64,000 nucleotides of DNA from Bacteroidota bacterium (GTDB lineage Bacteria; Bacteroidota; Bacteroidia; Bacteroidales; NBLH01): assembly GCA_025361565.1 (NCBI GenBank), contig JANYKN010000089.1, forward strand, positions 1 to 64,000, read 5' to 3'. Shown in pieces: positions 1-64,000 of the stretch. The notes below the pieces were generated by a model. The model saw nothing but the letters and a program-made list of their open reading frames with translations. It searched no databases and was not told where the DNA came from. Every line of letters starts with the position of its first letter. The first letter of the stretch is position 1. Both the position numbers and the translations under genes were made by a program.

Positions 1-37
1 ATAATATCATTCTATAAAACAAAAAGATTCTTTAATT

Positions 38-60
38 TTACCACATAGTCACATAGTTTT
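38..60 (-). repeat. Dispersed intergenic repeat, copy 1
   Basis: The reverse complement reads AACTATGTGACTATGTGG followed by TAAA. A near-identical sequence lies at 18291-18312 on the plus strand, with one base different in the core. Both copies are intergenic. It belongs to a style of short CTATGTG-rich filler seen between genes in many Bacteroidota; that comparison is from memory. Confidence 0.5.
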
Positions 61-256
61 CTTACAGAACAATATAAATTAAGCAAGAATTGAAACTTAT
101 CAGTTTTGAGGATCAACCAGCAGGTAATAATTCAAAAGTTCAACTATTAATTCGCATTAGTAATAGAAAATCACGGATTCGACTTTGAATTTTAAAAAAG
201 TAGAGAAAGTTTTTCGCTATTTATCAATGAACACAACATTTTAAAACACCAAAGTT

Positions 257-286
257 TCAAATACACCAAAGATTTCTATTTTTGCT
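257..286 (+). promoter_or_regulatory. Possible promoter of the VWA-OmpA gene
   Basis: TATTTTTG at 279-286 matches the Bacteroidota -7 element TAnnTTTG. TTTC at 257-260 is a one-off match to the -33 TTTG, with an 18-bp spacer. This would give a leader of about 75 bases. AT-rich DNA produces such matches by chance. Confidence 0.35.
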
Positions 287-369
287 TGTTTTTTAGAAAT
301 GATTAAACCATTCCGCTTTCATGAAGTTGACGGATTTCTAATAATAATGAACCAATAAATACATTATTC

Positions 370-1764
370 ATGTTAAAATCAATACAAACAACAATTATTC
401 TATTTTTAGTAGCAGCGATTATTTCTTCTTGCACCACTACAAAAAAGACCAAATCTGTTATTCAAGTAAAGGAAACACTACTAGAACTGGATGCCAAAGC
501 CCCGGTCGGTTATAAACCCAATTATGTTAGTAATGTTGAAATTTTCCGCATCGATACAGCTATTCATTATACTACCAAAGTGTTAAATACTGAAGTTAAA
601 AACGGGAAAGTCCGTATTTACTTTAATATTACCGACGATAAAGGCAAAGCTTATGTTTATGCCAATCAGGATAAATTCAACAAAGTATGGTGCCAGATTC
701 AGGAAAAATCAAACACGGAGGTATTCCCAATCAAAAATTATCAGATCTTTCATTCAACTGAACACGACACCATTTCCAATGCATTTGCTTTTGTATTGGA
801 CCAAAGCGGATCAATGGGCGATTTGCGTGTTTTAACAGTTCAAAACGCCTTATCAAACCTCCTTACCACCGACAGAAAAATGGAAGATGGTGCTGCAGTA
901 ATCAAATACGACAATCACATAGTTCTTGAAGTTCCACTAACCAAGGATGATAATGCTTTAATGTCGCAATTAAAGGTAAATGGCATAGTGGAATATGGTG
1001 GTACAACTGCAATAAATGATGGCCTGAGTAAAGCAATTGATGTTTTGGATGCAAATAATACATACTCAAATAAATCTGTCATTATTTATACCGATGGAAT
1101 TGATAATGCTTCTAAAATGAGCCAAAACGAAGTAATTTTAAAAGCAAAATCAAAAGGAATTAAAGTTTTTGCCATTGATTTTGGAACCAATACCGATCCA
1201 AAATATATGAGCCAAATTGCAACTCAAACAGGTGGATGTTATTATCACATTTATAATACAAGTGAATTTAACCAGGTTTTCATTGATATATACAAAAGGA
1301 TGAAAAATGTATATATTTTTGAATATACGCCAACCATTTTTGGGCACTCACAATTTAAATTGGTTTTGTGCAACAACAGCAAAAAAATTGAAATGATCGA
1401 TTCAATTGATAACGAAGCTGCAAAAGGCAATTTTATACTTGTCAATATTAAATTCGATGCCAATAAAAGCAACATTAAAAAGGCATATAATCCTGAAATT
1501 GAAAAGCTTGTAAGCATAATGAAAAAAAAACCAACATTGAAATTTCAGATACAAGCCCATACCGATGATGTTGGTGATGCAAAAGCCAACCTAAACCTAT
1601 CGCAAAAAAGGGCGGATGCTATTAAAACCGAATTGATTAAAAAAGGAATTGACAAAACGCGGATTTCTGCAAAGGGTTTTGGTGAATCGGCCCCCATTGC
1701 TGATAATAAAACAAAAGAAGGAAAATCGCAGAACAGGAGAATTGAATTTGTTGTTGTGGAATGA
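370..1764 (+). CDS. Lipoprotein with von Willebrand A and OmpA-like domains
   Basis: The N-terminus is a lipoprotein signal with a lipobox ending at Cys21, so the protein is probably anchored to a membrane facing the periplasm. A von Willebrand A domain occupies roughly residues 135-310 and keeps the metal-ion site: Asp144-x-Ser-x-Ser148, Thr212 and Asp242. The last ~105 residues are an OmpA-like peptidoglycan-binding domain, with the typical NIKFDANKSNI strand and an NRRIEFVV end. A protein that holds peptidoglycan and binds a partner through a metal-dependent A domain fits a cell-envelope scaffold role; the partner is unknown. It stands alone and the next gene is 300 bases away. Family assignment is firm, function is inferred. 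Confidence 0.85.
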   Translation: MLKSIQTTIILFLVAAIISSCTTTKKTKSVIQVKETLLELDAKAPVGYKPNYVSNVEIFRIDTAIHYTTKVLNTEVKNGKVRIYFNITDDKGKAYVYANQDKFNKVWCQIQEKSNTEVFPIKNYQIFHSTEHDTISNAFAFVLDQSGSMGDLRVLTVQNALSNLLTTDRKMEDGAAVIKYDNHIVLEVPLTKDDNALMSQLKVNGIVEYGGTTAINDGLSKAIDVLDANNTYSNKSVIIYTDGIDNASKMSQNEVILKAKSKGIKVFAIDFGTNTDPKYMSQIATQTGGCYYHIYNTSEFNQVFIDIYKRMKNVYIFEYTPTIFGHSQFKLVLCNNSKKIEMIDSIDNEAAKGNFILVNIKFDANKSNIKKAYNPEIEKLVSIMKKKPTLKFQIQAHTDDVGDAKANLNLSQKRADAIKTELIKKGIDKTRISAKGFGESAPIADNKTKEGKSQNRRIEFVVVE

Positions 1765-1810
1765 TGGAACAGTTACTTGTTTTGCAAAGTTAAGGACTTT
1801 AATACTGACC

Positions 1811-1920
1811 GTCACTGCGAGTAAAGCGAAGCAGTCTCAGTCAATAACCAATATAGCCATTTTATACCAACTGGCCGCAAAACGAATTGCTAAGGATTGC
1901 TCAGCTCCACTTGCAATGAT
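1811..1920. repeat. Imperfect long inverted repeat of the GTCATTGCGAG type
   Basis: The left arm at 1811-1838 reads GTCACTGCGAGTAAAGCGAA and onward. The right arm at about 1891-1920, reverse-complemented, reads ATCATTGCAAGTGGAGCTGA and onward. About two thirds of the bases match, giving a long imperfect hairpin. It resembles the widely dispersed intergenic repeat with consensus near CGTCATTGCGAGCGAAGCGA, seen in Bacteroidota and other phyla. It fills the 303-bp gap between the lipoprotein gene and the SDR gene; nothing else is seen there. Confidence 0.55.
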
Positions 1921-2067
1921 ATTGGTCTGGAATCTTTCAATTGACCTTTTAGTGTTGACATATAGTGCAGTTTTCATATCACAAACCACCAGGCTAAAAC
2001 AATTTATCTTGAATACTTCATTAATAATTACTATCATTGAATCATCAAATTATCAAATTTTAAGACG

Positions 2068-2868
2068 ATGATGGCATTAAAACAAAAATATGGACTGCTA
2101 GCATTGGTTGCAGGAGCTTCCGAAGGAATCGGGGCTGCTTTCTCCCATTATCTTGCAGCTGCAGGAATGGATCTTATACTTGTAGCCAGACGAAAGGAAC
2201 CATTGGAACAATTGGCTGCTTTGCTAAGAAATAAATACCTGATAAATGTAGAATGTATCAATTGTGATTTGTCTGAAAATAATGCAGCACAAACAATAAA
2301 AGAAGCCATAAATGACAAAGAAATCAATTTGTTGGTATATAATGCAGCCCTTTCATACATTGGTCGTTTTGAACAAAACAGCATTGAATATCACAACAAA
2401 ATAGCATACACCAATATGATTACTCCAATGAACATGCTCCATATTTTTGGAGAATCTATGCTTAATAATGGGAGTGGTGCACTGATTATCATGGCTTCTT
2501 TGGCGGGATTTCAAGGAAGTGGATATTTGGCTACTTATGCTGCAACAAAAGCTTTTAGCAGGGTTTTAGCAGAAAGTCTATGGTACGAATGGAAAAATCG
2601 TGGAGTGGATGTTATTGCTTGTTGTGCCGGTGCCACTTCTACCCAAAATTTTATCGACACAAATCCTGAAAAAGCAGGTTTCTTTGCACCAAGGGTTCAA
2701 ACTCCCGAAGAAGTTGTAGAAGAATGTATGAACCATTTAGGAAAAAAACCATCGTTTGTTACAGGCCGTGGAAATAAGATTGCAAGTTTTATTATGCAAA
2801 AATTATTGCCACGTAAAATGGCCATCAACATTATGGGCGATAATACCAAAAAAATGTATAGATTGTAG
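2068..2868 (+). CDS. Short-chain dehydrogenase/reductase (SDR)
   Basis: This is a classical 266-residue SDR, a soluble NAD(P)-dependent oxidoreductase with a Rossmann fold. The cofactor glycine motif is AGASEGIG at residues 15-22, the structural NAA motif is at 92-94, and the catalytic set is Ser144, Tyr157 and Lys161. Two adjacent ATG codons (2068 and 2071) can start it. The C-terminal ~60 residues look like the membrane-associated SDR group that includes 3-ketosteroid and 3-ketoacyl-CoA reductases, so a lipid substrate is plausible. It is convergent with a sterol-reductase homolog 30 bases away, which hints at lipid or isoprenoid chemistry. The substrate cannot be read from the sequence. 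Confidence 0.85.
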   Translation: MMALKQKYGLLALVAGASEGIGAAFSHYLAAAGMDLILVARRKEPLEQLAALLRNKYLINVECINCDLSENNAAQTIKEAINDKEINLLVYNAALSYIGRFEQNSIEYHNKIAYTNMITPMNMLHIFGESMLNNGSGALIIMASLAGFQGSGYLATYAATKAFSRVLAESLWYEWKNRGVDVIACCAGATSTQNFIDTNPEKAGFFAPRVQTPEEVVEECMNHLGKKPSFVTGRGNKIASFIMQKLLPRKMAINIMGDNTKKMYRL

Positions 2869-2898
2869 ACTTGACTAACTTCAAACAATTTGTAATAC

Positions 2899-3984
2899 CT
2901 AATAAACAAAAGGAATAATCCTGTAAGGAACTTTTTTAATATATTGCTCCCAAAGCGTTCCGTATTTTATAGCACATCGCTTATCATCATCCAATTGTCG
3001 GGCTCCCAGAAGAAGAACATAGTACAAAGGATAGAGCCACGGCCAAACCAGGAACGGATGTCCCACACAAAGTACAATACCAATGGCCATTCCTATTTCT
3101 CCCAAATAATTAATATGTCTGCTTAATCCCCAAAAACCATTTACCAATAAAGTTCTGTTCCCATCTGTAATTGATTGGGGTCTTATCCCTAAAAAAGGTC
3201 TTTGTGAATCTTTTTTAAAAAAGTACTTTTGTAAATTAGCTCCCCGCGACAAACTCCAGCTGCCAAAGAATATCAAGCCATAAATTAACAATAAGTATGT
3301 GGGAGTTTGTGCATTCTCTAATTCTACCGTTGACCATAAGGGAATTGAATAGAAAAAAGGATAAAATGCGATACATCCCCATCCAAGCTTAAAACCGACT
3401 CTTTCTGCTACAAAATCGTACGTATAAAGATGTACTTCCTCAAAGGTAAGATAATCCAAGATGAAAAAAGTGAGTAGGGCAGTGGCCATATAAATGCCAT
3501 GAGAAGCCTTGTCTCCAAACAAGATATAATGTTCAGCCGCAAAGCTTAGTATATTAAGTTCCAACATGATGGCACCAACCAAATAAAGCCACATTTTGGC
3601 ATCTATTCTTCCACCCCAAAGCTGTGGATTCTCCAATCTTCCTAAAAAGAAATCGGCCAAAAAATACTTTTTAACCGCAGCATGTGGCAAAACCATAGAA
3701 AATGAAAAAATCAAGCCAAAGGTAACCGCTCCAGCAAGCATATACCACCTAAATGTATAAAACCAATTCCATGGCATTAGACCGAAATAGCTTATTAAAA
3801 TCCATGTAAAAATCACGGTGAAAAGTACCAATAGTCCATTTAACCTGTACTTAAGTTTTTCATTGGAATCTTTCTTGTTTACATAACCTACAACCCAATG
3901 GCCGGGCATTACGGCATTTAATATAAAAATGAAGACGTATACCATTGTAGGCATTAAAAATCCAATTAGTTTTTCCATTTCCAT
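2899..3984 (-). CDS. ERG4/ERG24-family sterol reductase homolog (membrane protein)
   Basis: The 361-residue protein is polytopic, with about nine or ten hydrophobic segments. Near the C-terminus (around 276-295) it has the family signature region, GFWGLSRHINYLGE, corresponding to the G-W-G-hR-H-x-N-Y-hG-D/E block of C14 and C24(28) sterol reductases. It ends with YIKKVPYRIIPFVY, matching the family's R-V-P-Y-R-I-I-P terminus. Acidic DDDKR precedes it. These enzymes use NADPH to reduce double bonds in sterol rings or side chains inside membranes. Bacterial homologs exist but are uncommon in Bacteroidota. No squalene monooxygenase, oxidosqualene cyclase or CYP51 is in the window, so the true substrate may be another polycyclic or isoprenoid lipid. 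Family call is strong, reaction is inferred. Confidence 0.82.
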   Translation of the reverse strand: MEMEKLIGFLMPTMVYVFIFILNAVMPGHWVVGYVNKKDSNEKLKYRLNGLLVLFTVIFTWILISYFGLMPWNWFYTFRWYMLAGAVTFGLIFSFSMVLPHAAVKKYFLADFFLGRLENPQLWGGRIDAKMWLYLVGAIMLELNILSFAAEHYILFGDKASHGIYMATALLTFFILDYLTFEEVHLYTYDFVAERVGFKLGWGCIAFYPFFYSIPLWSTVELENAQTPTYLLLIYGLIFFGSWSLSRGANLQKYFFKKDSQRPFLGIRPQSITDGNRTLLVNGFWGLSRHINYLGEIGMAIGIVLCVGHPFLVWPWLYPLYYVLLLGARQLDDDKRCAIKYGTLWEQYIKKVPYRIIPFVY

Positions 3985-4104
3985 TGCTTTATTGATTGGT
4001 GAAATTAATAAAAAAGCAGAATTTATTCCGTTACTCTTTATTAGTATTGATATTGGTTTTTCAAGAGTATTTTAATTGAATAAAGAAATTATCCGAAAGA
4101 TTAT

Positions 4105-4536
4105 TCACAACCATTCTGCTTCAATGCCCTTGCTTTTGAATTTTTCTAAAATGCTTTGATCTTCATCATAAAACAAAGTAACTTTCTTTAGATTCGGGAA
4201 ATGAACCGCATCATCAGCTATTTTGATATTAAAAGCATCATCTTCACCATCCCAGAAAGGACAAACTTGTAAATAAATTTCATCTCCACCATCAGTACAC
4301 AGCTCTTCAATATTTTTGGCCAACTCTTCGGAGATTTCAAAATCTTCGAAATATTTCAATACTTCCGGAATGGGATCATATCCCTCTTCATCAATATCAA
4401 TTTTGCGTTTATTGTAGCTTTCTACAAATTCATATACATCAAACTCAGGTTCTATGAGGCACTGATTATACATTAATTCCTGGATAACTGCTAATTTGAA
4501 ATTCAGATCTTTAAATTTTATAGCTTGATTTTTCAT
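4105..4536 (-). CDS. Conserved acidic protein of unknown function (possibly DUF6892)
   Basis: This 143-residue soluble, acidic protein has no signal peptide or membrane segment. The N-terminal part (FKDLNFKLAVIQELMY) resembles a family I recall as DUF6892, though I could not check that. The C-terminal part (residues ~85-143) alternates beta-type stretches such as KKVTLFYDEDQS and a helix, and looks like a leucine-rich-repeat-like or immunity-type fold. Proteins of this style often sit in cytoplasmic immunity or housekeeping contexts, but no toxin gene is adjacent here. Function is not assigned. Confidence 0.6.
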   Translation of the reverse strand: MKNQAIKFKDLNFKLAVIQELMYNQCLIEPEFDVYEFVESYNKRKIDIDEEGYDPIPEVLKYFEDFEISEELAKNIEELCTDGGDEIYLQVCPFWDGEDDAFNIKIADDAVHFPNLKKVTLFYDEDQSILEKFKSKGIEAEWL

Positions 4537-4661
4537 GCATCAATTGGTTTTATTTTTGTTGCTAAAATACTGTTTATTGTTCTTTTTTATGAATCTAATT
4601 TATGGGTATAAATAGAATCTTTTTCATTCTTTAATCCTCATTAATCTTTGGATTTGTTAAG

Positions 4662-4707
4662 CTCAGGCTCCTGCCTGAGTTGTTTCTATTCTTTAAGGCT
4701 TTGCCTT
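4662..4707. repeat. Double-hairpin intergenic element, copy A
   Basis: Two hairpins follow each other: CTCAGGC-TCCT-GCCTGAG at 4662-4679, then AAGGC-TTT-GCCTT at 4695-4707, with a 15-base spacer. A second copy with the same architecture, order and orientation lies at 6477-6523. The two copies bracket the radical SAM gene. Confidence 0.65.
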
Positions 4708-4748
4708 TCATGTACATTCAACAATCATTTATAACAAAAAAACAACCT

Positions 4749-6398
4749 TTAATTGCTAAAAATAAGTTCAGGTTTATTCACCCCATCATACTGAACAACA
4801 AGCAAATCATCTGAAAATTCAACCACGTTTTCATTCAAGAATTTTTCCAACTTAAATTGGATAGGAATAATAACATATCTGTATTTATTGTAATTCAAAT
4901 GAAGTTTTTCAAGAATTTTGTATTTCACACCTTTATCTATTTCATCAATAAATTGGTTTTTTGGCTTCACTTTATATTGCAAATAATAATCGAGTGCAAT
5001 TAGGCTTGAAATTACTTTATTTTCAGGATAATACAGACCTGAGAATTCGTAAATATTGGTGTAGATTTCAAGTAAATCGTATTTTCGAAATCCTGTTTTT
5101 GTTTCAAAATATATTCCCAAACCATATAAAAAGTCAAAGATGGAATCATTCAAAGCTACATATTTCAATGTATGTAAAGTTCTTTTTTTGTTCCAGTAAA
5201 TTTCAAGTGCATGTTCAACTATAGTAATTTTTTGAAGTTCATTTGCCGATAAATAATGGCTTTCAATAATTTGGTAGGGTGGTTGTGCATCGAATTGATA
5301 ACCATGCTCCTTGTAGTTATCACGTATTGGAGTTCCTTTTAGGAATTTTAAAAATCCAAATTGTAATTCGGGGGCAAAGAGCTTAAAAACTTCTTCGAAA
5401 CTGTATTTTATATCCTCCCAATAATCGTGTGGTAATCCAACAATTAAATCGAGATGGATTTCAATTTTATCCGATATTTCCTGGATGAATTTACTGATAT
5501 TCTCAAAATTCTGTTTTCGCTTTATTTCGTTGTTCGATTTTATATTTAATGTTTGAATACCAATTTCAAAGCGAAAAATGCCTTTTGGCACATGGATGTT
5601 GATAAATTCAATAATCTCGGGTTGAAGGATATCCGCTTTAATTTCGAATTGAAATATATTTCCGGGTTTGTAATTTTTGAGAATAAATTTAAAAATGGAA
5701 ATGGCAAAATTAGGATTTGCATTAAAAGTGCGGTCCAAAAACTTAATAATCCTTCCTTTTTCCATCAAATACAAAAGATTGGAATGGATGGTTTCAACAG
5801 GTAAATTACGTAATTTATTTTGTAAGCCGGCCAGACAAAATTCGCAGGTGTGCGGGCAACCTCGGGAAGCTTCAATATAACATATTTTATTTTTCAGCTC
5901 CTCTTCTGGTTCATTAATATATGGATTTATATTACTTAGCTGTTGAAGATTGAATATTTCGCAACCCTTGTTATGAATCACTGTACCATTTTTTTTCCAA
6001 ATCAAATCAGGTACTTGATCAATATTAGGATAAGAGCTTAAAAGCGATGAAAATGGAATTTCACCTTCATTTAAAATAATAAAATCAATTTCATTAAAAC
6101 CGATCAGTTCCTGCCAATCGTAGGAAACTTCCGGACCACCCATTAAAATCTTGCATTCGGGATTTAAATGTTTGATTTTTTGTGCAACTTCCAGAATTTG
6201 AGTAATATTCCAGATATAACAGCTAAATGCAACCAACTCATAATTGGCACAATAATCAGCAATATCAATCGAACTATCCTTATTGATAAACTCCTTCCAA
6301 CTCAAACTTTCAAAGTTTTTATTCAATTCGAATAATAACCTGATAGCAAGGTTTTGGTGAATATATTTTGAATTTATTGTACTTAATAAAACTTTCAT
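4749..6398 (-). CDS. B12-binding-domain radical SAM protein (DUF4080 type)
   Basis: The protein has 549 residues. The first ~140 form a cobalamin-binding-like Rossmann domain that starts MKVLLSTINSKYIHQNLAIR, typical of this family, and contains LMGGPEVSY. The radical SAM cluster motif is Cys181-x3-Cys185-x2-Cys188 (RGCPHTCEFC), followed by a TIM-barrel region with QFEIKADIL and the downstream LIVGLPHD motif. The C-terminal ~180 residues match the position of the DUF4080 domain. Such proteins carry a 4Fe-4S cluster, use S-adenosylmethionine and probably cobalamin, and their substrates are mostly unknown. It stands alone, between two copies of the same double-hairpin repeat. Confidence 0.88.
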   Translation of the reverse strand: MKVLLSTINSKYIHQNLAIRLLFELNKNFESLSWKEFINKDSSIDIADYCANYELVAFSCYIWNITQILEVAQKIKHLNPECKILMGGPEVSYDWQELIGFNEIDFIILNEGEIPFSSLLSSYPNIDQVPDLIWKKNGTVIHNKGCEIFNLQQLSNINPYINEPEEELKNKICYIEASRGCPHTCEFCLAGLQNKLRNLPVETIHSNLLYLMEKGRIIKFLDRTFNANPNFAISIFKFILKNYKPGNIFQFEIKADILQPEIIEFINIHVPKGIFRFEIGIQTLNIKSNNEIKRKQNFENISKFIQEISDKIEIHLDLIVGLPHDYWEDIKYSFEEVFKLFAPELQFGFLKFLKGTPIRDNYKEHGYQFDAQPPYQIIESHYLSANELQKITIVEHALEIYWNKKRTLHTLKYVALNDSIFDFLYGLGIYFETKTGFRKYDLLEIYTNIYEFSGLYYPENKVISSLIALDYYLQYKVKPKNQFIDEIDKGVKYKILEKLHLNYNKYRYVIIPIQFKLEKFLNENVVEFSDDLLVVQYDGVNKPELIFSN

Positions 6399-6410
6399 CT
6401 ATCGATTTAT

Positions 6411-6450
6411 AAACAAAAATACCTTTCGGATTTTAAAACCAGAAAGGTAT
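6411..6450 (-). terminator. Rho-independent terminator of the serine hydrolase gene
   Basis: On the minus strand, ATACCTTTC pairs with GAAAGGTAT (plus positions 6442-6450 and 6419-6427) around a 14-base loop, followed by TTTTTGTTT. It lies downstream of the hydrolase gene that ends at 6548 and directly upstream of the radical SAM start at 6398, so it could also separate the two transcripts. Confidence 0.6.
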
Positions 6451-6476
6451 AATAAAGTTGCAATACCTTGGTTTGG

Positions 6477-6523
6477 CTTAGGCCTTGCCTAAGTCATTCA
6501 TATCTTAATAGGCTTATGCCTAT
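6477..6523. repeat. Double-hairpin intergenic element, copy B
   Basis: CTTAGGC-CTT-GCCTAAG at 6477-6493 is followed after 14 bases by ATAGGC-TTAT-GCCTAT at 6508-6523. Order, spacing and the bases around the stems parallel copy A at 4662-4707. Stem bases have changed in pairs between the copies (CTCAGGC/GCCTGAG against CTTAGGC/GCCTAAG), so pairing is conserved. Confidence 0.65.
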
Positions 6524-6547
6524 ATTTATCCTGTTAAATAATTTAAG

Positions 6548-7903
6548 CTACAACGTATTTATGATATCTTTCAATAACCTGTCGCAATCCATTCCTCCTT
6601 TTGAAAGGGGTGAATATCCCAAAACAACAACTACCAATTTTTGCGTTGGCAGGATAAAAATGCGCTGTCCATCATGCCCATCACAAAAGTACATATTTTC
6701 AGGCACTGAAGGAAATGTCTTCGCTTTGTTTAGCCAGAAAAGTGAACCATATTCCCCTTTACTTGCAGATGCTCCAGAAGTTGTATATTTCACCCAGCCT
6801 TCGGGCAGAATTCGTTCTCCGTTAAACATACCATCATTCTGATATAATAACCCAAATCGGGCATAATCGCGGGCAGTGGCATATAAGTATGAAGAACCTA
6901 CCATCAAACCTGTTGGATCAACTTCAAAAATAGCATCAGGCATTCCTGTTTTATTAAAAAGTTCAGTTTGTGCAAATGCATAATATAAAGAATCATTACC
7001 AAATTGTTTTCGAATCAGGTAGCTTACAATATTTGCTGTTCCTGATGAGTAGTACCAAAAAGTTCCGACAGGATATTTTAAGGGTTGATCAAAAGCATAA
7101 CGACTCATGTCATTCTCACAATGTAGCATCACATTTACGGAAGATCTGTTTCCATAATCTTCATTCCAGTATAAACCACTCTGCATCTGTAAAAGGTCAT
7201 TAATAGTAATCTTACTTCTATCATCACTTTTCCATTCTTCGATGCCGACCGGTTGATCAATTTTCCATTTCCCTTGGCGGACAAGAATACCAGCCATTGC
7301 ATTTGTAAAGCTCTTAGCCATTGACCAACTCAGTAATTTTGTCTTTTTATTAAATTTTGGTTTATATGCTTCAACCACCGGTGTACCATTGTGAAGTACT
7401 ATAAAAGCAAAAGCATTACCATGATAGCTGCTACTATCTCTCATCAATTCTTTTGAAATAACTCCCAGAGCCACTTTATCTATACCTGTAGCGCTATCAG
7501 TAACTACATCGCCAAGTGGCCAATTAATTGTGTCCTGGGAATATACAGAATTTTTATTGACAGGAAAAGTTATTTTACGTAATGCCTCTTCCGAAATTCC
7601 CCTTATAAGTGTTGTGCCGAAACCTTCCCTGTATATGGCCTTAGAGCTACTCCATAGAAAATGGCTTGTTACACTTTTTTCAATTGTGTCAACTTCATTA
7701 CTTGTATATTTTATAAAGGAGAAATTCAGGTCAACTGCCTCAACATCTTTAGCGTCCCTACCTGAAATAAAAACGGCAGAACAAAGGTTTTTGGCTGCAT
7801 ATCCTGTAATGATCGGAAGCAGTGAGTTTAAATATATTACACCGCCAATAATTGCAACAACAAGGAGTGTTAAAATTCCGTAGATTATTCTTTTTCGAGT
7901 CAT
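6548..7903 (-). CDS. Beta-lactamase-family serine hydrolase
   Basis: The 451-residue protein starts with a single hydrophobic segment (residues ~6-27), so it is membrane-anchored or exported with the domain in the periplasm. The serine hydrolase domain keeps the class C / DD-peptidase elements: Ser194-x-x-Lys197 (SMAK), Tyr285-Ser-Ser as the YxS motif, and a GHDGQ region near residue 408 in place of KTG. This family includes esterases, D-aminopeptidases and 6-aminohexanoate-dimer hydrolase (NylB). The GHDG variant points to an esterase or amidase more than a true beta-lactamase. It is a single gene with its own terminator; the substrate is unknown. Confidence 0.85.
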   Translation of the reverse strand: MTRKRIIYGILTLLVVAIIGGVIYLNSLLPIITGYAAKNLCSAVFISGRDAKDVEAVDLNFSFIKYTSNEVDTIEKSVTSHFLWSSSKAIYREGFGTTLIRGISEEALRKITFPVNKNSVYSQDTINWPLGDVVTDSATGIDKVALGVISKELMRDSSSYHGNAFAFIVLHNGTPVVEAYKPKFNKKTKLLSWSMAKSFTNAMAGILVRQGKWKIDQPVGIEEWKSDDRSKITINDLLQMQSGLYWNEDYGNRSSVNVMLHCENDMSRYAFDQPLKYPVGTFWYYSSGTANIVSYLIRKQFGNDSLYYAFAQTELFNKTGMPDAIFEVDPTGLMVGSSYLYATARDYARFGLLYQNDGMFNGERILPEGWVKYTTSGASASKGEYGSLFWLNKAKTFPSVPENMYFCDGHDGQRIFILPTQKLVVVVLGYSPLSKGGMDCDRLLKDIINTL

Positions 7904-8096
7904 GTCGCGATAGATTAAGTTATGGTCATTATTCTTTAGGCTTTTATCCTTATTATCAGGATAATCAAAAGTATTAAAACTAAGCCAAAAAACAAGTGAA
8001 AAAGGAAATATGACTCAGGATTAAATGGATCTTAACAATGAAATCACTGCAGGTAGAGTTGTCCTCATATTAATCAATTATCTTTATTCTATTTCG

Positions 8097-8158
8097 AATT
8101 TCGTTTGATGAGCGCAGTCGAATCACTAATTTCGTTTGCTGAGCTCAGTCGAAGCACC
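8097..8158. repeat. 31-bp tandem duplication with GAGCGCAGTCGAA core
   Basis: Two head-to-tail copies, 8097-8127 and 8128-8158, each start AATTTCGTTTG and contain the GAGC(G/T)CAGTCGAA core. They differ at a few positions. The core is the common CTTCGACTGCGCTCAG-type intergenic repeat of Bacteroidota, seen here in reverse. The tandem pair lies just downstream of the AlaX-like gene. Confidence 0.65.
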
Positions 8159-8168
8159 AATTTCTAAT

Positions 8169-8618
8169 TTAAACTCCACACAACTTATACCTAATTCTCA
8201 ATACACCACCATCAAAACTGGTTGTTGAAATATTAAAAATACCAATTTCGGACGTGTTTTTTACGTGCGCTCCACTGCAAAGGCAAGTATCATAATCTCC
8301 CACTTTTATTATCCGCAATGTATCGCCAGCTTGTTCCGGCAATTTATCAAGTTTAAATTTATTTACAGCATCTTGTCGGTTCATAAATTCTTCATTTACC
8401 TCTAAATGCATGGATATTATTTCATTTACTTTTTGATTGATTGTAGCTATTTCATTTTCGCTTAACGTCCTGTTAAAATGATAATCGCACTTTGATTTTT
8501 GGCGTTCTATATGATTGCTGAATGAACGATCAATTCCAAACATTCTCACCATGGTTTGGTTGAGAATATGCTCTGCTGTATGCATGGGAGCATGATAATT
8601 TTTTTGATTCTCTATCAT
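8169..8618 (-). CDS. AlaX-like alanyl-tRNA editing-domain protein
   Basis: The 149-residue protein is a free-standing second-additional-domain (SAD) fold as found in AlaRS and ThrRS editing sites. Both zinc-binding motifs are intact: His13-x3-His17 (HTAEH) and Cys114-x3-His118 (CSGAH). Proteins of this type hydrolyse mischarged Ser- or Gly-tRNA(Ala) in trans in the cytoplasm. The short length matches the AlaX-S class, which lacks the glycine-rich linker. No synthetase gene is adjacent. Confidence 0.85.
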   Translation of the reverse strand: MIENQKNYHAPMHTAEHILNQTMVRMFGIDRSFSNHIERQKSKCDYHFNRTLSENEIATINQKVNEIISMHLEVNEEFMNRQDAVNKFKLDKLPEQAGDTLRIIKVGDYDTCLCSGAHVKNTSEIGIFNISTTSFDGGVLRIRYKLCGV

Positions 8619-8805
8619 AATGAATCTTGATTTATAAACAAAAACTTAGATTCAAAGATAGAAATTCTTTAAAATAATTGATCGGGAAGTTTGCATTGTA
8701 ATATTGGCAAGAAAATGTTTAATGATTTGAAATTATTAGGTTTTCTTCTGCGGGCACAATTTTCCACTTATGCTTATTGTCGGATTCCAAATATTCATTT
8801 GGCAT

Positions 8806-8842
8806 AAAATAAAAAAGCAGCCAGTTAAAATACCTGGCTGCT
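8806..8842 (-). terminator. Terminator of the S9 peptidase gene
   Basis: On the minus strand AGCAGCCAG pairs with CTGGCTGCT (plus 8834-8842 and 8816-8824), and the stem is followed by a T-rich run, TTTTTTATTTT. It begins 19 bases after the stop codon at 8862. Confidence 0.85.
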
Positions 8843-8861
8843 CCATTAATTTATCTCAAAC

Positions 8862-10958
8862 TTATTTCTTCAAATATTTATCTAACCAACTGAAAAATTC
8901 CCGTTGCCATAATATTCCATTTTGAGGTTTTAAAACCCAATGGTTTTCTTCAGGAAAATAGAGTAGTTTGGCGGGTATTCCGCGCATAATTGCAGCATTA
9001 AAAGCACTCATTCCTTGTGAGTCCAATATCCTGTAATCCAGTCCTCCGTGAACTACCATTATAGGAGTATCCCATTTATCAATGAATTTATGTGGAGAAT
9101 TGGCATAACTTCTTTGAGCAACTTTATTGTTTTTATCCCAGAAAGCTCCGCCATAATCCCAGTTCACAAACCACATTTCTTCGGTTTCAAGGTACATGCT
9201 TTCAAAATTGAATATGCCATCGTGTGCAATAAATACTTTAAATCTTTTATTATGATGTCCGGCAATCCAGTATACTGAAAAACCTCCATAACTTGCACCT
9301 ACTGCACCCAAACGATCTTTGTCAACAAATGGTTCTTTCGATAATTCATCAATTGCACTAAAATAATCAAGCATGTTTTGTCCGCCATAATCACCGCTGA
9401 TTTGAGCATTCCATTCCTGACCAAAACTTGGTAAACCTCGTCGGTTTGGAGCTACAATAATGTAGCCGTTAGCGGCCATCATCTGAAAATTCCATCGGTA
9501 ACTATAAAATTGGCTAACAGTTGATTGTGGTCCACCCTCGCAATAGAGTAAAGTTGGGTATTTTTTATTTGGATCAAAATGTGGCGGATAAATGACCCAA
9601 ACCAACATTTGTTTATTATCTGTGGTTTTTATCCAGCGCTCTTCTACTTTACCAAGTGCAAGTTGATCAAGTATTTCCTTGTTTTCGAACGAAATTTGCT
9701 TTTCTGCGCCAGTTTCTATATTAATGGAGTATATTTCGGTTGGTACTTGCATTGATTGCTTAGAGCCTATTATTTTGTCGCCTGCAAGAGCAATAGAAAG
9801 ATAATCGTAATCCCCTTTTGTTATTGCTTTTATTGCATTGGTTTCAATATTTAGCTCATAAATTTGAACACGAGCATGGTAACCTGAAGTAAAATAGATT
9901 TTTGAACCATCTGGCGACCAAACCAGGCCAGATACATTTTGATCAAAATCTTTTGTATAATCTTTCTTTTCTTTGGTTTCAAAATCATAAACGATTAAGC
10001 GGTTTTTATCGGCTTCGTATCCATCGTGTTCCATACTTTCCCAAGCCAGTTTTTTTCCGTTTGGAGAATAAACCGCGGCAATATCATAACCCATCATTCC
10101 TTCAGAAATATTGGTGTTTTGCTTGCTTTCAATATTGTAAATATAAATATCGGAGTTGGTAGAAAATGCATATTCTTTACCTCTCATCTTTTTCGAAGTA
10201 TAAACAATATTCTTACTATCAGGGCTCCAGTTAATTTGCTCTATACCACCAAATGGTTTGAGTGGGGAATCGTACTTTTCATTTGCCATAATATCTGTAG
10301 CATCCAAGATTGATTTGCCATTGTAGTTCGCAACAAAAATATGCGAATAGCTCTCAATCCATGAATCCCAATGGCGATACATGATATCTTCAACAATCTT
10401 AGCATTTGCTTTGTCCAAATCAGGATATTTGTCGTTTACTGTCGAATCAAGTTTAACTTCTTTTAAATATAAAATTTTTGACATATCCGGTGCATATTTA
10501 TATCCGGTAATTCCACCTTCTACATCCGTAATTTGAACCGGATTTTTACCATCAGTATCCATTTCCCAAAGTTGCATGGAACCACTGCTAGCGCTCATAT
10601 ACGCAATTTTAGATCCATCTGGTTTCCATGTTGCATCGTATTCACTGTCTGCAGTTTTGGTTATTTGCTTTACATCACTTCCATCTGCGTTGACAATAAA
10701 CAATTCTTTGTTCCCTTTGTTTTCAGGTATGCTATAATAGCTTACTCCATATAAAACTTTTGATTTATCAGGTGATAATTCTACGCCACTAATGCGTCCA
10801 AAAGACCATAAAACCTCAGGAGTCATTATGTCGCTGCTGAGTTTGAGTGTTTTTTTACCAATGATTTCTGATTCCTTGGCATCGGATTTATTTTGACCCG
10901 GATTGTTGCATGAAAATATTAGCAATAATCCCAAAATTGAATAAAGTATTTTTTTCAT
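8862..10958 (-). CDS. S9-family prolyl oligopeptidase-like lipoprotein peptidase
   Basis: The protein has 698 residues. The signal ends in a lipobox (LLLIFSC, Cys17), so it is a lipoprotein facing the periplasm or surface. Residues ~50-420 hold TolB/PD40-type beta-propeller repeats (SPDSKNIVY, SPDGSKIYF). The C-terminal alpha/beta-hydrolase domain carries the catalytic triad Ser556 (GASYGG), Asp641 and His673. This matches acylaminoacyl peptidases and dipeptidyl-peptidase V, which take peptides apart in the periplasm. It is monocistronic, with a clear terminator after it. Confidence 0.9.
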   Translation of the reverse strand: MKKILYSILGLLLIFSCNNPGQNKSDAKESEIIGKKTLKLSSDIMTPEVLWSFGRISGVELSPDKSKVLYGVSYYSIPENKGNKELFIVNADGSDVKQITKTADSEYDATWKPDGSKIAYMSASSGSMQLWEMDTDGKNPVQITDVEGGITGYKYAPDMSKILYLKEVKLDSTVNDKYPDLDKANAKIVEDIMYRHWDSWIESYSHIFVANYNGKSILDATDIMANEKYDSPLKPFGGIEQINWSPDSKNIVYTSKKMRGKEYAFSTNSDIYIYNIESKQNTNISEGMMGYDIAAVYSPNGKKLAWESMEHDGYEADKNRLIVYDFETKEKKDYTKDFDQNVSGLVWSPDGSKIYFTSGYHARVQIYELNIETNAIKAITKGDYDYLSIALAGDKIIGSKQSMQVPTEIYSINIETGAEKQISFENKEILDQLALGKVEERWIKTTDNKQMLVWVIYPPHFDPNKKYPTLLYCEGGPQSTVSQFYSYRWNFQMMAANGYIIVAPNRRGLPSFGQEWNAQISGDYGGQNMLDYFSAIDELSKEPFVDKDRLGAVGASYGGFSVYWIAGHHNKRFKVFIAHDGIFNFESMYLETEEMWFVNWDYGGAFWDKNNKVAQRSYANSPHKFIDKWDTPIMVVHGGLDYRILDSQGMSAFNAAIMRGIPAKLLYFPEENHWVLKPQNGILWQREFFSWLDKYLKK

Positions 10959-11050
10959 CGAAAGTAAATTTTATTAGGATTGGATTTAAAAGAATTTAGC
11001 TTAATTATTTTTGATAAGAATATGAGTTTTCATAGAATAATAATTTCATC

Positions 11051-11083
11051 CAAATATAATTTAAACGGGGATTTGAATGGCAA
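11051..11083 (-). promoter_or_regulatory. Possible promoter of the S9 peptidase gene
   Basis: On the minus strand TATATTTG (plus 11051-11058) matches TAnnTTTG and TTG (plus 11081-11083) lies 22 bases upstream. The spacer is slightly longer than the usual 19-21. Confidence 0.3.
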
Positions 11084-11121
11084 TAGAAATAATAAATAGT
11101 TGATTGTTAACATAACGAAAA

Positions 11122-11454
11122 TTAATAGTGCAGATCCTCAATTTCTTTACTAACTATCTGACAAGTATTTAAGAAATTAGTAATAAGTGAACTAAATTCA
11201 TTACTATCTTTATTTTCTAGGGCTAAAAGTTCAATTTGTTTAAGTTCTTCAGCCTGTTTTTTTACACCCATTATTTCAAACGAGTTCTTGGCTTTATGTG
11301 CAGCTTCTCTCAGCGCTTTCCAGTCTTTTGCAGCAAAAGAATTAACAATTTCTCTATTAAATTCAGGAAGTTGTTTGACAAAAAGGCTTATCAATTCTTT
11401 AATTACATTTTGGTCGTTGCCAGTGGTTGTTTTTAAGTAGCTTAAATCAATCAT
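11122..11454 (-). CDS. Stand-alone HPt (histidine phosphotransfer) protein
   Basis: This 110-residue all-helical protein carries the HPt phosphoacceptor His53 in AAHKAKNS, the form of the usual H-x-L-K-G/N-S motif. It would receive a phosphoryl group from a receiver domain and pass it to another. Its start overlaps the last bases of the hybrid kinase gene by 8 bp, so the two are translationally coupled and the kinase receiver is the obvious donor. No response regulator with an output domain is next to it, so the final target is elsewhere in the genome. Confidence 0.85.
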   Translation of the reverse strand: MIDLSYLKTTTGNDQNVIKELISLFVKQLPEFNREIVNSFAAKDWKALREAAHKAKNSFEIMGVKKQAEELKQIELLALENKDSNEFSSLITNFLNTCQIVSKEIEDLHY

Positions 11455-13327
11455 CTTTTTTTCTTGGGAAGTTCAAAAGCAAAGATATAATTTTTGTTAA
11501 TAATTCTTCTTTTTTAAATGGTTTTATTAGATAATCATTCATTCCTGAATCGAAACATTTTTTTATTTCATTTAATGTTGCCGCAGCAGTTAAAGCGATT
11601 ATTGGCGTATTACTTTTTTCTTTGTCGCCAAAAGATCTGATTATTCTGCTTAATTCATAACCATCCATTTTTGGCATATGCAAGTCGAGTAAAATCAGAT
11701 GATAATTACCAACTTTGAGTTTTTGAAGCGCATCATCACCACTATTGCAGGTTTCGGTAATAAAATGATTTTTGTCAAGCATGGATTTTGCAAATAGTAG
11801 GTTCATGGGATTATCATCAACCAATAATATTTTGCTGTTTTCCAATGAAATTAATTGATCTTTATATTTATCCGAATCTGTAGTCTGTCTTTTTTGATAA
11901 GGAATGGTGAAAATGAAACTGCTTCCTTCACCTTTTTTGCTTTTCACTTTAATTTTACCATCCTGTATTTCAACAAGTTGTTTTGTAATTGCTAATCCCA
12001 GGCCGGTTCCACCATATTTGCGGTTTGTATCACTGCTTTCCTGGGTAAAGCTTTCGAAAATTAGTTCTTGTTTTTCTTCTATAATCCCTATACCAGTATC
12101 AATTACTGCAAATTCCACTACAATAGTATCATTGTCATCCGTTAGGTTTTTAACTTCAATTCGTATACTTCCAGTGGGTGTAAATTTAATTGCATTACCA
12201 ACCAGATTAATCAGAATTTGAGTCAATCTGTATTCATCTCCAATAACAAAATGGGGAATTGATTCTTCAATTGAGGTAATAAAATCCAGTTTTCTGTTTT
12301 TTAATTCAAATTCCATCGAACGCTCTATCCGCTCAATTGTTTTATGTATTGAAAATTGTGATTTTTCCAGCTGTAGTTTACCTGTTCCTAACTTGGAGAA
12401 TTCAAGTAAATCGTTAATAATTGCCAATAAATGATCTGAAGAATGCTTAATATTTTCAAGATATTCTTTTTGTTCATGGTTCAGTTCTGTTTCTTCGAGT
12501 AAGCTAGATAATCCAACAATGGATGTTAAAGGTGTCCGAAGTTCATGGGTCATGTTGGCCAAAAATTTTTCTTTGGTTTTAAGTGCAGTGTCGCTTTGGT
12601 TTTTAGCTGTTTTTAACTCATTGTTTTGTTGTTCAATTTGCTCAATCATAAAATTGAATCCACTTGCTAGTTTTCCTACTTCATCTCGTGATTTTATTTC
12701 CGACCTGATTGAATAATCTTTTTTGAATGAAATACGGTTCATTACATGGTATAATTTAAATATTGGTCTTGTAATTCCTCCTTGAAAAAGCAAGGCCAGA
12801 AAAGTTCCTGTAACTATTGATAAACCTACAATATAAAGCATTACTGAAATATATTGTTTTTCCTTTTTCTTGTATTCCGACAAACTATAAGCAATTCTTA
12901 AAGTGGCAATTATTTCACCTTCTAGGTATATTGGTTTACTGCTGATCAATATGTTATGGTCAAAAATTGTAGTGTCTGATTTGAGTGGGATATTATATTT
13001 TGGAGTATGGAGGCTTTCTGAATTTTTAAATTCTGCAAAAAGGCTGGAATCTGGCAACAATATAATCGCTCCCTGTACATCTTCATCCGTTTTTAGTGAT
13101 GAAAGATAATCTAAACTCTCTTTTTTATTATTAAATGTAATGGCTCCTGTGTTACTATCGCCAATAACATTACTTAATATGCTGAGTTTTTGTTTTATTT
13201 CTAAGTTATATAGCAGCCTTTCGTAATAATATTGCACGAGTGATGCTAGAATAATATTGATTGTACTAACAATCACAATCAGTAAAATGATTTTTGTTCG
13301 GATGGATAAATTTTTGAATATAGCCAT
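11447..13327 (-). CDS. Hybrid histidine kinase with CHASE8-like periplasmic sensor
   Basis: I chose the ATG at 13327 (MAIFKNLSIRTK) over a TTG four codons upstream; it lies 4 bases after the stop of the preceding gene. Domains in order (626-residue numbering): membrane helix ~10-32; a periplasmic region ~33-155 whose N-terminal part (LSNVIGDSNTGAITFNNKKE) resembles CHASE8; helix ~160-182; HAMP ~183-235; HisKA with His261 in MTHELRTP; ATPase with Asn378 and the GGTGLGLA box; and a receiver domain with phosphoacceptor Asp548. CHASE8 is the sensor domain of YfiN/TpbB, which is inhibited by YfiR, and two YfiR-like genes lie directly upstream. The likely route is YfiR control of the sensor, then phosphate from kinase to receiver to the HPt protein. 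Confidence 0.9.
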   Translation of the reverse strand: MAIFKNLSIRTKIILLIVIVSTINIILASLVQYYYERLLYNLEIKQKLSILSNVIGDSNTGAITFNNKKESLDYLSSLKTDEDVQGAIILLPDSSLFAEFKNSESLHTPKYNIPLKSDTTIFDHNILISSKPIYLEGEIIATLRIAYSLSEYKKKEKQYISVMLYIVGLSIVTGTFLALLFQGGITRPIFKLYHVMNRISFKKDYSIRSEIKSRDEVGKLASGFNFMIEQIEQQNNELKTAKNQSDTALKTKEKFLANMTHELRTPLTSIVGLSSLLEETELNHEQKEYLENIKHSSDHLLAIINDLLEFSKLGTGKLQLEKSQFSIHKTIERIERSMEFELKNRKLDFITSIEESIPHFVIGDEYRLTQILINLVGNAIKFTPTGSIRIEVKNLTDDNDTIVVEFAVIDTGIGIIEEKQELIFESFTQESSDTNRKYGGTGLGLAITKQLVEIQDGKIKVKSKKGEGSSFIFTIPYQKRQTTDSDKYKDQLISLENSKILLVDDNPMNLLFAKSMLDKNHFITETCNSGDDALQKLKVGNYHLILLDLHMPKMDGYELSRIIRSFGDKEKSNTPIIALTAAATLNEIKKCFDSGMNDYLIKPFKKEELLTKIISLLLNFPRKKDD

Positions 13328-13331
13328 TTGG

Positions 13332-13814
13332 TCATTCAATTATTGTTGCTAATTCTAAAAATTCAGGACTTACATTTAACCTGGCATAATTTAGTGCTTT
13401 CAGGTTTATCTGGTATCCATAATTGGGGTTGTTACCTACCAAATTTATCATTCCTCCTTTTTCGCAAAAACTGTTTATATTATCAGCAACTAATAATATT
13501 TGCCTGTCCCGAAGAGCCGATATAAGCAATTTTGCCACAGAAAGTTCTATTTCTGTGGCAAAAAGTAAATGACAATGGTGAATAGTTTCAATTGATGAGT
13601 ATAATTCAGTTTTCCATTCGCGGTTTTGGATTTGCTTGTCTCTTAAAGTGTTTATTAAGGCTTTATTAATTGTATTACTTCCAAATATTCCAATAATAAA
13701 AGGTGAAACACTAAAATTAAATGCATTCTGCGGCCAATAAATAGACTTAGTTAGGTTATATAAATAACCCGATTTAACATATTCAGGCTTATCCGTATCT
13801 TCTTTCGAAACCAT
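13332..13814 (-). CDS. YfiR-like (DUF4154) protein lacking a signal peptide
   Basis: About 160 residues. It shows the YfiR/DUF4154 pattern: an EYVKSGYLYNLTKSIYWP start, central FATEIELS and a GGMINL strand near the end. It begins exactly at the domain start, with no export signal, although YfiR proteins act in the periplasm. The ATG at 13814 forms a TGATG stop/start junction with the upstream YfiR gene; a TTG at 13817 is the only other choice, and an in-frame TGA lies just before it. It may be the second half of a once-tandem YfiR-YfiR protein, or may act in the cytoplasm. A perfect 14-bp hairpin lies inside the gene at 13530-13563. Confidence 0.8.
   Translation of the reverse strand: MVSKEDTDKPEYVKSGYLYNLTKSIYWPQNAFNFSVSPFIIGIFGSNTINKALINTLRDKQIQNREWKTELYSSIETIHHCHLLFATEIELSVAKLLISALRDRQILLVADNINSFCEKGGMINLVGNNPNYGYQINLKALNYARLNVSPEFLELATIIE
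13530..13563 (-). other. Perfect 14-bp hairpin inside a coding region
   Basis: TTTTGCCACAGAAA at 13530-13543 is the exact reverse complement of 13550-13563, with a 6-base loop. It lies within the second YfiR-like gene, where on the minus strand it codes for FATEIELSVAK. In RNA this is a very stable stem, strong enough to act as an attenuator, a processing site or a brake on the kinase gene downstream. Confidence 0.6.
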
Positions 13815-14347
13815 CAATCATAAATTTTAGCTAAAGCTAATACTTTTGAACTAATTTCTAAACTTTTATTTTGAATTATTCGGTAATTTATTTCAAACTG
13901 AATTTGATTTCCCTGTTCAAATAAGTTAATCATGCCACCATTTTCGCAAAAATTGGCCATATTATCTGATATGGTAAGTATATCTATTGTATTTGAAAGC
14001 TTAATTACTTTTTTTGCATTTTCTTTCTGGTTATTGGTAACAAAAATTACAGAACCACTTTCTATTTCATTCAGGTTTTTACAGTATTGTATCTGCCAGT
14101 TTTTAAAATTTGCATTGTTCGGTGATTTTAATTCACAATTCATTTCAATATTATTATCACAGATTACATATAGCAACCTTTTTGAATCTGAAAAAGTTCG
14201 GTTTTGTGACCAATCCATAAACTTTGTCAATTGGATAATAGCTTCGATTTTGGCCTTGTTTATAGATTTTTGTGCATATATTTGGTCTGGTTTAAAGTAA
14301 CTGATGGTACAAATTAAAATGGCTAAAAATAATTTATAACTTTTCAT
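13814..14347 (-). CDS. YfiR-like (DUF4154) periplasmic protein
   Basis: The 177-residue protein has a signal peptide (residues ~1-25, ending IYAQ) and then a YfiR/DUF4154 domain with FMDWSQ near the start, a VIFVTNNQ core and a GGMINLFEQ strand near residue 145. In the best known case YfiR is a periplasmic inhibitor of the diguanylate cyclase YfiN, binding its periplasmic sensor. It is the first gene of a four-gene run (YfiR, YfiR, hybrid kinase, HPt) with junctions of a few bases, so it probably modulates that kinase. YfiR usually has cysteines that form redox-sensitive disulfides; here Cys residues lie mid-domain and near the end. Family call is good, partner is inferred. Confidence 0.8.
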   Translation of the reverse strand: MKSYKLFLAILICTISYFKPDQIYAQKSINKAKIEAIIQLTKFMDWSQNRTFSDSKRLLYVICDNNIEMNCELKSPNNANFKNWQIQYCKNLNEIESGSVIFVTNNQKENAKKVIKLSNTIDILTISDNMANFCENGGMINLFEQGNQIQFEINYRIIQNKSLEISSKVLALAKIYD

Positions 14348-14818
14348 GGTATTTGGTAAATTGGTTAAGTTTGATTGTTTATGTAAAAGTAAAGTATTAT
14401 GTACAATAAAACAAATAAAATAGAAAAAAATATTATAAAAATGATAAAATGTAAATATAACAGAACATAGTTTATAATATTTTTAATCAATTATGCAACC
14501 ACCAGAATTAATTATGTGTCTTTTAATTGATTATAAAAGTTGCTGTTGATATATCTTATTTATGTTTGAATTCTTTATGATATCTTTATAAATTTGTGAT
14601 AAATGAATAACTAATATCACAAGAATTCTAAGAAATCCAGCTTATGTAGATTATTGACAGCTAATTATATATTCTTTTTTATTTATATTTTTGCATATCT
14701 GAGTCATTAATCAACTATTGTATTTTTGATACTTATTTACCAAGTAAATAGAATCTTAATCTAAAAGTCCTTCAATGGAATTTTCTATGCTATCATTACA
14801 AAACAAAAAAATATACAT
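14348..14818. other. Divergent intergenic region, very AT-rich
   Basis: This 471-bp stretch separates the leftward YfiR operon from the rightward TPR gene and must hold promoters for both. Two matches to the -7 element TAnnTTTG on the plus strand (14686-14693 and 14721-14728) lack a convincing -33 element. No gene or strong repeat is seen. Confidence 0.5.
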
Positions 14819-15874
14819 ATGAAAAAAATTTCTGTGCTGCTATTGCTTAGTCTAATTGTGAATCTTGAATTAATTGCTCAGACTGATAGTATGGCTACTC
14901 TTGTTGTTGCTGATAATCAGGAAGCTGAATTGGACTATAACAAAGGTGTTGAGAATTATAAAATAAAAAGTTTTGATAAAAGCTTAGAAAATTTTACTTC
15001 AGCAACATTGAAAAAATCAAATTTTTATCAAGCGTTCTATAACAGAGGTAATGTTCAATCTCAGCTTAAAAGATATAAAGAAGCCATTAGCGATTATACA
15101 GAGGTAATAAAAATACAACCCAGTTATGCAAGAGCTTATTTTAGTAGGGGTATGGCTTATTTTCTAATGAAGGATTATAAAAGTGCTATGGATAATTTTT
15201 TCACAGCCTCTACTCTTGACCCCAAAGTTGCCAAATATCCGTATTACTGCGGTGTAGCCAATTTTCAAATTGGAGATTATAAACTGGCTGAGAAAAACTT
15301 TACAGAAGCCATCCGAATTAAAAATGATTATGCTTTTGCATATAATGACAGGGGCAGTGCCCGAAGAAATCTCCAAAATTATGATGGCGCAATTGCTGAT
15401 TATAATCTCGCTATTAAAAATGATCCGGCTATGGCTATAGCATTCAATAATTTAGGAAGCGTGCAACGGATTACAAAAGATTACAAAAAAGCCATTATAA
15501 GCTATAGTTCTGCAATCAGGCTAAATCCTACTTACTTTATAGCATACAACAATAGAGGAAGTGCATATTTTGAAATGGGAAATTTGATTGAATCTATTTC
15601 GGATTTTGAAAAGGCAATTAGCCTAAATGCCAAATATGCACCAGCTTACAATAATATTGGCCTTCTGTTATTAAAACAAAAAAAGTATCAAGAAGCATCA
15701 ACCCAATTTACAAAAGCTATCGAGTTAGATACCAATTTTGCTGAAGCATATGGAAATAGAGGAAGTTCAAAGGAAATGCTTCACGATTTTGATGGTGCAT
15801 GCAGCGATTGGAAGAAAGCTGCAAGCCTGGGAATTGAAAATGCCGATTTATATCTTAAAGGATGCGAAAAATAA
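14819..15874 (+). CDS. Exported TPR-repeat protein
   Basis: A signal peptide (residues ~1-20, ending LIAQ) is followed by about nine tetratricopeptide repeats covering most of the 351 residues, each with the AYNNRGSA or AFNNLGSV pattern. TPR arrays are protein-protein docking surfaces. The protein is probably periplasmic. It lies 73 bases before the PorE-like gene, which itself starts with TPRs, so the two may form one transcription unit and one complex. There is no enzymatic domain, and the binding partner cannot be read from the sequence. Confidence 0.85.
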   Translation: MKKISVLLLLSLIVNLELIAQTDSMATLVVADNQEAELDYNKGVENYKIKSFDKSLENFTSATLKKSNFYQAFYNRGNVQSQLKRYKEAISDYTEVIKIQPSYARAYFSRGMAYFLMKDYKSAMDNFFTASTLDPKVAKYPYYCGVANFQIGDYKLAEKNFTEAIRIKNDYAFAYNDRGSARRNLQNYDGAIADYNLAIKNDPAMAIAFNNLGSVQRITKDYKKAIISYSSAIRLNPTYFIAYNNRGSAYFEMGNLIESISDFEKAISLNAKYAPAYNNIGLLLLKQKKYQEASTQFTKAIELDTNFAEAYGNRGSSKEMLHDFDGACSDWKKAASLGIENADLYLKGCEK

Positions 15875-15947
15875 ATTAAAAGCAACAAATCTTATTGAAT
15901 TTTTCATTTCGATGATAAAGAAATTATTAAAATAAAAAACTGCCATA

Positions 15948-18023
15948 ATGAGAATTTTAAATAAACTTATTTTTTTGACATTTAGTATGTTTGCGTTTTT
16001 TTCAACAACTTTTTGTCAGGAGCGGATTTACATTGATAAAAAAGAATTTAAACAAACAGAAGCTGGTTTTAATGAAGCTTGGAAAAATGTCACCAAAGGT
16101 GATTTTTTATTTTATCAACACCGCGAAGGAAGCTATCGTAAAGCTACCGAACATTATACCCGTGCCTTGGAATATAATTCAGAAAATGCAGAGTTGAATC
16201 TTTTAACCGGGATTTGTTTTCTCCGTTCTTGGCCAAAAGAAAAAGCTGCAAAATATATTGAAAAGGCTTGTGACTTAAAAATAAATGTTCATCCAAAAGC
16301 ACAATTTTTATTGGGTAGGGCTTACCAATGTGCTTCGGAGTTTAATAAAGCAATTATTGCCTATAATACTTACAAAGAAGGTTTATCAGAAAAGGAAAAT
16401 AAAGAATATGGCAATTTAATTTCAAATTACATCGAAGAGTGCGAAAACGGTCTTGTTTTAAAGAAAATACCAGTAAGGGCTTTAATTGATGATGTTGATA
16501 CAGCTATTAATTCGCCTTTTGATGATTATAACCCGGTACTCTCATCCGATGGAAATACAATGCTATTTACTTCGCGCAGAGGTGTGGACGGAGATTTGAT
16601 TAGTCCGGTTGATCACAAATATTTCGAAGATATATATTCAAGTGAAAGAGACTCTAAAGTTTGGAGCAAAGCAGTTAATATTGGAAACCCTGTAAATACC
16701 AAATGGAACGATGCAGCAGTTGCGCTTTCAGGCGATGGGAAAAAACTAATCATTTACAGAGGGCATACCGAAGGTGGTGATTTGTTTGCTGCAACTCTAG
16801 AAGGAAAAAAATGGGGTTATATTCATGATTTGACAAATAAAGTGAATAAAGATGATTCACAAGAGTCGTCGGTTTGCTTTAATGCAGATGGAACAAAAAT
16901 GTATTTTATAAGCAACAAAGCCAAGGATAGTTACGGAGGGCGCGATATTTATTTAAGTCATCTTGATAAAAAAGGCAAACGTTGGTCAAAAGCCATCAAT
17001 TTGGGTCCTGTTATTAATTCAGAATTCGATGAAATTTCTGTCTATGTTAGTCCGGATGAATCAACAATCTATTTTAGTTCAAACAGGCCTAAATCAATTG
17101 GTGGATTCGATATTTTCAAATCTGTATATAAAGATTCTGTTTGGAGTGAGCCTGTTAATATGGGAATTCCAATTAATTCACCTGTTGATGATATTTATTT
17201 GAAAATAATGCCGAATGGCAGGGATGCCTATTATTGTTCAGAACGCGATGGTGGTGTAGGAGATTTGGATATCTATCATATTACCCTGCTTGGACCCGAA
17301 AAACCTTTGGCTTTGAGCAATGAAGACGATTTAGTTGCCGGTATTGCTTTCCCTGATTCAGATCCGATAATTGATGATGCACTTGAAATAAAGTACACAA
17401 GAATGACTATTGTAAAAGGCACTGTGAGCGATTTTAATACCAACAAACCATTGCAGGCAAATGTTGAATTGGTAGATAATGCATCAGGAAAAATTGTTAA
17501 AGAGACAAAATCAGATCAAAATACAGGCCTATACTCGATTACATTGCCTTCTGGATCAAATTACGGTTTTTCTGTAAATGCGGATGGATATATGTTCCAT
17601 TCCGAAAATTTTAACGTACCTGCTGAAAGTGGATATAAGGAAATTTTTAAAGATATTGCATTACAACCAATGACTGCGGGTTCAAAAATTATTCTGTATA
17701 ATACATTTTTCGAAACCGGGAAATCAAATTTACGGGTCGAATCTTATTCGGAATTAAACCGTGTGGCATTGATGTTTACCAAATATCCCAGACTGGTGCT
17801 CGAAATTTCCGGACACACTGATAACCGAGGATCGGTTGCTGCAAATAAAAAATTGTCAAAAGCTCGTGCCGATGCAGTAAGAAATTACCTGTTGGGGCAA
17901 GGAGTTAGCCCTACTAGTTTACAATCTGTTGGTTATGATTTTAAATTTCCTGTTGCAGATAATAAAACACCCGAAGGACGCCAACAAAACAGAAGGGTAG
18001 AGGCTAAAATAATAAGTAATTAA
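15948..18023 (+). CDS. PorE-like TPR / beta-propeller / OmpA protein
   Basis: The 691-residue protein has a signal peptide (cleavage near TTFCQE; whether Cys23 is lipidated is unclear), TPR-like helices at ~35-150, and WD40-like PD40 propeller repeats at ~180-435 (LSSDGNTMLFTSR, SPDESTIYFSSNR). Then comes a carboxypeptidase regulatory-like domain at ~485-575 (VKGTVSDFNTNKP), and an OmpA-like peptidoglycan-binding domain at ~580-691 (NTFFETGKSNLR, ending NRRVEAKI). This order is that of PorE, which anchors the type IX secretion system to peptidoglycan, and of several paralogs in Bacteroidota. No other T9SS gene is near, so it may be a paralog. Confidence 0.85.
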   Translation: MRILNKLIFLTFSMFAFFSTTFCQERIYIDKKEFKQTEAGFNEAWKNVTKGDFLFYQHREGSYRKATEHYTRALEYNSENAELNLLTGICFLRSWPKEKAAKYIEKACDLKINVHPKAQFLLGRAYQCASEFNKAIIAYNTYKEGLSEKENKEYGNLISNYIEECENGLVLKKIPVRALIDDVDTAINSPFDDYNPVLSSDGNTMLFTSRRGVDGDLISPVDHKYFEDIYSSERDSKVWSKAVNIGNPVNTKWNDAAVALSGDGKKLIIYRGHTEGGDLFAATLEGKKWGYIHDLTNKVNKDDSQESSVCFNADGTKMYFISNKAKDSYGGRDIYLSHLDKKGKRWSKAINLGPVINSEFDEISVYVSPDESTIYFSSNRPKSIGGFDIFKSVYKDSVWSEPVNMGIPINSPVDDIYLKIMPNGRDAYYCSERDGGVGDLDIYHITLLGPEKPLALSNEDDLVAGIAFPDSDPIIDDALEIKYTRMTIVKGTVSDFNTNKPLQANVELVDNASGKIVKETKSDQNTGLYSITLPSGSNYGFSVNADGYMFHSENFNVPAESGYKEIFKDIALQPMTAGSKIILYNTFFETGKSNLRVESYSELNRVALMFTKYPRLVLEISGHTDNRGSVAANKKLSKARADAVRNYLLGQGVSPTSLQSVGYDFKFPVADNKTPEGRQQNRRVEAKIISN

Positions 18024-18533
18024 TCTGGCTTTGAGTAATTGACCTATTGAAAAAATTATAGATTCTAATGGGTTTTTAGCCATAAAGTTGAAATTGGAAC
18101 TTAGAATTTGTAGCTTTGGATTCATTTAACAATCATTTTTTAACGTGCTAATAATTCTACTTTGCGAAGTTAAAACAACTTGATATTAATACACTTATAT
18201 AAATAATCACACAGGTAGATAGAAAAACAATCACAATAGGAATATATTTTTCTAATAGGCCTTTTAAAAGTAAGTGCCAATATTTTTTTTAACTATGTGT
18301 CTATGTGGTAAATGTTTTTCAACTTTTCAGTATAGAAGCATCAGGTTAAGATTCAATCACTTTCAACTTAGTAAAGTAGAAATAATACCAGCATTAAAAA
18401 ATAATAAAGAATCAGAGCAATTTTTTTTATGATAAATTTCATAAACAGTAAATTCTAAAAAGAAACTGTTTAACGCAAGTTTCTTTGTACATTTGCCGAT
18501 AAAACTTTGTTTAACTATTAATCCAAATGTGTA
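18024..18533. other. Intergenic region before gcvT
   Basis: This 510-bp stretch shows no convincing gene. It holds a copy of the CTATGTG-type repeat at 18291-18312 and a -7 promoter element match TACATTTG at 18488-18495, about 40 bases before gcvT, with only a weak -33. I looked for a glycine riboswitch before gcvT and saw none. Confidence 0.5.
18291..18312 (+). repeat. Dispersed intergenic repeat, copy 2
   Basis: AACTATGTGTCTATGTGG followed by TAAA. It is nearly identical to the reverse complement of 38-60, so the two copies lie in opposite orientation 18 kb apart. Confidence 0.5.
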
Positions 18534-19622
18534 ATGAAAAATACACCATTTTATAAATTTCATATTGAACATGGGGCTAAAATGGTCCCTTTTGCAGGAT
18601 ATTCAATGCCTGTGGAGTATACAGGAGTTACTGGAGAACATTTAAAAGTTCGTTTAGGAGTAGGAGTTTTTGATGTTTCGCATATGGGCGAAATATGGGT
18701 AAAAGGACCAAAAGCCTTTGAATTTGTTCAAAAAGTTACAACCAATGATGTTGCCATACTTAAACCTGGACATATTCAATACAGCTGTTTCCCTAATGGA
18801 AAAGGCGGAATTGTTGACGATTTGTTGGTATATTACTACGAAGTTAATAAATACCTGTTGGTGGTAAACGCATCAAATATAGAAAAAGACTGGAACTGGC
18901 TTGTTAAAAACAATACCATTGGTGCCGAGCTTGAAAATTCCTCAGACAGCACGGCTCAGTTGGCTATTCAAGGCCCGTTGGCAACCAAAGTACTTCAAAA
19001 ACTTACCAAATGCAATTTGTCAGAGATTAAATATTACAATTTTGTGGTTGGCGAACTTGCTGGAATTAAAAATGTAATAATTTCTGCTACAGGATATACT
19101 GGTTCTGGTGGTTATGAATTATACGTTTACAACAACGACGCTGAAAAACTGTGGAATGCCATTTTTGAAGCCGGAAAAGAATTTGATATCAAACCAATCG
19201 GTTTGGCTGCCCGCGATACTTTACGTCTCGAAATGGGTTTCTGTCTTTATGGCAATGATATTGATGATACAACTTCTCCAATTGAAGCAGGCTTGGGTTG
19301 GATTACAAAATTTACCCCAAATAATAATTTTATTGACAGAGAAATCCTTGAAAAACAAAAAAATACTCCAATCGTGCGTCGCTTAAAAGGATTTGAAATG
19401 ATTGACAGGGGGATTCCTCGTCATGGTTATGAAATTGTAGATGCTCAAAATAATGTAATTGGAATAGTTACTTCGGGAACCATGTCACCAAGCCTTAAAA
19501 AAGGCATTGGTATGGGTTATGTGGCTGCTAATCACATCGCCGAAGGAAGTGAAATCTATATAAAAATAAGGGATAAAAATATCAAGGCCAAAATTGTAAA
19601 AACACCTTTCTATACAGTTTAA
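18534..19622 (+). CDS. Aminomethyltransferase, glycine cleavage system T protein
   Basis: At 362 residues the protein is full length and matches GcvT throughout: the N-terminal MPVEYTGV and [33 protein letters not shown], the [17 protein letters not shown] folate-binding stretch, [20 protein letters not shown], and a C-terminal [18 protein letters not shown] barrel. It transfers the methylene group from the aminomethyl-lipoyl H protein to tetrahydrofolate and releases ammonia. The genes for the P, H and L proteins are not in the window, so it is a lone gcvT, as is common in this phylum. Confidence 0.95.
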
Positions 19623-19647
19623 ATTAATATAGAAATCCAAAATAAAA

Positions 19648-19680
19648 CCCCTTCAAGTGTTCATTGACGCTTGAAAGGGG
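19648..19680 (+). terminator. Hairpin terminator after gcvT
   Basis: CCCCTTCAAG at 19648-19657 pairs with CTTGAAAGGGG at 19670-19680 with one bulged base. It starts 26 bases after the gcvT stop. The T tract after it is weak. Confidence 0.65.
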
Positions 19681-19817
19681 TAATTATTTAAAAACAAAAT
19701 CTCTATATTCTTATAAAAATTCTTTTACCTTTACTTCTTGCCCTCTGCATTGTTTCTCTTAATAATAATCCTAATTTTATCTCGTTTGAGAAGTTAACAG
19801 ACTTCCAAAATAAGGAC

Positions 19818-20534
19818 ATGACAATTAATAATCCATATACCATTTCTATACCTTCATGTATTGGTAATCGCTATGTTATACCTGATATTCATGGTTGTAG
19901 TAAATCCTTGATGTCTCTGATAGATAAAATCGGACTTAAAAAAGAAGACCAACTTTTTTTATTGGGCGATTATATAGATAGAGGGTCTGACAGTGTTGGA
20001 GTAATAAATTTTTTGATTGAATTACAACAGGCAGATTATCAGGTTTATCCAGTTCGGGGAAACCATGAAGAAGATATTTTAATGTTGCATCAAAATAAAA
20101 TAGATAAACTAATCATAAGGTATATAAACAAAGAAAATACATCCGCCTTTTTTACTTCTAATTTGGAATTAAAGCCTGAATATTTTAATTTTTTTAAATC
20201 GATGCCTTATTTTATTGAATTGGAAGATTACTTTTTTGTTCATGCCGGATTTGATTTTAAAAGCATAAAGCCATTCGAAAATACTGACGAAATGATTCAA
20301 ATCCGAAATTGGCCATATCACCCGGCTCTTGCTAAAAATAAAACCATAGTGCATGGTCATAACCCCACCGAATTAGATGAGATTCATAAAAGAATAGATT
20401 GGAATGCAAGAATTATTCCGCTCGACAATGGTTGTGTATTCAGTCATGCTTTGGAAATGGGCAATTTGTTGTGTTTGGAACTTGGAACTTTTCAATTAAT
20501 TTGTCAGGAAAATATAGATGCTGTTGGAAATTGA
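19818..20534 (+). CDS. PPP-type metallophosphatase (ApaH/protein phosphatase-like)
   Basis: This 238-residue calcineurin-like phosphoesterase has the PPP metal-binding motifs: PDIHG (Asp23, His25), GDYIDRG (50-56) and GNHEED (81-86), plus a later HGHNP. These residues hold two metal ions that hydrolyse phosphomonoesters or diadenosine polyphosphates. The GDxxDRG form is shared by bacterial Ser/Thr phosphatases and ApaH; ApaH is usually longer (~270-280 residues), so a small protein phosphatase is slightly favoured. It is cytoplasmic and lies 56 bases before comB. Confidence 0.88.
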   Translation: MTINNPYTISIPSCIGNRYVIPDIHGCSKSLMSLIDKIGLKKEDQLFLLGDYIDRGSDSVGVINFLIELQQADYQVYPVRGNHEEDILMLHQNKIDKLIIRYINKENTSAFFTSNLELKPEYFNFFKSMPYFIELEDYFFVHAGFDFKSIKPFENTDEMIQIRNWPYHPALAKNKTIVHGHNPTELDEIHKRIDWNARIIPLDNGCVFSHALEMGNLLCLELGTFQLICQENIDAVGN

Positions 20535-20590
20535 TTTTTTATTATTATCTTTAAACAAATAATATTCAATAGAATACAGAATTTTACCAT

Positions 20591-21349
20591 ATGATCACTG
20601 AAAAACTAAACCTCGATATTTGTTTATCTCCAAAGTTAATTTCAAATTACGATTTGAACCAAACCAGCATTGTTGTTATTGATATTGTTAGGGCGAGCAC
20701 TTCAATTTGTACTGCTTTATTTTATGGAGTTGATCACATTATTACAATGGAAAGTATCGATGAAGTGATGAATTTAAAAAACGATGGCTATATAATTGCT
20801 GGTGAGCGTAATGGCGATAAGTTGGAAGGGTTTGATTATGGAAACTCGCCAATTGCATTTATGGATAGAAAGCTTGAAGGCAAAAAACTGGCATTAACAA
20901 CCACAAATGGAACCCATACAATTGATATGGTTTTAATGGCTTCAGCCTTGTCGGTTGGAGTTGAAATTTTAATTGGTGCTTTTGTAAATTACACCAAATT
21001 GAAAGATCATTTATACAATGGAAATAAAAATGTATTACTTCTTTGTTCGGGTTGGAAAGATAATTTAAGCATTGAAGATACCATATTTGCAGGAAAAGTG
21101 GCTTTTGAGTTGATGAAATCTGGGAAATTTAAACTTAGCAGTGATTCTGCCAAACATGGAATTCTTCTTTATGAGGATGCACGTTCAAATTATTACAATT
21201 TTGTAATGGATAATTCAGTTCGGTTTAGCCAAAATTCAGGCCATTTGAGCCACGATATCAGATACAGCTTAAAAGAAGACGTTGCACCTGTTTTGCCGTT
21301 CTTATCGGATGGGAAATTTATTGATATGTATAAAGATGAGCTGTCCTAA
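20591..21349 (+). CDS. 2-phosphosulfolactate phosphatase (ComB family)
   Basis: The 252-residue protein matches the ComB family: IVVIDIVRASTSI near residue 28, GERNGDKLEGFDYGNSP near residues 76-92, LTTTNGTH near 106, and LLCSGWKDNLSIEDT near 150. ComB is a magnesium-dependent acid phosphatase that makes sulfolactate from phosphosulfolactate, originally in coenzyme M synthesis. Bacterial homologs are widespread and their role is often unclear. The partner genes comA and comC are not in the window. Confidence 0.88.
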   Translation: MITEKLNLDICLSPKLISNYDLNQTSIVVIDIVRASTSICTALFYGVDHIITMESIDEVMNLKNDGYIIAGERNGDKLEGFDYGNSPIAFMDRKLEGKKLALTTTNGTHTIDMVLMASALSVGVEILIGAFVNYTKLKDHLYNGNKNVLLLCSGWKDNLSIEDTIFAGKVAFELMKSGKFKLSSDSAKHGILLYEDARSNYYNFVMDNSVRFSQNSGHLSHDIRYSLKEDVAPVLPFLSDGKFIDMYKDELS

Positions 21350-21375
21350 AATAAGTTGTTGATTTTAATAAATTT

Positions 21376-21404
21376 AAAATAAAAAAGGCTGCACCGTGCA
21401 GCCT
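21376..21404 (-). terminator. Terminator of the flotillin gene
   Basis: On the minus strand AGGCTGCA, a 3-base loop and TGCAGCCT form an 8-bp stem (plus 21386-21404) followed by TTTTTTATTTT. It starts 11 bases after the flotillin stop. Confidence 0.8.
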
Positions 21405-21414
21405 ATACATAAAA

Positions 21415-22878
21415 TTATCCTTTTTCTTCCAATTTTTCCTCAACAGGTTTTATTTCTTCTTTGTCTTTTCCTTTCAGATAATCAGGAAGTTGTAAACCTG
21501 CTTGTTTGAATAGTTCATCCAGTGGAGGTATTGATCCCATCATCCCTTTCATAAAATTGGCAGTTGAAGTGCCTCCGCCATTGTTGTTTCCTGAATCCCA
21601 AACTGTAATTTTATCAATCTTAATATTTTTGATAGCCTCTACCTGCAATCTCACTATTTCCTCCAATTTATCAGCTATCATTAATTTAACTGCATCGTTT
21701 GGATTTGAACCGGCTGCTTCAACAATTCTTTTAAAACCTTCTGCCTGCTTGGTTAGTATTTCAAACATACCTTTTCCTTCGGCTTGCATTTTTGCAAAAA
21801 TAGAATCGGCATTACCTACTGCAATTCTTCTAATCCTTTCGGCTTCTGCTTCTGCATCTATTTCAATTTTTCTTTTCTGAATTTCAGCAGGAACAATTTT
21901 GTCTGCTTCTTGTGATGCTTTTTCTCTTTCAGCACGACCTAATTCTGCGTTTCGTTCTGCTTTGTATGCTTCTTCGAGTGCTTTGGCTTCATTAATTTTT
22001 TCAGCGGATACTGCAATGTTTTTTGCTTCAGCTTCTTTTTTTCTTCGATCTGCATCTGAATTTGCAATGGTCACTTTTGAAGTATTTTCACCTTCAACTG
22101 CGGTAGCATGGAAAGCGGCAATACTTATTCTTTGTTTTTGTTGGGCATCAGCTTCTCCAATATTTGCATCAGCTTCAGCAGCAGCTACTTGAATTCTTTT
22201 TTCTTTTACAGCCATAGCTTCACCAATGGTTCCATCGCGCTCTTTTTCAGCAACTGCTTTTTTTGCTTCGTTTATGGCTCCTGCGGCAGCTTCTCTTCCA
22301 AGTGCATCAATATATCCCGATTCATCAGTAATGTCGGTAATATTAACGTTTATAAGCTTTAAACCTATTTTAATAAGTTCATGTTCAACTGCATCATATA
22401 CGTTGTTGAGGAATTTTTCCCTGTCACTGTTGATTTCTTCAATGTCCATGGTAGCGATGACAACCCGTAGCTGTCCAAAAATAATATCGGCTGCCAAATG
22501 ATGGATTTGTTCTTGTGATTGTCCCAACAACCGCTCAGCCGCATTGTCCATAATTCCGGGCTCTGTAGAAATCCCAACCATAAAACGCGATGGTACATTT
22601 ACCCTGATATTTTGTTTGCTTAATGCATTGCGCAAATCAACTTCAATTGGAATTGGTGTTAAATCGAGATATTGATAATCCTGAATAATAGGCCAGATAA
22701 AGGCAGCACCACCATGGATACATTTGGCTGATTTGCCGGCTGGTTTACCTGCCACTTTACCATAAATAATTAGGATGTGATCGGCCGGACAGCGTCTGTA
22801 TCGCTTTAACAAGGCATAAAGTGTAATAAAAATAATCAGGACAGCTAAAGCTACTAAGATAACAAGATATTGACCCAT
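21415..22878 (-). CDS. Flotillin-family (SPFH) membrane protein
   Basis: At 487 residues it has one N-terminal membrane segment (~5-24), then RCPADHILIIYG, typical of the YqiK/flotillin group, an SPFH domain to about residue 200 (LDLTPIPIEVDLRNALSKQN), and a long coiled coil rich in Glu-Ala pairs from ~195 to 380. The C-terminus has the flotillin-type GMFEILTKQAEGFKR segment and an acidic, lysine-rich tail. Flotillins oligomerise and organise membrane microdomains. An NfeD-type gene lies 139 bases upstream on the same strand, matching the conserved NfeD-flotillin pairing (yuaF-floT in Bacillus). Confidence 0.92.
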   Translation of the reverse strand: MGQYLVILVALAVLIIFITLYALLKRYRRCPADHILIIYGKVAGKPAGKSAKCIHGGAAFIWPIIQDYQYLDLTPIPIEVDLRNALSKQNIRVNVPSRFMVGISTEPGIMDNAAERLLGQSQEQIHHLAADIIFGQLRVVIATMDIEEINSDREKFLNNVYDAVEHELIKIGLKLINVNITDITDESGYIDALGREAAAGAINEAKKAVAEKERDGTIGEAMAVKEKRIQVAAAEADANIGEADAQQKQRISIAAFHATAVEGENTSKVTIANSDADRRKKEAEAKNIAVSAEKINEAKALEEAYKAERNAELGRAEREKASQEADKIVPAEIQKRKIEIDAEAEAERIRRIAVGNADSIFAKMQAEGKGMFEILTKQAEGFKRIVEAAGSNPNDAVKLMIADKLEEIVRLQVEAIKNIKIDKITVWDSGNNNGGGTSTANFMKGMMGSIPPLDELFKQAGLQLPDYLKGKDKEEIKPVEEKLEEKG

Positions 22879-23017
22879 AATTTTATCTCCTTTGGTTTAA
22901 ATTGTTTTTAAATAATTATTATAAGTAGTTAATTTTAACGAATCATTTTAGGGAGATTGAATTCTCCATTTTATACTTTCAGATACTTTGATCACTCCAT
23001 TTAATCATAAATTTCAA

Positions 23018-23608
23018 TTATCTTAATCTTTTAACAAGCAGCGTATTTTCGTTTACTAAATCTATAACTTCAATAAGCGAACCTGATTTTATGATTTCAG
23101 GGTCTTCTGTCATTGCATTTAATGTTCTTATTTGTCCCTGAACATCAATTTCTACCTTTCCTAAACCTGATTTCTTAGAAGGAATGCGGATATATACGTT
23201 TCCACTAAGGCCAATTGCGTTTTTAAAATCTAAAGTACCACTGTAGGAAAATTTACTGATATAATAAAACAAACTTGTCATGATAATTACCATTACCACA
23301 CCACATAAAGTTGCAATAAGTAGTGTAATAAAAAGTCCGAAACCTCCTTGAACACAGGCTAGTCCTGCCCATGAAAATAAAGTAAAAAAAGCAACCATAT
23401 TTTTTATGCTGAAAAAATGAAGACCATCTCCATCCTGAAAATCGGAATGAGTATCTCCACCAGAACTAAAGTCGTGGTCATGATCGCCTCCAATAAAGGT
23501 CATAACCAATTGCATAAGGAAAATTAAAGTTGATGGAAAGGCAATGATCCAAAATAACTTTGATATTGTGTTCAATCCATCCCACCAATCAGGAAAATTT
23601 GAGAACAT
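23018..23608 (-). CDS. NfeD-like membrane protein (OB-fold C-terminus)
   Basis: The 196-residue protein has a hydrophobic segment near ~15-40, a His/Asp-rich loop (GGDHDHDFSSGGDTHSDF), two further membrane segments in ~65-120, and a C-terminal OB-fold domain (~135-196) with IGLSGNVYIRIP and GSLIEVIDLVNENTLLV. This is the NfeD/YuaF plan: a membrane anchor plus a cytoplasmic beta-barrel that assists a flotillin. The histidine/aspartate-rich loop could bind a metal, which is inferred. It precedes the flotillin gene on the same strand. Confidence 0.88.
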   Translation of the reverse strand: MFSNFPDWWDGLNTISKLFWIIAFPSTLIFLMQLVMTFIGGDHDHDFSSGGDTHSDFQDGDGLHFFSIKNMVAFFTLFSWAGLACVQGGFGLFITLLIATLCGVVMVIIMTSLFYYISKFSYSGTLDFKNAIGLSGNVYIRIPSKKSGLGKVEIDVQGQIRTLNAMTEDPEIIKSGSLIEVIDLVNENTLLVKRLR

Positions 23609-23985
23609 GGCCTAATTAATTTAGTTAAACATATCTCAAATATACATATAAATTATCGGATACGATTAATTATCAGTCAATAAATTAGGGTTTATTGTAA
23701 ATTTTGATAAATAGGAAGTTCGAAATGTTCAGTATCGAGTTTGCTGGTTATAGAACCTTTGAAATCATTGTTCAATTAGAATTAATTGTGTTTTTATATG
23801 GATTGTGGAACAAATATTTAGAAGCCTTTAAAAAAAAACAAACATAAAACATCAAATTGTTTTATGTTTGTCTTATTCTAATATCTTCTTGTTATTCTTG
23901 AAGATATGATAACCTATTCAAATCTTTGATTGTACTAACAATATTTGAAATTGAACTAATCCAATCATGAATTTATTTTTCGACA
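23609..23985. other. Intergenic region downstream of the ROK kinase
   Basis: The 377-bp stretch holds the ROK kinase terminator at 23829-23871 and, near the NfeD start, a minus-strand -7 match (TATATTTG, plus 23637-23644) without a clear -33. No gene is seen. Confidence 0.55.
23829..23871 (-). terminator. Terminator of the ROK kinase gene
   Basis: ACAAACATAAAAC at 23838-23850 pairs perfectly with 23859-23871 (13 bp, 8-base loop). On the minus strand the stem is followed by a run of nine T residues. Confidence 0.85.
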
Positions 23986-24945
23986 TTATTCACTTTTTTC
24001 ATCCCATATTAGGGCTGCAGCACCTAATACAGCTGCATTTTTGCCCATTAAACCGGAGATTTCAAGTTTTACTTTGTTTTTAAATATTTGAAGGATATTT
24101 TCTTCCATATATTTTTTGGTTGGCTTTAAAATATAGTCACCGGCCAACGCAAGACCTCCAAATAGAAAAATGGCTTCGGGGCTTGTGTATGCAACTGAAT
24201 CTGCCAATTTAAGTCCAAGTATGCGGGCTGTGTAATCAAAAGCTTCTAATGCAATTTTATCGCCTTTTACGGCAGCTTCATATATAATCTTTGAGTTTAA
24301 ATCTTTTTCAGGAATGGAACTCAATAAACTTTTTTCGGATGTTTTACTAAGAAACTCAATCACCGTTTTTTTCATCCCTGTTGCTGATGCATATGTCTCA
24401 AGGCAACCTTTTCTTCCGCAACCGCACAATCTTCCTTGAGGATCATAAATAGTATGGCCAACTTCGCCCGCAAACCCGTCGTGGCCATATACAACTTTTC
24501 CGTCTACTACAATTCCACTGCCCAAACCGGTACCTAGTGTAATTACAATAAAATCTTTCATTCCCTTAGCAGCTCCATATATCATTTCGCCCATGGCCGC
24601 GGCATTGGCATCATTGGTAAGGGCCATGTTTACATGGAAATTCTGGTTCAATAATTTTACCAACGGAACAACTCCTTTCCAATGCAGATTCGGTGCAAAT
24701 TCAATTGATCCGGTGTAATAATTGCCATTGGGTGCTCCAATACCAATTCCTTTTAGCACATAGTTTTCAGTTACCGCTTTTAAGCTTTCATTAATTGCTG
24801 ATGTTAAAGCAGTTACATAGTCGTCAACTTCAGGATAATCTGAGGTAGAGATCTTGTTTTCAGCCCAGATATTGCCTTTACGGTCAACCAGGCCAATTTC
24901 TGTGTTTGTACCTCCAATATCAATTCCAATACTTAATTCTTGCAT
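23986..24945 (-). CDS. ROK-family sugar kinase (glucokinase-like)
   Basis: The 319-residue protein has the ATP phosphate-binding start GIDIGGTN (residues 7-14), the catalytic region NDANAAAMGE, the glycine-rich ITLGTGLGSGIVVDG and the ROK zinc motif with Cys174, Cys176 and Cys181 (CGCGRKGC) next to the GHT histidine. ROK kinases phosphorylate glucose, N-acetylglucosamine or N-acetylmannosamine with ATP; glucokinase is the commonest role for this form in Bacteroidota. It is a single gene with its own strong terminator. No sugar regulator is adjacent, and an N-terminal DNA-binding domain is absent. Confidence 0.92.
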   Translation of the reverse strand: MQELSIGIDIGGTNTEIGLVDRKGNIWAENKISTSDYPEVDDYVTALTSAINESLKAVTENYVLKGIGIGAPNGNYYTGSIEFAPNLHWKGVVPLVKLLNQNFHVNMALTNDANAAAMGEMIYGAAKGMKDFIVITLGTGLGSGIVVDGKVVYGHDGFAGEVGHTIYDPQGRLCGCGRKGCLETYASATGMKKTVIEFLSKTSEKSLLSSIPEKDLNSKIIYEAAVKGDKIALEAFDYTARILGLKLADSVAYTSPEAIFLFGGLALAGDYILKPTKKYMEENILQIFKNKVKLEISGLMGKNAAVLGAAALIWDEKSE

Positions 24946-25253
24946 GATGATGATTTTATTAGATAATTATAATGCTTAGGACTCTACGTATTCCGAATTA
25001 TTAAGCAATGAAATAGCTTAAATATTGAGCTATTTTCGAAAGGGTAAATATACATAAATCTTTAAAGTAGGGAAGGTTTCGACCCTAAAATCCTCAAATT
25101 TTATCTTAAAAAATACTCGGATTGTCTTTTCTTGCTCATATTTAATGGATTAAAAAGTAATGGAACTTAAATATGCTTAAGCAGTTTCTTCACTATGTTA
25201 ATTAAAATATCTTTGCCGCACATTTTAAATAAAAATTTAATAATTTAATAACG
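24946..25253. other. Divergent intergenic region before the TonB receptor
   Basis: This 308-bp region separates the leftward kinase from the rightward receptor. It holds a candidate promoter at 25185-25215. I looked for a cobalamin riboswitch because the receptor is BtuB-like, and saw no B12-box. Confidence 0.5.
25185..25215 (+). promoter_or_regulatory. Candidate promoter of the TonB receptor gene
   Basis: TATCTTTG at 25208-25215 matches TAnnTTTG exactly, and TTTC at 25185-25188 is a one-off -33 with the right 19-bp spacer. The leader would be about 30 bases. Confidence 0.5.
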
Positions 25254-27299
25254 ATGAACAAGAGATTAATCAAATTACAAAACGGCAAAATAATGGTATT
25301 TGCTAAATGGTCAAGAAGGCGAAATGCTGCCTTTCTATCCTTGGGTAGGATTATTAAAATTTCGGCTTTAACGGCATCTTATTTTATGCTGAATGCATTT
25401 AATACACTTGCACAAACCGATACAGTTAAAATTCAAGAAATAACGGTAAGTGCTTATAAAACGCCAGTATCTTTTAGTAATGCTCCTCGGATAGTCACTA
25501 TTATTTCAACTGCCGAAATTGCACAAGCACCATTAATTAGTATAAATGATGCATTAAAATCAGCAATGAATGTAGACGTAAGAGAAAGAGGTGCATATGG
25601 AGTGCAGGCCGATATTAATTTTAGGGGAGGCTCTTCTGAACAGAATGTTGTACTGGTAAATGGAGTAAAAATGAATGACCCACAAACTGGCCATTTTCAA
25701 ATGAACCTGCCAGTTGAGCTTTCTGATATTGACCGGATAGAAATTATCCATGGAGCTGCATCCAGTGTTTTTGGGAATAACGCTTTTAGTGGTGCCATAA
25801 ACCTTATAACCGGATTAAAAGATGAAAATGGAATAAAAGCAACTTTATTTGCTGGACAGCATGATTTATATGGCGGAAATATGGCGTTGAACCTAACCAA
25901 TAAAAAATTCACCAATTATTTATCTGTTTCTAAAAAAGTGTCGGCTGGTTACATCGATGATACTGATTTTGATATTTTAAATCTTTTTTATAATGGAAAA
26001 TTAATCACTAAAGCCGGCGATTTACAGCTCCAAGCCGGATTCCTGGATAAATCTTTTGGAGCAAATAGTTTTTACACTCCTGTGTATCCAAATCAATACG
26101 AACAGAATAAAACATGGATGACTAGCCTGAAATTTTTCTCAAATAATCAGCTAAAAATTAATCCATCAATCTATTGGCGAAGGAATTTCGACAGATTTGA
26201 ACTGTTCCGTAGCAACCCACCAGTGTGGTATACAAATCACAATTATCATCAAACTGATGTTTATGGAGCAGATCTAAACTCTCAATTTGACTGGAAATTA
26301 GGAAAAGGATCTGTAGGTATTGATTGGAATACAGAGCCGATTATTTCTAACAAGCTAGGAGATATACTGGATAAAGCAAAGCCAATAAAAGATGTGGATT
26401 CGGTAATGTATGATCATGGCAAATCCAGGCAAAACATGAGTGCTTTTTTCGAAAACCACTTTAGTTATAAAAATTGGACACTTTCGACAAGTTTAATGGC
26501 AAACTGGAATTCCATGTATAACTGGAACTTCTATCCAGGTGTAGATATGTCTTACAAATTAAACACAAACTGGCATGCATTGTTATCAGTAAACTGGTCA
26601 GGCCGACTGCCCTCGTATACTGATTTGTATTATGTCGGTCCGGGCAATCAAGGAAATATTGAGCTTGTGCCTGAAAAATCGACTAACTGCGAATTGGGTG
26701 CAAAATACATTACACCACTACTTATGATTCAATCAGCTATATTTTACAGACAAGGAAAAGATATTATTGATTGGGTTAAATTAAACCCAGCTGATAAATG
26801 GCAAAGCAGCAATATTACAAATATCAATACTATCGGTTATGAATTTTCGGCAAAATTCATATTGAAAGAAAAATTTGGTGATCAATTTCCTGTTAAAAAT
26901 ATTTCATTCAATTATACTTATCTTGATGAAAATAAGAGTAGTAGCAACTATAATTCAAAATATGTACTTGATTATTTGCGACACAATGCTGGTTTTACGA
27001 TAAACCATGCTATAGTTAAAAACCTCTCGGCCACTTGGCAATTCAATTTCCAGATCAGAAATGGAACCTATTATCCTTATAATCAAGTAAGTAAATTATG
27101 GGAAACCGCTAAATTATACGAACCATTGTATTTGCTGGATTTAAAGATCATTTACCAATACCGTAATTTCGATTTTTTTCTGCAAGGCAAAAACATTTTA
27201 GATCAGGATCAACAAAATATTGAAAATGTTCAACTACCAGGTAGATGGATATCTGGAGGAATTATTATAAATATTCGTTTTGAGAAACCAATTCATTGA
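25254..27299 (+). CDS. TonB-dependent outer-membrane receptor (BtuB-like)
   Basis: The 681-residue outer-membrane receptor has a TonB-box-like TDTVKIQEITVSA segment, a plug domain to ~residue 190 (INFRGGSSEQNVVLVNG, GAASSVFGNNAFSGAINLIT), and a beta-barrel with a C-terminal RWISGGIIINIRFE strand. The size and plug are closest to BtuB-type receptors, so corrinoid or small-siderophore uptake is a reasonable guess. It has no N-terminal SusC-like carboxypeptidase domain and no SusD partner, which argues against glycan uptake. The N-terminus is unusual: about 35 residues with FAKWSRRRNAAFLSLGR precede the hydrophobic core, an extended export signal seen in some Bacteroidota receptors. Confidence 0.88.
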   Translation: MNKRLIKLQNGKIMVFAKWSRRRNAAFLSLGRIIKISALTASYFMLNAFNTLAQTDTVKIQEITVSAYKTPVSFSNAPRIVTIISTAEIAQAPLISINDALKSAMNVDVRERGAYGVQADINFRGGSSEQNVVLVNGVKMNDPQTGHFQMNLPVELSDIDRIEIIHGAASSVFGNNAFSGAINLITGLKDENGIKATLFAGQHDLYGGNMALNLTNKKFTNYLSVSKKVSAGYIDDTDFDILNLFYNGKLITKAGDLQLQAGFLDKSFGANSFYTPVYPNQYEQNKTWMTSLKFFSNNQLKINPSIYWRRNFDRFELFRSNPPVWYTNHNYHQTDVYGADLNSQFDWKLGKGSVGIDWNTEPIISNKLGDILDKAKPIKDVDSVMYDHGKSRQNMSAFFENHFSYKNWTLSTSLMANWNSMYNWNFYPGVDMSYKLNTNWHALLSVNWSGRLPSYTDLYYVGPGNQGNIELVPEKSTNCELGAKYITPLLMIQSAIFYRQGKDIIDWVKLNPADKWQSSNITNINTIGYEFSAKFILKEKFGDQFPVKNISFNYTYLDENKSSSNYNSKYVLDYLRHNAGFTINHAIVKNLSATWQFNFQIRNGTYYPYNQVSKLWETAKLYEPLYLLDLKIIYQYRNFDFFLQGKNILDQDQQNIENVQLPGRWISGGIIINIRFEKPIH

Positions 27300-27442
27300 A
27301 AATATTTTGTTCGAAAAAAACGAATAATTTGACGAAAAACAGTCTTTTTTTGATTTATTTTAACGATTTTTCTCAAAAAATGCATGTTTTTTATAAAAAG
27401 TATTAATTTTGCACGACTTATTAACCTTTAAAGATTATTTTT

Positions 27443-27616
27443 ATGAAAAGTTTCAAATTATTATTGGTTGCAATTGCAACAATTGGTATTTCTTCTTTTT
27501 ATTCTTGTGGTGGTGGATCTGGCAACGAGAGCGCAACTGATTCAACCAAAGTTCAGTCTGAACCTACTATTGAACAAACTGTTGACTCTACAACTGTTGA
27601 CACTTTAAAAAAGTAA
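27443..27616 (+). CDS. Small lipoprotein, 57 residues
   Basis: ATG at 27443 opens a short frame ending at TAA 27614-27616. It encodes a lipoprotein signal with lipobox Cys near residue 22 (FYSCGGGSGN), then a short acidic, Thr/Ser-rich tail ending LKK. It sits 14 bases before the next lipoprotein gene, so the two are probably co-transcribed. TAATTTTG at 27404-27411 matches the -7 promoter element. No domain is recognised. It is too short for most gene callers, but the clean lipobox and tight spacing support it. Confidence 0.7.
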   Translation: MKSFKLLLVAIATIGISSFYSCGGGSGNESATDSTKVQSEPTIEQTVDSTTVDTLKK

Positions 27617-27630
27617 TAACAAGGTAATTT

Positions 27631-27945
27631 ATGAAAAAACTAAATATTTTTATCGCTGGAATTGCATTTTTGTCTGTTTTTTCTCTCTTTTCGTGTAATA
27701 ATGGAAAAACCGGAGAACAAAAAGATTCGGATACTACCATTGTTAATCTCGAAAAAAAGATGGATAATCTTGAAGCGGGAGCAACCGATAGTTTATCAAG
27801 TAAAGGAACTAAAAAATTAGGTAAAGAATATACTGCAAGGTATATTTGTCCAGATCATTGCAAAGGAAGTGGTTCAGATAAACCAGGTGTTTGTGCCGAT
27901 TGTGGTATGGAATTAATAGAAAACCAGAGCTTTGACAAGAAATAG
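27631..27945 (+). CDS. Lipoprotein with a heavy-metal-binding (HMBD-like) domain
   Basis: The 104-residue lipoprotein has a lipobox Cys near residue 22 (SLFSCNNG), an acidic linker, and a C-terminal Cys/His cluster: YICPDHCKGSGSDKPGVC then ADCGMEL. This resembles the heavy-metal-binding domain (Y-x-C-P-M-H-P...C-P-x-C-G-M-x-L) found on metal efflux proteins, with a lengthened middle. It probably binds copper or another soft metal in the periplasm. The pairing with the small lipoprotein upstream is tight. A role in handling copper for the nos enzymes 4 kb away is only speculation. Confidence 0.8.
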   Translation: MKKLNIFIAGIAFLSVFSLFSCNNGKTGEQKDSDTTIVNLEKKMDNLEAGATDSLSSKGTKKLGKEYTARYICPDHCKGSGSDKPGVCADCGMELIENQSFDKK

Positions 27946-27981
27946 GAATTTGGCATTATAAATTTAGTTTTGAATTTTTAC

Positions 27982-28012
27982 AAGGCAGGTTTCGCACCTG
28001 CCTTTCTTTTTT
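27982..28012 (+). terminator. Strong terminator after the metal-binding lipoprotein
   Basis: AAGGCAGGT, loop TTCGC and ACCTGCCTT form a 9-bp stem at 27982-28004, followed by TTCTTTTTT. It is 36 bases after the stop codon. Confidence 0.9.
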
Positions 28013-28050
28013 ATCTGGTATTTAGTTAGTGATTAAATTGACCAGATAAA
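28010..28050. other. 10-bp inverted repeat beside rarA
   Basis: TTTATCTGGT at 28010-28019 is the exact reverse complement of 28041-28050, with a 21-base loop. It lies between two convergent genes and overlaps the T tract of the previous terminator. Neither strand has a following T run, so it may be a pause hairpin or a second, weak terminator for rarA. Confidence 0.4.
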
Positions 28051-28062
28051 CTCCAGTTTATA

Positions 28063-29346
28063 TCAAAATTTATAATGATCTTTCCACCTTTTTTGTAGGA
28101 ATTCTTTTGATTTTTCTTCTTGTGCGTTATGGCCAGGTTTGTAAAAAGAAGTTCCTTTTATCGCTTCCGGAAGAAAATCCTGCATGATGAAATTACCTTG
28201 TCCTTCGTGCGAATATTTATAATCGGCACCATAACCCAATTGTTTCATTAATTTGGTTGGCGCATTCCGCAAATGCAATGGAACTGGCAGGTTTCCTGTT
28301 TCTTTTACAAGAGATAAAGCTTCACCAATTGCCATATAAGCTGCATTACTTTTGGCAGAATTTGCAAGATAAATTACTGTTTGTGAAAGGATTATCCTTG
28401 ATTCTGGCATTCCTATTACATTGATAGCCTGGAAACAATTATTTGCCATTAGAAGTGCATTTGGATTTGCCAGACCAATATCTTCAGACGCAAGTATAAT
28501 AAGTCTCCTGGCAATAAATTTGATATCTTCGCCACCATCTAGCATTCGTGCAAGCCAGTAAACACCTGCATTTGGATCACTCCCTCTGATCGATTTTATA
28601 AATGCTGAAATAATATCATAATGCATTTCACCACCTTTATCGTAAAATGCCATGTTTTCCTGGAGCTTTTCAGTAACAAATTGATTATTAATTACAATTT
28701 CATCACCACCTAAATGACTGTAAACCATTAATTCTATGATGTTTAATAGCTTACGTGCATCTCCACCTGCAAAACGATAAAGTGCTTCGGTTTCTTCAAT
28801 TTTTATATTGAAATTTTTGAGTTCAGCATCTTTTTCCAATGCTCTGGTAATCAATTTCTCCATTCCTTTTTCATCGAGCGAATTCAAAATATATACCTGG
28901 CATCTCGATAAAAGTGGGGAAATAACCTCGAATGAAGGATTTTCAGTTGTTGCACCGATTAATGTAACAACTCCCTGTTCAACAGCCGCAAGCAGTGAAT
29001 CTTGCTGTGATTTGCTAAAACGATGTATCTCATCAATAAACAATATTGGATTCGGGGTATTGAAGAACTTTTGCTTTTTTGCCTGATCAATGGCATCTCT
29101 CACATCTTTAACACCCGAATGGACAGCACTTAAAGTGTAAATTGGCCGCTTTAACTCGGTGGCTATCAATTTGGCCAGTGTTGTTTTGCCCACACCAGGA
29201 GGCCCCCACAATACAATTGATGGCAAATTGCCAGATTCCAATATTTTTGACAAAACACCTTTTTCACCTACCAGATGCTCCTGTCCAATATAATCTTCAA
29301 GTTTTTGTGGCCTAAGCCGCTCTGCCAGTGGAATATTTGATGTCAT
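28063..29346 (-). CDS. Replication-associated recombination protein A (RarA/MgsA)
   Basis: I start it at the ATG at 29346 (MTSNIPLAERLRP), giving 427 residues. A longer frame to 29397 would add 17 residues encoded by a repetitive leader and is not the conserved start. The AAA+ ATPase has Walker A GPPGVGKTT near residue 45, Walker B LFIDEIHRF and sensor LIGATTENPSF. The C-terminal tetramerisation region includes ARMLDGGEDIKFIARRL and LRNAPTKLMKQLGYG. RarA acts at stalled replication forks, related to clamp loaders. It is a single gene. Confidence 0.93.
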   Translation of the reverse strand: MTSNIPLAERLRPQKLEDYIGQEHLVGEKGVLSKILESGNLPSIVLWGPPGVGKTTLAKLIATELKRPIYTLSAVHSGVKDVRDAIDQAKKQKFFNTPNPILFIDEIHRFSKSQQDSLLAAVEQGVVTLIGATTENPSFEVISPLLSRCQVYILNSLDEKGMEKLITRALEKDAELKNFNIKIEETEALYRFAGGDARKLLNIIELMVYSHLGGDEIVINNQFVTEKLQENMAFYDKGGEMHYDIISAFIKSIRGSDPNAGVYWLARMLDGGEDIKFIARRLIILASEDIGLANPNALLMANNCFQAINVIGMPESRIILSQTVIYLANSAKSNAAYMAIGEALSLVKETGNLPVPLHLRNAPTKLMKQLGYGADYKYSHEGQGNFIMQDFLPEAIKGTSFYKPGHNAQEEKSKEFLQKRWKDHYKF

Positions 29347-29355
29347 TTTTAATTT

Positions 29356-29394
29356 GTAAATGAGTAAATGAGTAAATGAGTGAATGCTTAAATG
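29356..29394 (-). repeat. GTAAATGA tandem repeat with a shared 17-base leader motif
   Basis: Three GTAAATGA units at 29356-29379 run into GAGTGAATGCTTAAATG at 29378-29394. Read on the minus strand, the sense strand of rarA, the last part is CATTTAAGCATTCACTC. The same 17 bases occur at 44394-44410 before the pseudouridine synthase gene, in the same orientation relative to the gene. Confidence 0.6.
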
Positions 29395-29509
29395 CAAGAC
29401 AAATTTCCAATTTCCAACATCTAATTACTAATTTGCAAAGTAATAATAAATTCCTTTTTTGAACGGAAAAAAGAATAAATTTGCATCTTAAAACCAAAAA
29501 TCGAAATAT

Positions 29510-31171
29510 ATGAAAACAAAAAGTCTTTTTGTAATAAGTATGCTCGTTTTAAGCCTTTTTTTTGGAGCTTGTAACCAACCCGGAAATCAAGGTAATGGGC
29601 AGGTAAAAACAGATACTATACTAGCTGCAATGGAAAAAAAAGTGAATGAATTTACAAGTTTTAAACTTACCTCGGACTTATCTCAATTAACTGAAAAAGA
29701 GAAACAAATGCTTCCTCTTTTAATTGAATCGGGTCAAATTATTGATGAAATATTCTGGGTGGAAACTTTTGGAGATAAAAATGCGGTCTTGGACAGCGCA
29801 AAGGACGAATTTACTAAAAAGTTTGTGATGATAAATTATGGTCCATGGGAGACACTAAATGACAATATCCCATTTATTGCTTCCTTTGGTAAAAAGCCCT
29901 TGGGTGCCAATTTTTATCCTAAAGATATGACCAAGGAAGAATTTGAAGCTTTAGGAAATAAGGAAAAAGCTAATCCATATACCATGGTTAGAAGAGATGA
30001 TAAAGGTAAATTGATTTGTATTCCTTATCATGAATTTTTTAAAGAAAAAATTACAAAAATTGCCGATTTATTATTGAAAGCTTCAGCTTTGGCCGAAGAT
30101 CCTGGACTTAAAAAATATCTTGAGCTTCGTTCAAAAGCATTATTAACTGATAATTATTTTGATAGCGATATGGCATGGATGGATATGAAAACCAATATAA
30201 TTGACGTGGTTATAGGCCCAATCGAAAATTATGAAGATGCACTCTTTGGTTACAAATCTGCCCATGAATGCTACATTTTAATTAAAGATAAAGAGTGGAG
30301 CGTAAAATTGGCTAAATATTCAAAATTGCTACCTGTTTTACAAACCGGATTGCCAGTTCCTGACAAGTATAAAAAGGAAAAGCCAGGATCTAATTCTGAT
30401 CTAAATGCTTATGATGTAGTTTATTATGCAGGAAATTGTAATTCAGGAGGCAAAACAATTGCAATTAACCTACCAAATGATGAAAAAGTACAAATGGCAA
30501 AGGGAAGCCGCAGATTGCAGTTAAAAAACTCAATGAAGGCCAAGTTTGAAAAAATTATGCAACCTATTGCCAATTTGATAATTACGCCAGATCAGATTAA
30601 AAATGTAAAATTCAATTCTTTCTTCGAAAATGTAATGTTTCATGAAGTTGCACATGGTTTAGGGATAAAAAATACACTAGATGGAAAGGGAACTGTAAGA
30701 GATGCCCTTAAAGAGAAATACTCTGCAATCGAAGAAGAAAAAGCGGATATTTTGGGATTGTATATGGTTTCAAAACTGAAAGAAATGGGCGAATTGGATA
30801 TCGATTTGATGGATAATTATGTCACATTTATTGCAGGAATATTCCGTTCTGTTCGTTTTGGTGGTGCAGATGCCCATGGTACTGCGAACTTGATTACTTT
30901 CAACTTTTTTAAAGAAAAAGGAGCATTTACCAAAAACCAGGATGGAACTTACACTGTGAATTTTGATAAAATGACGCTTGCAATGAACTCTCTTTCTGAA
31001 TTAATACTTAAATTACAAGGAGATGGAGATTACAAAAGTGTTGCTGATTTTATTAAAACAAAAGCAGTTATTGATGATGCCTTAAGTGCAGATTTACTAA
31101 GGATTTCAAAGGCAGGGATTCCAAAAGATATCGTTTTTGAACAAGGTATTGAAGCGTTGGGATTAAAGTAG
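29510..31171 (+). CDS. M49-like (DPP III-related) zinc metallopeptidase, lipoprotein
   Basis: The 553-residue protein has a lipobox Cys near residue 21 (LSLFFGACNQ). The zinc site is HEVAH (His378, Glu379, His382) in VMFHEVAHGLG, with a downstream Glu in IEEEKADILGLY (~408-414), the arrangement of the M49 dipeptidyl-peptidase III clan. True DPP III uses HEXXGH, so the motif here is the shorter classical form found in a bacterial M49-related group. It would trim peptides in the periplasm. It is single, with a hairpin after the stop. Confidence 0.82.
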   Translation: MKTKSLFVISMLVLSLFFGACNQPGNQGNGQVKTDTILAAMEKKVNEFTSFKLTSDLSQLTEKEKQMLPLLIESGQIIDEIFWVETFGDKNAVLDSAKDEFTKKFVMINYGPWETLNDNIPFIASFGKKPLGANFYPKDMTKEEFEALGNKEKANPYTMVRRDDKGKLICIPYHEFFKEKITKIADLLLKASALAEDPGLKKYLELRSKALLTDNYFDSDMAWMDMKTNIIDVVIGPIENYEDALFGYKSAHECYILIKDKEWSVKLAKYSKLLPVLQTGLPVPDKYKKEKPGSNSDLNAYDVVYYAGNCNSGGKTIAINLPNDEKVQMAKGSRRLQLKNSMKAKFEKIMQPIANLIITPDQIKNVKFNSFFENVMFHEVAHGLGIKNTLDGKGTVRDALKEKYSAIEEEKADILGLYMVSKLKEMGELDIDLMDNYVTFIAGIFRSVRFGGADAHGTANLITFNFFKEKGAFTKNQDGTYTVNFDKMTLAMNSLSELILKLQGDGDYKSVADFIKTKAVIDDALSADLLRISKAGIPKDIVFEQGIEALGLK

Positions 31172-31180
31172 AAATGGGTT

Positions 31181-31204
31181 CGGCGGCGGGTTATATCGCC
31201 GCCG
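31181..31204 (+). terminator. GC-rich hairpin after the metallopeptidase gene
   Basis: CGGCGGCG at 31181-31188 pairs exactly with CGCCGCCG at 31197-31204. It is strikingly GC-rich for this DNA and lies 9 bases after the stop. A T tract is absent, so it may end transcription poorly or protect the transcript end. Confidence 0.6.
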
Positions 31205-31412
31205 TTCTAGGTAATCTGGTTTATGCTAGAAAAAGACTATATTTTCTTAAGTCATCACACCTTTATCAATTCGATTTTGTTTAATTTAGATACCTTCAAT
31301 TAACGATTCATGGAAAAAGTGAAATGTGAATATTACCTAAAACATAAACTGCATCATAGATAAATCAAAAGAAAATAGTAAATTTGTAATAAATGATAAA
31401 ATTCTATAAATC

Positions 31413-31700
31413 ATGATAGTTAAACCAATTCAAGTGAAAGCAATTAACCAATATTCAATTTGGTTAAGATTTGCTGATAACGCTGAAGGACAGGTGGATT
31501 TATCTCATTTAGTCAATAAGCCTGTCTTTAAAAATTGGTCAAATCCAGATTTTTTTGATAAAGTATATATTGATGCTGAAACTTTTGCAATTGCCTGGGA
31601 TGAAAATATCGAATTATGTCCTGATAATCTTTATTTAAAAATCACTGGACAAACATTTGAGCAATGGAAAACCAATCCATATTCACATGCCACAAGTTAG
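31413..31700 (+). CDS. DUF2442 protein (possible antitoxin partner)
   Basis: This 95-residue soluble protein has the DUF2442 pattern: IQVKAINQYSIWLRFADNAEG near the start, VDLSHLV, then YIDAETFAIAWDENIELCPDNLYL. DUF2442 proteins are often encoded next to DUF4160 proteins, as here, with a 14-bp overlap. The pair is widely discussed as a candidate toxin-antitoxin unit, which the sequence cannot settle. A -7 match TAAATTTG lies at 31379-31386. Confidence 0.8.
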   Translation: MIVKPIQVKAINQYSIWLRFADNAEGQVDLSHLVNKPVFKNWSNPDFFDKVYIDAETFAIAWDENIELCPDNLYLKITGQTFEQWKTNPYSHATS

Positions 31701-31953
31701 CAGATTTTTCGGGATTATCATATCTATGTTTTACGATGAGCATAATCCGCCTCATTTTCACGCCACTTATGGTGAATTTAATGCCGAGATTGGTATAAAT
31801 GATTTAAATGTATTGGTTGGTAAATTGCCTTCACGAGCACTTGGGCTTGTAGTAGAGTGGGCCTCCATTCCCAACCTGAATTATTGGATAATTGGAACCG
31901 AATTGAAAATGGTCAGACCATTGAAAAAATTGCACCACTTGAATAATTATTAA
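31687..31953 (+). CDS. DUF4160 protein
   Basis: The start is ATG 31687 (MPQVSRFFG), giving 88 residues; a TTG 30 bases upstream is possible but adds residues not typical of the family. The family core is clear: FFGIIISMFYDEHNPPHFHA, then a short basic C-terminus. DUF4160 proteins are small, probably nucleic-acid-related, and pair with DUF2442 genes. The order DUF2442 then DUF4160 is the reverse of the arrangement I mostly recall. Confidence 0.82.
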   Translation: MPQVSRFFGIIISMFYDEHNPPHFHATYGEFNAEIGINDLNVLVGKLPSRALGLVVEWASIPNLNYWIIGTELKMVRPLKKLHHLNNY

Positions 31954-31966
31954 TCAATTTAAAGGT

Positions 31967-31989
31967 AGGAAAACCTTATAAGTTTTCCT
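31967..31989. terminator. Hairpin between convergent DUF4160 and nosY genes
   Basis: AGGAAAAC at 31967-31974 pairs with GTTTTCCT at 31982-31989, with a 7-base loop. It lies between convergent genes and overlaps the nosY stop codon, so it may serve both strands. T tracts are short. Confidence 0.45.
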
Positions 31990-32771
31990 TAAAAATCCTT
32001 CCTCATCGATTTATAAACTATTATCCATGCAGGAATTACTATCCAGCATGATAAAACAAAAAAGGAAATAAACATACCCCAGTTTGTGCCAAAAAACTTG
32101 TTAAATAAAGCTCCGGTATATCCTAAAAGTGCTGATATATCTAACTTCAGCAATATCAAAATTCTCGATAAGTCAATCGGGTTAAACATGCTGATTATCA
32201 ATGAGAATTTATCCAATGGGTAATCGTTAAATAACATCAACGAAATCAAAAACAGTCCATCATAAATTACGGCCATAAAAAGCCAAACCAGAATAGCATA
32301 GCCAAAACCTTTTATCCTGTTTTCGTTCGAAAGTGCAATGTTCATGGCCAATGCAACAAAAATAAAAGTCAGAAAAACTCCGACAATAATAAGTGATGCA
32401 AAATTCCAAATTTCAGATGATTCAAACAATCCATAAACCAAAAATGGTATTCCCAAACCCAATAAAAGGCTTAAGCTTAGCGATACTGAAAGGCCTATAT
32501 ATTGTCCAAGAAAAATAGTAGTCCTTTTAAGTGGTTGTGCCAATAAAAGTTCGGTAAATTCGCGCGAATTGTAATAATACATAATGCCGAAAATGGTCCC
32601 AATCAATGGAACTATCACTATAATAATGTTCAACAAGGTGATGATTGCTTTTGATACATCGTTATTTAAAAAAAGCAGAACAAAACCGAGTAGGAGGTAG
32701 AACAAAAAATAAACGTAGCTCCATCGGCTGCGCATTAAATCAAAAAAGCTATATTTCAGTATTTTAAACAT
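31989..32771 (-). CDS. NosY, ABC transporter permease for NosZ maturation
   Basis: The 260-residue protein has six hydrophobic segments and the NosY features: FFDLMRSRWSYVYFLFY at the N-terminus, YYNSREFTELLLAQPLKR in the first cytoplasmic loop and LPLDKFSLI-like periplasmic sections. With the ATPase NosF, encoded upstream with an 8-bp overlap, it forms the NosFY transporter that works with NosD to mature the copper centres of nitrous-oxide reductase. It is the last gene of the nos run. Confidence 0.9.
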   Translation of the reverse strand: MFKILKYSFFDLMRSRWSYVYFLFYLLLGFVLLFLNNDVSKAIITLLNIIIVIVPLIGTIFGIMYYYNSREFTELLLAQPLKRTTIFLGQYIGLSVSLSLSLLLGLGIPFLVYGLFESSEIWNFASLIIVGVFLTFIFVALAMNIALSNENRIKGFGYAILVWLFMAVIYDGLFLISLMLFNDYPLDKFSLIISMFNPIDLSRILILLKLDISALLGYTGALFNKFFGTNWGMFISFFVLSCWIVIPAWIIVYKSMRKDF

Positions 32772-33471
32772 TGTTTTCGGTTAAAATGCCAGCAATGGCG
32801 AGTTCAAGGTTTGTTTGTTGTGTTTGTGATTTTAATTGGGCAATGGTGCCTTTAAAATAGATGTTTCCATCAAGAAGAAATACAACTTCATCAGCAATTT
32901 CTTCAACAAAACTCATAATGTGTGACGTGATAATGATTGTTTTTCCTTTTTCTTTTTCAAGCTGTATCATTTTTTTTAGCTTGATTAATGAAACAGGATC
33001 AAGGCCAGTTGTTGGTTCATCGAGTATCAGCATTTCACTGTCGAACATAAAAGCAAGCACTATATTTACTTTTTGCCTGGTTCCTCCGGAAAGGTTTCTG
33101 AGTTTTTTATCCAAAAAGGGTTTTAAAGCAAAAAGTTCAATTAATTCAATATCATTTGTAGGTTTTTCCCTCAGGTTTTTAATCATGTCAATCAGTTCAA
33201 TGACAGATAGATTGTTTGGGAAATTAGCTATTTGAGGCAAATAGTTTATGTTTTTCCGATAATCCCATTTATTATGGATATTGGTCGAATTGATAAAAAT
33301 TTCGCCAGATCTTGGAATAACCATTCCCAAAATGGATTTAATCAAAGTGGTTTTACCTGACCCATTCGGGCCCAAAATAGCAAAAATACCACCCTTTTTT
33401 ATTTCTAAATTTATGCCTTTCAGCACTTCAACTTTAGCGAAATTCTTATATAGGTTTGTTATTTCTATCAT
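32764..33471 (-). CDS. NosF, ABC transporter ATPase for NosZ maturation
   Basis: The 235-residue ABC ATPase has Walker A GPNGSGKTT near residue 35, the signature LSGGTRQKV near 130 and Walker B MLILDEPTTGLDP near 150. The C-terminal ~20 residues are a short extension. It pairs with NosY and overlaps both neighbours (4 bp with nosD, 8 bp with nosY), so all three are translationally coupled. It powers assembly of the CuZ site. Confidence 0.92.
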   Translation of the reverse strand: MIEITNLYKNFAKVEVLKGINLEIKKGGIFAILGPNGSGKTTLIKSILGMVIPRSGEIFINSTNIHNKWDYRKNINYLPQIANFPNNLSVIELIDMIKNLREKPTNDIELIELFALKPFLDKKLRNLSGGTRQKVNIVLAFMFDSEMLILDEPTTGLDPVSLIKLKKMIQLEKEKGKTIIITSHIMSFVEEIADEVVFLLDGNIYFKGTIAQLKSQTQQTNLELAIAGILTENNV

Positions 33472-34700
33472 TTAATTTTTTTCATTAAAGGATTTTTGTC
33501 CATCAAGTTGTCTGGGGTAAATACCGGCGATACTTTTTCGGAAAAATTGATGATATCAACAAATAAACTTCTTAATAATACAATGGCTTCAGGCGTTTGA
33601 TCGGCAATGTATGAAAATAGTTTTACAGGACGAAAAGGTACATCGCCAATTCCATTTTTGTCTAAATCATAACCTGTGTATTCACTCCAGTAATTTTGGT
33701 CGAACATGTTGCTGTTCAGCTTGCTTTGACATGATATATCGAAAGCATTTGAAATGAAATTATTTCGATTGAATTTATTTTCGTAACATGCCCCTGAAAT
33801 TTTCACAGCCCAGCCATTATTGATAAAATCGTTATTTTTATAATCAATCCTTGTTGAGCCTTCAACATTAATCCCAATAGTATTTTGATCAAAAAAATTA
33901 TGTTCTATTTCGGCATCGTAAATTTCTTTGAGCAGCAATCCATATGATGATGATCCCCAGTTTTTTGCAAAAGTATTTCTAAACATTTTGATTTTTTTCG
34001 AGAACATCACTGCAACTCCGGCACCGTTGTTTTTAAATGTGTTATCGGTATATTTATCGTTGTTTGAAAACATAAAATGTAGGCCGTATCTAACATTTTT
34101 ACTGCTGTAATTTTTCGAAACACTGCTGTTTGAAACAAATTCAAGATATATACCATCGCGCAATCCGCTAACTTTATTGCTAATTACTTCAATATCTGAA
34201 GAATACCACAAATGTATTCCATCGCCCGAATTGTATTCCTGGGTGGCATTGCTCGCAATCGTATTGTTTTCAATCAAGCCGTGGTGCGATTTCTGAACTG
34301 TAATTCCAAAGAAAACATTTTTGAGGGTATTGTCATGTATTGAGAAATGATTGGCTTTTTTTACCTTTATTGCGGCGTCATCCTGGGTAAAACTTGAAAT
34401 TACATTGATAATTGTCAATCCTGAAACCTCTACACTATCGGCAACAATGGTTATAACTTCGCCTTTATTTTTACCGTCGATAATGGGATTGCCAATGCCT
34501 GAAAGTTTTAGTGATTTATCAATGATAATGCCTGTTTCGAAATATGTTCCACTTTTAATTACTATTCTGTCGCCTTTCTTGGCTTTCTTTACCGCTTCTT
34601 TAATTGATTTTATTTTGCAAGTTGGGCAAACTTCAATTTGCTGGGCAATAATTTGGATAGAAAATGTGATTAAAAACAGTAAAATAAAGGTTCTTATCAT
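33468..34700 (-). CDS. NosD, periplasmic copper-maturation protein
   Basis: The 410-residue protein has a signal peptide ending IIAQ and then a right-handed beta-helix built of PbH1 repeats (HGLIENNTI, SSVSKNYSS, GLHFMFSNN, AGVAVMFS). The YGLHFMF...N and AGVAVMFSK turns are the NosD signature. It works in the periplasm with NosFY to build the CuZ cluster of NosZ. The end of the gene overlaps nosF by 4 bp. The C-terminal ~45 residues are a less conserved tail. Confidence 0.92.
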   Translation of the reverse strand: MIRTFILLFLITFSIQIIAQQIEVCPTCKIKSIKEAVKKAKKGDRIVIKSGTYFETGIIIDKSLKLSGIGNPIIDGKNKGEVITIVADSVEVSGLTIINVISSFTQDDAAIKVKKANHFSIHDNTLKNVFFGITVQKSHHGLIENNTIASNATQEYNSGDGIHLWYSSDIEVISNKVSGLRDGIYLEFVSNSSVSKNYSSKNVRYGLHFMFSNNDKYTDNTFKNNGAGVAVMFSKKIKMFRNTFAKNWGSSSYGLLLKEIYDAEIEHNFFDQNTIGINVEGSTRIDYKNNDFINNGWAVKISGACYENKFNRNNFISNAFDISCQSKLNSNMFDQNYWSEYTGYDLDKNGIGDVPFRPVKLFSYIADQTPEAIVLLRSLFVDIINFSEKVSPVFTPDNLMDKNPLMKKIK

Positions 34701-34813
34701 TTGTTTACTATGAGATTGGAATATTGTAATATCAGAAAAATTAACAAGCTTAAAATAATCGATTTTTAAATTAGCGTGTTAATTCAATTTATGATTGATC
34801 TTAGAATTGAAAG

Positions 34814-35251
34814 TTATTTTGATGTAAATTTTATTTTTAATTGTCGCCAATCATAAAGTTCCCCGCCTTTTTCATCTTTTGTTGATTTGGCTGTGGCTAT
34901 ATCTTTAAAAGCTGTTAGGTTTTCACCCATTGGGCTTGAAATGCCTTCGCTGATTAAAAACGTTGATTTTAAAGCATCCGACAAGCTTTTTGGAGAATCG
35001 TATGTGTTTACAAGGAATAATTCAATTTCAGCTTCATTTTTAGCCTTTAAGTCGTTTAACATACATTCTATACAATCGTATTTAAACGCCTTTCCTTTTT
35101 TTGTAACTATCTCCGCAGCATGCTGTTGATCAACTATATTCATTTTGCAAAAAGTGCAGGCATCTTTGCCATATTCAATAGGAATTGGTTCAACAGCACA
35201 TGCCGATAAAACCAACAAAGAAAAGATAATTGGAAATATTCTGAATTGCAT
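34814..35251 (-). CDS. NosL, copper-binding lipoprotein
   Basis: I start it at ATG 35251 (MQFRIFPII), giving 145 residues. A longer frame upstream would overlap the preceding gene and lacks a signal. The lipobox is at LSACAV. The Cu(I)-binding motif CTFCKM and the later DCIECML are typical of NosL, which delivers copper to apo-NosZ in the periplasm. It lies 28 bases after the NosB-like gene and 113 before nosD. Confidence 0.9.
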   Translation of the reverse strand: MQFRIFPIIFSLLVLSACAVEPIPIEYGKDACTFCKMNIVDQQHAAEIVTKKGKAFKYDCIECMLNDLKAKNEAEIELFLVNTYDSPKSLSDALKSTFLISEGISSPMGENLTAFKDIATAKSTKDEKGGELYDWRQLKIKFTSK

Positions 35252-35279
35252 TTTAAAGATTTTATTTTTGTAATATTCG

Positions 35280-35873
35280 TTATTTTCCTGCTTGATTGGC
35301 TGCTTTTTTATCTTCTTTTCTCGCCACAAAAAAAGCTGCCAAAGTAATAAACATACCTGTAAACATTAGATAAGCTCCAGTCAATGGTAGTGAAATTGCT
35401 GTAAAATTTGCAATTTGTTTAGTGCCAAATAATGGTGGCTGATATGCCATTCCTGCAATTTTTATAGCCGCTTTAGGATTGAGGGTATGACCATAATCAT
35501 ATTCCCATAAGTAAAAATCATACATTCCCATAATTCCTAAAACAGCCATTATGATAAACCAGGTAAGGTACAGTTTTTTGTTTCCGATGAAACCAAAGCC
35601 AATTCCCATTAACGACATAATGACAATGACATATGGGAAAATATCGAATTCTTTCATATGTTCTGGTATTGCTTTCATACCAACATAATGATTTAACAAA
35701 TTGATGTTTTTCAAGTCTCCTTCATGGGTATCGGCAATTTTATTTACCCAAATGTCCATTCCAAGCGGAATAGGGTATTGTGGCGCTTCCAGTGAAATAT
35801 TCCACAATGGAAAGATAAACAATGATAATAAAAGCAAAGAGCCTACTATCATTAAAATTTTAGATTTTTTCAT
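35280..35873 (-). CDS. NosB-like four-helix membrane protein
   Basis: The 197-residue protein has about four hydrophobic segments (near ~5-25, 82-100, 105-125, 160-185) and two long external loops, with many aromatic residues around the second (GMYDFYLWEYDYGHTLNPKAAIKIAGMAYQPP). It sits directly between nosZ and nosL. In clade II nos clusters a membrane protein, NosB, occupies this place and is thought to connect NosZ to the quinone pool or assembly machinery. The match is by position and topology; I do not recognise a catalytic motif. Confidence 0.7.
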   Translation of the reverse strand: MKKSKILMIVGSLLLLSLFIFPLWNISLEAPQYPIPLGMDIWVNKIADTHEGDLKNINLLNHYVGMKAIPEHMKEFDIFPYVIVIMSLMGIGFGFIGNKKLYLTWFIIMAVLGIMGMYDFYLWEYDYGHTLNPKAAIKIAGMAYQPPLFGTKQIANFTAISLPLTGAYLMFTGMFITLAAFFVARKEDKKAANQAGK

Positions 35874-36013
35874 GGGTTAAAAATTTAAATGTTTCTTGGG
35901 TCAATGTGCCTATTCCTGAATTTAGATTTTTTGCTTTTGGGATTTACAAAATTAAACTAACTAAAATGCAGATAGAAAGGTGATTAATTTGTGATGAGCG
36001 TTTTAAAATGATT

Positions 36014-36046
36014 AAAAAACGGACAGTTGAATCCTGTCCGTTTTTT
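36014..36046. terminator. Terminator between nosZ and the downstream nos genes
   Basis: A6-CGGACAG at 36014-36026 pairs with CTGTCCG-T6 at 36034-36046 around a 7-base loop. It is 13 bases after the nosZ stop and works in both directions. It implies that nosZ and the two genes before it are at least partly transcribed apart from the maturation genes. Confidence 0.85.
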
Positions 36047-36058
36047 AGTTTTTAAATA

Positions 36059-38011
36059 TTATTCTCCGTCCAATGACCATTTTAATGGAACATTAGATCC
36101 AGGAGCTGATACTCTCATATAGCCCTGCATTTCCTGATGAAGCGCAGAACAGAAATCAGTACAATAGAAAGGCCATACTCCAACTTGTTTTGGTTCATAA
36201 ACCAAAGTTTCGGTTTGTCCCGGCATAATCAATAATTCTGAGTTTTGTGCACCAATCATTCCAAATCCATGAGGTACATCGAAATCTTGCTCTAAGTTGG
36301 TAATGTGGAAAAATACTTTGTCACCAACTTTAATTCCTTCAATATTATCAGGTGAAAAGTGGCTTCTGATCATAGTCATGTAAACATGAACGTTATTACC
36401 TTCGCGAACAACTTTTGTATCTGCCTCTGATTTAGTAGCATATGGATGCTTGTTCTCGTCTAGTTTGTAGAATTTTTGAGAATTTGCTTCCAATAATTCA
36501 GCCGGACATCCAGCGGCATAATGAGGTTCGCCAATAGTGGGAAAATCCAATAATAATTCCATTTTATCACCCGAAATATCATACAATTGAGCCGATTGAC
36601 ACATTTCTGGTCCTGTTGGAAGATAACGATCTTTGGTGATTTTATTCATTGCCACAAGGTATTTTCCAAATGGTTTACGTGAATTTCCACCAGGAATCAT
36701 CAAGTGCCCTACAGAGTAAAAACATGGTTTTCTGTCTAATACTTCCCATGTGCCTAACTTCCATTTCACAACTTCCGAAGAGATAAAGAAGGTGGTGTAT
36801 GCATTTCCTTTATCGTCAAATTCGGTATGAAGTGGGCCTAAGCCTGGTTGTTCAACTACACCAGCTACAATATCATCATATTTTAAAATTGGTATACCAT
36901 ATGCATTTCCATCAAACTTTTTATCTTCAATAGCTTTCAGAATTTTAGTAAAGGAATGAACTGTTAATGCTGCAGCTAGTTTACCGCTTCCAACAATATA
37001 TTCACCTGATGGGTCAACATCGCAACCATGTGGCGATTTTGGTGTTGGCAGAAAATAAACTAAACCGGGACATTCAGCAGGATCAAGAACTTTTACTTCT
37101 TTTTCCATTGTTGAGGTGGCCGAATGATTAGTTTCCGAGTAAACATTATGAGCAAAATTGGCAGGCATTGTTTTAAATTTGCCAGCTTTAATATATTCTT
37201 CGGCTTTTTTCCAGTTTACAGCTGCAATATAATCTTTATCATTTTGCGATGCATTTACTTCAAGTAGTGAATTCGCCTCTTCTGTGTTATAGGTAGTAAA
37301 GAAGAACCAACCATGTGACTTGTTTCTTCCGGGATGTGATAAATCGTAATTAAAACCGGGCATCAAAATCTGAAATGCAATACTCATGTTTCCATCCTTT
37401 GGATCAACACTAATAAATGATAAAGCACCTTTGAAATTGCCTTTGTAGTCTTTTATTGGCATATCCCTTTGTGGAATTGGAACACTAAATCTGGTTCCTG
37501 CAACAACATATTCGGTATTTTCAGTAACAAAACATGAGCTATGGTTTCCGGCGCTGTTTGGAATTTCAAGGATTTCTGCAGTTTCAAAAGTTTTTAGACT
37601 TATTCGTGCAATCCTTGGTGTATTATTACCATTGATGAAAATCCATCTTCCATCCAGTTCCCCATTAGTTTGTGAAATATCAGGGTGGTGAGCATCATCC
37701 CAAGGGATAAAACCATGGGAAGTATTCAGCAAAGGTTTGGTTTCTTCATTAAAACCGTACGCTTTTTCTGCATCTACCGAAAATACAGGTATAACTTTAA
37801 AAAGTCGTCCTGAAGGAAGTCCATAAACAGCTAATTGCCCGCTAAAACCACCGGAAATAAAAGCATAGAACTTGTCATGTTCACCAGGTGCAACATAAAC
37901 TTTTTCAGCTACGCCTGATTTTAATGCACCTGACTTGCTGCCCTTATTACAGCCTGTCATCGCAATCACTAAAAATGATAATGCAAGTAAAAATGTGAAA
38001 TTCTTTTTCAT
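36059..38011 (-). CDS. Nitrous-oxide reductase NosZ (clade II, lipoprotein signal)
   Basis: The 650-residue enzyme is the terminal oxidoreductase that reduces N2O to N2. The first ~430 residues form a seven-bladed propeller with the His-rich CuZ ligands (DDAHHP, NHSSCF, PHGCDV, PLHTEF, VGHLMI, GEPHYA). The cupredoxin end carries the CuA ligands Cys617-x3-Cys621-x3-His625 and Met628. The N-terminus is a Sec-type lipoprotein signal (MTGCNKG), not the twin-arginine signal of clade I; this is the clade II type. Lipidation would tie the enzyme to a membrane. It follows a cytochrome c gene by 49 bases. Confidence 0.95.
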   Translation of the reverse strand: MKKNFTFLLALSFLVIAMTGCNKGSKSGALKSGVAEKVYVAPGEHDKFYAFISGGFSGQLAVYGLPSGRLFKVIPVFSVDAEKAYGFNEETKPLLNTSHGFIPWDDAHHPDISQTNGELDGRWIFINGNNTPRIARISLKTFETAEILEIPNSAGNHSSCFVTENTEYVVAGTRFSVPIPQRDMPIKDYKGNFKGALSFISVDPKDGNMSIAFQILMPGFNYDLSHPGRNKSHGWFFFTTYNTEEANSLLEVNASQNDKDYIAAVNWKKAEEYIKAGKFKTMPANFAHNVYSETNHSATSTMEKEVKVLDPAECPGLVYFLPTPKSPHGCDVDPSGEYIVGSGKLAAALTVHSFTKILKAIEDKKFDGNAYGIPILKYDDIVAGVVEQPGLGPLHTEFDDKGNAYTTFFISSEVVKWKLGTWEVLDRKPCFYSVGHLMIPGGNSRKPFGKYLVAMNKITKDRYLPTGPEMCQSAQLYDISGDKMELLLDFPTIGEPHYAAGCPAELLEANSQKFYKLDENKHPYATKSEADTKVVREGNNVHVYMTMIRSHFSPDNIEGIKVGDKVFFHITNLEQDFDVPHGFGMIGAQNSELLIMPGQTETLVYEPKQVGVWPFYCTDFCSALHQEMQGYMRVSAPGSNVPLKWSLDGE

Positions 38012-38060
38012 AACATTTTATTAAAAGTTTGGTGTTATTTAATAAATTAATACAGAGATA

Positions 38061-38513
38061 TTATAGCGTTCTGTAGTATTCCAGAACAGATCTTGCCTCT
38101 TTTTCAGTCAGATTTTGATTTGCCATTGGTGCAATATATTCCATAAGCAACTTTTTGGCAATTTCATTTTCTTTTACCATTTTGTCGGGGTTTAGAATCA
38201 TATTCATTACCCATTCAGGAGATCTTCTATCAAGTACGCCTTTGGGTGCCGGACCAATAAATCTTTTGTCAGGCTTATGGCAGGCAGTGCACTTTGATAC
38301 AAATATTTTTTCACCTTCGGCAGCCATTGCTTTATCAACTTCGGCGCCAATTGTAACACTGGTAATAGGTCCAATTCCTTTATCTTTCATTGGATCTGAA
38401 ACATCGTTTTTTACTGCATTTTCATTTTGATCGTTTGCTTTTTTATCATCAGAACTTCCACAACTAAAAAGCAATAAAGTTGAAAAGCAGACCATTAGAA
38501 TTGTAACTTTCAT
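38061..38513 (-). CDS. Lipoprotein monoheme cytochrome c
   Basis: This 150-residue cytochrome has a lipobox near residue 18 (LLFSCGSS) and one heme-binding motif, Cys75-x2-Cys78-His79 (CTACHK), followed by FIGPAPKGVL and a C-terminal MANQNLT region that can give the axial Met. It is the nearest gene upstream of nosZ and is probably a direct or near-direct electron donor to it; this is inferred from position. The acidic spacer after the lipobox (KKANDQNENAVKNDV) looks like a flexible tether. Confidence 0.9.
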   Translation of the reverse strand: MKVTILMVCFSTLLLFSCGSSDDKKANDQNENAVKNDVSDPMKDKGIGPITSVTIGAEVDKAMAAEGEKIFVSKCTACHKPDKRFIGPAPKGVLDRRSPEWVMNMILNPDKMVKENEIAKKLLMEYIAPMANQNLTEKEARSVLEYYRTL

Positions 38514-38531
38514 ATCTATATTAATTAAAAT

Positions 38532-39089
38532 TTATTTATCGGCTGGAACAAGCACTTTATCAATTACTTGAATAACTCCATTTGAGGCTTCAATCGTTCC
38601 AATAATTTTGGCATCTCCAATATAAACATCTTTACCATCAACTCTTATTTCGATGTAATTGCCAGATGCCATATATATTTTTCTTCCGTTTTTAAGTAAT
38701 TTTCCTTTATAAGTTCCTGGTGCTGCGTGGTTCTTTAAAATATTAGCTAATTTGGCTTTATTCTCTGGTTTAAGGAGAGTTTCGACAGTTCCTTTAGGCA
38801 ATGCTTCAAAAGCGGCATTGTTAGGCGCAAATATGGTAATTGGGCCATTGTTGGATAGAACGTCTTCAATTCCTGCTGCATGCACCGCTGCAACTAATGT
38901 AGTATGATCTTTTGAACCACCGGCAATTTGCAAAATATTTTTCTGCGATACATCATCTACTACAGAAGCTTGCCCCTGTTGGGCCTTGTCTGAAATTATT
39001 TCTGAAGATTGACTTTCACTTTGTGAATCCCCTCCACATGCACTAAAAATTAAGATTAGTAGAAGAAATAAGCAACTGATTTTTTTCAT
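38532..39089 (-). CDS. Fasciclin (FAS1) domain lipoprotein
   Basis: The 185-residue lipoprotein has a lipobox near residue 18 (LIFSACGGD), a Ser/Gln-rich linker and a single FAS1 domain (~residues 50-182) with TLVAAVHAAGIEDVLSNNGP, ITIFAPNNAAFEALP and a VIQVIDKVLVP end. FAS1 domains mediate adhesion or binding. It is the first gene of the nosZ transcript, 18 bases before the cytochrome, which is unusual for a nos cluster. Its role in N2O reduction is unknown; a docking function for the enzyme is a guess. Confidence 0.88.
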   Translation of the reverse strand: MKKISCLFLLLILIFSACGGDSQSESQSSEIISDKAQQGQASVVDDVSQKNILQIAGGSKDHTTLVAAVHAAGIEDVLSNNGPITIFAPNNAAFEALPKGTVETLLKPENKAKLANILKNHAAPGTYKGKLLKNGRKIYMASGNYIEIRVDGKDVYIGDAKIIGTIEASNGVIQVIDKVLVPADK

Positions 39090-39231
39090 AATTTTCTTAT
39101 TAAATGGTTAAAATTAGGTAGATAAAAATTTTTCAGTTTGTTTTTCATGTATTGATCGATTTTGTTTAGTCATTTAAATTTAATCATCTTAAATAATTAT
39201 TAAATTGTAGCATTAAAATCGATAAAAGAAA

Positions 39232-39387
39232 TTAAGCACTTGATTACTTGAATATGGTCATTATAATAAATTTAGATTATTATAAATAGAAATTGTTTGA
39301 ACATTTCAAGTTTATTTTTCCTTTTGTTATATTATTTTGTAAATCTATAATTATAAAAAGAATTTAAGCACCTGATTACTTGAATAT
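39232..39387. repeat. 24-bp direct repeats upstream of the nos operon
   Basis: Copies at 39232-39255 and 39364-39387 match at 23 of 24 positions (core TTAAGCAC-Y-TGATTACTTG). They are 132 bases apart. Direct repeats of this length in a regulatory gap suggest binding sites for one protein, or RNA elements in the leader. Confidence 0.6.
39261..39285. other. 9-bp palindrome (TTATAATAA-N7-TTATTATAA)
   Basis: The two halves at 39261-39269 and 39277-39285 are exact inverted repeats. It lies just after the first 24-bp direct repeat. It is AT-only, so chance is a real possibility, but it is a plausible operator or weak RNA stem. Confidence 0.45.
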
Positions 39388-39434
39388 ATATTAAATAACT
39401 GGTTAATAAGTGTTTGTAAATTCATCTCTCTTTT

Positions 39435-39465
39435 CAAAATTAATAATAACTCTGATAATTACAAA
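39435..39465 (-). promoter_or_regulatory. Consensus promoter driving the fasciclin-cytochrome-nosZ transcript
   Basis: On the minus strand TTTG (plus 39462-39465), a 19-base spacer and TAATTTTG (plus 39435-39442) match the Bacteroidota promoter consensus exactly. Transcription would start near 39428. Confidence 0.55.
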
Positions 39466-39544
39466 AAATAGATCAATCTTTATGTGAAAAAATATTTAAA
39501 AAGTTATGTGTTTTTTTAAAGAAATGGAATCATTCATTATAGAA

Positions 39545-42043
39545 CTATATCATTGATAAGGTTGATTTTGACTTTTTAGTTTTTAAGTCCAGTGGTATGT
39601 AAAAAATAAAATTTGAGCCTTTACCTTCTTCGCTTTCTACCCATATCCGACCTCCCTGTTGCTCTACAAATTCACGGCATAAAACCAATCCGAGGCCTGT
39701 TCCTCTCTCATTTTCAGTTCCTGGAGTTGATTTATTTGTATCAATATTGAAAATACTTTCTTGATCGTTCTCCGGAATACCAACTCCATTGTCTTTTACT
39801 TCAAATTGTACAATATTTTCATTTTTCCAATAAGAGATATTTATTGAACCATCTTTTTTTGTGAATTTTAGTGCATTAGAGATTAGATTTCTGAAAATGG
39901 TGTTCATCATATCAATATCAGCAAAAAAATCGAATTTATCTTCTGTAATAAGCTTTACTGAAATGCCTTTTTTAATTGCATCGCTTGAGAACAAGTTGAT
40001 ATTTGAATTAATTAATTTATTTATATCAACAGGAACAGGCTTAACTTCAATTCCTGCTTTTTGCGAAACTACCCAATTAAAGAGGTTTTGCATCATTTCA
40101 TAACTTTGAAGAGCTGATTCGTTAATGAGCTTTGAAAACTCCAGAACTTTTTCTTTTGAAATTTTTTCTATGTTTTGAACTATTAATCCCGAAAATCCTA
40201 TAAAAGTATTGAATGGGTTTTTTAAATCGTGCGAAATAATGGAGAAAAATTTATCTTTAGTGGCATTTAGCTTTTTTAATTGAATTTCAGTTTTCTTTTT
40301 GTTGATTATAATCGAACTAAGTGATATAAAAGCTTCTATGAACTCTTTATTTTGAAGTTCTCCATCTTCTCTGAAAATAATGTGGGTACTATTGTTAAGT
40401 TGACCATCTGATAAAGATCCAATCATGAATAAATTGGCAAAATCGAAGGTGTTTTTTATCTGAGCGCTATAGTCCGCCGGATAAATACACTCTATAAAAT
40501 CGGCAAAACCGCCATTATGTTCAATCAGAACTTCCTTTTCGAGTAGATTAAATATTTGCTGGTTCAGTTGTACAATGGTATCATATGGTTTATATTTTAA
40601 TTTTTCGGATTGTTTCACAAACCTGGGTTCATTAATCCCGTAAAATTTAAATGGTTTGGCTTCAAGAGTAACCGGATTGATTTTGCTGAAGACAATGATG
40701 CTATTTGGAATGTTTTGTAATAGAACATGTCCAGTATAATCGTAGATTTGTTCTAAATCAGATAGTTTTAAAAAATGAAATGTACTATTAATCAGCATCT
40801 GAAGACTGGCGAAATACTTATATTTTTTTTCCTCAGTGGTTTTTTCATTGGTAATATTTTTAGAAGTTCCTATTAGTTCTAATGTTTTTCCATCTGAATC
40901 TGTTACTGCCTGCACATAATCTTTAAACCACAATACTTTGCCACTTTTATGAATACGCCTGCATTCATATGCCATGGTCGTTTTTTTTCCATCCAATAGA
41001 TCTTGTAAATAGTCTATTAAAGTTAATCGATCATCCTTGTATGTTATGCTAATCCAGTCGTTTAAAAAAGGCTTGATTTCTTTATTGTTATATCCTAGTA
41101 AAGCGATAAGGTTATCGTCAATAGTGATTTTGGTTAAATCAGCATTCAGCTCCCAAACTCCTGAATCTGTTGATTTTAAAGCAAAATTGTATTTTAGTTT
41201 ATTTTTATCAAGTATTTCAAGGATCTTTTTATGGCTGTCAATATTTCTAATAACGCCTTGAAATCCTATTATTTCATTAAATTGATTTTGAATAACAGTG
41301 CTTGTCAATTCTACCCAAATACTTGAAAATTGCTTGTGTAAAAGCTTTATTTCAATGGTTTTGGAATATTTGTTTAGAGAATAAGTTCCTGTTTTTAATT
41401 TTTCTCTTTCTTTTCTAATTGTATCTTTTATTAGCTGAAGCGAAATTGGTGTAATTAATTCACTTAATGGTTTTGCATAGTATACTTCAGGTGTAAAACC
41501 TGTAATTTTAACAATAGAGGCACTGATAAATACAGTTTTGAGCCTAACTGAGCATGTCCAAACAACATCATGGATATTTTCTGCAAGCAGACGATATCGT
41601 TTTTCACTGTCAATAAGTGCAAGTTCTGCTTTTTTTCTTTTATTAATATTATTGATTATGATTTGATAGTTTTTGTCCGATAACAGCTTGGTCCGTGTCG
41701 AAACAAATAGTTTTTTGCCATCTTTCCGCTTAAGAATGTGTTCACTTGAAAATTCGGTGGAAGGTTCTTTGAAGTCTTTGCGTGAAAAGCTTTCTGGTAT
41801 TGATTCACTGATTAAAAGCTCGTTTACTTTCTTATTGCTTATTTCTTCAAAAGTGAATTGTGAAATTTCAAGCGCTTTTTTATTTGCTTTGATAATTTGT
41901 CCTTTATTATTACCAACGATTGTTGCAGAAGCAGAATCATCAATTAGCGTTTCAAGAGATTTTTGATTTTCTTTTAAAAGTTCAATTTCTTTTTTATATT
42001 TTGCAATTTCATTCAATAATTCCTGCTGGTTCTTGCTATTCAT
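39545..42043 (-). CDS. Multi-PAS sensor histidine kinase
   Basis: The 832-residue protein has no membrane segment and is therefore cytoplasmic. A short coiled coil (1-25) is followed by PAS domains at ~25-140, ~150-275 and ~285-400. A GAF-like region comes next (~410-590), then HisKA with His605 (ISHDLKNPF) and an ATPase with the DNGVGIP and GTGLGLVLC boxes. It is an orphan kinase with no receiver domain. It sits directly upstream of the nos transcript, so a role in sensing nitrogen oxides or oxygen is tempting but unproven. No haem-binding or Fe-S motif is evident in the PAS domains. Confidence 0.88.
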   Translation of the reverse strand: MNSKNQQELLNEIAKYKKEIELLKENQKSLETLIDDSASATIVGNNKGQIIKANKKALEISQFTFEEISNKKVNELLISESIPESFSRKDFKEPSTEFSSEHILKRKDGKKLFVSTRTKLLSDKNYQIIINNINKRKKAELALIDSEKRYRLLAENIHDVVWTCSVRLKTVFISASIVKITGFTPEVYYAKPLSELITPISLQLIKDTIRKEREKLKTGTYSLNKYSKTIEIKLLHKQFSSIWVELTSTVIQNQFNEIIGFQGVIRNIDSHKKILEILDKNKLKYNFALKSTDSGVWELNADLTKITIDDNLIALLGYNNKEIKPFLNDWISITYKDDRLTLIDYLQDLLDGKKTTMAYECRRIHKSGKVLWFKDYVQAVTDSDGKTLELIGTSKNITNEKTTEEKKYKYFASLQMLINSTFHFLKLSDLEQIYDYTGHVLLQNIPNSIIVFSKINPVTLEAKPFKFYGINEPRFVKQSEKLKYKPYDTIVQLNQQIFNLLEKEVLIEHNGGFADFIECIYPADYSAQIKNTFDFANLFMIGSLSDGQLNNSTHIIFREDGELQNKEFIEAFISLSSIIINKKKTEIQLKKLNATKDKFFSIISHDLKNPFNTFIGFSGLIVQNIEKISKEKVLEFSKLINESALQSYEMMQNLFNWVVSQKAGIEVKPVPVDINKLINSNINLFSSDAIKKGISVKLITEDKFDFFADIDMMNTIFRNLISNALKFTKKDGSINISYWKNENIVQFEVKDNGVGIPENDQESIFNIDTNKSTPGTENERGTGLGLVLCREFVEQQGGRIWVESEEGKGSNFIFYIPLDLKTKKSKSTLSMI

Positions 42044-42221
42044 AGGTTTAGCTACTTTAATAAAAAAGGGTGATATTATTTATCCCTTGTTTTTTATAGA
42101 ATATCGAAGATACAAAATTTTTAATTGTTATCAACTCTGTTCATTAATTTTTAACAGTATTCTATAAACAAAAGACTGGATCTTTGTTGAATTCATTATA
42201 TTTGCGGGCTAATTATTTTAT

Positions 42222-44351
42222 ATGGAAGAAAAGTATTTTAAAAAGATCTCGCAAGAATTAAAACTTCAAAAAACTCAGGTTGTTAACACCTTAAATTTAC
42301 TCATTGAGGGGGCAAGTATACCTTTTATTAGCCGCTACCGGAAAGAAATGACCGGCCAACTTGATGAAGTGCAGATAACAGACATTAAAAAGTTGTATGA
42401 TAAATTACTTGAGATAGATAATAGGCGCATAAGTATTATAAGTTCTATTGAAAAGGCTGACAAAATGACAGATGAACTGAAAGCTAAACTTTTGGCAGCT
42501 GATAGTCTTTTGGAACTTGAAGATTTGTATCTCCCATATAAACAAAAGAGAAAAACCCGTGCCATGAAAGCCAGAGAGCTTGGTTTGGAGCCTTTGGCCG
42601 AGATCATTTTCAAGCAGGATAATGTAGATATCGATTTAAAAGCAGAAGAATTCCTGACTGATCAGGTTGAAAATATCGAAGATGCCTTGCAAGGTGCCAG
42701 AGATATAATTGCTGAAGTGGTAAATGAAACTCAAAGAGCCAGAGATATAATCCGCAGATTATTTGAAAAAGAATCTGTTATCAAATCTGTAGTTGTCAAG
42801 GGCAAAGAAGAAGAAGGTGAAAAATTTCGTGATTATTTCGAATGGGACGAACCATTTCATAAAAGCCCATCACACAGAGTTTTAGCTATGTTTAGAGGTG
42901 AAAATGAGGGCTTTCTTAAATTAGATGTTTTTCCTGATAAAGAATTAGCTGTTGAAAGGCTGGAAAAGCTTTTTATTAAATCGAAAAATAATTGTTCAAA
43001 ACAATTCGAAATTGCCATAAACGATTCATATTCACGTCTTTTAAAACCTTCGATTGAAACTGAATTTCGAAATATAATCAAGGAAAAAGTAGATAATGAG
43101 GCCATTGAGGTATTTGCCAAAAATTTACGTCAGTTATTGTTAAGCTCTCCTTTGGGACAAAAAAGAGTATTGGCGCTTGATCCAGGCTTTAAATCAGGCT
43201 GTAAGTTGGTTTGTCTTGATGCTCAAGGAAATCTATTATATAACGAAAATATATATCCACATCCTCCGCAGTCTGAAACGATACAGGCGGCTAAAAAGAT
43301 CAAACATCTTGTTGAATCATATCAAATTGACGCTATTGCTATTGGAAATGGAACAGCAGGCAGAGAAACTGAATCATTTATTAAACGCGTAGTTAAATTT
43401 GATAGGGATGTTCAGGTTTTTGTGGTTAATGAGAGTGGAGCTTCAATTTATTCTGCTTCACCAGTTGCGCGAGAAGAATTCCCTGATTTTGATGTTACTG
43501 TTCGTGGTGCAGTTTCCATTGGCCGAAGATTGATGGATCCGCTTGCAGAATTGGTTAAAATTGATGCAAAATCAATTGGGGTTGGCCAATACCAGCATGA
43601 TGTTGATCAAAATAAATTGCAAACCAGCCTGGATACCGTGGTTGAAAGTTGCGTGAACTCAGTTGGTGTAGATTTGAATACTTCGAGTAAACAATTGTTG
43701 ACCTATGTTTCGGGACTTGGACCTCAGTTGGCACAAAATATTGTTGAATATAGGAAAGAAAATGGAGCATTTAAATCGCGGAAAGAATTGATGAAAGTTA
43801 AACGAATGGGAGCAAAGGCATTTGAACAAGCTGCAGGATTTTTGCGAATTTCAGGCGCAACTAATCCTTTGGATAACAGTGCTGTGCATCCAGAATCTTA
43901 TTTTGTGGTTGAAAAAATTGCCAAAAATTTGGGCAAGTCAATCAGCGAATTGATGCAGGAAAAAGATTTAAAGAAGAAAATAACACTTGAAAAATATGTA
44001 GATAATAAAGTTGGGATTCCTACTCTAAAAGATATTGTAGATGAACTTGAAAAACCGGGAAGGGATCCACGTACAAAAATCAAAGTTTTTGAATTTGAGC
44101 AAGGAATACACAGTATTGGAGATGTTAGGGTAGGGATGGAATTGCCAGGAATTGTTACCAATATTACAAATTTTGGTGCCTTTGTCGATATTGGTGTAAA
44201 GCAAGATGGACTTGTACATATTTCTCAATTAAAAAACGAATATGTAAGCAATCCTGCTGATGTTGTTAGCCTGAACCAACATGTAAAAGTTAAAGTAATT
44301 GAAGTAGACGTTTTGCGAAAAAGAATTCAATTGTCCATGAAAGATTTGTAA
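42222..44351 (+). CDS. Tex-family RNA-binding protein
   Basis: The 709-residue protein follows the Tex plan: an N-terminal helical region (SFISRYRKEMTGQLDE; LLELEDLYLPYKQKRKTRA near residue 95), a YqgF-like fold (RVLALDPGFKSGCKL near 315), helix-hairpin-helix motifs (YVSGLGPQLAQNIVEYRKEN) and a C-terminal S1 domain (~630-705, GIVTNITNFGAFVDIGVKQDG). Tex binds RNA and affects transcription and ribosome-linked processes. A -7 element TATATTTG lies at 42197-42204. Confidence 0.93.
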   Translation: MEEKYFKKISQELKLQKTQVVNTLNLLIEGASIPFISRYRKEMTGQLDEVQITDIKKLYDKLLEIDNRRISIISSIEKADKMTDELKAKLLAADSLLELEDLYLPYKQKRKTRAMKARELGLEPLAEIIFKQDNVDIDLKAEEFLTDQVENIEDALQGARDIIAEVVNETQRARDIIRRLFEKESVIKSVVVKGKEEEGEKFRDYFEWDEPFHKSPSHRVLAMFRGENEGFLKLDVFPDKELAVERLEKLFIKSKNNCSKQFEIAINDSYSRLLKPSIETEFRNIIKEKVDNEAIEVFAKNLRQLLLSSPLGQKRVLALDPGFKSGCKLVCLDAQGNLLYNENIYPHPPQSETIQAAKKIKHLVESYQIDAIAIGNGTAGRETESFIKRVVKFDRDVQVFVVNESGASIYSASPVAREEFPDFDVTVRGAVSIGRRLMDPLAELVKIDAKSIGVGQYQHDVDQNKLQTSLDTVVESCVNSVGVDLNTSSKQLLTYVSGLGPQLAQNIVEYRKENGAFKSRKELMKVKRMGAKAFEQAAGFLRISGATNPLDNSAVHPESYFVVEKIAKNLGKSISELMQEKDLKKKITLEKYVDNKVGIPTLKDIVDELEKPGRDPRTKIKVFEFEQGIHSIGDVRVGMELPGIVTNITNFGAFVDIGVKQDGLVHISQLKNEYVSNPADVVSLNQHVKVKVIEVDVLRKRIQLSMKDL

Positions 44352-44352
44352 T

Positions 44353-44420
44353 TTGTTCAGTCAATCAATCATTCATTCAATTGTTCATTTAAACATTTAA
44401 GCATTCACTCACTCATTGCA
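44353..44420 (+). repeat. Tetranucleotide-rich leader repeat with shared 17-base motif
   Basis: A run of CAATCATTCATTCAATTG-like tetranucleotides ends with CATTTAAGCATTCACTC at 44394-44410, followed by ACTCATT. The same 17 bases stand before rarA on its sense strand (29378-29394). Confidence 0.6.
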
Positions 44421-44422
44421 AA

Positions 44423-45103
44423 TTGGAGATAGTTTACGAAGATAATCACTTAATAATCGTCAATAAGGCTTGTTCAGAAATTGTACAGGGCGATAAAACT
44501 GGCGATCCGAGTCTTTTGGATACCCTTAAAGCCTACATAAAAGAAAAATACCATAAACCCGGTGATGTGTTTTTAGGCTGTATTCATCGTTTAGATCGTC
44601 CAACAAGCGGACTTGTTATTTTTGCTCGGACAACAAAGGCTTTATCGCGCATGAACCAAATGTTTAAGGATAAAGAGGTAAAAAAAACTTATTGGGCTGT
44701 CGTTGATAATTATCCTCCTAAGAAAAGTGATACATTAGTTCATTACCTAGTTAAAAATGAGGAACAAAATAAATCATATGCTTCTGACTTGCCAAAACCA
44801 GGTAGCAAGGAAGCTAGTTTGACTTACCATGTTTTAGCGAGTTCTGATAAGTATTATCTACTTGAAATTGAGTTGCATACAGGCCGTCATCATCAGATTA
44901 GGGCACAATTGGCAACAATTGGTTGCAAAATAAAAGGGGACATGAAATACAATTTTCCACGTTCAAATAAAGATGGAGGTATTCACTTGCATGCCAGATA
45001 TATAGAATTCATTCATCCAGTTAAAGGGGAACCTGTCAAACTGACAGCCAAAGTTCCGGATGACAATTTATGGAAAGCTTTTGAATCTATGGTTGGGCAT
45101 TGA
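44423..45103 (+). CDS. RluA-family 23S rRNA/tRNA pseudouridine synthase
   Basis: The 226-residue enzyme has the catalytic Asp58 in HRLDRPTSG and the downstream LEIELHTGRHHQIRAQLATIG. The only reasonable start is TTG at 44423 (then GAG ATA GTT), giving the family's usual MEIVYEDNHLIIVNK start; no in-frame ATG, and no good alternative, lies between the repeat leader and it. Length fits the small RluA/YqcB-type enzymes without an S4 domain. The target uridine is unknown. Confidence 0.88.
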   Translation: MEIVYEDNHLIIVNKACSEIVQGDKTGDPSLLDTLKAYIKEKYHKPGDVFLGCIHRLDRPTSGLVIFARTTKALSRMNQMFKDKEVKKTYWAVVDNYPPKKSDTLVHYLVKNEEQNKSYASDLPKPGSKEASLTYHVLASSDKYYLLEIELHTGRHHQIRAQLATIGCKIKGDMKYNFPRSNKDGGIHLHARYIEFIHPVKGEPVKLTAKVPDDNLWKAFESMVGH

Positions 45104-45197
45104 AATTTTGAAATTGGCAATTAGTCATTAGAAATTAGTCATTTGTTATTTGAATTTTATCTTTAGTTCACTTTTATCTTTTGTATTATTTTATTCA

Positions 45198-45683
45198 TTA
45201 TTTTTTCAAAAAATCCTCTTTAAAACCAATTGGTAATAACACACTGGCGTTTTCAATTACAAAAATATGATCTTCACCATAAAGTATAATTTTTATAGGC
45301 TGATTAAAGCGCGTTTCTGTTTCTAGCATAACTTGTCTGCATGAACCACAAGGAGAAACGGGTAATTTGGTAAATGATCCATTTGTCTGCGCAGCAATTG
45401 CTATAGCATTTACTTTTATTTCGGGAAATTTTGAATTTGCATAGAACAAAGCAACCCGTTCTGCGCAAAGACCGGAGGGATAAGCTGCATTTTCCTGATT
45501 GGATCCGGAAATGATTTCACCATTTTCAAGCATCACTGAGGCTCCCACATGAAACTTTGAGTAGGGAGCATATGAACTTTCTGTGGTGCGCATGGCTTGA
45601 TTAACAAGTTGTCTTTCTAATTCATTTAGTTCGTTAACAGAATTATATTCAAGTAATGTTATTTTGATATCTTTTTTTATCAT
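45198..45683 (-). CDS. Cytidine deaminase
   Basis: The 161-residue enzyme deaminates cytidine and deoxycytidine to uridine. The zinc site is complete: Cys73-Ala-Glu75 (LCAERVA) and Cys112-x2-Cys115 (SPCGSCRQ). The N-terminal ~35 residues are longer than in the Bacillus-type enzyme but common in Bacteroidota. The gene is convergent with the pseudouridine synthase gene; the 94-base gap between them carries ATTAGTCATT repeats. Confidence 0.92.
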   Translation of the reverse strand: MIKKDIKITLLEYNSVNELNELERQLVNQAMRTTESSYAPYSKFHVGASVMLENGEIISGSNQENAAYPSGLCAERVALFYANSKFPEIKVNAIAIAAQTNGSFTKLPVSPCGSCRQVMLETETRFNQPIKIILYGEDHIFVIENASVLLPIGFKEDFLKK

Positions 45684-45744
45684 TTTTTGTTTATTAAAGG
45701 AAATTTTACAATTAAACTATTGAATGAATAGATTTTGTACAAAA

Positions 45745-46713
45745 CTATTTAAGAATTTGATTATCAACTTTAAAACCTCTTAAAAATTCTTCTACATTTA
45801 GCTTTTTTTTGCCCTCAAGTTGTAATACTTTTATGGATATATAACCGTTTTTTACAGCTACATGAATCTTGCTTTTATCTGCCATTAGAGCTCCTATATT
45901 TTCATGAGAAATGCCTTGGATCCATTCGCTTTCAAATACCTTTAAATTGAGTATTTTGCCTGTTTCAGGATAAACTATCGTAGTCCATGCTCCAGGAAAA
46001 GGACTAAGCCCTCTTATAAAATTGTAAATCTTTTCTCCTTCGTTTTCCCAATTGATGCGACAGTCATTTTTAAATATTTTGGGAGCTTGTTTTAATTCAG
46101 TAACAGATTGAATTATAGAATCTTGTGTAATTGGTTGCAAATTTCCACTTGCAATTATTTCAATCGTTTCTTTTACCAATTGAGCCCCAGCAATCATCAT
46201 TCTATCATGTAAATCGCCTGCTGAATCTGTTTTTATGATTTCGATTTTTTTTTTGAGTAAAATTTTACCTGTGTCTATTTCTGCATCTATCAGAAAGGTA
46301 GTTAGCCCTGTTTTTTCTTCTCCATTGATTATGGCCCAGTTAATTGGTGCAGCTCCTCTATATTGTGGTAATAATGAGGCATGGAGGTTGAAAGTACCTA
46401 ATTTTGGCATTCGCCAAACGGGTTCAGGCAGCATTCTAAAAGCAACTACAATCTGTAAATCTGCATTTAGAGATTGCAATTCATTAATAAAATCTTGATT
46501 TTTAAGCTTTTCCGGTTGAAGCACATTTAAGTTTTGTGCTATTGCATATTTCTTTACTTCAGGTTCTTGAAGTTTCTGTCCTCTACCTGACGGTTTGTCA
46601 GGTGCAGTAACTACTCCAACTACTTTATATCCACCTTCAACCAATCCTTTTAAGATTTCGACGGCGAATTCTGGGGTACCCATAAAAACAATTCTTAAAT
46701 TTCTGGCATTCAT
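45745..46713 (-). CDS. Methionyl-tRNA formyltransferase
   Basis: The 322-residue enzyme adds a formyl group to Met-tRNA for translation initiation. Conserved segments are RIVFMGTPEFAVEILKGL at the start, SLLPQYRGAAPINWAI with the catalytic His in NLHAS just before it, DTGKILLKKK, and the C-terminal FIRGLSPFPGAWT of the tRNA-binding domain. It lies 62 bases downstream of cdd's region on the same strand but upstream of it in transcription. def is not in the window. Confidence 0.95.
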   Translation of the reverse strand: MNARNLRIVFMGTPEFAVEILKGLVEGGYKVVGVVTAPDKPSGRGQKLQEPEVKKYAIAQNLNVLQPEKLKNQDFINELQSLNADLQIVVAFRMLPEPVWRMPKLGTFNLHASLLPQYRGAAPINWAIINGEEKTGLTTFLIDAEIDTGKILLKKKIEIIKTDSAGDLHDRMMIAGAQLVKETIEIIASGNLQPITQDSIIQSVTELKQAPKIFKNDCRINWENEGEKIYNFIRGLSPFPGAWTTIVYPETGKILNLKVFESEWIQGISHENIGALMADKSKIHVAVKNGYISIKVLQLEGKKKLNVEEFLRGFKVDNQILK

Positions 46714-47016
46714 GTATTTTCTCTAATTTGATTCAAATTTTCTGAAAGCTATTTTTAATTAGTTGAAATATTTTTAGAAAATAATTGTATGTTATTGATA
46801 TATAGTAAATTGTAGTATCTTTGAATTCTGTTAAAATGCAAATAACAATTTTAGTTCTAACTTACTTCCCAATGATTATTCGTTCAATTATTTTCACATT
46901 CACCTATTTTCAATCCTCTTCAACAAATGTATCAAAAAATATCTGCTCTTTCTAATTTTAAGACAAATGTTCAAAACGGAATGTTTAATTTCGCATCTTC
47001 AATAACTCGATAAGAC
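46714..47016. other. Divergent intergenic region with a candidate promoter
   Basis: The 303-bp region between the fmt start and the Nudix fusion gene holds a good plus-strand promoter match at 46795-46823. A 39-codon frame from ATG 46834 is present but has no protein-like feature beyond hydrophobic residues, so I do not call it. Confidence 0.5.
46795..46823 (+). promoter_or_regulatory. Candidate promoter of the membrane-Nudix fusion gene
   Basis: TTG at 46795-46797, an 18-base spacer and TATCTTTG at 46816-46823 fit the Bacteroidota consensus. The leader would be about 190 bases. Confidence 0.5.
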
Positions 47017-48093
47017 ATGCAAAAGTTTGATATTCTTAAAAAATTATTACCTGGTTTCCTCCCTTTGTTAGTATTTATTATTGTGGATAGTTTTTTAGGA
47101 ACCGAAGCAGGAATTCTATTTGCAATTGGTTTTGGTATCGTTGAATTTATTATTATATACCTGAAAGAGAAGCGAATAGATTTATTCGTGATTGGTGATA
47201 CACTTTTACTGATTTTTCTTGGAATGATTTCAATTTTCTTGGAAAACGATATCTTTTTTATGCTTAAACCTGCTCTTATAGAATTGATATTCTGCCTGTT
47301 AATAGGAATATCAATTTATTCAAAGCAGAATATTATTCTTAACATGAGCCAGCGCTATATGAAAGGAGTTGAGTTGAACGATGCTCTTCGCAATAACTTT
47401 AACAGAAGTTTAAAAGTCTTATTTTGGTTGTTTTTTGTTCACGTAATTCTCATTATTTATTCCGCTTATTTTATGAGCAAAGAAGCCTGGATTTTTATTT
47501 CCGGAGGGCTTTTTTATATTCTTTTCGGAGTATATTTTGTTTTTGAGCTCCTTCGTAACAAGCTAAAAGCCAATAAGTACAAAAATGAGGAATGGTTTCC
47601 ATTGGTTGATTCTGAAGGACATGTCATAGGGAAAGCTCCTCGTTCGGTCTGCCATTCTGGCACAAAACTGCTTCATCCGGTTGTCCATGTGCATGTATTT
47701 AACGAAAAAGGCCAATTATTTTTGCAAAAACGATCTATGAAAAAGGATATTCAGCCTGGAAAATGGGATACAGCAGTTGGAGGCCATATTTCATTTGGTG
47801 AAACTCTTGAAATCGGTTTGGCTAGAGAAGTAGAAGAGGAGATAGGGCTTTTAAATCTTGAATATCAATTTATTACAAAATATATTTGGGAAAGTGAAAT
47901 TGAAAAAGAACTTACCTATGTTTTCATTGCAAAACAAAATGGTGATATAAAAATCAACCCCATTGAAATTGATGAGGGAAGATTTTGGGATTGGAATGAA
48001 ATTAAAAAAAGTATGGGAAAAGATTTTTTCACACCAAATCTTGAAAATGAGTTCACAACATTGAGAAATCTATTCTTGTCAAAAATGAATTAA
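47017..48093 (+). CDS. Fusion of a YciB/IspZ-like membrane domain and a Nudix hydrolase
   Basis: Residues 1-185 have about six hydrophobic segments and resemble YciB (intracellular septation protein A), with LLPGFLPLLVFIIVDSFLG at the start. Residues ~195-358 form an IDI/YfcD-type Nudix domain (WFPLVDSEGHVIGKAPRSVCH), with a complete Nudix box near 255-279 (GGHISFGETLEIGLAREVEEEIG). Nudix enzymes split nucleoside diphosphates linked to other groups; the membrane part suggests a lipid-linked or membrane-bound substrate. Both domain calls are good for the Nudix end and moderate for the YciB end. Confidence 0.82.
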   Translation: MQKFDILKKLLPGFLPLLVFIIVDSFLGTEAGILFAIGFGIVEFIIIYLKEKRIDLFVIGDTLLLIFLGMISIFLENDIFFMLKPALIELIFCLLIGISIYSKQNIILNMSQRYMKGVELNDALRNNFNRSLKVLFWLFFVHVILIIYSAYFMSKEAWIFISGGLFYILFGVYFVFELLRNKLKANKYKNEEWFPLVDSEGHVIGKAPRSVCHSGTKLLHPVVHVHVFNEKGQLFLQKRSMKKDIQPGKWDTAVGGHISFGETLEIGLAREVEEEIGLLNLEYQFITKYIWESEIEKELTYVFIAKQNGDIKINPIEIDEGRFWDWNEIKKSMGKDFFTPNLENEFTTLRNLFLSKMN

Positions 48094-48187
48094 ACGTTAC
48101 ATATTGTTTGGTAATGTGTAATTGTAAAAAAAATAAATTAAAAATTTCTTCTAATTTCTTCAAAACACGACCTGGAGAGCTCAATAT

Positions 48188-48673
48188 TTAGAGTAGTTCC
48201 TTGATAATTGCCCATTCATTTAATTTATCTTCAAAAGTCAGCCTTGCATTAGCTGGACTTGTTGATGGCAGGCAATAGTAGTCTATTTTATCAATTCGCA
48301 TGTGAAATTTATCATAAAATTTTTCAGCCGTTTTTCCATTAAAAATGATATTTTTTATCTGTGAGTTTTGCTTCAGTAGTTCATTAATATTATTTGGTTG
48401 AGCATTTTTAATATCGGAATCCAGGCTTCCTTCGCGATAGCAAAATTGGAGTGTGTCCCATAAAGCCAATTGATTTTTGAATAATAATTCCACCCGGATA
48501 TCATAATTTACCGTAAACGGACTATTAAAAAGTTTAAACAAAATTATCCAAAATGCATTCCGGATATGAGCATAGTATTGTTGCTCTTGTAAAGATCTGA
48601 CTCCAGGCATCGTGCCTAAAATTAATATTTTACTATCATCCGAAATTAAAGGACTAAATGAAAAAGAATTCAT
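48188..48673 (-). CDS. DNA-deoxyinosine glycosylase (UDG superfamily, family 6)
   Basis: I start it at ATG 48673 (MNSFSFSPL), giving 161 residues; the longer frame adds 14 residues that are not conserved. The motifs are LILGTMPGVRSLQEQQYYAHIRN near the start and LPSTSPANARL near the end, both typical of the hypoxanthine-DNA glycosylase family within the UDG superfamily. It removes deaminated adenine from DNA in base-excision repair. It is a single gene convergent with the Nudix fusion. Confidence 0.9.
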   Translation of the reverse strand: MNSFSFSPLISDDSKILILGTMPGVRSLQEQQYYAHIRNAFWIILFKLFNSPFTVNYDIRVELLFKNQLALWDTLQFCYREGSLDSDIKNAQPNNINELLKQNSQIKNIIFNGKTAEKFYDKFHMRIDKIDYYCLPSTSPANARLTFEDKLNEWAIIKELL

Positions 48674-48987
48674 TTTACGAATTAATAAATTGATTATTGA
48701 TAGATAAGATGACAAACAAAATATTTAAAATAGGTCTAAATTAATCTTATATTTATAGAAAAGTTAGTGTTATTGAATTTTTGAAATATCATTTTTAAGC
48801 CTTAAAATTAGAAAAAAGAACACTAAAAATATTAGTTTAAGTGTTTTTAACTTGTATTGGAAGAATTATTTAACCAATTTGGTTTATTTTTGTATAATAA
48901 GCATCGTATTTTTTCGATAAATAAAAGTATGGTTCAAGGTTGGTAGCTATTTTGAACCTTTAATTTCAAATTGATAAATTAAAAAAA
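48674..48987. other. Intergenic region before prc
   Basis: The 314-bp divergent region shows a -7 match TATTTTTG at 48885-48892 without a well-spaced -33. No gene or marked repeat is seen. Confidence 0.45.
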
Positions 48988-51084
48988 ATGAAAAGGAAAA
49001 TTATAGTGTATGTTTTGCCTGTTCTGGTTTTGGGGATTTTTGCATTTACTTTATTGAGTAGTGGCAAAAAGGAAAAAATTTTATTGGAAGTTGTTTCAAA
49101 GAGTTTAGAAAGTGGTCATTTCGAAGCATATAATGTGGATCGGAATATGTCGGATCGAATTTATAAATTATATTTGGAAAGTCTCGACTATAGCAAAAGA
49201 TACTTGCTAAAGGAAGATGTTGATAATCTTGAGAAATATCGATTTAAACTTGATGAAGAGATTAAAGGAGCTAAATTTGATTTTTTTGATTTAAGTGTAA
49301 AAATAATCAATCAGAGACTTAAGGAAACGGAATCAATTTACAAAGAAATTTTAGATAAACCTTTCGATTTTGAGAAGAACGAAATGTTTGAAACTGATCC
49401 TAAAAAGATGGATTTTCCGAAAAATGATAAGGAAAGAACTGAGCGTTGGAGGCAATTATTAAAATATCAAACCATGGTGAAGCTTAGTGATTTACTTACC
49501 ATTCAGGAAAATGCTATAAAAGATAAAGATACTACTTATAAAGTATTGGATTTCAAAGAATTGGAAAGTAAAGCAAGAGAAGCTCTTAAAACAGACTACA
49601 GTGAGTTATATCGTAGATTGTATCAGGTGGATGAAAAAGATCGATTAGACGCTTACCTCAATTCTTATATCGGAAGCTATGATCCGCACTCGGAATATAT
49701 GCAACCAAAGGAAAAAGAAACTTTCGATATCAATTTTTCAGGTCAACTCGAAGGAATTGGTGCTCAATTACAAGAGCAAAATGGATATATTAAAGTTGCA
49801 AGCATTGTTCCTGGTAGTCCTTCTTGGAAGCAAGGTGACTTAAAGGCTGGAGATATTATTCTAAAAGTGGCCCAGGGAAATGCTGAACCTTTGAGTTTAG
49901 TAGACATGCGAATTGATGATGCGGTTCAATACATAAGGGGGAAGAAGGGAACCGAAGTGCGCCTAACTGTTAAGAAGCCAGATGCTTCTATTTCTGTCAT
50001 TTCTATTATTCGCGATATTGTGGTTCTTGAAGAAACATACGCCAAATCAGCGATAGTCAAAGTTAATGGTTCTTCAAAAAGATATGGATATATTTACCTG
50101 CCTACATTCTATGCTGATTTTAATGACAGGAATGGAAGACGTTGCGCAACAGATGTAGCCTTTGAAGTAGAAAAATTAAAAAAAGAAGATATCGATGGTA
50201 TTATACTCGATTTAAGAAATAATGGAGGAGGTTCATTGTCGGATGTAGTTGAAATGGCTGGATTGTTTATCAAAGACGGCCCAATTGTTCAGGTAAAATC
50301 ACGCGGCGGTGCTCCTTATATTTGGAAAGACACAGATACCAGGATTCAATACGATGGAGATCTGGTGTTAATGGTAAATACGCTAAGTGCTTCAGCTTCA
50401 GAAATTTTAGCTGCAGCTATGCAAGATTATAGTCGCGCCGTGGTTGTAGGAGCACCAACAACTTTTGGTAAAGGAACTGTTCAAAGAATTATCGATTTGG
50501 ATGATTTTGTAGGCGATTCTTATTCAGATGTAAAGCCATTAGGGGCTCTTAGGCTTACCACACAAAAATTCTATAGGATTAATGGTGGCGCTACCCAACT
50601 TAAGGGTGTTGTTCCAGATATTATATTGCCAGATGTGTATGGAGCTATTGATATTGGTGAGAAAGAATTAGATAATGTTATTCCCTGGGATGAGATTTCA
50701 TCAGTTGCATATAAAAAATGGTCTTTACCTGCTACCAATATGCTTGAACTTAAAGGAAATAGCGAAGCAAGGATTGCTAAAAGCAGTACTTTTCAAATGG
50801 TGAAAGAGAATTCGGAAAGATTGATGAAACAAAAAGGGTTAACTAAATATAGTTTAAACTTAAAAGTTTATAGACAAGAACAGGCCAAATTGAAAGATGA
50901 AGGAAAAAAATACGAGAAGATGTTGGAAGCTCAAACAAAGCTTGAAACTTTTTCACTCACAGATGATTTGAAAAAAATGGAAAGTGATAGCATTAAATTG
51001 GCTTCAGCAAAAGTATGGCAATCGGATTTAAAGAAAGATGCTTATCTCGAAGAAGCTGTGTTTATTATGCAGGAAATCAAATAG
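48988..51084 (+). CDS. Carboxy-terminal processing (tail-specific) protease, S41A
   Basis: The 698-residue protease has an N-terminal signal/anchor (~5-25), a long helical region with SLDYSKRYLL, a PDZ domain near ~235-330 (GAQLQEQNGYIKVASIVPGSPSWK) and the S41 catalytic domain with Ser469 (LSASASEI) and Lys495 (TFGKGTVQ). The C-terminal ~110 residues are the DUF3340-type tail of Prc/Tsp. It degrades or trims periplasmic proteins by their C-termini. It is a single gene. Confidence 0.93.
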   Translation: MKRKIIVYVLPVLVLGIFAFTLLSSGKKEKILLEVVSKSLESGHFEAYNVDRNMSDRIYKLYLESLDYSKRYLLKEDVDNLEKYRFKLDEEIKGAKFDFFDLSVKIINQRLKETESIYKEILDKPFDFEKNEMFETDPKKMDFPKNDKERTERWRQLLKYQTMVKLSDLLTIQENAIKDKDTTYKVLDFKELESKAREALKTDYSELYRRLYQVDEKDRLDAYLNSYIGSYDPHSEYMQPKEKETFDINFSGQLEGIGAQLQEQNGYIKVASIVPGSPSWKQGDLKAGDIILKVAQGNAEPLSLVDMRIDDAVQYIRGKKGTEVRLTVKKPDASISVISIIRDIVVLEETYAKSAIVKVNGSSKRYGYIYLPTFYADFNDRNGRRCATDVAFEVEKLKKEDIDGIILDLRNNGGGSLSDVVEMAGLFIKDGPIVQVKSRGGAPYIWKDTDTRIQYDGDLVLMVNTLSASASEILAAAMQDYSRAVVVGAPTTFGKGTVQRIIDLDDFVGDSYSDVKPLGALRLTTQKFYRINGGATQLKGVVPDIILPDVYGAIDIGEKELDNVIPWDEISSVAYKKWSLPATNMLELKGNSEARIAKSSTFQMVKENSERLMKQKGLTKYSLNLKVYRQEQAKLKDEGKKYEKMLEAQTKLETFSLTDDLKKMESDSIKLASAKVWQSDLKKDAYLEEAVFIMQEIK

Positions 51085-51146
51085 TGTTTTTAATTACCTG
51101 ATTATAAGCATATTAGTATTTTTTAAAGAAATATACAATTAAAAGG

Positions 51147-52184
51147 TCAATTAGCTGCTTCAATAATTTTCATTTTGATATTTTTAATAAGCGATGGGCC
51201 TTCGTAAATAAAGCCGGTGTAGAGTTGAACCAGACTTGCACCGGCTTCTATTTTTTCAATTGCATCTTCGGGACACATAATTCCACCAACTCCAATCACA
51301 GGAACCACCGAATTGGTTTTTTTAACAATATACTTTATAATTTCAGTTGACCTTTTGGTTAATGGTTTTCCACTTAAACCTCCGGCACCGATCTTTTCAA
51401 TTTCATTTGCTGTGTATGATAAATTATCTCTTTTTATAGTCGTATTGCTTGCAATTATTCCACTTGTTCCTGTTTCCAATACAATTTCAATAATGTCATC
51501 GAGTTGTTCATTGCTCAAATCCGGTGCAATTTTTAATAAAATTGGTTTTGGTTTTGGCATTTCCAAATTAATTGATTTTAGCGTATTTAATAGTTTTTTC
51601 AGAGGTTCTTTTTCTTGCAACTCCCTTAGATTAGGAGTATTTGGAGAACTAATGTTGATTGCAAAATAATCGACATATGGATAAAGTGATCTGAACCCAA
51701 TACTATAATCCTCAATTGCGTTTTCATTTGGGGTCAATTTATTTTTGCCTATATTCCCGCCAATAATTATTTTCGATTTTTTCTTTCTTAATTTCTTAAC
51801 AGCTTGTTCAACTCCTTTGTTATTAAATCCCATACGGTTGATAAGTGCTTGATCTTTCTTTAAGCGAAATGCTCTGGGTTTGGGATTACCTGGCTGACCA
51901 ATAGGTGTCAATGTTCCAATTTCTATAAATCCAAATCCAAGATAGCCTAGCATATCAAAGGCAACTGCATCTTTATCAAGTCCGGCAGCAAGACCAATTG
52001 GATTGGGAAATTTTATACCAAAAAGTTCCCGTTCAAGAGCTGGGTGCTTGAGTTCGAATATTTTTCTGGTAATCAAACCGATTCCAGGAATTGCAATTGC
52101 TAACTTGAAACATAAAAAAGTAAAGTTGTGAATTTTTTCAGGATCAAATTGAAAAAGAATAGGACGGATAATTGTTTTGTACAT
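51147..52184 (-). CDS. Dihydroorotate dehydrogenase (quinone)
   Basis: The start is ATG 52184 ([21 protein letters not shown]), giving 345 residues; a longer frame adds an unconserved stretch. Class 2 features are clear: the N-terminal membrane-contact helices, [43 protein letters not shown], and [20 protein letters not shown] with the FMN phosphate site. It oxidises dihydroorotate to orotate in pyrimidine synthesis and passes electrons to quinone at the membrane. Confidence 0.95.
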
Positions 52185-52782
52185 AATTTTTTTTTCGGTT
52201 GCAAATATAAATAACAAATCAGTTTGAAAAAATCAGTTTGTAAATTTTGTAATATGTACCTAAGAAAAATCTAAATCTTTGAAAAAGTTCAAAATCAAGT
52301 AATATTTGCCAAAATGCAATTCTTTTGATCTAACTTAATATGTATAGTATTGTATATCTGCATATTAATTTAAAATTATTGTTGATTGATATTTGACTTT
52401 TGTAAACAAGACTTAACTCAATGAGAATTGGATATTCTAGCCTTTGGTACATAATGTAAAAAAATATAGAAATCTCAGTGAGTTAAGTTTTCAATATTTT
52501 CTTTAAGGATCATCTCATTTCTATCACATCAGGCAATTTTAAATCGACATAAAAAGTTGAATATTTGAAAATTCTAATCTTTTTAGGAAAGTACGAAATT
52601 TTAAACTATTTCACAGAAATGTACTTCATCACAAATGTTAAATATAATAAAAATGATTGTTTACATATGAAACCGAAATTTTGGTTTTATGAAATTTAGT
52701 AATAAGTGTAAACTTTAAATATTATAAACTAGAACTTATTTTCGCTCTTACTTTGTATAGGATTCTTAATTCTGCAATTTGT
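52185..52782. other. Gene-free region with a long inverted repeat
   Basis: The 598-bp stretch between pyrD and the XRE gene holds no plausible gene. It contains a 21-base imperfect inverted repeat (52409-52429 and 52470-52490), a short palindrome AAACC...GGTTT at 52670-52688 and one degenerate copy of the XRE-region motif at 52630-52641. Confidence 0.6.
52409..52490. repeat. 21-base inverted repeat with 40-base loop
   Basis: Arms at 52409-52429 and 52470-52490 match at 18 of 21 positions (core ACTTAACTCA-N-TGAGA). Each arm also carries its own CTCA-N-TGAG palindrome. It looks like a small structured RNA or a miniature mobile repeat; I see no flanking target duplication. Confidence 0.6.
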
Positions 52783-53217
52783 TTAATCCTTTGATTCTTT
52801 TTCCGGTTTCATTTCTTCAAAAGTATTGTCATCATAAAAGACCACAATCTTTTTAATTGAACGTCTTTTTAGTTCTTTAGTATTCGTTTCCTGAGCAACC
52901 GGAACTTGTGTTTTAGGTTCAAATAATGGTGGTGAAATTGTAATAGGAGCATTTTCTTTTTTAATATCGAAACTTATTTGCGTTTGGTTAGATTGGATAA
53001 ACATTTCACCTTTTCCCAAAATTAGCCAGTCAGAATTTAATGTAGGAAAATTTGATAAAATTTTTTGCAGAAAATCAAGGCTCGGTTTGTTACGTCCGGA
53101 TAGAATATGTGAAATGCTCGACCGTTGCACTCCAACCAAATCAGCAAACTTCGAAGACGAAAGGTTTTGTCTGGTTAGCAACTTTAAAATTCGATCTTTT
53201 ATTTCAATTTCACTCAT
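52783..53217 (-). CDS. XRE-family helix-turn-helix transcriptional regulator
   Basis: The start is ATG 53217 (MSEIEIKDRILKLL), giving 144 residues. A Cro/C1-type helix-turn-helix fills ~residues 5-65 (LSSSKFADLVGVQRSSISHILSGRNKPSLDFL), followed by LNSDWLILGKGEMF, typical of a Bacteroidota XRE group. The C-terminal half is a low-complexity linker with a Lys/Arg-rich, then acidic end. It has no LexA-like peptidase. Several TTACA-N2-TGTAA sites lie on its promoter side, one next to the start codon, so it probably controls its own expression. Confidence 0.88.
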   Translation of the reverse strand: MSEIEIKDRILKLLTRQNLSSSKFADLVGVQRSSISHILSGRNKPSLDFLQKILSNFPTLNSDWLILGKGEMFIQSNQTQISFDIKKENAPITISPPLFEPKTQVPVAQETNTKELKRRSIKKIVVFYDDNTFEEMKPEKESKD

Positions 53218-53218
53218 G

Positions 53219-53286
53219 TTACAAATGTAATAATTATAATGTTTACATAAGTAACTTTTGTAAACAATCATTATTCACAAATGTAA
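53219..53286. promoter_or_regulatory. Operator-like motif cluster at the XRE promoter
   Basis: Three sites: TTACAAATGTAA at 53219-53230 (perfect), TTACATAAGTAA at 53243-53254 and TCACAAATGTAA at 53275-53286. The first lies beside the XRE start codon. The third contains a minus-strand -7 element (TACATTTG) with TTG 22 bases upstream, so a protein bound there would cover the promoter. Confidence 0.6.
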
Positions 53287-53666
53287 TTTAAATCAATAAA
53301 AAAATATCAAGAATATAGCTATTTGAAATTGCTTTATTATCCTAATATTCATATTTCGTTGCTAATTTTTGAATTTAATTACAATTACTGCTAAAATATT
53401 GAAATTTAATCATCTAAAAATAATATTAAAGATTTTTATCCATATAAAAATATTTAAAACTTGAATAAAAGAGCCTCTAATAACCATTTTAAAGGTTAAA
53501 TCACCTATTTAATTCATTATTCCAATTAAAAATATCAAAACACTATGTTTTAACGTATTAAAATCATTTGATGAATCAAAAAATCAATAAAAATTTAAAA
53601 ATTCAAGAACAACTTTATCAAAATGCAACTTAATTATTGGATATCAGACAATTAACTCATAATAAA

Positions 53667-53906
53667 TTACATATGTATACATTCATTTGAATATAGCACT
53701 ATATTTATAATAATTACTTCAAGTATTACTTGTTTTTTTGATTGCAAAATACTGATATATTGATCATAACATCAATAAAAATATCTATATATAACGACAT
53801 TTAGAATTAATTACAAATGTTATCGATGTTTTGTTTGAATTGTAAGAATTTTTATGATTACAAATGTAAAAAAACATGACAATTCGACAAAAGTTTACAA
53901 ATGTAT
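53667..53906. promoter_or_regulatory. Second cluster of the TTACA-N2-TGTAA motif
   Basis: TTACATATGTAT at 53667-53678, TTACAAATGTTA at 53811-53822, TTACAAATGTAA at 53858-53869 (perfect) and TTACAAATGTAT at 53895-53906. All are 11/12 or 12/12 matches. They lie between the XRE gene and the fabG promoter. Confidence 0.55.
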
Positions 53907-53999
53907 ATTTATGTACGTTTTCTGAAATTGTAATTTTATTCATTCTCAAATTTGAATTTCCTGCTCCTTTTATATTTTTTTACTTTCTTTCATTTCGAA

Positions 54000-54030
54000 T
54001 TTGTATTTCAATTCTATCGGATTATTTTTG
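54000..54030 (+). promoter_or_regulatory. Consensus promoter for fabG
   Basis: TTTG at 54000-54003, a 19-base spacer and TATTTTTG at 54023-54030 match the Bacteroidota consensus exactly. The leader to fabG would be about 190 bases. Confidence 0.55.
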
Positions 54031-54224
54031 TACAATCATTCTTTTGATATTTTAAAATTTTTTAATCATTTATGTATTTTTCCATTTCATGAGAAATTGG
54101 ATTTATTAACAATGCTTATTATTTATTTAAACAATAATTAATCATAACATCTATTTACAGATTCGGATTAACTGATTTTGAGATGTTGGAATAGTTATAT
54201 TATAAACAATTAAAAATTAGAAAT

Positions 54225-54971
54225 ATGAAATTACTAGAAGGAAAAACCGCAATTATTACTGGGGCTGCTCGTGGAATTGGACGTGCAGTTGCTATAAATT
54301 TTGCCAAAAACGGCGCCAATGTTGCGTTTACAGATATGAGAGTTGATGATAATTTTGTATCCTTGGAAAAGGAATTGGCTGACTTAGGAGTTAAAGGTAA
54401 GGGATATACTTCGGATGCATCGAATTTTCAACAATCGCAAGAGCTTGTAGTAAAAATTGTTGAAGATTTTGGTAAAGTTGATATTCTGATAAATAATGCT
54501 GGTATTACACGCGATACATTATTGATGAAAATGACTGAGGAACAGTGGGATTTGGTACTTACTGTTAATCTTAAATCAGCATTTAACCTCACAAAGGCTG
54601 TAATTGGCCCAATGATGAAACAACGATTTGGTTCTATTGTTAACATGAGCTCAATTGTAGGTGTTGGTGGTAATGCGGCACAAGCTAATTACTCAGCATC
54701 AAAAGCTGGAATGATTGGTTTAACAAAGTCTACCGCTAAAGAATTGGGATCTCGTAATATCAGATGCAATGCAATTGCACCAGGCTTTATTATTACGGAT
54801 ATGACTGCTGCCCTTCCTGAGAAAGTAATTGAGGAGTGGACAAAAAGTATTCCAATGAAACGTGGCGGAACAGCAGATGAAGTTGCCAATACTGCTTTAT
54901 TTCTTGCGTCTGATTTATCTTCTTATGTAAGTGGGCAAGTTATACAGGTTACAGGCGCTATGTTGATATAA
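54225..54971 (+). CDS. 3-oxoacyl-ACP reductase FabG
   Basis: The 248-residue SDR has the TGAARGIG cofactor motif at residues 12-19, NNAGITRDTLLMKMTEEQWD (a FabG hallmark), Ser143, Tyr156 and Lys160 (NYSASKAG), and a PGFIITDMT segment. It reduces 3-ketoacyl-ACP with NADPH in fatty-acid elongation. The closely related acetoacetyl-CoA reductase (PhaB) cannot be excluded. It is the only fatty-acid gene here and is followed by an unrelated cell-wall hydrolase. Confidence 0.92.
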   Translation: MKLLEGKTAIITGAARGIGRAVAINFAKNGANVAFTDMRVDDNFVSLEKELADLGVKGKGYTSDASNFQQSQELVVKIVEDFGKVDILINNAGITRDTLLMKMTEEQWDLVLTVNLKSAFNLTKAVIGPMMKQRFGSIVNMSSIVGVGGNAAQANYSASKAGMIGLTKSTAKELGSRNIRCNAIAPGFIITDMTAALPEKVIEEWTKSIPMKRGGTADEVANTALFLASDLSSYVSGQVIQVTGAMLI

Positions 54972-55062
54972 TTGCCAATATAATTGAGAATCTGTTATTT
55001 GGAGGTTTAAAGATTTATTCATATATTACGGCTCATTAAAGCTTTAAACTAAAAAATTGAAT

Positions 55063-56235
55063 ATGGCTAAAATGCTTACAAAACCAGATCAAATAGGCGA
55101 ATCCACAAGGAAACCTTTTGAAGAAAAAGCTATAATTATGAAAGGAAAAGTAATTGCCAACGTATTAAATATCAGGGCTCAAGCCAGCAAAGATGGAGAC
55201 ATCGTAGGTAAACTAGGTAAAGACGATTTGGTCGATATTATTGCACTGAAAGATAGTTGGTACGAAATCAAATTCAAAGATTCAAGTGCTTTTGTATTTG
55301 GAGAATTTATTGAAGAGTTGGTTAAACAGGGAATAGTAAATGTAAATCTATTGAATATCAGGAATTTGCCTAATAAAGATGCTGATAAAATTGATCAGAT
55401 TACTATGAATGTTGAAGTTGTCATAGTTGATGAAATCGATGATTGGTATAAAATCAAGTATAAAGATGGCTTTGGTTACGTATTTGCAGATTTTATTACT
55501 ATTAAAGATTCAAAGGACGCTCGGAGATATCTTTTTCAAGATGTTGAATTATTAAGAACTACCCTTGAACCTTCAAAGAAAATTGATGAATCAGGGAATC
55601 GAATCCAATCAATCGTTAAATCGGCATATAATAAATATGGCAATTTACTGAGTGTTTTAAGCAGCAAGCTTGGAATTGATTTGGCTGCTTCTATTGCGGT
55701 TTTAAGTGTTGAAAGTGGCGGGGTTGGTATCGATAAAGGACGCGTATTAATTAGATTTGAAAACCATCTTTTTTACCGATATTGGGGTAAAAACAATGAA
55801 GAAGTTTACCAAAAACATTTTAAATTTGATACAGGTAAAAACTGGCTGGGTCATCAGTTTAGAAAAGATCCTGAAGGTGAATGGATTGATTTTCACGGTG
55901 ATCAGAATAAAGAATATGAAGCTTTGAATTTTGCCAGGAGTCTGGATAATGAAAAGGCTCTGCTCTCAATAAGTATGGGATTACCTCAAATTTTAGGAAG
56001 TAACTCTAAACTTGTTGGTTATAATTCTGCCCAGGAAATGTTTGACAATTTTACTAAAGACATTAGATATCATGTTTTTGCATTGTTCGATTTCTTCAGT
56101 CCTGAAATGATTCAATTTTTGAAAAACAAGCAATTTGTCAATTTTGCAGAACACTATAATGGACAGGGACAAGCACGAAATTATGGAAAGTTTATTCAGG
56201 ATTACTATGAAGCATTTCCTACTAATCTTTTATAG
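55063..56235 (+). CDS. N-acetylmuramidase with two bacterial SH3 domains
   Basis: I start it at ATG 55063 (MAKMLTKPDQ), giving 390 residues. Two SH3-like domains lie at ~25-85 (LNIRAQASKDGDIVGKL) and ~92-150 (LNIRNLPNKDADKIDQ). The catalytic domain, ~180-390, is the N-acetylmuramidase family (DUF3380), with the likely catalytic Glu217 in LSVESGG and GRVLIRFENHLFYRYW, and it ends with HYNGQGQARNYGKFI. It cuts the glycan backbone of peptidoglycan. There is no signal peptide, so it would need a holin, lysis or an unconventional exporter to reach its substrate. Confidence 0.88.
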   Translation: MAKMLTKPDQIGESTRKPFEEKAIIMKGKVIANVLNIRAQASKDGDIVGKLGKDDLVDIIALKDSWYEIKFKDSSAFVFGEFIEELVKQGIVNVNLLNIRNLPNKDADKIDQITMNVEVVIVDEIDDWYKIKYKDGFGYVFADFITIKDSKDARRYLFQDVELLRTTLEPSKKIDESGNRIQSIVKSAYNKYGNLLSVLSSKLGIDLAASIAVLSVESGGVGIDKGRVLIRFENHLFYRYWGKNNEEVYQKHFKFDTGKNWLGHQFRKDPEGEWIDFHGDQNKEYEALNFARSLDNEKALLSISMGLPQILGSNSKLVGYNSAQEMFDNFTKDIRYHVFALFDFFSPEMIQFLKNKQFVNFAEHYNGQGQARNYGKFIQDYYEAFPTNLL

Positions 56236-56295
56236 ATTTTGACTCATTGTATTTTTATAAATATATAAAGTATCGAAATTTTCACTAAATATTCT

Positions 56296-56320
56296 ATATG
56301 GCTGGTTTTACCAGCCATAT
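56296..56320. other. Perfect 10-bp hairpin over the N-terminal codons of the next gene
   Basis: ATATGGCTGG at 56296-56305 pairs exactly with CCAGCCATAT at 56311-56320, with loop TTTTA. It starts 60 bases after the muramidase stop, so it could end that transcript, but it also lies within the reading frame that continues into the VWA-like protein. Confidence 0.6.
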
Positions 56321-56388
56321 TTATTGCTGCCGCTCTATCTTTTTTCCTTTATTATAAAGATAAAAAACTTGGAGAACTCGGTAAAATA

Positions 56389-58368
56389 TTGAATTATAGC
56401 TTGTTGGCCATTCGGTTTATTGTACTTTTTTTAATTTCATTTTTATTATTATCTCCGGTAATCAAATATTTGCAGATTTATTTTGATGATCCCATTATTA
56501 TAATCGCACAGGATAAATCTGAATCCATTGGTTTAATAAAACCCTTGGGAACTAAATCCTCAGAAGAATATATCAATTTAATCAAGAATTTTGAAAAGAA
56601 TTTAAGTAAAGAATTTGAAGTCAAACCTTTTTCATTTGGAGAAAGTTTGATCGAAGGTCTGGATTTGAAATTTAATGACAAGGAAACTGATTTCACCCCT
56701 TTGTTTGAAGAAATAAATTCGCGGTTTATCAACTACAATGTTGGCGCACTAATTATTGCAACTGATGGAATTTACAATAAAGGACTCAATCCTGTTTATA
56801 GTTCAAAAGATATTCAATTTCCTGTTTATACAATTGCGTTGGGCGATACGGCACGAAAAAAGGATTTAATAGTTAAAAGTGTTTATGCAAATAAAATTGC
56901 CTTATTAGGTGATTATTTTCCAATAGAAGTTTCAATTGATTGTTATGGTTACCAAAATCAAGATATAAATTTAATTGTATATAATAAGGAAAAAGAAGTA
57001 AGTAAACAGGCCATTCGAATTGACAAGAATGATTTTTCGAAACAAATTAATTTTGACATACTAGCTGAAAGCAAGGGTATTTGTACTTATAGAGTGAAAA
57101 TTGAAAGCAAGAAAGATGAGTTTGACTTATTAAACAATAGCAAAGAGGTTATTATTGATGTTGTTGATGATAAAAAGAAAATCCTGATTTTGGCAAATTC
57201 GGTTCACCCGGATATTGGAACTATTCGTAAAGCACTGGAAACCAATAAAAACATATCGGTTGAATCTTATGTAGTTGACGACTTCAAAGGGAATTTGACT
57301 GACTACCAATTGGTAATTTTTCATCAACTTCCTTCGTTGCAATTCAATTTGCAAAAACAATTTAATCAGTTAAATCAGGGTTTTATTCCAGCCATATTTA
57401 TATTAGGAGCGCAAACTGATGTACAGACTTTTAATTTGCTTAAAACCGGAATTACAATTTCAGGAAACAACCGTTTGCTGGAGCAATCAATTCCCTTACT
57501 GAATTCTAATTTTAACCTCTTTGAAATTAATGAAAAGTTGACAGAACTTTTTAATGAATGTCCTCCATTGATCACTCCATTTGGAAATTTTGAGTCAGAA
57601 AATCAGTTGGATATATTGTTTTATCAGCAGATAAAAGGAGTTAAAACGCAAAAACCATTGCTTTGTTTTTCAACTGCAAAACCTGGGAAAAGTGGAAAGT
57701 TTGCCTTTATAATGGGAGATGGCATTTGGCACTGGCGTATTAAAGATTATCTGATAAATGAGAACCATCAACAATTTGATGCTCTAATTAATAAAATTGT
57801 CCATTTTTTGGCTCTTGACGTACAGAAAGACCGTTTTATGGTTTACCATGATAAAATATTTAATGAAAATGAAGATATAAATTTCAGGGCTGAATTTTAT
57901 AATCAAAGCTACGAATTGAATAATAGTTCTGATGTTTCATTATTAATTTATAATTCAGAAAAAAAGGAATTTAAATATCAATTTTCTAAAACTTCAAAAT
58001 CTTATTTATTAAACATTGGAAGGCTACCGGTTGGTAATTATACTTATCAGGCTAAAACAGAATTTGAAGGAAAAGAATATCAAAAGAAGGGTGAATTCAA
58101 AGTTGCAGAAATTAATGTTGAACACCAGGATTTGACTGCTAATCATGCTATGCTTTATCAATTATCGGCTCAGACTAATGGCAAAATGGTATATGCCAAC
58201 CAGTTGGACGATTTGCTAAGCGAACTTAAAAATAAAGATACAATAAGGCCAGTGTCTCATACTATAGTTGATTTGGTTGATCTTATTGAACTCGAATGGA
58301 TTTTTTTCCTTATCATGTTTTTACTTTCCTTCGAATGGTTTCTGCGTAAGTTTTTCGGTAGCTACTAG
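56389..58368 (+). CDS. VWA-like membrane protein; true start probably upstream
   Basis: From the TTG at 56389 the protein has 659 residues: a membrane helix (~5-22), a von Willebrand-A-like domain (IIAQDKSESIGL; ALIIATDGIYNKGLNP), Ig-like repeats (~170-255, ~475-560) and a C-terminal helix (~635-652). Its reading frame continues upstream without a stop to 56269. That part encodes a clear extra membrane helix (IWLVLPAIFIAAALSFF) and a YYKDKKL loop, both typical of this family, but has no ATG, GTG or TTG. Possible starts are ATT 56278 or ATC 56272. The domain plan resembles envelope proteins of the BatA/BatB style; function is unknown. Confidence 0.85.
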   Translation: MNYSLLAIRFIVLFLISFLLLSPVIKYLQIYFDDPIIIIAQDKSESIGLIKPLGTKSSEEYINLIKNFEKNLSKEFEVKPFSFGESLIEGLDLKFNDKETDFTPLFEEINSRFINYNVGALIIATDGIYNKGLNPVYSSKDIQFPVYTIALGDTARKKDLIVKSVYANKIALLGDYFPIEVSIDCYGYQNQDINLIVYNKEKEVSKQAIRIDKNDFSKQINFDILAESKGICTYRVKIESKKDEFDLLNNSKEVIIDVVDDKKKILILANSVHPDIGTIRKALETNKNISVESYVVDDFKGNLTDYQLVIFHQLPSLQFNLQKQFNQLNQGFIPAIFILGAQTDVQTFNLLKTGITISGNNRLLEQSIPLLNSNFNLFEINEKLTELFNECPPLITPFGNFESENQLDILFYQQIKGVKTQKPLLCFSTAKPGKSGKFAFIMGDGIWHWRIKDYLINENHQQFDALINKIVHFLALDVQKDRFMVYHDKIFNENEDINFRAEFYNQSYELNNSSDVSLLIYNSEKKEFKYQFSKTSKSYLLNIGRLPVGNYTYQAKTEFEGKEYQKKGEFKVAEINVEHQDLTANHAMLYQLSAQTNGKMVYANQLDDLLSELKNKDTIRPVSHTIVDLVDLIELEWIFFLIMFLLSFEWFLRKFFGSY

Positions 58369-58616
58369 TTTTAAATCTAAGCGATTATTTATAAAACTTG
58401 AATATTTGGAACCTATTTTTCACTACCAATTCAGTAATTAAAAATTTTTCATTAACCTTATCTTGTGGATTGCAAGAAAATTTGTGCCTTGTTAATCATT
58501 TTGATAAGAATGTGTATTAATGCAGCTTTCTAATCTATATTCAAAGTAATTCTGTAAAATATTTTTTGGTTTTTGAAAATTCTTTAGTAATTTTCCTTAA
58601 ACGAAAACCTAAAAAA

Positions 58617-59123
58617 ATGACAAAAATTATGAATAGAAGTTTTATTTCCCTTGTGCTACTTTTGTGCACTTTTGCGTCTCTAGCCCAATCAAAGTACTCC
58701 GATTATGCCGGTAAATTTAAGATTCAATTCCCTGGTCAACCAACTACAAGCTCTCAAGATCAGAAAACTGATATTGGCAATGTTACACTGTATCAGTTTA
58801 TGTATGAAACGGAATCTTCGGTTTACATGGTAAGTTATGTTGATTATCCTGCCGATAAATTGAATCCTAACAAAAAAGAATTGCTTACAAATGCAAAAAA
58901 TGGTTTTGTAAATGCACTAAATCTAACTGTTTCTGATGAAGGATTTATAACTTATGGACAACATCAGGGAATAAGATTTGTTGCGAGCGATAGCGAAAAA
59001 AGCTGCGTTATGAGAGACTATTTGGTTGATAACAGGCTTTATCAGTTAGGTATATTACAATTTGGGAAAATTAGTGAACAAGCCGAAAACGATTTTTTTG
59101 ATTCTTTTGAGCTGGTGAAATAA
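58617..59123 (+). CDS. Secreted protein of unknown function
   Basis: The start is ATG 58617 (MTKIMNRSFISLVLLLC), giving 168 residues; upstream codons are not conserved in character. The signal peptide ends ASLAQ near residue 24. The mature part (~144 residues) opens with YSDYAGKFKIQFPGQPTTSSQ, a pattern seen in small exported proteins and resembling the PsbP/TssF-like KFKISFPGKP start. It then alternates strands and helices (YMVSYVDYPADKL, SFELVK end). No catalytic motif is visible. Confidence 0.75.
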   Translation: MTKIMNRSFISLVLLLCTFASLAQSKYSDYAGKFKIQFPGQPTTSSQDQKTDIGNVTLYQFMYETESSVYMVSYVDYPADKLNPNKKELLTNAKNGFVNALNLTVSDEGFITYGQHQGIRFVASDSEKSCVMRDYLVDNRLYQLGILQFGKISEQAENDFFDSFELVK

Positions 59124-59154
59124 TGAACAATGGCGAAAATTTGTGAATATTCAC

Positions 59155-60483
59155 TCATTTGAGTAATTGTAAAACAGCGTTTTCTATTTCGACTTCGCCA
59201 TTATTTACAGCTATTATTTTTTTATCCGAATCAATTACATAAAGAAGTGGGCTTCCGTAGACATAATATTTATCGCGATAGTTTGAAATTTCATCCTGAT
59301 CAATACAATTTATCCATGAAAGCTCATTTTCTTCTATTTTTTTATGCCATTCTTCTTCATTTTTATCAATGTTAACAGCATATATTTCAATTCCTTTCGA
59401 AACCAGCGATTGATAGTTCTCTTTCAATATTTTTGTAGCCGTTGTGCAATGCCCACATCCTGTTGCCCAAAAGAAAAGCAAAGTATATTTAGACTTAACC
59501 TGCAAAAGTGAAATATATTCACCAGAGCTACTTTTTAATGTTAAATCCTGAGCTGGTTTTCCGGGCATGCTTTGTGCAAGAAAATCGCGTCGTACTTTTA
59601 TCTGTTCTAAATCTTTGCCGGTAAACCAATTGGCTTTATCGGGAAGAAAATAATTGTCGGCAATATATACAAATACTTCATTCATCCCTACTTTATAGAA
59701 TGTATTGTAGAAATTCAGCAAATAGTTTGCAATGTATTGGTAATTTGCCTGGCTTGATTTAGCAGCACTAAGAAATTTTGCAGTTTCCTGAATAATGAAT
59801 GCAGGGCCTTTTTCAATATTCTTTTTAATGAATAACCTGATAAAATTGTGAAAAAATGGGGTAAGTAGAAGTTCTTCATCCGCAAAATTGAATTTGTCAA
59901 CATCCTGAACATCCATTGCAGATAAAATTTTAGTTAGATAACTATCTGGATTTTCTATTTTAGTTTTATCTACAAACTGATTCAATTCTTCATTAAGTTT
60001 ATTTTTTTTCTGTTCAAGTAATTTAACAGAATCTGACTCTGTTCCCAGTCTTTTTATCGCAGATTCATATTCAGCTAATTTTGTTTTAAACGCAAGCACT
60101 TTAGACTGATAAGCAAAAAACAACGAGTTTTCTTTTGAGTCTTTGATTTTTATGCTTTTTATAAAATCGATTGTATCTGTTGAAATTGAAAAGTTCTGTT
60201 CACTACGTATTAATAAATCAAAATAACCAATATTACCAACTGTTATAAAGTAAATCCCGGTTGGAAGCTTTTCAGTACCTTCAAAAATAGCAATATTATT
60301 TTTAGCAAATTTAGCACTCTGCTTCACATATTTGCTATCTCCTTGATAATATGCCAATTGAGCATTTAGTCCAGCTGCTTCTTTTATTTCTATTTTTATT
60401 TTATAGGCCTGTCCAAAAATAGGAAATGCCCAAAACAGACTTATTAAAATAGTGAAAACTTGTTTTATTGCGCTCAGTTTCAT
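59155..60483 (-). CDS. TlpA-like thioredoxin with DUF4369/DUF5106-type N-terminus (CGHC)
   Basis: The 442-residue protein has a signal peptide (~1-24, ending IFGQ), a DUF4369-like beta domain to ~100, a helical DUF5106-like part (~120-290) and a thioredoxin domain whose active site is Cys343-Gly-His-Cys346 (WATGCGHCTTA), with the cis-Pro in YGSPLLYVID. It acts in the periplasm, probably as a thiol-disulfide oxidoreductase or in cytochrome maturation. A close paralog with a different active site lies 141 bases upstream. Confidence 0.88.
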   Translation of the reverse strand: MKLSAIKQVFTILISLFWAFPIFGQAYKIKIEIKEAAGLNAQLAYYQGDSKYVKQSAKFAKNNIAIFEGTEKLPTGIYFITVGNIGYFDLLIRSEQNFSISTDTIDFIKSIKIKDSKENSLFFAYQSKVLAFKTKLAEYESAIKRLGTESDSVKLLEQKKNKLNEELNQFVDKTKIENPDSYLTKILSAMDVQDVDKFNFADEELLLTPFFHNFIRLFIKKNIEKGPAFIIQETAKFLSAAKSSQANYQYIANYLLNFYNTFYKVGMNEVFVYIADNYFLPDKANWFTGKDLEQIKVRRDFLAQSMPGKPAQDLTLKSSSGEYISLLQVKSKYTLLFFWATGCGHCTTATKILKENYQSLVSKGIEIYAVNIDKNEEEWHKKIEENELSWINCIDQDEISNYRDKYYVYGSPLLYVIDSDKKIIAVNNGEVEIENAVLQLLK

Positions 60484-60533
60484 ATTTAGTCAATCTTTTA
60501 TAGATTAGTTCAGCAAATTATTATCATTTTCAT

Positions 60534-60614
60534 TTTAACTTTGCCGAAGTTTATCGCGTTGTCTAAATAATTAATCTACTGATCTTAACAAAGACCAACA
60601 TTGGCAAAGTTAAA
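60534..60614. repeat. 12-bp inverted repeat between the two TlpA-like genes
   Basis: TTTAACTTTGCC at 60534-60545 is the exact reverse complement of 60603-60614; a G-U pair and an A-T pair extend it. The 53-base loop holds a further partial pairing (GTTGTC with GACCAAC). It fills most of the 141-base gap. No T run follows on the minus strand. Confidence 0.5.
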
Positions 60615-60624
60615 TAAGGGATTA

Positions 60625-62022
60625 TTATTGAATTGAATTAAAATATCCCATTAATTGGTCAACAGTTATCCGCTTTGCTACTATTCTTTGATCTTCATCA
60701 AGCAAGTAAATCATAGGAGTACCTGCAATATTATATTTTTCCCTAAAACCTGATTTATTTTCTGCATCCCACACATTTTTCCAAGTCAGGTGTTTTTCAT
60801 CAATGTATTTTGACCATTTTTCTTTGTCTTTTCCCACATAAATTCCTATAATATCAACACCACGGTCTTTAATTATCCGATAAAAATTCATCATTTCAGG
60901 CGTTACTTCCTTACAAATTTCACAATCGACATCGTAAAAATAAAGGATAACAAATTTATTCTGAATGCTCCTCAAATTGACTACTTTATCTTTGTTGTCC
61001 TTCATTTGAAAATCCGGAGCCAACTGACCAATCAAATTAGCTTTTCTAGATGCAATATCTGCTTTTAATTTTTCTGTAAAATCTGGGGTTGCCCAAGGTG
61101 TTTTTCCATTCAAAAAGTACTTTTCAGCAATATGCACAAAAACATTTTCATCAGTAATTATATTGCTCTTATTGTAATATTGAAATAACGAATTCAAAAT
61201 AAATTTATAGGTTTCTGCATTTGCTGCCGATTTCGACACAATATAATCCACATCCACAATAATTGAATCATAATGAGGAACGCACATTTGTGTAAGATAA
61301 TCAATAACTTTGTTTTGAAGAATTGCTGTTTGAAGTAAACGCTCATCTGCAAAATTAACATTATCAAAATAATGCTGTTTTGAATACCGATATTCATATA
61401 AAGAATCTATCATAGTACCTGTACTATCCCGTGGGGCAGGAGGAGGAACGATAGGCAAACTTGCTTTAATTAATACAGAAATCAATGAATCAGGATGTTC
61501 AGATATAATCTCCTCTTTTTGTAAATATATCTTATTGTATATCAAATCAATTTCGTCTTGAAGAAGCATCAATGTATCTAGTTTGGTGATATACCTCTTT
61601 TGAATTTCCTTTTTTGTATTGATTTCATTGTATTTTTCATTTAGATATTTCTGGTAGGCATAGAATTTTTCATTTTGATATGAGTTTTTAAATTTCACAG
61701 AGTTTAAAAAATCTGAAGTATCGCAATTGATGCTAAAATGTTGATTATTATCAATCAGAAAATCGAAATATCTGTTTTTTGGTAATAATATAAAGTAAAT
61801 TCCACCTTTTAATTTAGTATTTCCTTTAAAAACTGCCAGGCCATTTTTATCCAACTTTAGACTATCATTTACAAAAAATCCATTTCCAAAATGATGGCCA
61901 AGATATATCATTGAGTCCTTTAAGTTCTTAACTTTTAATGGTATTTCATATCCCTGAGCAGTAATAACTAGAGAGAATAAAAGACATAGAAAAGTAATCT
62001 GGTATTTTTTTATAGTAGACAT
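60625..62022 (-). CDS. TlpA-like thioredoxin paralog with a CEIC active site
   Basis: The 465-residue protein has the same plan as its neighbour: a signal peptide ending VITAQ (~22), a DUF4369-like domain (~25-105), a helical DUF5106-like part and a thioredoxin fold. The active site is Cys367-Glu-Ile-Cys370 (YDVDCEIC), not CGHC, and the cis-Pro is in IAGTPMIYLLD. An acidic residue beside the first Cys should alter redox potential, so it may have another partner or direction of electron flow. The pair arose by tandem duplication. Confidence 0.88.
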   Translation of the reverse strand: MSTIKKYQITFLCLLFSLVITAQGYEIPLKVKNLKDSMIYLGHHFGNGFFVNDSLKLDKNGLAVFKGNTKLKGGIYFILLPKNRYFDFLIDNNQHFSINCDTSDFLNSVKFKNSYQNEKFYAYQKYLNEKYNEINTKKEIQKRYITKLDTLMLLQDEIDLIYNKIYLQKEEIISEHPDSLISVLIKASLPIVPPPAPRDSTGTMIDSLYEYRYSKQHYFDNVNFADERLLQTAILQNKVIDYLTQMCVPHYDSIIVDVDYIVSKSAANAETYKFILNSLFQYYNKSNIITDENVFVHIAEKYFLNGKTPWATPDFTEKLKADIASRKANLIGQLAPDFQMKDNKDKVVNLRSIQNKFVILYFYDVDCEICKEVTPEMMNFYRIIKDRGVDIIGIYVGKDKEKWSKYIDEKHLTWKNVWDAENKSGFREKYNIAGTPMIYLLDEDQRIVAKRITVDQLMGYFNSIQ

Positions 62023-62399
62023 AAGTTCGATTTTAAGGTTAAAGGTGTTTCATACACCTGGTTTATATCTTATTATTTGTATTTTAACAAGCTCTAAAAT
62101 TATGAAATTACTCAAATAACTATGCAGGGAACTTGAACTTTTTATGTTTTATTAACGATTTAATTGGCCAGGTTGGATATTTAGGTACTATCAGATGATA
62201 ATTTGAAGAAGTATTTTTTATTATTTGGTGATAAATGTCGATAAGTGCTCACAAATAGCATTTATCAAGTGGTTGCTATGCAGGATTGAAGGAAAGGAAC
62301 TATCCATTGTTTATAATGTTGCCAGTTTTGCAAAACACAATTACTGACGAAATGCAATGGATAGTAACTCCAAATTCAACTTATTTTGCTTAATAAAGT
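62023..62399. other. Intergenic region with two hairpins downstream of ppa
   Basis: The 377-bp stretch has TGATAAATG at 62229-62237 pairing with 62259-62267 (9 bp, 21-base loop) and the 11-bp inverted repeat at 62299-62365. No gene is seen. Confidence 0.55.
62299..62365. repeat. Nested inverted repeat downstream of ppa
   Basis: ACTATCCATTG at 62299-62309 is the exact reverse complement of 62355-62365. Inside the 45-base loop lies a perfect 12-base palindrome GTTTTGCAAAAC at 62325-62336. No T run follows on either strand. Confidence 0.5.
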
Positions 62400-63059
62400 T
62401 TATGAGAAAAGTAAATTTTCAACGTATTTTCTGTAATCCTTTGTTGCCCTTAAAATAACATCGTGTGCTTCTTTGGCACTGTAAATATGGGTAATTTCAC
62501 AATCTCTTTTTTCACCGGGCATATCTTTATAGGTCAGAAAATAATGGCGTAATCTATCAATTACCGGTGCTGGAATATCATTTATGTCCTTATATCCGCT
62601 ATATACTGCATCGTTTTTTAATACTGCTATAATCTTGTCATCTGCTTCGGTGCCGTCAATCATTCTAAAACCTCCAATTGGCACTGCTTGTACTAAAATA
62701 TCTCCATGCGTAATTTCTTTTTCGGTTAGTACGCAAATATCAAGTGGGTCGCCATCTCCAACAATTTCGGGGCGTTTTAAAATATCTCCAGCCAATTTTG
62801 CTACTTGGGCGCCACAATATGTTTGTGGAATAAAACCATAAAGTGCGGGTAAAATGCTTGAATATTTTTGTGGCCTGTCAATGGTAAGATAACCGCTTGC
62901 TTTATCAGCCTCATATTTTACAGTATCTGTTGGTACCATTTCGATATAGCTAGTGACTGTATGTGGACATTCTTCACCAATTTCAATTCCATGCCAGGGA
63001 TGTGAACGAAAACGTAAATCCATTAGTTTTCCAATTGGATCAATTGTTTTTTTACTCAT
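62400..63059 (-). CDS. Inorganic pyrophosphatase, family I
   Basis: The 219-residue enzyme hydrolyses pyrophosphate to phosphate in the cytoplasm. The family I active-site signature is GDGDPLDICVL near residue 99, with YEADKASGYLTIDRP as the substrate-binding Lys region, and VPIGGFRMIDGTEADDKIIAV downstream. The form with this N-terminus (GIEIGEECPHTVTSYIEMV) is common in Bacteroidota. A consensus promoter lies directly upstream (63086-63116). Confidence 0.95.
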   Translation of the reverse strand: MSKKTIDPIGKLMDLRFRSHPWHGIEIGEECPHTVTSYIEMVPTDTVKYEADKASGYLTIDRPQKYSSILPALYGFIPQTYCGAQVAKLAGDILKRPEIVGDGDPLDICVLTEKEITHGDILVQAVPIGGFRMIDGTEADDKIIAVLKNDAVYSGYKDINDIPAPVIDRLRHYFLTYKDMPGEKRDCEITHIYSAKEAHDVILRATKDYRKYVENLLFS

Positions 63060-63085
63060 TTTGATTGATTATATATATTAGGATG

Positions 63086-63116
63086 CAAAAGTAGTTAAAT
63101 AAGATGAGCTGTCAAA
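63086..63116 (-). promoter_or_regulatory. Consensus promoter of ppa
   Basis: On the minus strand TTTG (plus 63113-63116), a 19-base spacer and TACTTTTG (plus 63086-63093) match the Bacteroidota consensus exactly. The leader would be about 20 bases. Confidence 0.65.
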
Positions 63117-63170
63117 GATTCATCGATGTAAACCAAATTGGGTTAATGAACTATAAAGTTTGCCAGGATG

Positions 63171-64000
63171 TTAATCTTGCAAATCGCTTAATTCAAGCCA
63201 CCTCATTTCTTTTTCATCAATTAATGAAAGCAATTTTGGATATCTGTTTGATTTTTCAACTAATTCATCATTTGATAGATTTCCAGAATTCATGGCTTTT
63301 TCAAGATCTATTTTTTCAAGGTTTAAATTTTCTAATTCTTTTTCGAGCTCTTCAAATTCACGTTTTTCTTTAAACCCATATTTCTTTTTTTCTTTTGGGA
63401 TTTGTTCTACGATCGGTTTTATGACTTTTTCTGATTTTTGAGTTTCTTTTTCCTGGAGCATTACATCATATTGATAATCGGAATAATTTCCTGGAAAACT
63501 GATAATATTTCCATCTTCTTCAAATATAAACAATTGATCAACAACTTTATCCATAAAATACCTATCGTGCGATACAATAATTACATTGCCTGGAAAATTA
63601 TTCAAATAGTCTTCTAAAACATTAAGTGTTTGTATATCAAAATCATTTGTAGGTTCATCAAGGATTAGGAAATTTGGATTTTTCATTAAAACCGTTAAAA
63701 GGTATAACCTTTTTCGTTCTCCTCCGCTTAATCTTGAAATATATGAATAATGTTTTTCCTTGTCAAAGCGAAAATATTCGAGCAATTGCGCTGCCGAAAG
63801 GGTTTTATCTTTACCAACAATCATTATCTCGGCAATATCCTTGATAACATCTATCATTCTTTTATCTTCGGCAAGATTAATGCCTTCCTGCCTGTAATAA
63901 CCAAAATGAACAGTTTCACCTTTCTCTATAATGCCTGTATCAGGTCGAATTTTTCCTGTAATCAAATTCAGAAAAGTAGATTTACCTGTTCCATTTGGCC
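63171..64000 (-). CDS. ABC-F family ATPase (Uup-like), cut by the window edge
   Basis: Only the C-terminal part of this gene is in the window. The frame continues through the right edge, where a second Walker A (GPNGTGKST) is readable. It has LSGGERKRLY as signature, FLILDEPTND as Walker B, an SHDRYFMDKV switch, and a C-terminal coiled coil (~60 residues, ending LSDLQD) of the Uup type. ABC-F proteins act on ribosomes, and Uup-type ones also in DNA branch processing. No membrane segment is present. The N-terminal ATPase half lies outside. Confidence 0.9.
   Translation of the reverse strand, partial: PNGTGKSTFLNLITGKIRPDTGIIEKGETVHFGYYRQEGINLAEDKRMIDVIKDIAEIMIVGKDKTLSAAQLLEYFRFDKEKHYSYISRLSGGERKRLYLLTVLMKNPNFLILDEPTNDFDIQTLNVLEDYLNNFPGNVIIVSHDRYFMDKVVDQLFIFEEDGNIISFPGNYSDYQYDVMLQEKETQKSEKVIKPIVEQIPKEKKKYGFKEKREFEELEKELENLNLEKIDLEKAMNSGNLSNDELVEKSNRYPKLLSLIDEKEMRWLELSDLQD

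Follow-up and report, generated by a model that had tools for sequence, protein, structure and literature searches.

The locus and its gene calls

The window analysed here, a stretch of 64,000 nucleotides of DNA from a Bacteroidota bacterium, carries on its minus strand an operon for two YfiR (DUF4154) proteins, a hybrid sensor kinase with a CHASE8 sensor domain and an HPt phosphotransfer protein, and on its plus strand two genes that run away from this operon. The features are as follows.

13814..14347, minus strand: YfiR-A, 177 aa, DUF4154, with the N-terminal signal peptide MKSYKLFLAILICTISYF...IYAQ; predicted periplasmic
13332..13814, minus strand: YfiR-B, 160 aa, DUF4154, without a signal peptide
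11447..13327, minus strand: hybrid sensor kinase, 626 aa, ATG start, TM-CHASE8-TM-HAMP-HisKA-HATPase_c-REC
12893..13201, minus strand: CHASE8 sensor domain of the kinase, residues 43-145
12380..12574, minus strand: HisKA domain of the kinase, with the phospho-acceptor His in HELRTP
11489..11830, minus strand: REC domain at the kinase C-terminus, from Pfam and motif
11122..11454, minus strand: HPt phosphotransfer protein, His53 in HKAKNSF
14348..14818, no strand assigned: intergenic region between the YfiR operon and the TPR-OmpA genes, judged from the gene layout to be the probable promoter region for both
14819..15874, plus strand: TPR-repeat protein, divergent neighbour, synteny conserved
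15948..18023, plus strand: TPR-PD40-OmpA outer-membrane-type protein, candidate YfiB-like partner

The original prediction had described four genes joined by gaps or overlaps of a few bases, and its coordinates proved right; all four genes lie on the minus strand. The ATG of YfiR-B at 13814 has one base in common with the YfiR-A stop, the kinase starts 4 bases after YfiR-B (an alternative in-frame TTG lies at 13339), and the kinase and HPt open reading frames overlap by 8 bases. A consensus promoter scan of the intergenic region 14348..14818 gave nothing better than shuffled sequence, and a perfect hairpin within YfiR-B is not kept in relatives.

In Pfam searches the two YfiR proteins score 79.8 and 101.5 bits for DUF4154 (PF13689; cut-off 24.9), and the CHASE8 domain that had been predicted for the kinase is borne out (PF17152; 35.2 bits, cut-off 27). 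The kinase also matches HAMP, HisKA, HATPase_c and Response_reg above their curated cut-offs, and the HPt protein scores 29.4 bits against 24.6. In the predicted structural model, the CHASE8 region takes an extracytoplasmic PAS/Cache fold flanked by helices 9-64 and 150-202. The kinase motifs HELRTP (261), DTGIGI (410), GTGLGL (440) and LLDLHMP (546) are intact, and the phosphorelay residues are all present, from the phospho-acceptor His and the N and G boxes to the REC Asp and His53 of the HPt protein. Given that catalytic and phospho-acceptor motifs are intact, a phosphorelay output fits. In L070, L075 and others of the mapped relatives the HPt domain is fused to the kinase, which links the two functions. 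No response regulator adjoins the four-gene set at this locus.

YfiR and CHASE8 kinases in the genome and its relatives

YfiR is a brake on c-di-GMP synthase, and a diguanylate cyclase as the hidden output of the locus was among the candidates considered. It was rejected: searches of the genome (6.76 Mb in 199 contigs, 98% complete) returned no GGDEF domain and no EAL domain, control genomes gave matches for both, and the module therefore cannot control a diguanylate cyclase here. GGDEF fragments are found in only one of seven genus members, G491, an assembly of 880 contigs, and none of the mapped CHASE8 proteins has a GGDEF motif. The genome nonetheless encodes eight DUF4154 domains. It has two CHASE8 domains, and both belong to kinases whose genes come immediately after a YfiR gene. 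The second such set (L012) comprises a YfiR, a CHASE8-HAMP-PAS-kinase, a single-domain response regulator and a REC-PAS-kinase-REC protein; at two other loci (L011 and L013) the DUF4154 protein stands alone. That eight YfiR domains occur in a genome where neither GGDEF nor EAL is detectable suggests that YfiR is a general envelope-sensing part, attachable to different outputs.

Linkage between YfiR and CHASE8 proteins extends well beyond this genome. Of the two outcomes that would have refuted the original prediction, no CHASE8 similarity in a profile search and YfiR genes unlinked to the kinase in relatives, neither occurred. A DUF4154 gene lies directly upstream on the same strand for 17 of the 31 CHASE8 matches above the cut-off in 296 genomes of the phylum, and for at least 40 of 54 CHASE8 matches among 198 genomes from the order. 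The gene order of the window likewise recurs: the exact four-gene set is present in genomes of the same genus, relatives that include two MAGs recorded as Bacteroidales bacteria, and a YfiR-kinase-HPt core with one YfiR is found across the order. The four-gene order is more than chance. Some CHASE8 proteins do lack an adjoining YfiR, as would be expected if the YfiR genes and the kinase were mere neighbours and the CHASE8 kinase sensed a ligand of its own, but an adjacency that spans many families in two genome samples, between genes that overlap or nearly do so, makes such a reading very improbable.

The mapped regions, which took in the second system of the same genome, fall into two main types. 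In one, YfiR is followed by a CHASE8-kinase-REC protein and an HPt that is separate or fused; in the other, a TonB-dependent receptor and YfiR precede a CHASE8-kinase, a response regulator and a REC-kinase-REC protein. A tree of the sensor region gathers all HPt-type kinases, that of the window included, into one clade with support 0.95. Of the mapped CHASE8 proteins that lack a kinase match, two are MCP receptors. Clusters of the TonB type with a CHASE8-PAS kinase, found in the same order and phylum, share with the window locus a YfiR directly upstream of the CHASE8 kinase; they differ in carrying the TonB-dependent receptor in place of the OmpA protein, and a single-domain response regulator with REC-kinase-REC in place of the HPt.

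One correction to the original prediction is that the wiring of YfiR and CHASE8 to kinases was already published in 2012. Malone et al. (2012; PMC3375315) describe the YfiR-YfiN core as modular, its output in distant species being either GGDEF paired with EAL, or HPt, or a sensor kinase; they name Thauera sp. MZ1T as having a hybrid kinase together with two YfiRs, and report that almost all divergent YfiNR-type operons are without a yfiB homologue. At its core, then, the finding is already known. The divergent systems of that paper resemble ours in placing YfiR beside a CHASE8-type sensor, in their hybrid kinase output and, in Thauera, in the presence of two YfiRs; in contrast, OmpA-domain genes accompany the HPt-type operons studied here, and signal-peptide loss, present in our YfiR-B, has no mention in the available text of PMC3375315. 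What is added here is the OmpA association of HPt-type loci, a genome without c-di-GMP enzymes, and a YfiR-B free of a signal peptide, none of which we found in the open-licence literature. Nor did that literature yield a paper on the system under YfiR in Bacteroidetes or DUF4154 with a kinase.

The two YfiR proteins

Five of the seven genus genomes carry the tandem YfiR pair, and its two members differ in their export signals, which were judged by hydropathy and inspection rather than by a dedicated predictor. YfiR-A has the hydrophobic N-terminus of a signal peptide, and a hydrophobic N-terminus is present in nearly all other YfiR proteins of the mapped loci. In YfiR-B the signal peptide, whose lack the original prediction overlooked, is absent in 5/5 genus members (the window, L056, L058, L159 and L160), and at most one YfiR of the pair is therefore predicted to be periplasmic. 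The claim that YfiR controls a phosphorelay thus stands in part: the phosphorelay output fits the intact motifs, whereas joint action of both YfiRs in the periplasm finds no support, as YfiR-B lacks an export signal in every genus member compared.

YfiR-B is conserved among genus members at 43-57% identity, with differences of 0.38, 0.25 and 0.56 by codon position. Its AlphaFold2 model has a pLDDT of 94.9, and the best structure matches of that model in the PDB are all YfiR. At the sequence level, a profile of 30 relatives matches a PDB YfiR at 7e-11, the single YfiR-B sequence found nothing among PDB sequences, and a collection scan with YfiR-B gave matches only in two genomes of the genus and in a single distant relative. 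In the YfiR tree, most HPt-type operons contribute their single YfiR to a group that also holds YfiR-B (support 0.84); YfiR-A falls outside this group, though the deeper branch is weak (0.28). Judging from this grouping and from the missing signal peptide, YfiR-B would thus be the counterpart of the usual single YfiR, its export signal lost in the genus, and YfiR-A, added or diverged, would be the copy that keeps one.

The same counterpart relationship can be read in another way, since the single YfiR of related operons is exported. YfiR-B might then leave the cytoplasm by an unrecognised route, or as a YfiR-A/YfiR-B fusion, and the two would form a pair that acts on CHASE8 in the periplasm. 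YfiR-B does keep FCxxGGMIN and FEIN-like motifs, and P. aeruginosa YfiR is a dimer (PMC4655355). Upstream of the YfiR-B domain, however, there is no hydrophobic segment and no open frame, and the spacing between the A and B reading frames varies in every species (-1, -8, +5, -4 and +8 bases across five species), and we consider an exported YfiR-B unlikely. Spacing that is different in every species argues against a conserved frameshift fusion in particular, a candidate that was rejected: all five species differ in spacing and frame, and immediately upstream of the YfiR-B start the frame is closed both in the window and in L056.

A conserved YfiR-B that has lost its export signal, which is the reading we prefer, is itself a puzzle. 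The ancestral YfiR may have moved to the cytoplasm while the exported YfiR-A serves the periplasm, such that one kinase is governed from both sides of the inner membrane. We offer this as a rather doubtful proposal; a cytoplasmic YfiR, if true, would be a new use of the family.

Alignment with the P. aeruginosa proteins suggests that the contact residues are kept only in part. GAITF in the kinase CHASE8 aligns to AAVVF, the YfiR-contact motif of YfiN, and at this place HPt-type relatives show variants like AALIF and ANIIF; the Phe162 position of YfiR is Phe in the window's YfiR-A and Tyr in its YfiR-B. The disulfide pair Cys145-Cys152 of P. aeruginosa YfiR is not kept in the window YfiRs by this alignment, in which the place of Cys145 is a Cys and that of Cys152 is not.

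The OmpA-domain neighbour and the proposed pathway

Where the sequence reaches at least 3 kb upstream, 14/15 HPt-type loci have an OmpA-domain gene no more than 5 kb upstream, compared with 1/35 of other CHASE8 loci (Fisher p ~2e-10, a value that overstates the evidence, because the window protein and four of the counted loci went into the OmpA search profile, the count without those four being 10/11, and because the loci are related and non-independent). With 26 OmpA domains in the 6.76 Mb of the genome, only a few per cent of loci should have such a neighbour by chance. TonB plug genes follow the opposite pattern (0/15 HPt-type against 18/35 other CHASE8 loci). The HPt-type loci that lie outside the count of 15 include L160, which has the OmpA gene, and L128, L121 and L122, in which no OmpA neighbour was detected; in L121 and L122 there is also no YfiR beside the kinase.

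The window OmpA protein, with an OmpA domain scoring 71 bits, matches YfiB structures among other OmpA proteins in the PDB (1.9e-10), and its GHTDNRG motif has Asp and Gly at the spacing of YfiB Asp102 and Gly105. Only this domain aligns to YfiB; the YfiR-binding segment (Phe48, Trp55, Phe57) is not alignable, no standard lipobox was seen at the N-terminus, and the protein, at 691 aa and with several domains, is not a small outer-membrane lipoprotein of the YfiB kind. Its domain order is, we take it, that of the PorE-type TPR-PD40-OmpA proteins of Bacteroidota. PorE is a type IX secretion component, and the window protein differs from it in being linked to YfiR genes. Because P. aeruginosa YfiB, itself of the OmpA/Pal type, binds YfiR (PMC4655355, PMC4887326), a YfiB-like role may reasonably be inferred for this neighbour.

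We think it probable that the locus encodes a YfiR/CHASE8 envelope-sensing module in which a multistep phosphorelay has replaced the diguanylate cyclase as output. In such a pathway, periplasmic YfiR-A would bind the kinase CHASE8 domain and hold the kinase in one signalling state. A change in the envelope would be reported probably via the neighbouring peptidoglycan-binding OmpA protein, or via the redox or ligand state of YfiR, and the altered contact between YfiR-A and CHASE8 would change autophosphorylation of the kinase. Phosphate would then pass from His261 to the REC Asp, to His53 of the HPt protein and on to an unlinked response regulator, with YfiR-B predicted to stay in the cytoplasm in a separate role. 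That YfiR-A physically binds CHASE8, that it inhibits the kinase and that the OmpA protein plays its part are inferred from YfiBNR; the final response regulator of the relay is likewise putative.

A serious rival, which we hold to be possible if less than probable, is that YfiR acts mainly by turning the kinase on or off as a ligand-binding input subunit, much as periplasmic binding proteins do, and not as a repressor that an outer-membrane protein sequesters. In structure, YfiR is similar to periplasmic amino-acid-binding proteins, and its crystals have contained bound Trp or vitamin B6 (PMC4887326, PMC4655355). Within the same genome, moreover, DUF4154 is covalently fused before a hybrid kinase (L014) and before the phosphatase part of two PAS-SpoIIE proteins, one of which is adjoined by a SiaC-family protein (L015); sequestration is impossible in these fusions, and a dissociable, sequestered YfiR therefore cannot be the sole mode of action. 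The strong OmpA-gene association of HPt-type loci, on the other hand, fits a YfiB-like partner.

The envelope-sensing phosphorelay that we favour has close likenesses in P. aeruginosa YfiBNR and Yersinia HmsCDE, in which a YfiR/DUF4154 protein, a membrane protein with CHASE8 and HAMP, and an OmpA-domain protein are also encoded near one another. The window system differs from YfiBNR in its HisKA-REC-HPt output in place of GGDEF, in its large TPR-PD40-OmpA protein (YfiB is a 168-aa lipoprotein), in having two YfiRs, one without a signal peptide, and in a genome without GGDEF or EAL. HPt-type operons with their OmpA gene look like YfiB-YfiR-YfiN with the output alone swapped, a resemblance that makes c-di-GMP-independent YfiR-CHASE8 signalling directly testable.

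The OmpA genes themselves occur in two arrangements, either co-oriented and directly before YfiR, with products of about 800-950 aa, or divergent behind a TPR gene, with products of about 690 aa (the window, L127, L160, L082 and L103). Orthology between the window OmpA and the co-oriented operon genes was rejected, the best match of the latter in the genome being on contig C35; the window's OmpA is common only to L127, L160, L082 and L103. We also note that the divergent TPR and OmpA-domain genes (14819-18023), which the original prediction missed, are part of the conserved neighbourhood, with homologues of the TPR gene at the same place in L127, L160, L159, L082 and L103.

Variation around the YfiR-kinase-HPt operon

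Two neighbouring OmpA-domain genes lie on contig C35 of the window's genome (G000:C35:10500-16700; loci L183 and L181); no other genes there match the OmpA proteins embedded in the related YfiR operons as well. We also note that the YfiR-B coding sequence holds a perfect 14-bp inverted repeat (window 13530-13563), which is absent from all four of the genus relatives checked. At two loci, L121 (5037-7348) and L122 (2019-4330), a CHASE8 kinase of the HPt type is found together with its HPt gene, with no YfiR gene adjoining the kinase. The kinase of one genus member (L058:93-1933) is divided between two frames; either the gene is broken or, the genome being fragmented, the split may stem from an error in sequencing.

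YfiR domains fused to other signalling modules

Elsewhere in the window's genome, DUF4154, the YfiR domain, is fused to a PAS-PAS-SpoIIE phosphatase in two proteins (L015:2252-5089 and L016:4471-7170). A SiaC-family gene (L015:5531-5914) adjoins the former, and the latter has small neighbours of similar appearance; these two loci suggest a switch of the SiaABC kind in which a YfiR domain serves as the sensor. In a further protein of this genome (L014:4116-6707), whose gene adjoins one for a TonB-dependent receptor, DUF4154 is directly joined to a hybrid kinase, in the order DUF4154, coiled region, HisKA, HATPase and REC.

Chemoreceptor-like proteins

Beside a single YfiR gene, three loci (L011:673-3294, L117:2456-4712 and L161:1-1999) encode a receptor-like membrane protein that by inspection resembles methyl-accepting chemotaxis proteins. 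Among distant members of the phylum sample, CHASE8 itself is borne by MCP chemoreceptors (L108:3012-4925 and L109:1784-3691).

Follow-up and report, generated by a model that had tools for sequence, protein, structure and literature searches.

The window, that is, the whole 64-kb stretch of DNA that we analysed, carries a minus-strand gene for a small XRE-family regulator, P0001, set in noncoding AT-rich flanks, which measure ~570 bp on the pyrD side and ~1000 bp on that of a short-chain dehydrogenase gene. Sites resembling the palindrome TTACA-N2-TGTAA lie around the gene. The features of the region are the following, with operator positions also given relative to the XRE start:

51147..52184 (-): pyrD, dihydroorotate dehydrogenase, 3' of the XRE gene (Pfam DHO_dh, E 3.6e-84)
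52629..52711: weak sites 3' of the XRE gene, at 52629 and 52700 (2 mismatches) and 52661 (1 mismatch); doubtful members of the operator set
52783..53217 (-): XRE/HTH_3 regulator P0001, 144 aa
53219..53230: predicted proximal operator, TTACAAATGTAA, exact, -13
53243..53254: predicted proximal operator, TTACATAAGTAA, 1 mismatch, -37
53275..53286: predicted proximal operator, TCACAAATGTAA, 1 mismatch, -69; its minus strand includes the putative -7 box TACATTTG
53278..53310 (-): putative XRE promoter, TTG, 22 bp, TACATTTG, called by its match to TTG-N17-23-TAnnTTTG
53667..53678: predicted distal operator, TTACATATGTAT, 1 mismatch, -461
53703..53731 (+): weak reversed match to element E, described below (14.0 bits, E 0.0044 for the window); not established as a copy of it
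53811..53822: predicted distal operator, TTACAAATGTTA, 1 mismatch, -605
53858..53869: predicted distal operator, TTACAAATGTAA, exact, -652
53895..53906: predicted distal operator, TTACAAATGTAT, 1 mismatch, -689
54225..54971 (+): short-chain dehydrogenase (FabG-like), divergent, upstream (Pfam adh_short_C2, E 5.6e-68)

Scanning the window with TTACANNTGTAA located sites with no or one mismatch at 53219, 53243, 53275, 53667, 53811, 53858 and 53895; those at 53219 and 53858 are exact copies of TTACA-N2-TGTAA. The preliminary description of this DNA had fitted eight sites, two of them exact, to one inverted repeat. Seven of them do fit, and the eighth, given as 52630, corresponds to TCACAAATGTTA at 52629–52640 and departs from the palindrome at two positions; the site at 52661 (TTACATATGAAA, one mismatch) was absent from its list. 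The reported concentration within 1.3 kb around the regulator also stands, with the correction that this DNA is not all non-coding, since it includes the XRE gene itself. Nor does the 53219 site touch the start codon, as base 53218 separates it from the ATG (53217–53215, minus strand).

Noncoding DNA flanking the XRE gene, 1584 bp in all, contains 2 exact sites and 8 when one mismatch is allowed. The expected means are 0.01 and 0.31, and none of 1000 Markov-1 simulations reached the observed counts. In the same DNA, TTACA ranked first among 1024 half-sites. The signal is local, because at up to two mismatches the whole window shows no excess (82 sites vs 75.5 expected). No site with one mismatch or fewer was found in the other 30 intergenic stretches of at least 100 bp in the window, the single "other" intergenic site in that count, 52661, belonging to the pyrD flank of the XRE gene. 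Windows of 1300 bp contained at most 2 sites anywhere outside 51000–55500, compared with 8 inside. In the 6.76-Mb genome as a whole, 19 exact places were found and 13 for the reversed control, and among the 15 of these 19 places that were examined (13 of them away from the locus), clustering was unique to the XRE locus. Equal density in other AT-rich intergenic DNA, which the preliminary description had named as contrary evidence, was not seen, so the operator reading survives that test.

P0001 consists of a five-helix HTH domain, a variable linker and a C-terminal beta hairpin. Its match to HTH_3 (PF01381) scored 38.5 bits, above the curated Pfam cut-off of 23, while Phage_CI_repr reached 14.4 bits, below its cut-off of 22, and Pfam searches up to E 1 detected no S24 domain. 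The fold of the AlphaFold model (mean pLDDT 83) resembles those of the 434, P22 and P2 repressors and of restriction controller (C) proteins, with no Foldseek match falling below E 0.001. Of 30 loci, 14 have pyrD as the downstream neighbour. Annotated records of Parabacteroides and Bacteroides show the gene order holA, gap, XRE, pyrK, pyrD, and there autoregulation of the XRE gene may also set pyrKD expression.

Within the order, 232 of the 295 genomes have an orthologue, nearly always as a single copy (a second match occurred in two), and orthologues were also detected in 46 of 60 relatives and in 37 of 38 genomes of one genus. The order thus has the XRE gene as a conserved chromosomal core gene. 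For comparison of the upstream regions, we collected 110 XRE loci, 107 of them non-redundant (L046, for example, duplicates the same-genus locus L017), and a further scan yielded at least 80 named loci, mostly from Bacteroidales with a few of Flavobacteriales type. One collected record, MT836585.1, was deposited as an unverified bacteriophage; at 2242–3198 it carries the XRE gene and both arrays of sites, together with transporter-like genes, and is probably a bacterial contig.

Upstream of the XRE gene, the noncoding gap is long, with a median of 825 bp over 77 loci, compared with 46 bp for the other gaps at the same loci (354 gaps, ORF-based). Across the 107 loci, site density per kb was 11.1 at -200..0, 2.8 at -400..-200, 4.2 at -600..-400, 1.8 at -800..-600 and 0–0.66 in the remaining bins, whereas 29 permuted half-sites gave about 0.10–0.18 (0.17 at -200..0 and 0.13 at -600..-400). 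At least one proximal site was present in 94 of 103 loci (permuted mean 3.4, maximum 10) and at least two in 78, while nine loci had none, and at least one distal site was present in 69 of 91 (permuted mean 5.7, maximum 16). Held-out loci (n = 53, after 7 duplicates were dropped from 60 fetched) gave the same picture, with proximal sites in 47 and distal sites in 39 against permuted means of 1.7 and 3.9. When all 5-mer palindromes with spacers of 0–8 were ranked without bias, TTACA-N2 came first both proximally (150 copies in 89 of 152 loci, 0.24 expected) and distally (81 copies in 61 of 143 loci, 0.41 expected). The distal array lies ~300–800 bp upstream of the gene among relatives and 450–690 bp upstream in the window, and three same-genus loci (L017–L019), all with the gene, share with the window the exact proximal positions -13, -37 and -69. 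Another three genomes of the same genus had no match to the gene at E ≤ 1e-10. Three loci (L023, L029 and L036) also contain an exact site inside the coding sequence, at +343 from the XRE start, and L036 a further one at +310.

The arrays are regular in their internal spacing. Among 287 adjacent-site distances of 18–75 bp, measured centre to centre, 101 are 23–24 bp and 39 are 34–35 bp. A longer operator and a second class of spacing were considered and not adopted. GTTTACA half-sites are enriched in the leaders as well (2.5 vs 0.27 per kb); 55 of the 216 found at -900..0 in the 107 leaders lie outside any full site with two mismatches or fewer. Bacteroides and Parabacteroides keep the XRE gene, with sites that are few or degenerate. 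In Parabacteroides, site loss coincides with a changed recognition helix (SSI to SAM or AAM): loci encoding QRSAMSH or QRAAMSH average 0.67 or 0.14 proximal sites, compared with 2.82 for QRSSISH. This pattern would fit binding by the XRE protein but is confounded with phylogeny.

Masked k-mers and alignments of related leaders yielded a second signal, an element of ~40 bp, ATAACCAGTATTTTATAnnnTTTATnTAAAGTAATAnTTTAAT (alignment A2), referred to here as element E. Its profile, built from 18 seeds and scanned over 121 leaders, matched at ≥8 bits 64 times on the XRE strand and never on the other, in 56 of the 121 leaders, seeds included; in 53 held-out leaders, 24 copies were on the XRE strand and 1 on the opposite strand. 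Of the 67 loci having both arrays, 57 carry the element between them. Tandem copies, in main and held-out loci together, are 104–106 bp (11 cases), 115–117 bp (10) or 127 bp (1) apart, with no other value at ≥5 bits, and lower cut-offs brought in a few other distances in the held-out set; L083, L092 and L100 are near relatives. Distances of 105, 116 and once 127 bp equal 10, 11 and 12 helical turns. The steps match about one DNA turn and are not multiples of three, which makes coding less likely and favours a protein complex along a single face of the helix. Folding gave no consensus RNA structure, and element E probably binds a second protein. Across 41 genomes, its best matches include XRE loci, eight of them outside the E model (G011, G012, G013, G014, G024, G025, G029 and G037), and the remaining matches look scattered; L187 (G006:C11) probably represents the leader of an XRE gene truncated at a contig end. 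Since the window has only a weak reversed match, these findings concern the family and not the window.

Does the motif extend beyond the locus? Close site pairs in 60 genomes fell on 18 contigs, 13 of which were the XRE contig and 5 not; among the 13, one pair lay inside the gene and one ~1.5 kb downstream. A control pattern for such pairs gave 4 matches in 3 genomes. Because site pairs elsewhere are near the control level, the main target of the XRE regulator seems to be its own locus. A wider regulon was considered and set aside, as exact TTACATTTGTAA places numbered 0–28 per genome across the 60 genomes, mostly near control. The exception was G022, with 28 exact places (both strands) against 6 for the control, and this genome may have a wider regulon. 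Two secondary clusters were isolated occurrences: four sites with one mismatch or fewer in G056 (G056:C42, 62–258), just 5' of a class-B acid phosphatase gene (PF03767) that is a possible second target there, and three tightly packed sites between divergent genes in G009 (G009:C6, 1454–1497), away from the XRE gene of that genome.

Taken together, the best explanation, and one we consider likely, is that TTACA-N2-TGTAA serves as operator for the XRE repressor encoded beside it, which would regulate its own gene through two arrays. The preliminary description had suggested a multi-site operator, and for the adjacent XRE protein this is the best reading. From the computed features, namely the motif, its local enrichment, conservation, spacing, promoter overlap and the lack of a large regulon, we infer protein–DNA binding, repression, cooperativity, looping and a second factor as follows. 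XRE dimers would bind the palindrome as a proximal array over their own promoter and leader and as a distal array. In the window, the proximal array would comprise the sites at -69, -37 and -13, of which the first overlies the -7 box of the putative promoter, and binding near the promoter would block RNA polymerase, giving negative autoregulation. The fixed spacings of 23–24 and 34–35 bp suggest cooperative contacts between neighbouring dimers, as at lambda OR. The distal array would most likely strengthen or gate repression, either through a DNA loop or through repression of a leftward promoter. The directional ~40-bp element that many relatives have between their arrays, frequently as two copies facing the same side of the helix, would probably recruit a second protein. 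Looping at the XRE locus is plausible; it is not supported by phase, because distances between distal and proximal arrays show no significant helical phasing (p 0.10). Phasing between element E and the distal array gave p 0.003 with a period of 9.7 in one of several tests, and was not used.

A variant compatible with this explanation concerns the distal array alone, which, instead of strengthening XRE autorepression, could control a separate leftward transcript (a small RNA or that of a divergent gene) which answers to the same repressor, in the manner of a two-promoter switch. We hold this idea tentatively. Opposite-strand promoters number 16 at -600..-400, where 3.3 are expected; several in relatives have their -7 box within an operator, and some occur even where the upstream gene is co-directional. 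However, distal sites accompany co-directional upstream genes (34 of 37 loci) as they do divergent ones (33 of 36), and leftward promoters and operators do not overlap in the window. Neither a structured RNA nor a conserved small ORF emerged as a product: Rfam found only tRNA and RNase P in 20 loci and nothing significant on the window stretch, and short ORFs in the leader proved to be fragments of neighbouring genes such as queA and holA.

The link between the XRE protein and the palindrome rests mainly on co-location, because the palindrome could belong to another factor regulating the gene. Such a regulator, global or local, would bind the motif and control the XRE gene while the XRE protein acts elsewhere, and element E shows that the region holds at least one further conserved signal in many relatives. 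We consider this unlikely. A global regulator should have many sites, whereas exact and paired sites are near control in most of the 60 genomes. The AlphaFold model also matches, in Foldseek, the domains of phage 434, P22 and C proteins, which bind palindromes. According to the available text of PMC12565409, XRE proteins commonly bind palindromes 5' of their own genes.

It is very improbable that most of the sites are simply -7 boxes (TAnnTTTG) belonging to overlapping promoters and form a palindrome only by the way. The promoter pattern used here, TTG-N17-23-TAnnTTTG, has the N17-23 spacing of Bacteroidetes promoters. Its TAnnTTTG/TTTG consensus, reported for the primary sigma factor of B. 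fragilis in the available portion of PMC7366714, is fitted by TACATTTG, and on the XRE strand the pattern occurs 31 times at -100..0 against 1.3 expected. Yet both half-sites are enriched at exactly N2, with 154 convergent TTACA/TGTAA pairs at that spacing and 31 at the next highest, which is the site-to-site distance. In addition, site-to-site spacing is fixed, and AA centres are as common as TT centres in the distal array. Only 18 of 36 predicted promoters within 200 bp of the XRE start have their -7 box inside an operator. The purely promoter-based reading that the preliminary description had raised therefore fails overall and holds in part at the proximal sites, where half-coincidence of this kind is found. 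A remnant of a prophage immunity region is hardly credible: PHROGs phage-repressor profiles match P0001 (E 1.8e-13) and its fold is like those of the 434, P22 and P2 repressors, but the gene is nearly always single copy across the order, its neighbours are pyrD, pyrK and holA, and its best "phage" match, a faecal contig without annotation, carries transporter-like genes along with both arrays, so that a prophage origin is largely refuted by the conserved chromosomal context. The earlier comparison with phage-type repressors thus holds as an analogy of mechanism and not of origin, the gene being conserved and chromosomal in the order.

Returning to the autoregulated XRE repressor with two arrays, we tentatively propose a broader role, which we put at somewhat below an even chance: a core Bacteroidales switch, in which a near-single-copy repressor would act almost only on its own locus. 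Its two arrays and a second protein on the phased ~40-bp elements would jointly form one nucleoprotein complex setting the level of the regulator, perhaps to work as a bistable switch or to sense pyrimidine or replication state, given the pyrK–pyrD and holA neighbours. Autoregulated XRE repressors are already well known; no account of this operator, of the order-wide two-array layout or of the helix-phased tandem element was found in the open-licence literature searched, supplements aside. With the palindrome, the regulator gains an operator that can be put to the test, and its conservation extends over most of the genomes sampled from an order abundant in human guts and in many sediments; the model strains of Bacteroides and Parabacteroides retain the gene with sites altered or missing. 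The puzzle is why a self-directed repressor keeps a region of ~800 bp, with two arrays and helix-phased elements, despite changed neighbours in some lineages.

Several known systems offer comparisons. C proteins of restriction-modification systems are small XRE autoregulators with clustered palindromes, and P0001 resembles them in its Foldseek matches to C.BclI and C.AhdI; unlike them, it has no restriction-modification system detected beside its gene, the annotated Parabacteroides and Bacteroides loci showing none nearby except a distant HsdR-N domain protein. Antitoxins of the HigA or HipB type were also considered and rejected: no adjacent toxin gene was found, no conserved small gene recurred among the neighbours of 30 loci (ORFs ≥90 aa), and NCBIfam antitoxin models scored far below cut-off.

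The LexA-like repressors of Bacteroidetes, as presented in the available text of PMC8565304, belong to the S24 family, control an SOS regulon and use operators of the form GGA-N5-TCC or CTAA-N5-TTAG; one reported site reads TTAC-AAATT-GTAA. The XRE system is like them in being a Bacteroidetes repressor with palindromic, putatively autoregulatory operators, and unlike them in lacking an S24 domain and in having a spacer one base shorter; an SOS-type regulon was not seen, paired sites elsewhere being near the control level. With autoregulated XRE-family regulators at large, it shares the palindrome 5' of its own gene, on the available text of PMC12565409, whose main text contains neither TTACA/TGTAA nor any word beginning with Bacteroid. 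Unlike XRE-family regulators generally, it has two arrays, a long noncoding leader and additional phased elements.

Parallels with phage repressors lie in mechanism. According to its modelled structure, the XRE protein has a lambda-repressor-like HTH fold, as do lambda CI, 434 and P22 c2. It differs from lambda CI in its length of 144 aa, with a linker and beta hairpin in place of an S24 peptidase or CI-type C-terminal domain, and its locus, unlike that of lambda, is free of phage genes. Phage CI-type repressors use closely spaced operators, neighbours in lambda OR being 23–24 bp apart, and the XRE spacings peak at 23–24 and 34–35 bp. Like lambda CI with OR and OL, the XRE locus combines several palindromic sites over its own promoter with a distant second array, here 0.3–0.8 kb away, compared with ~2.3 kb between the two lambda operator sets in the available text of PMC5880393.
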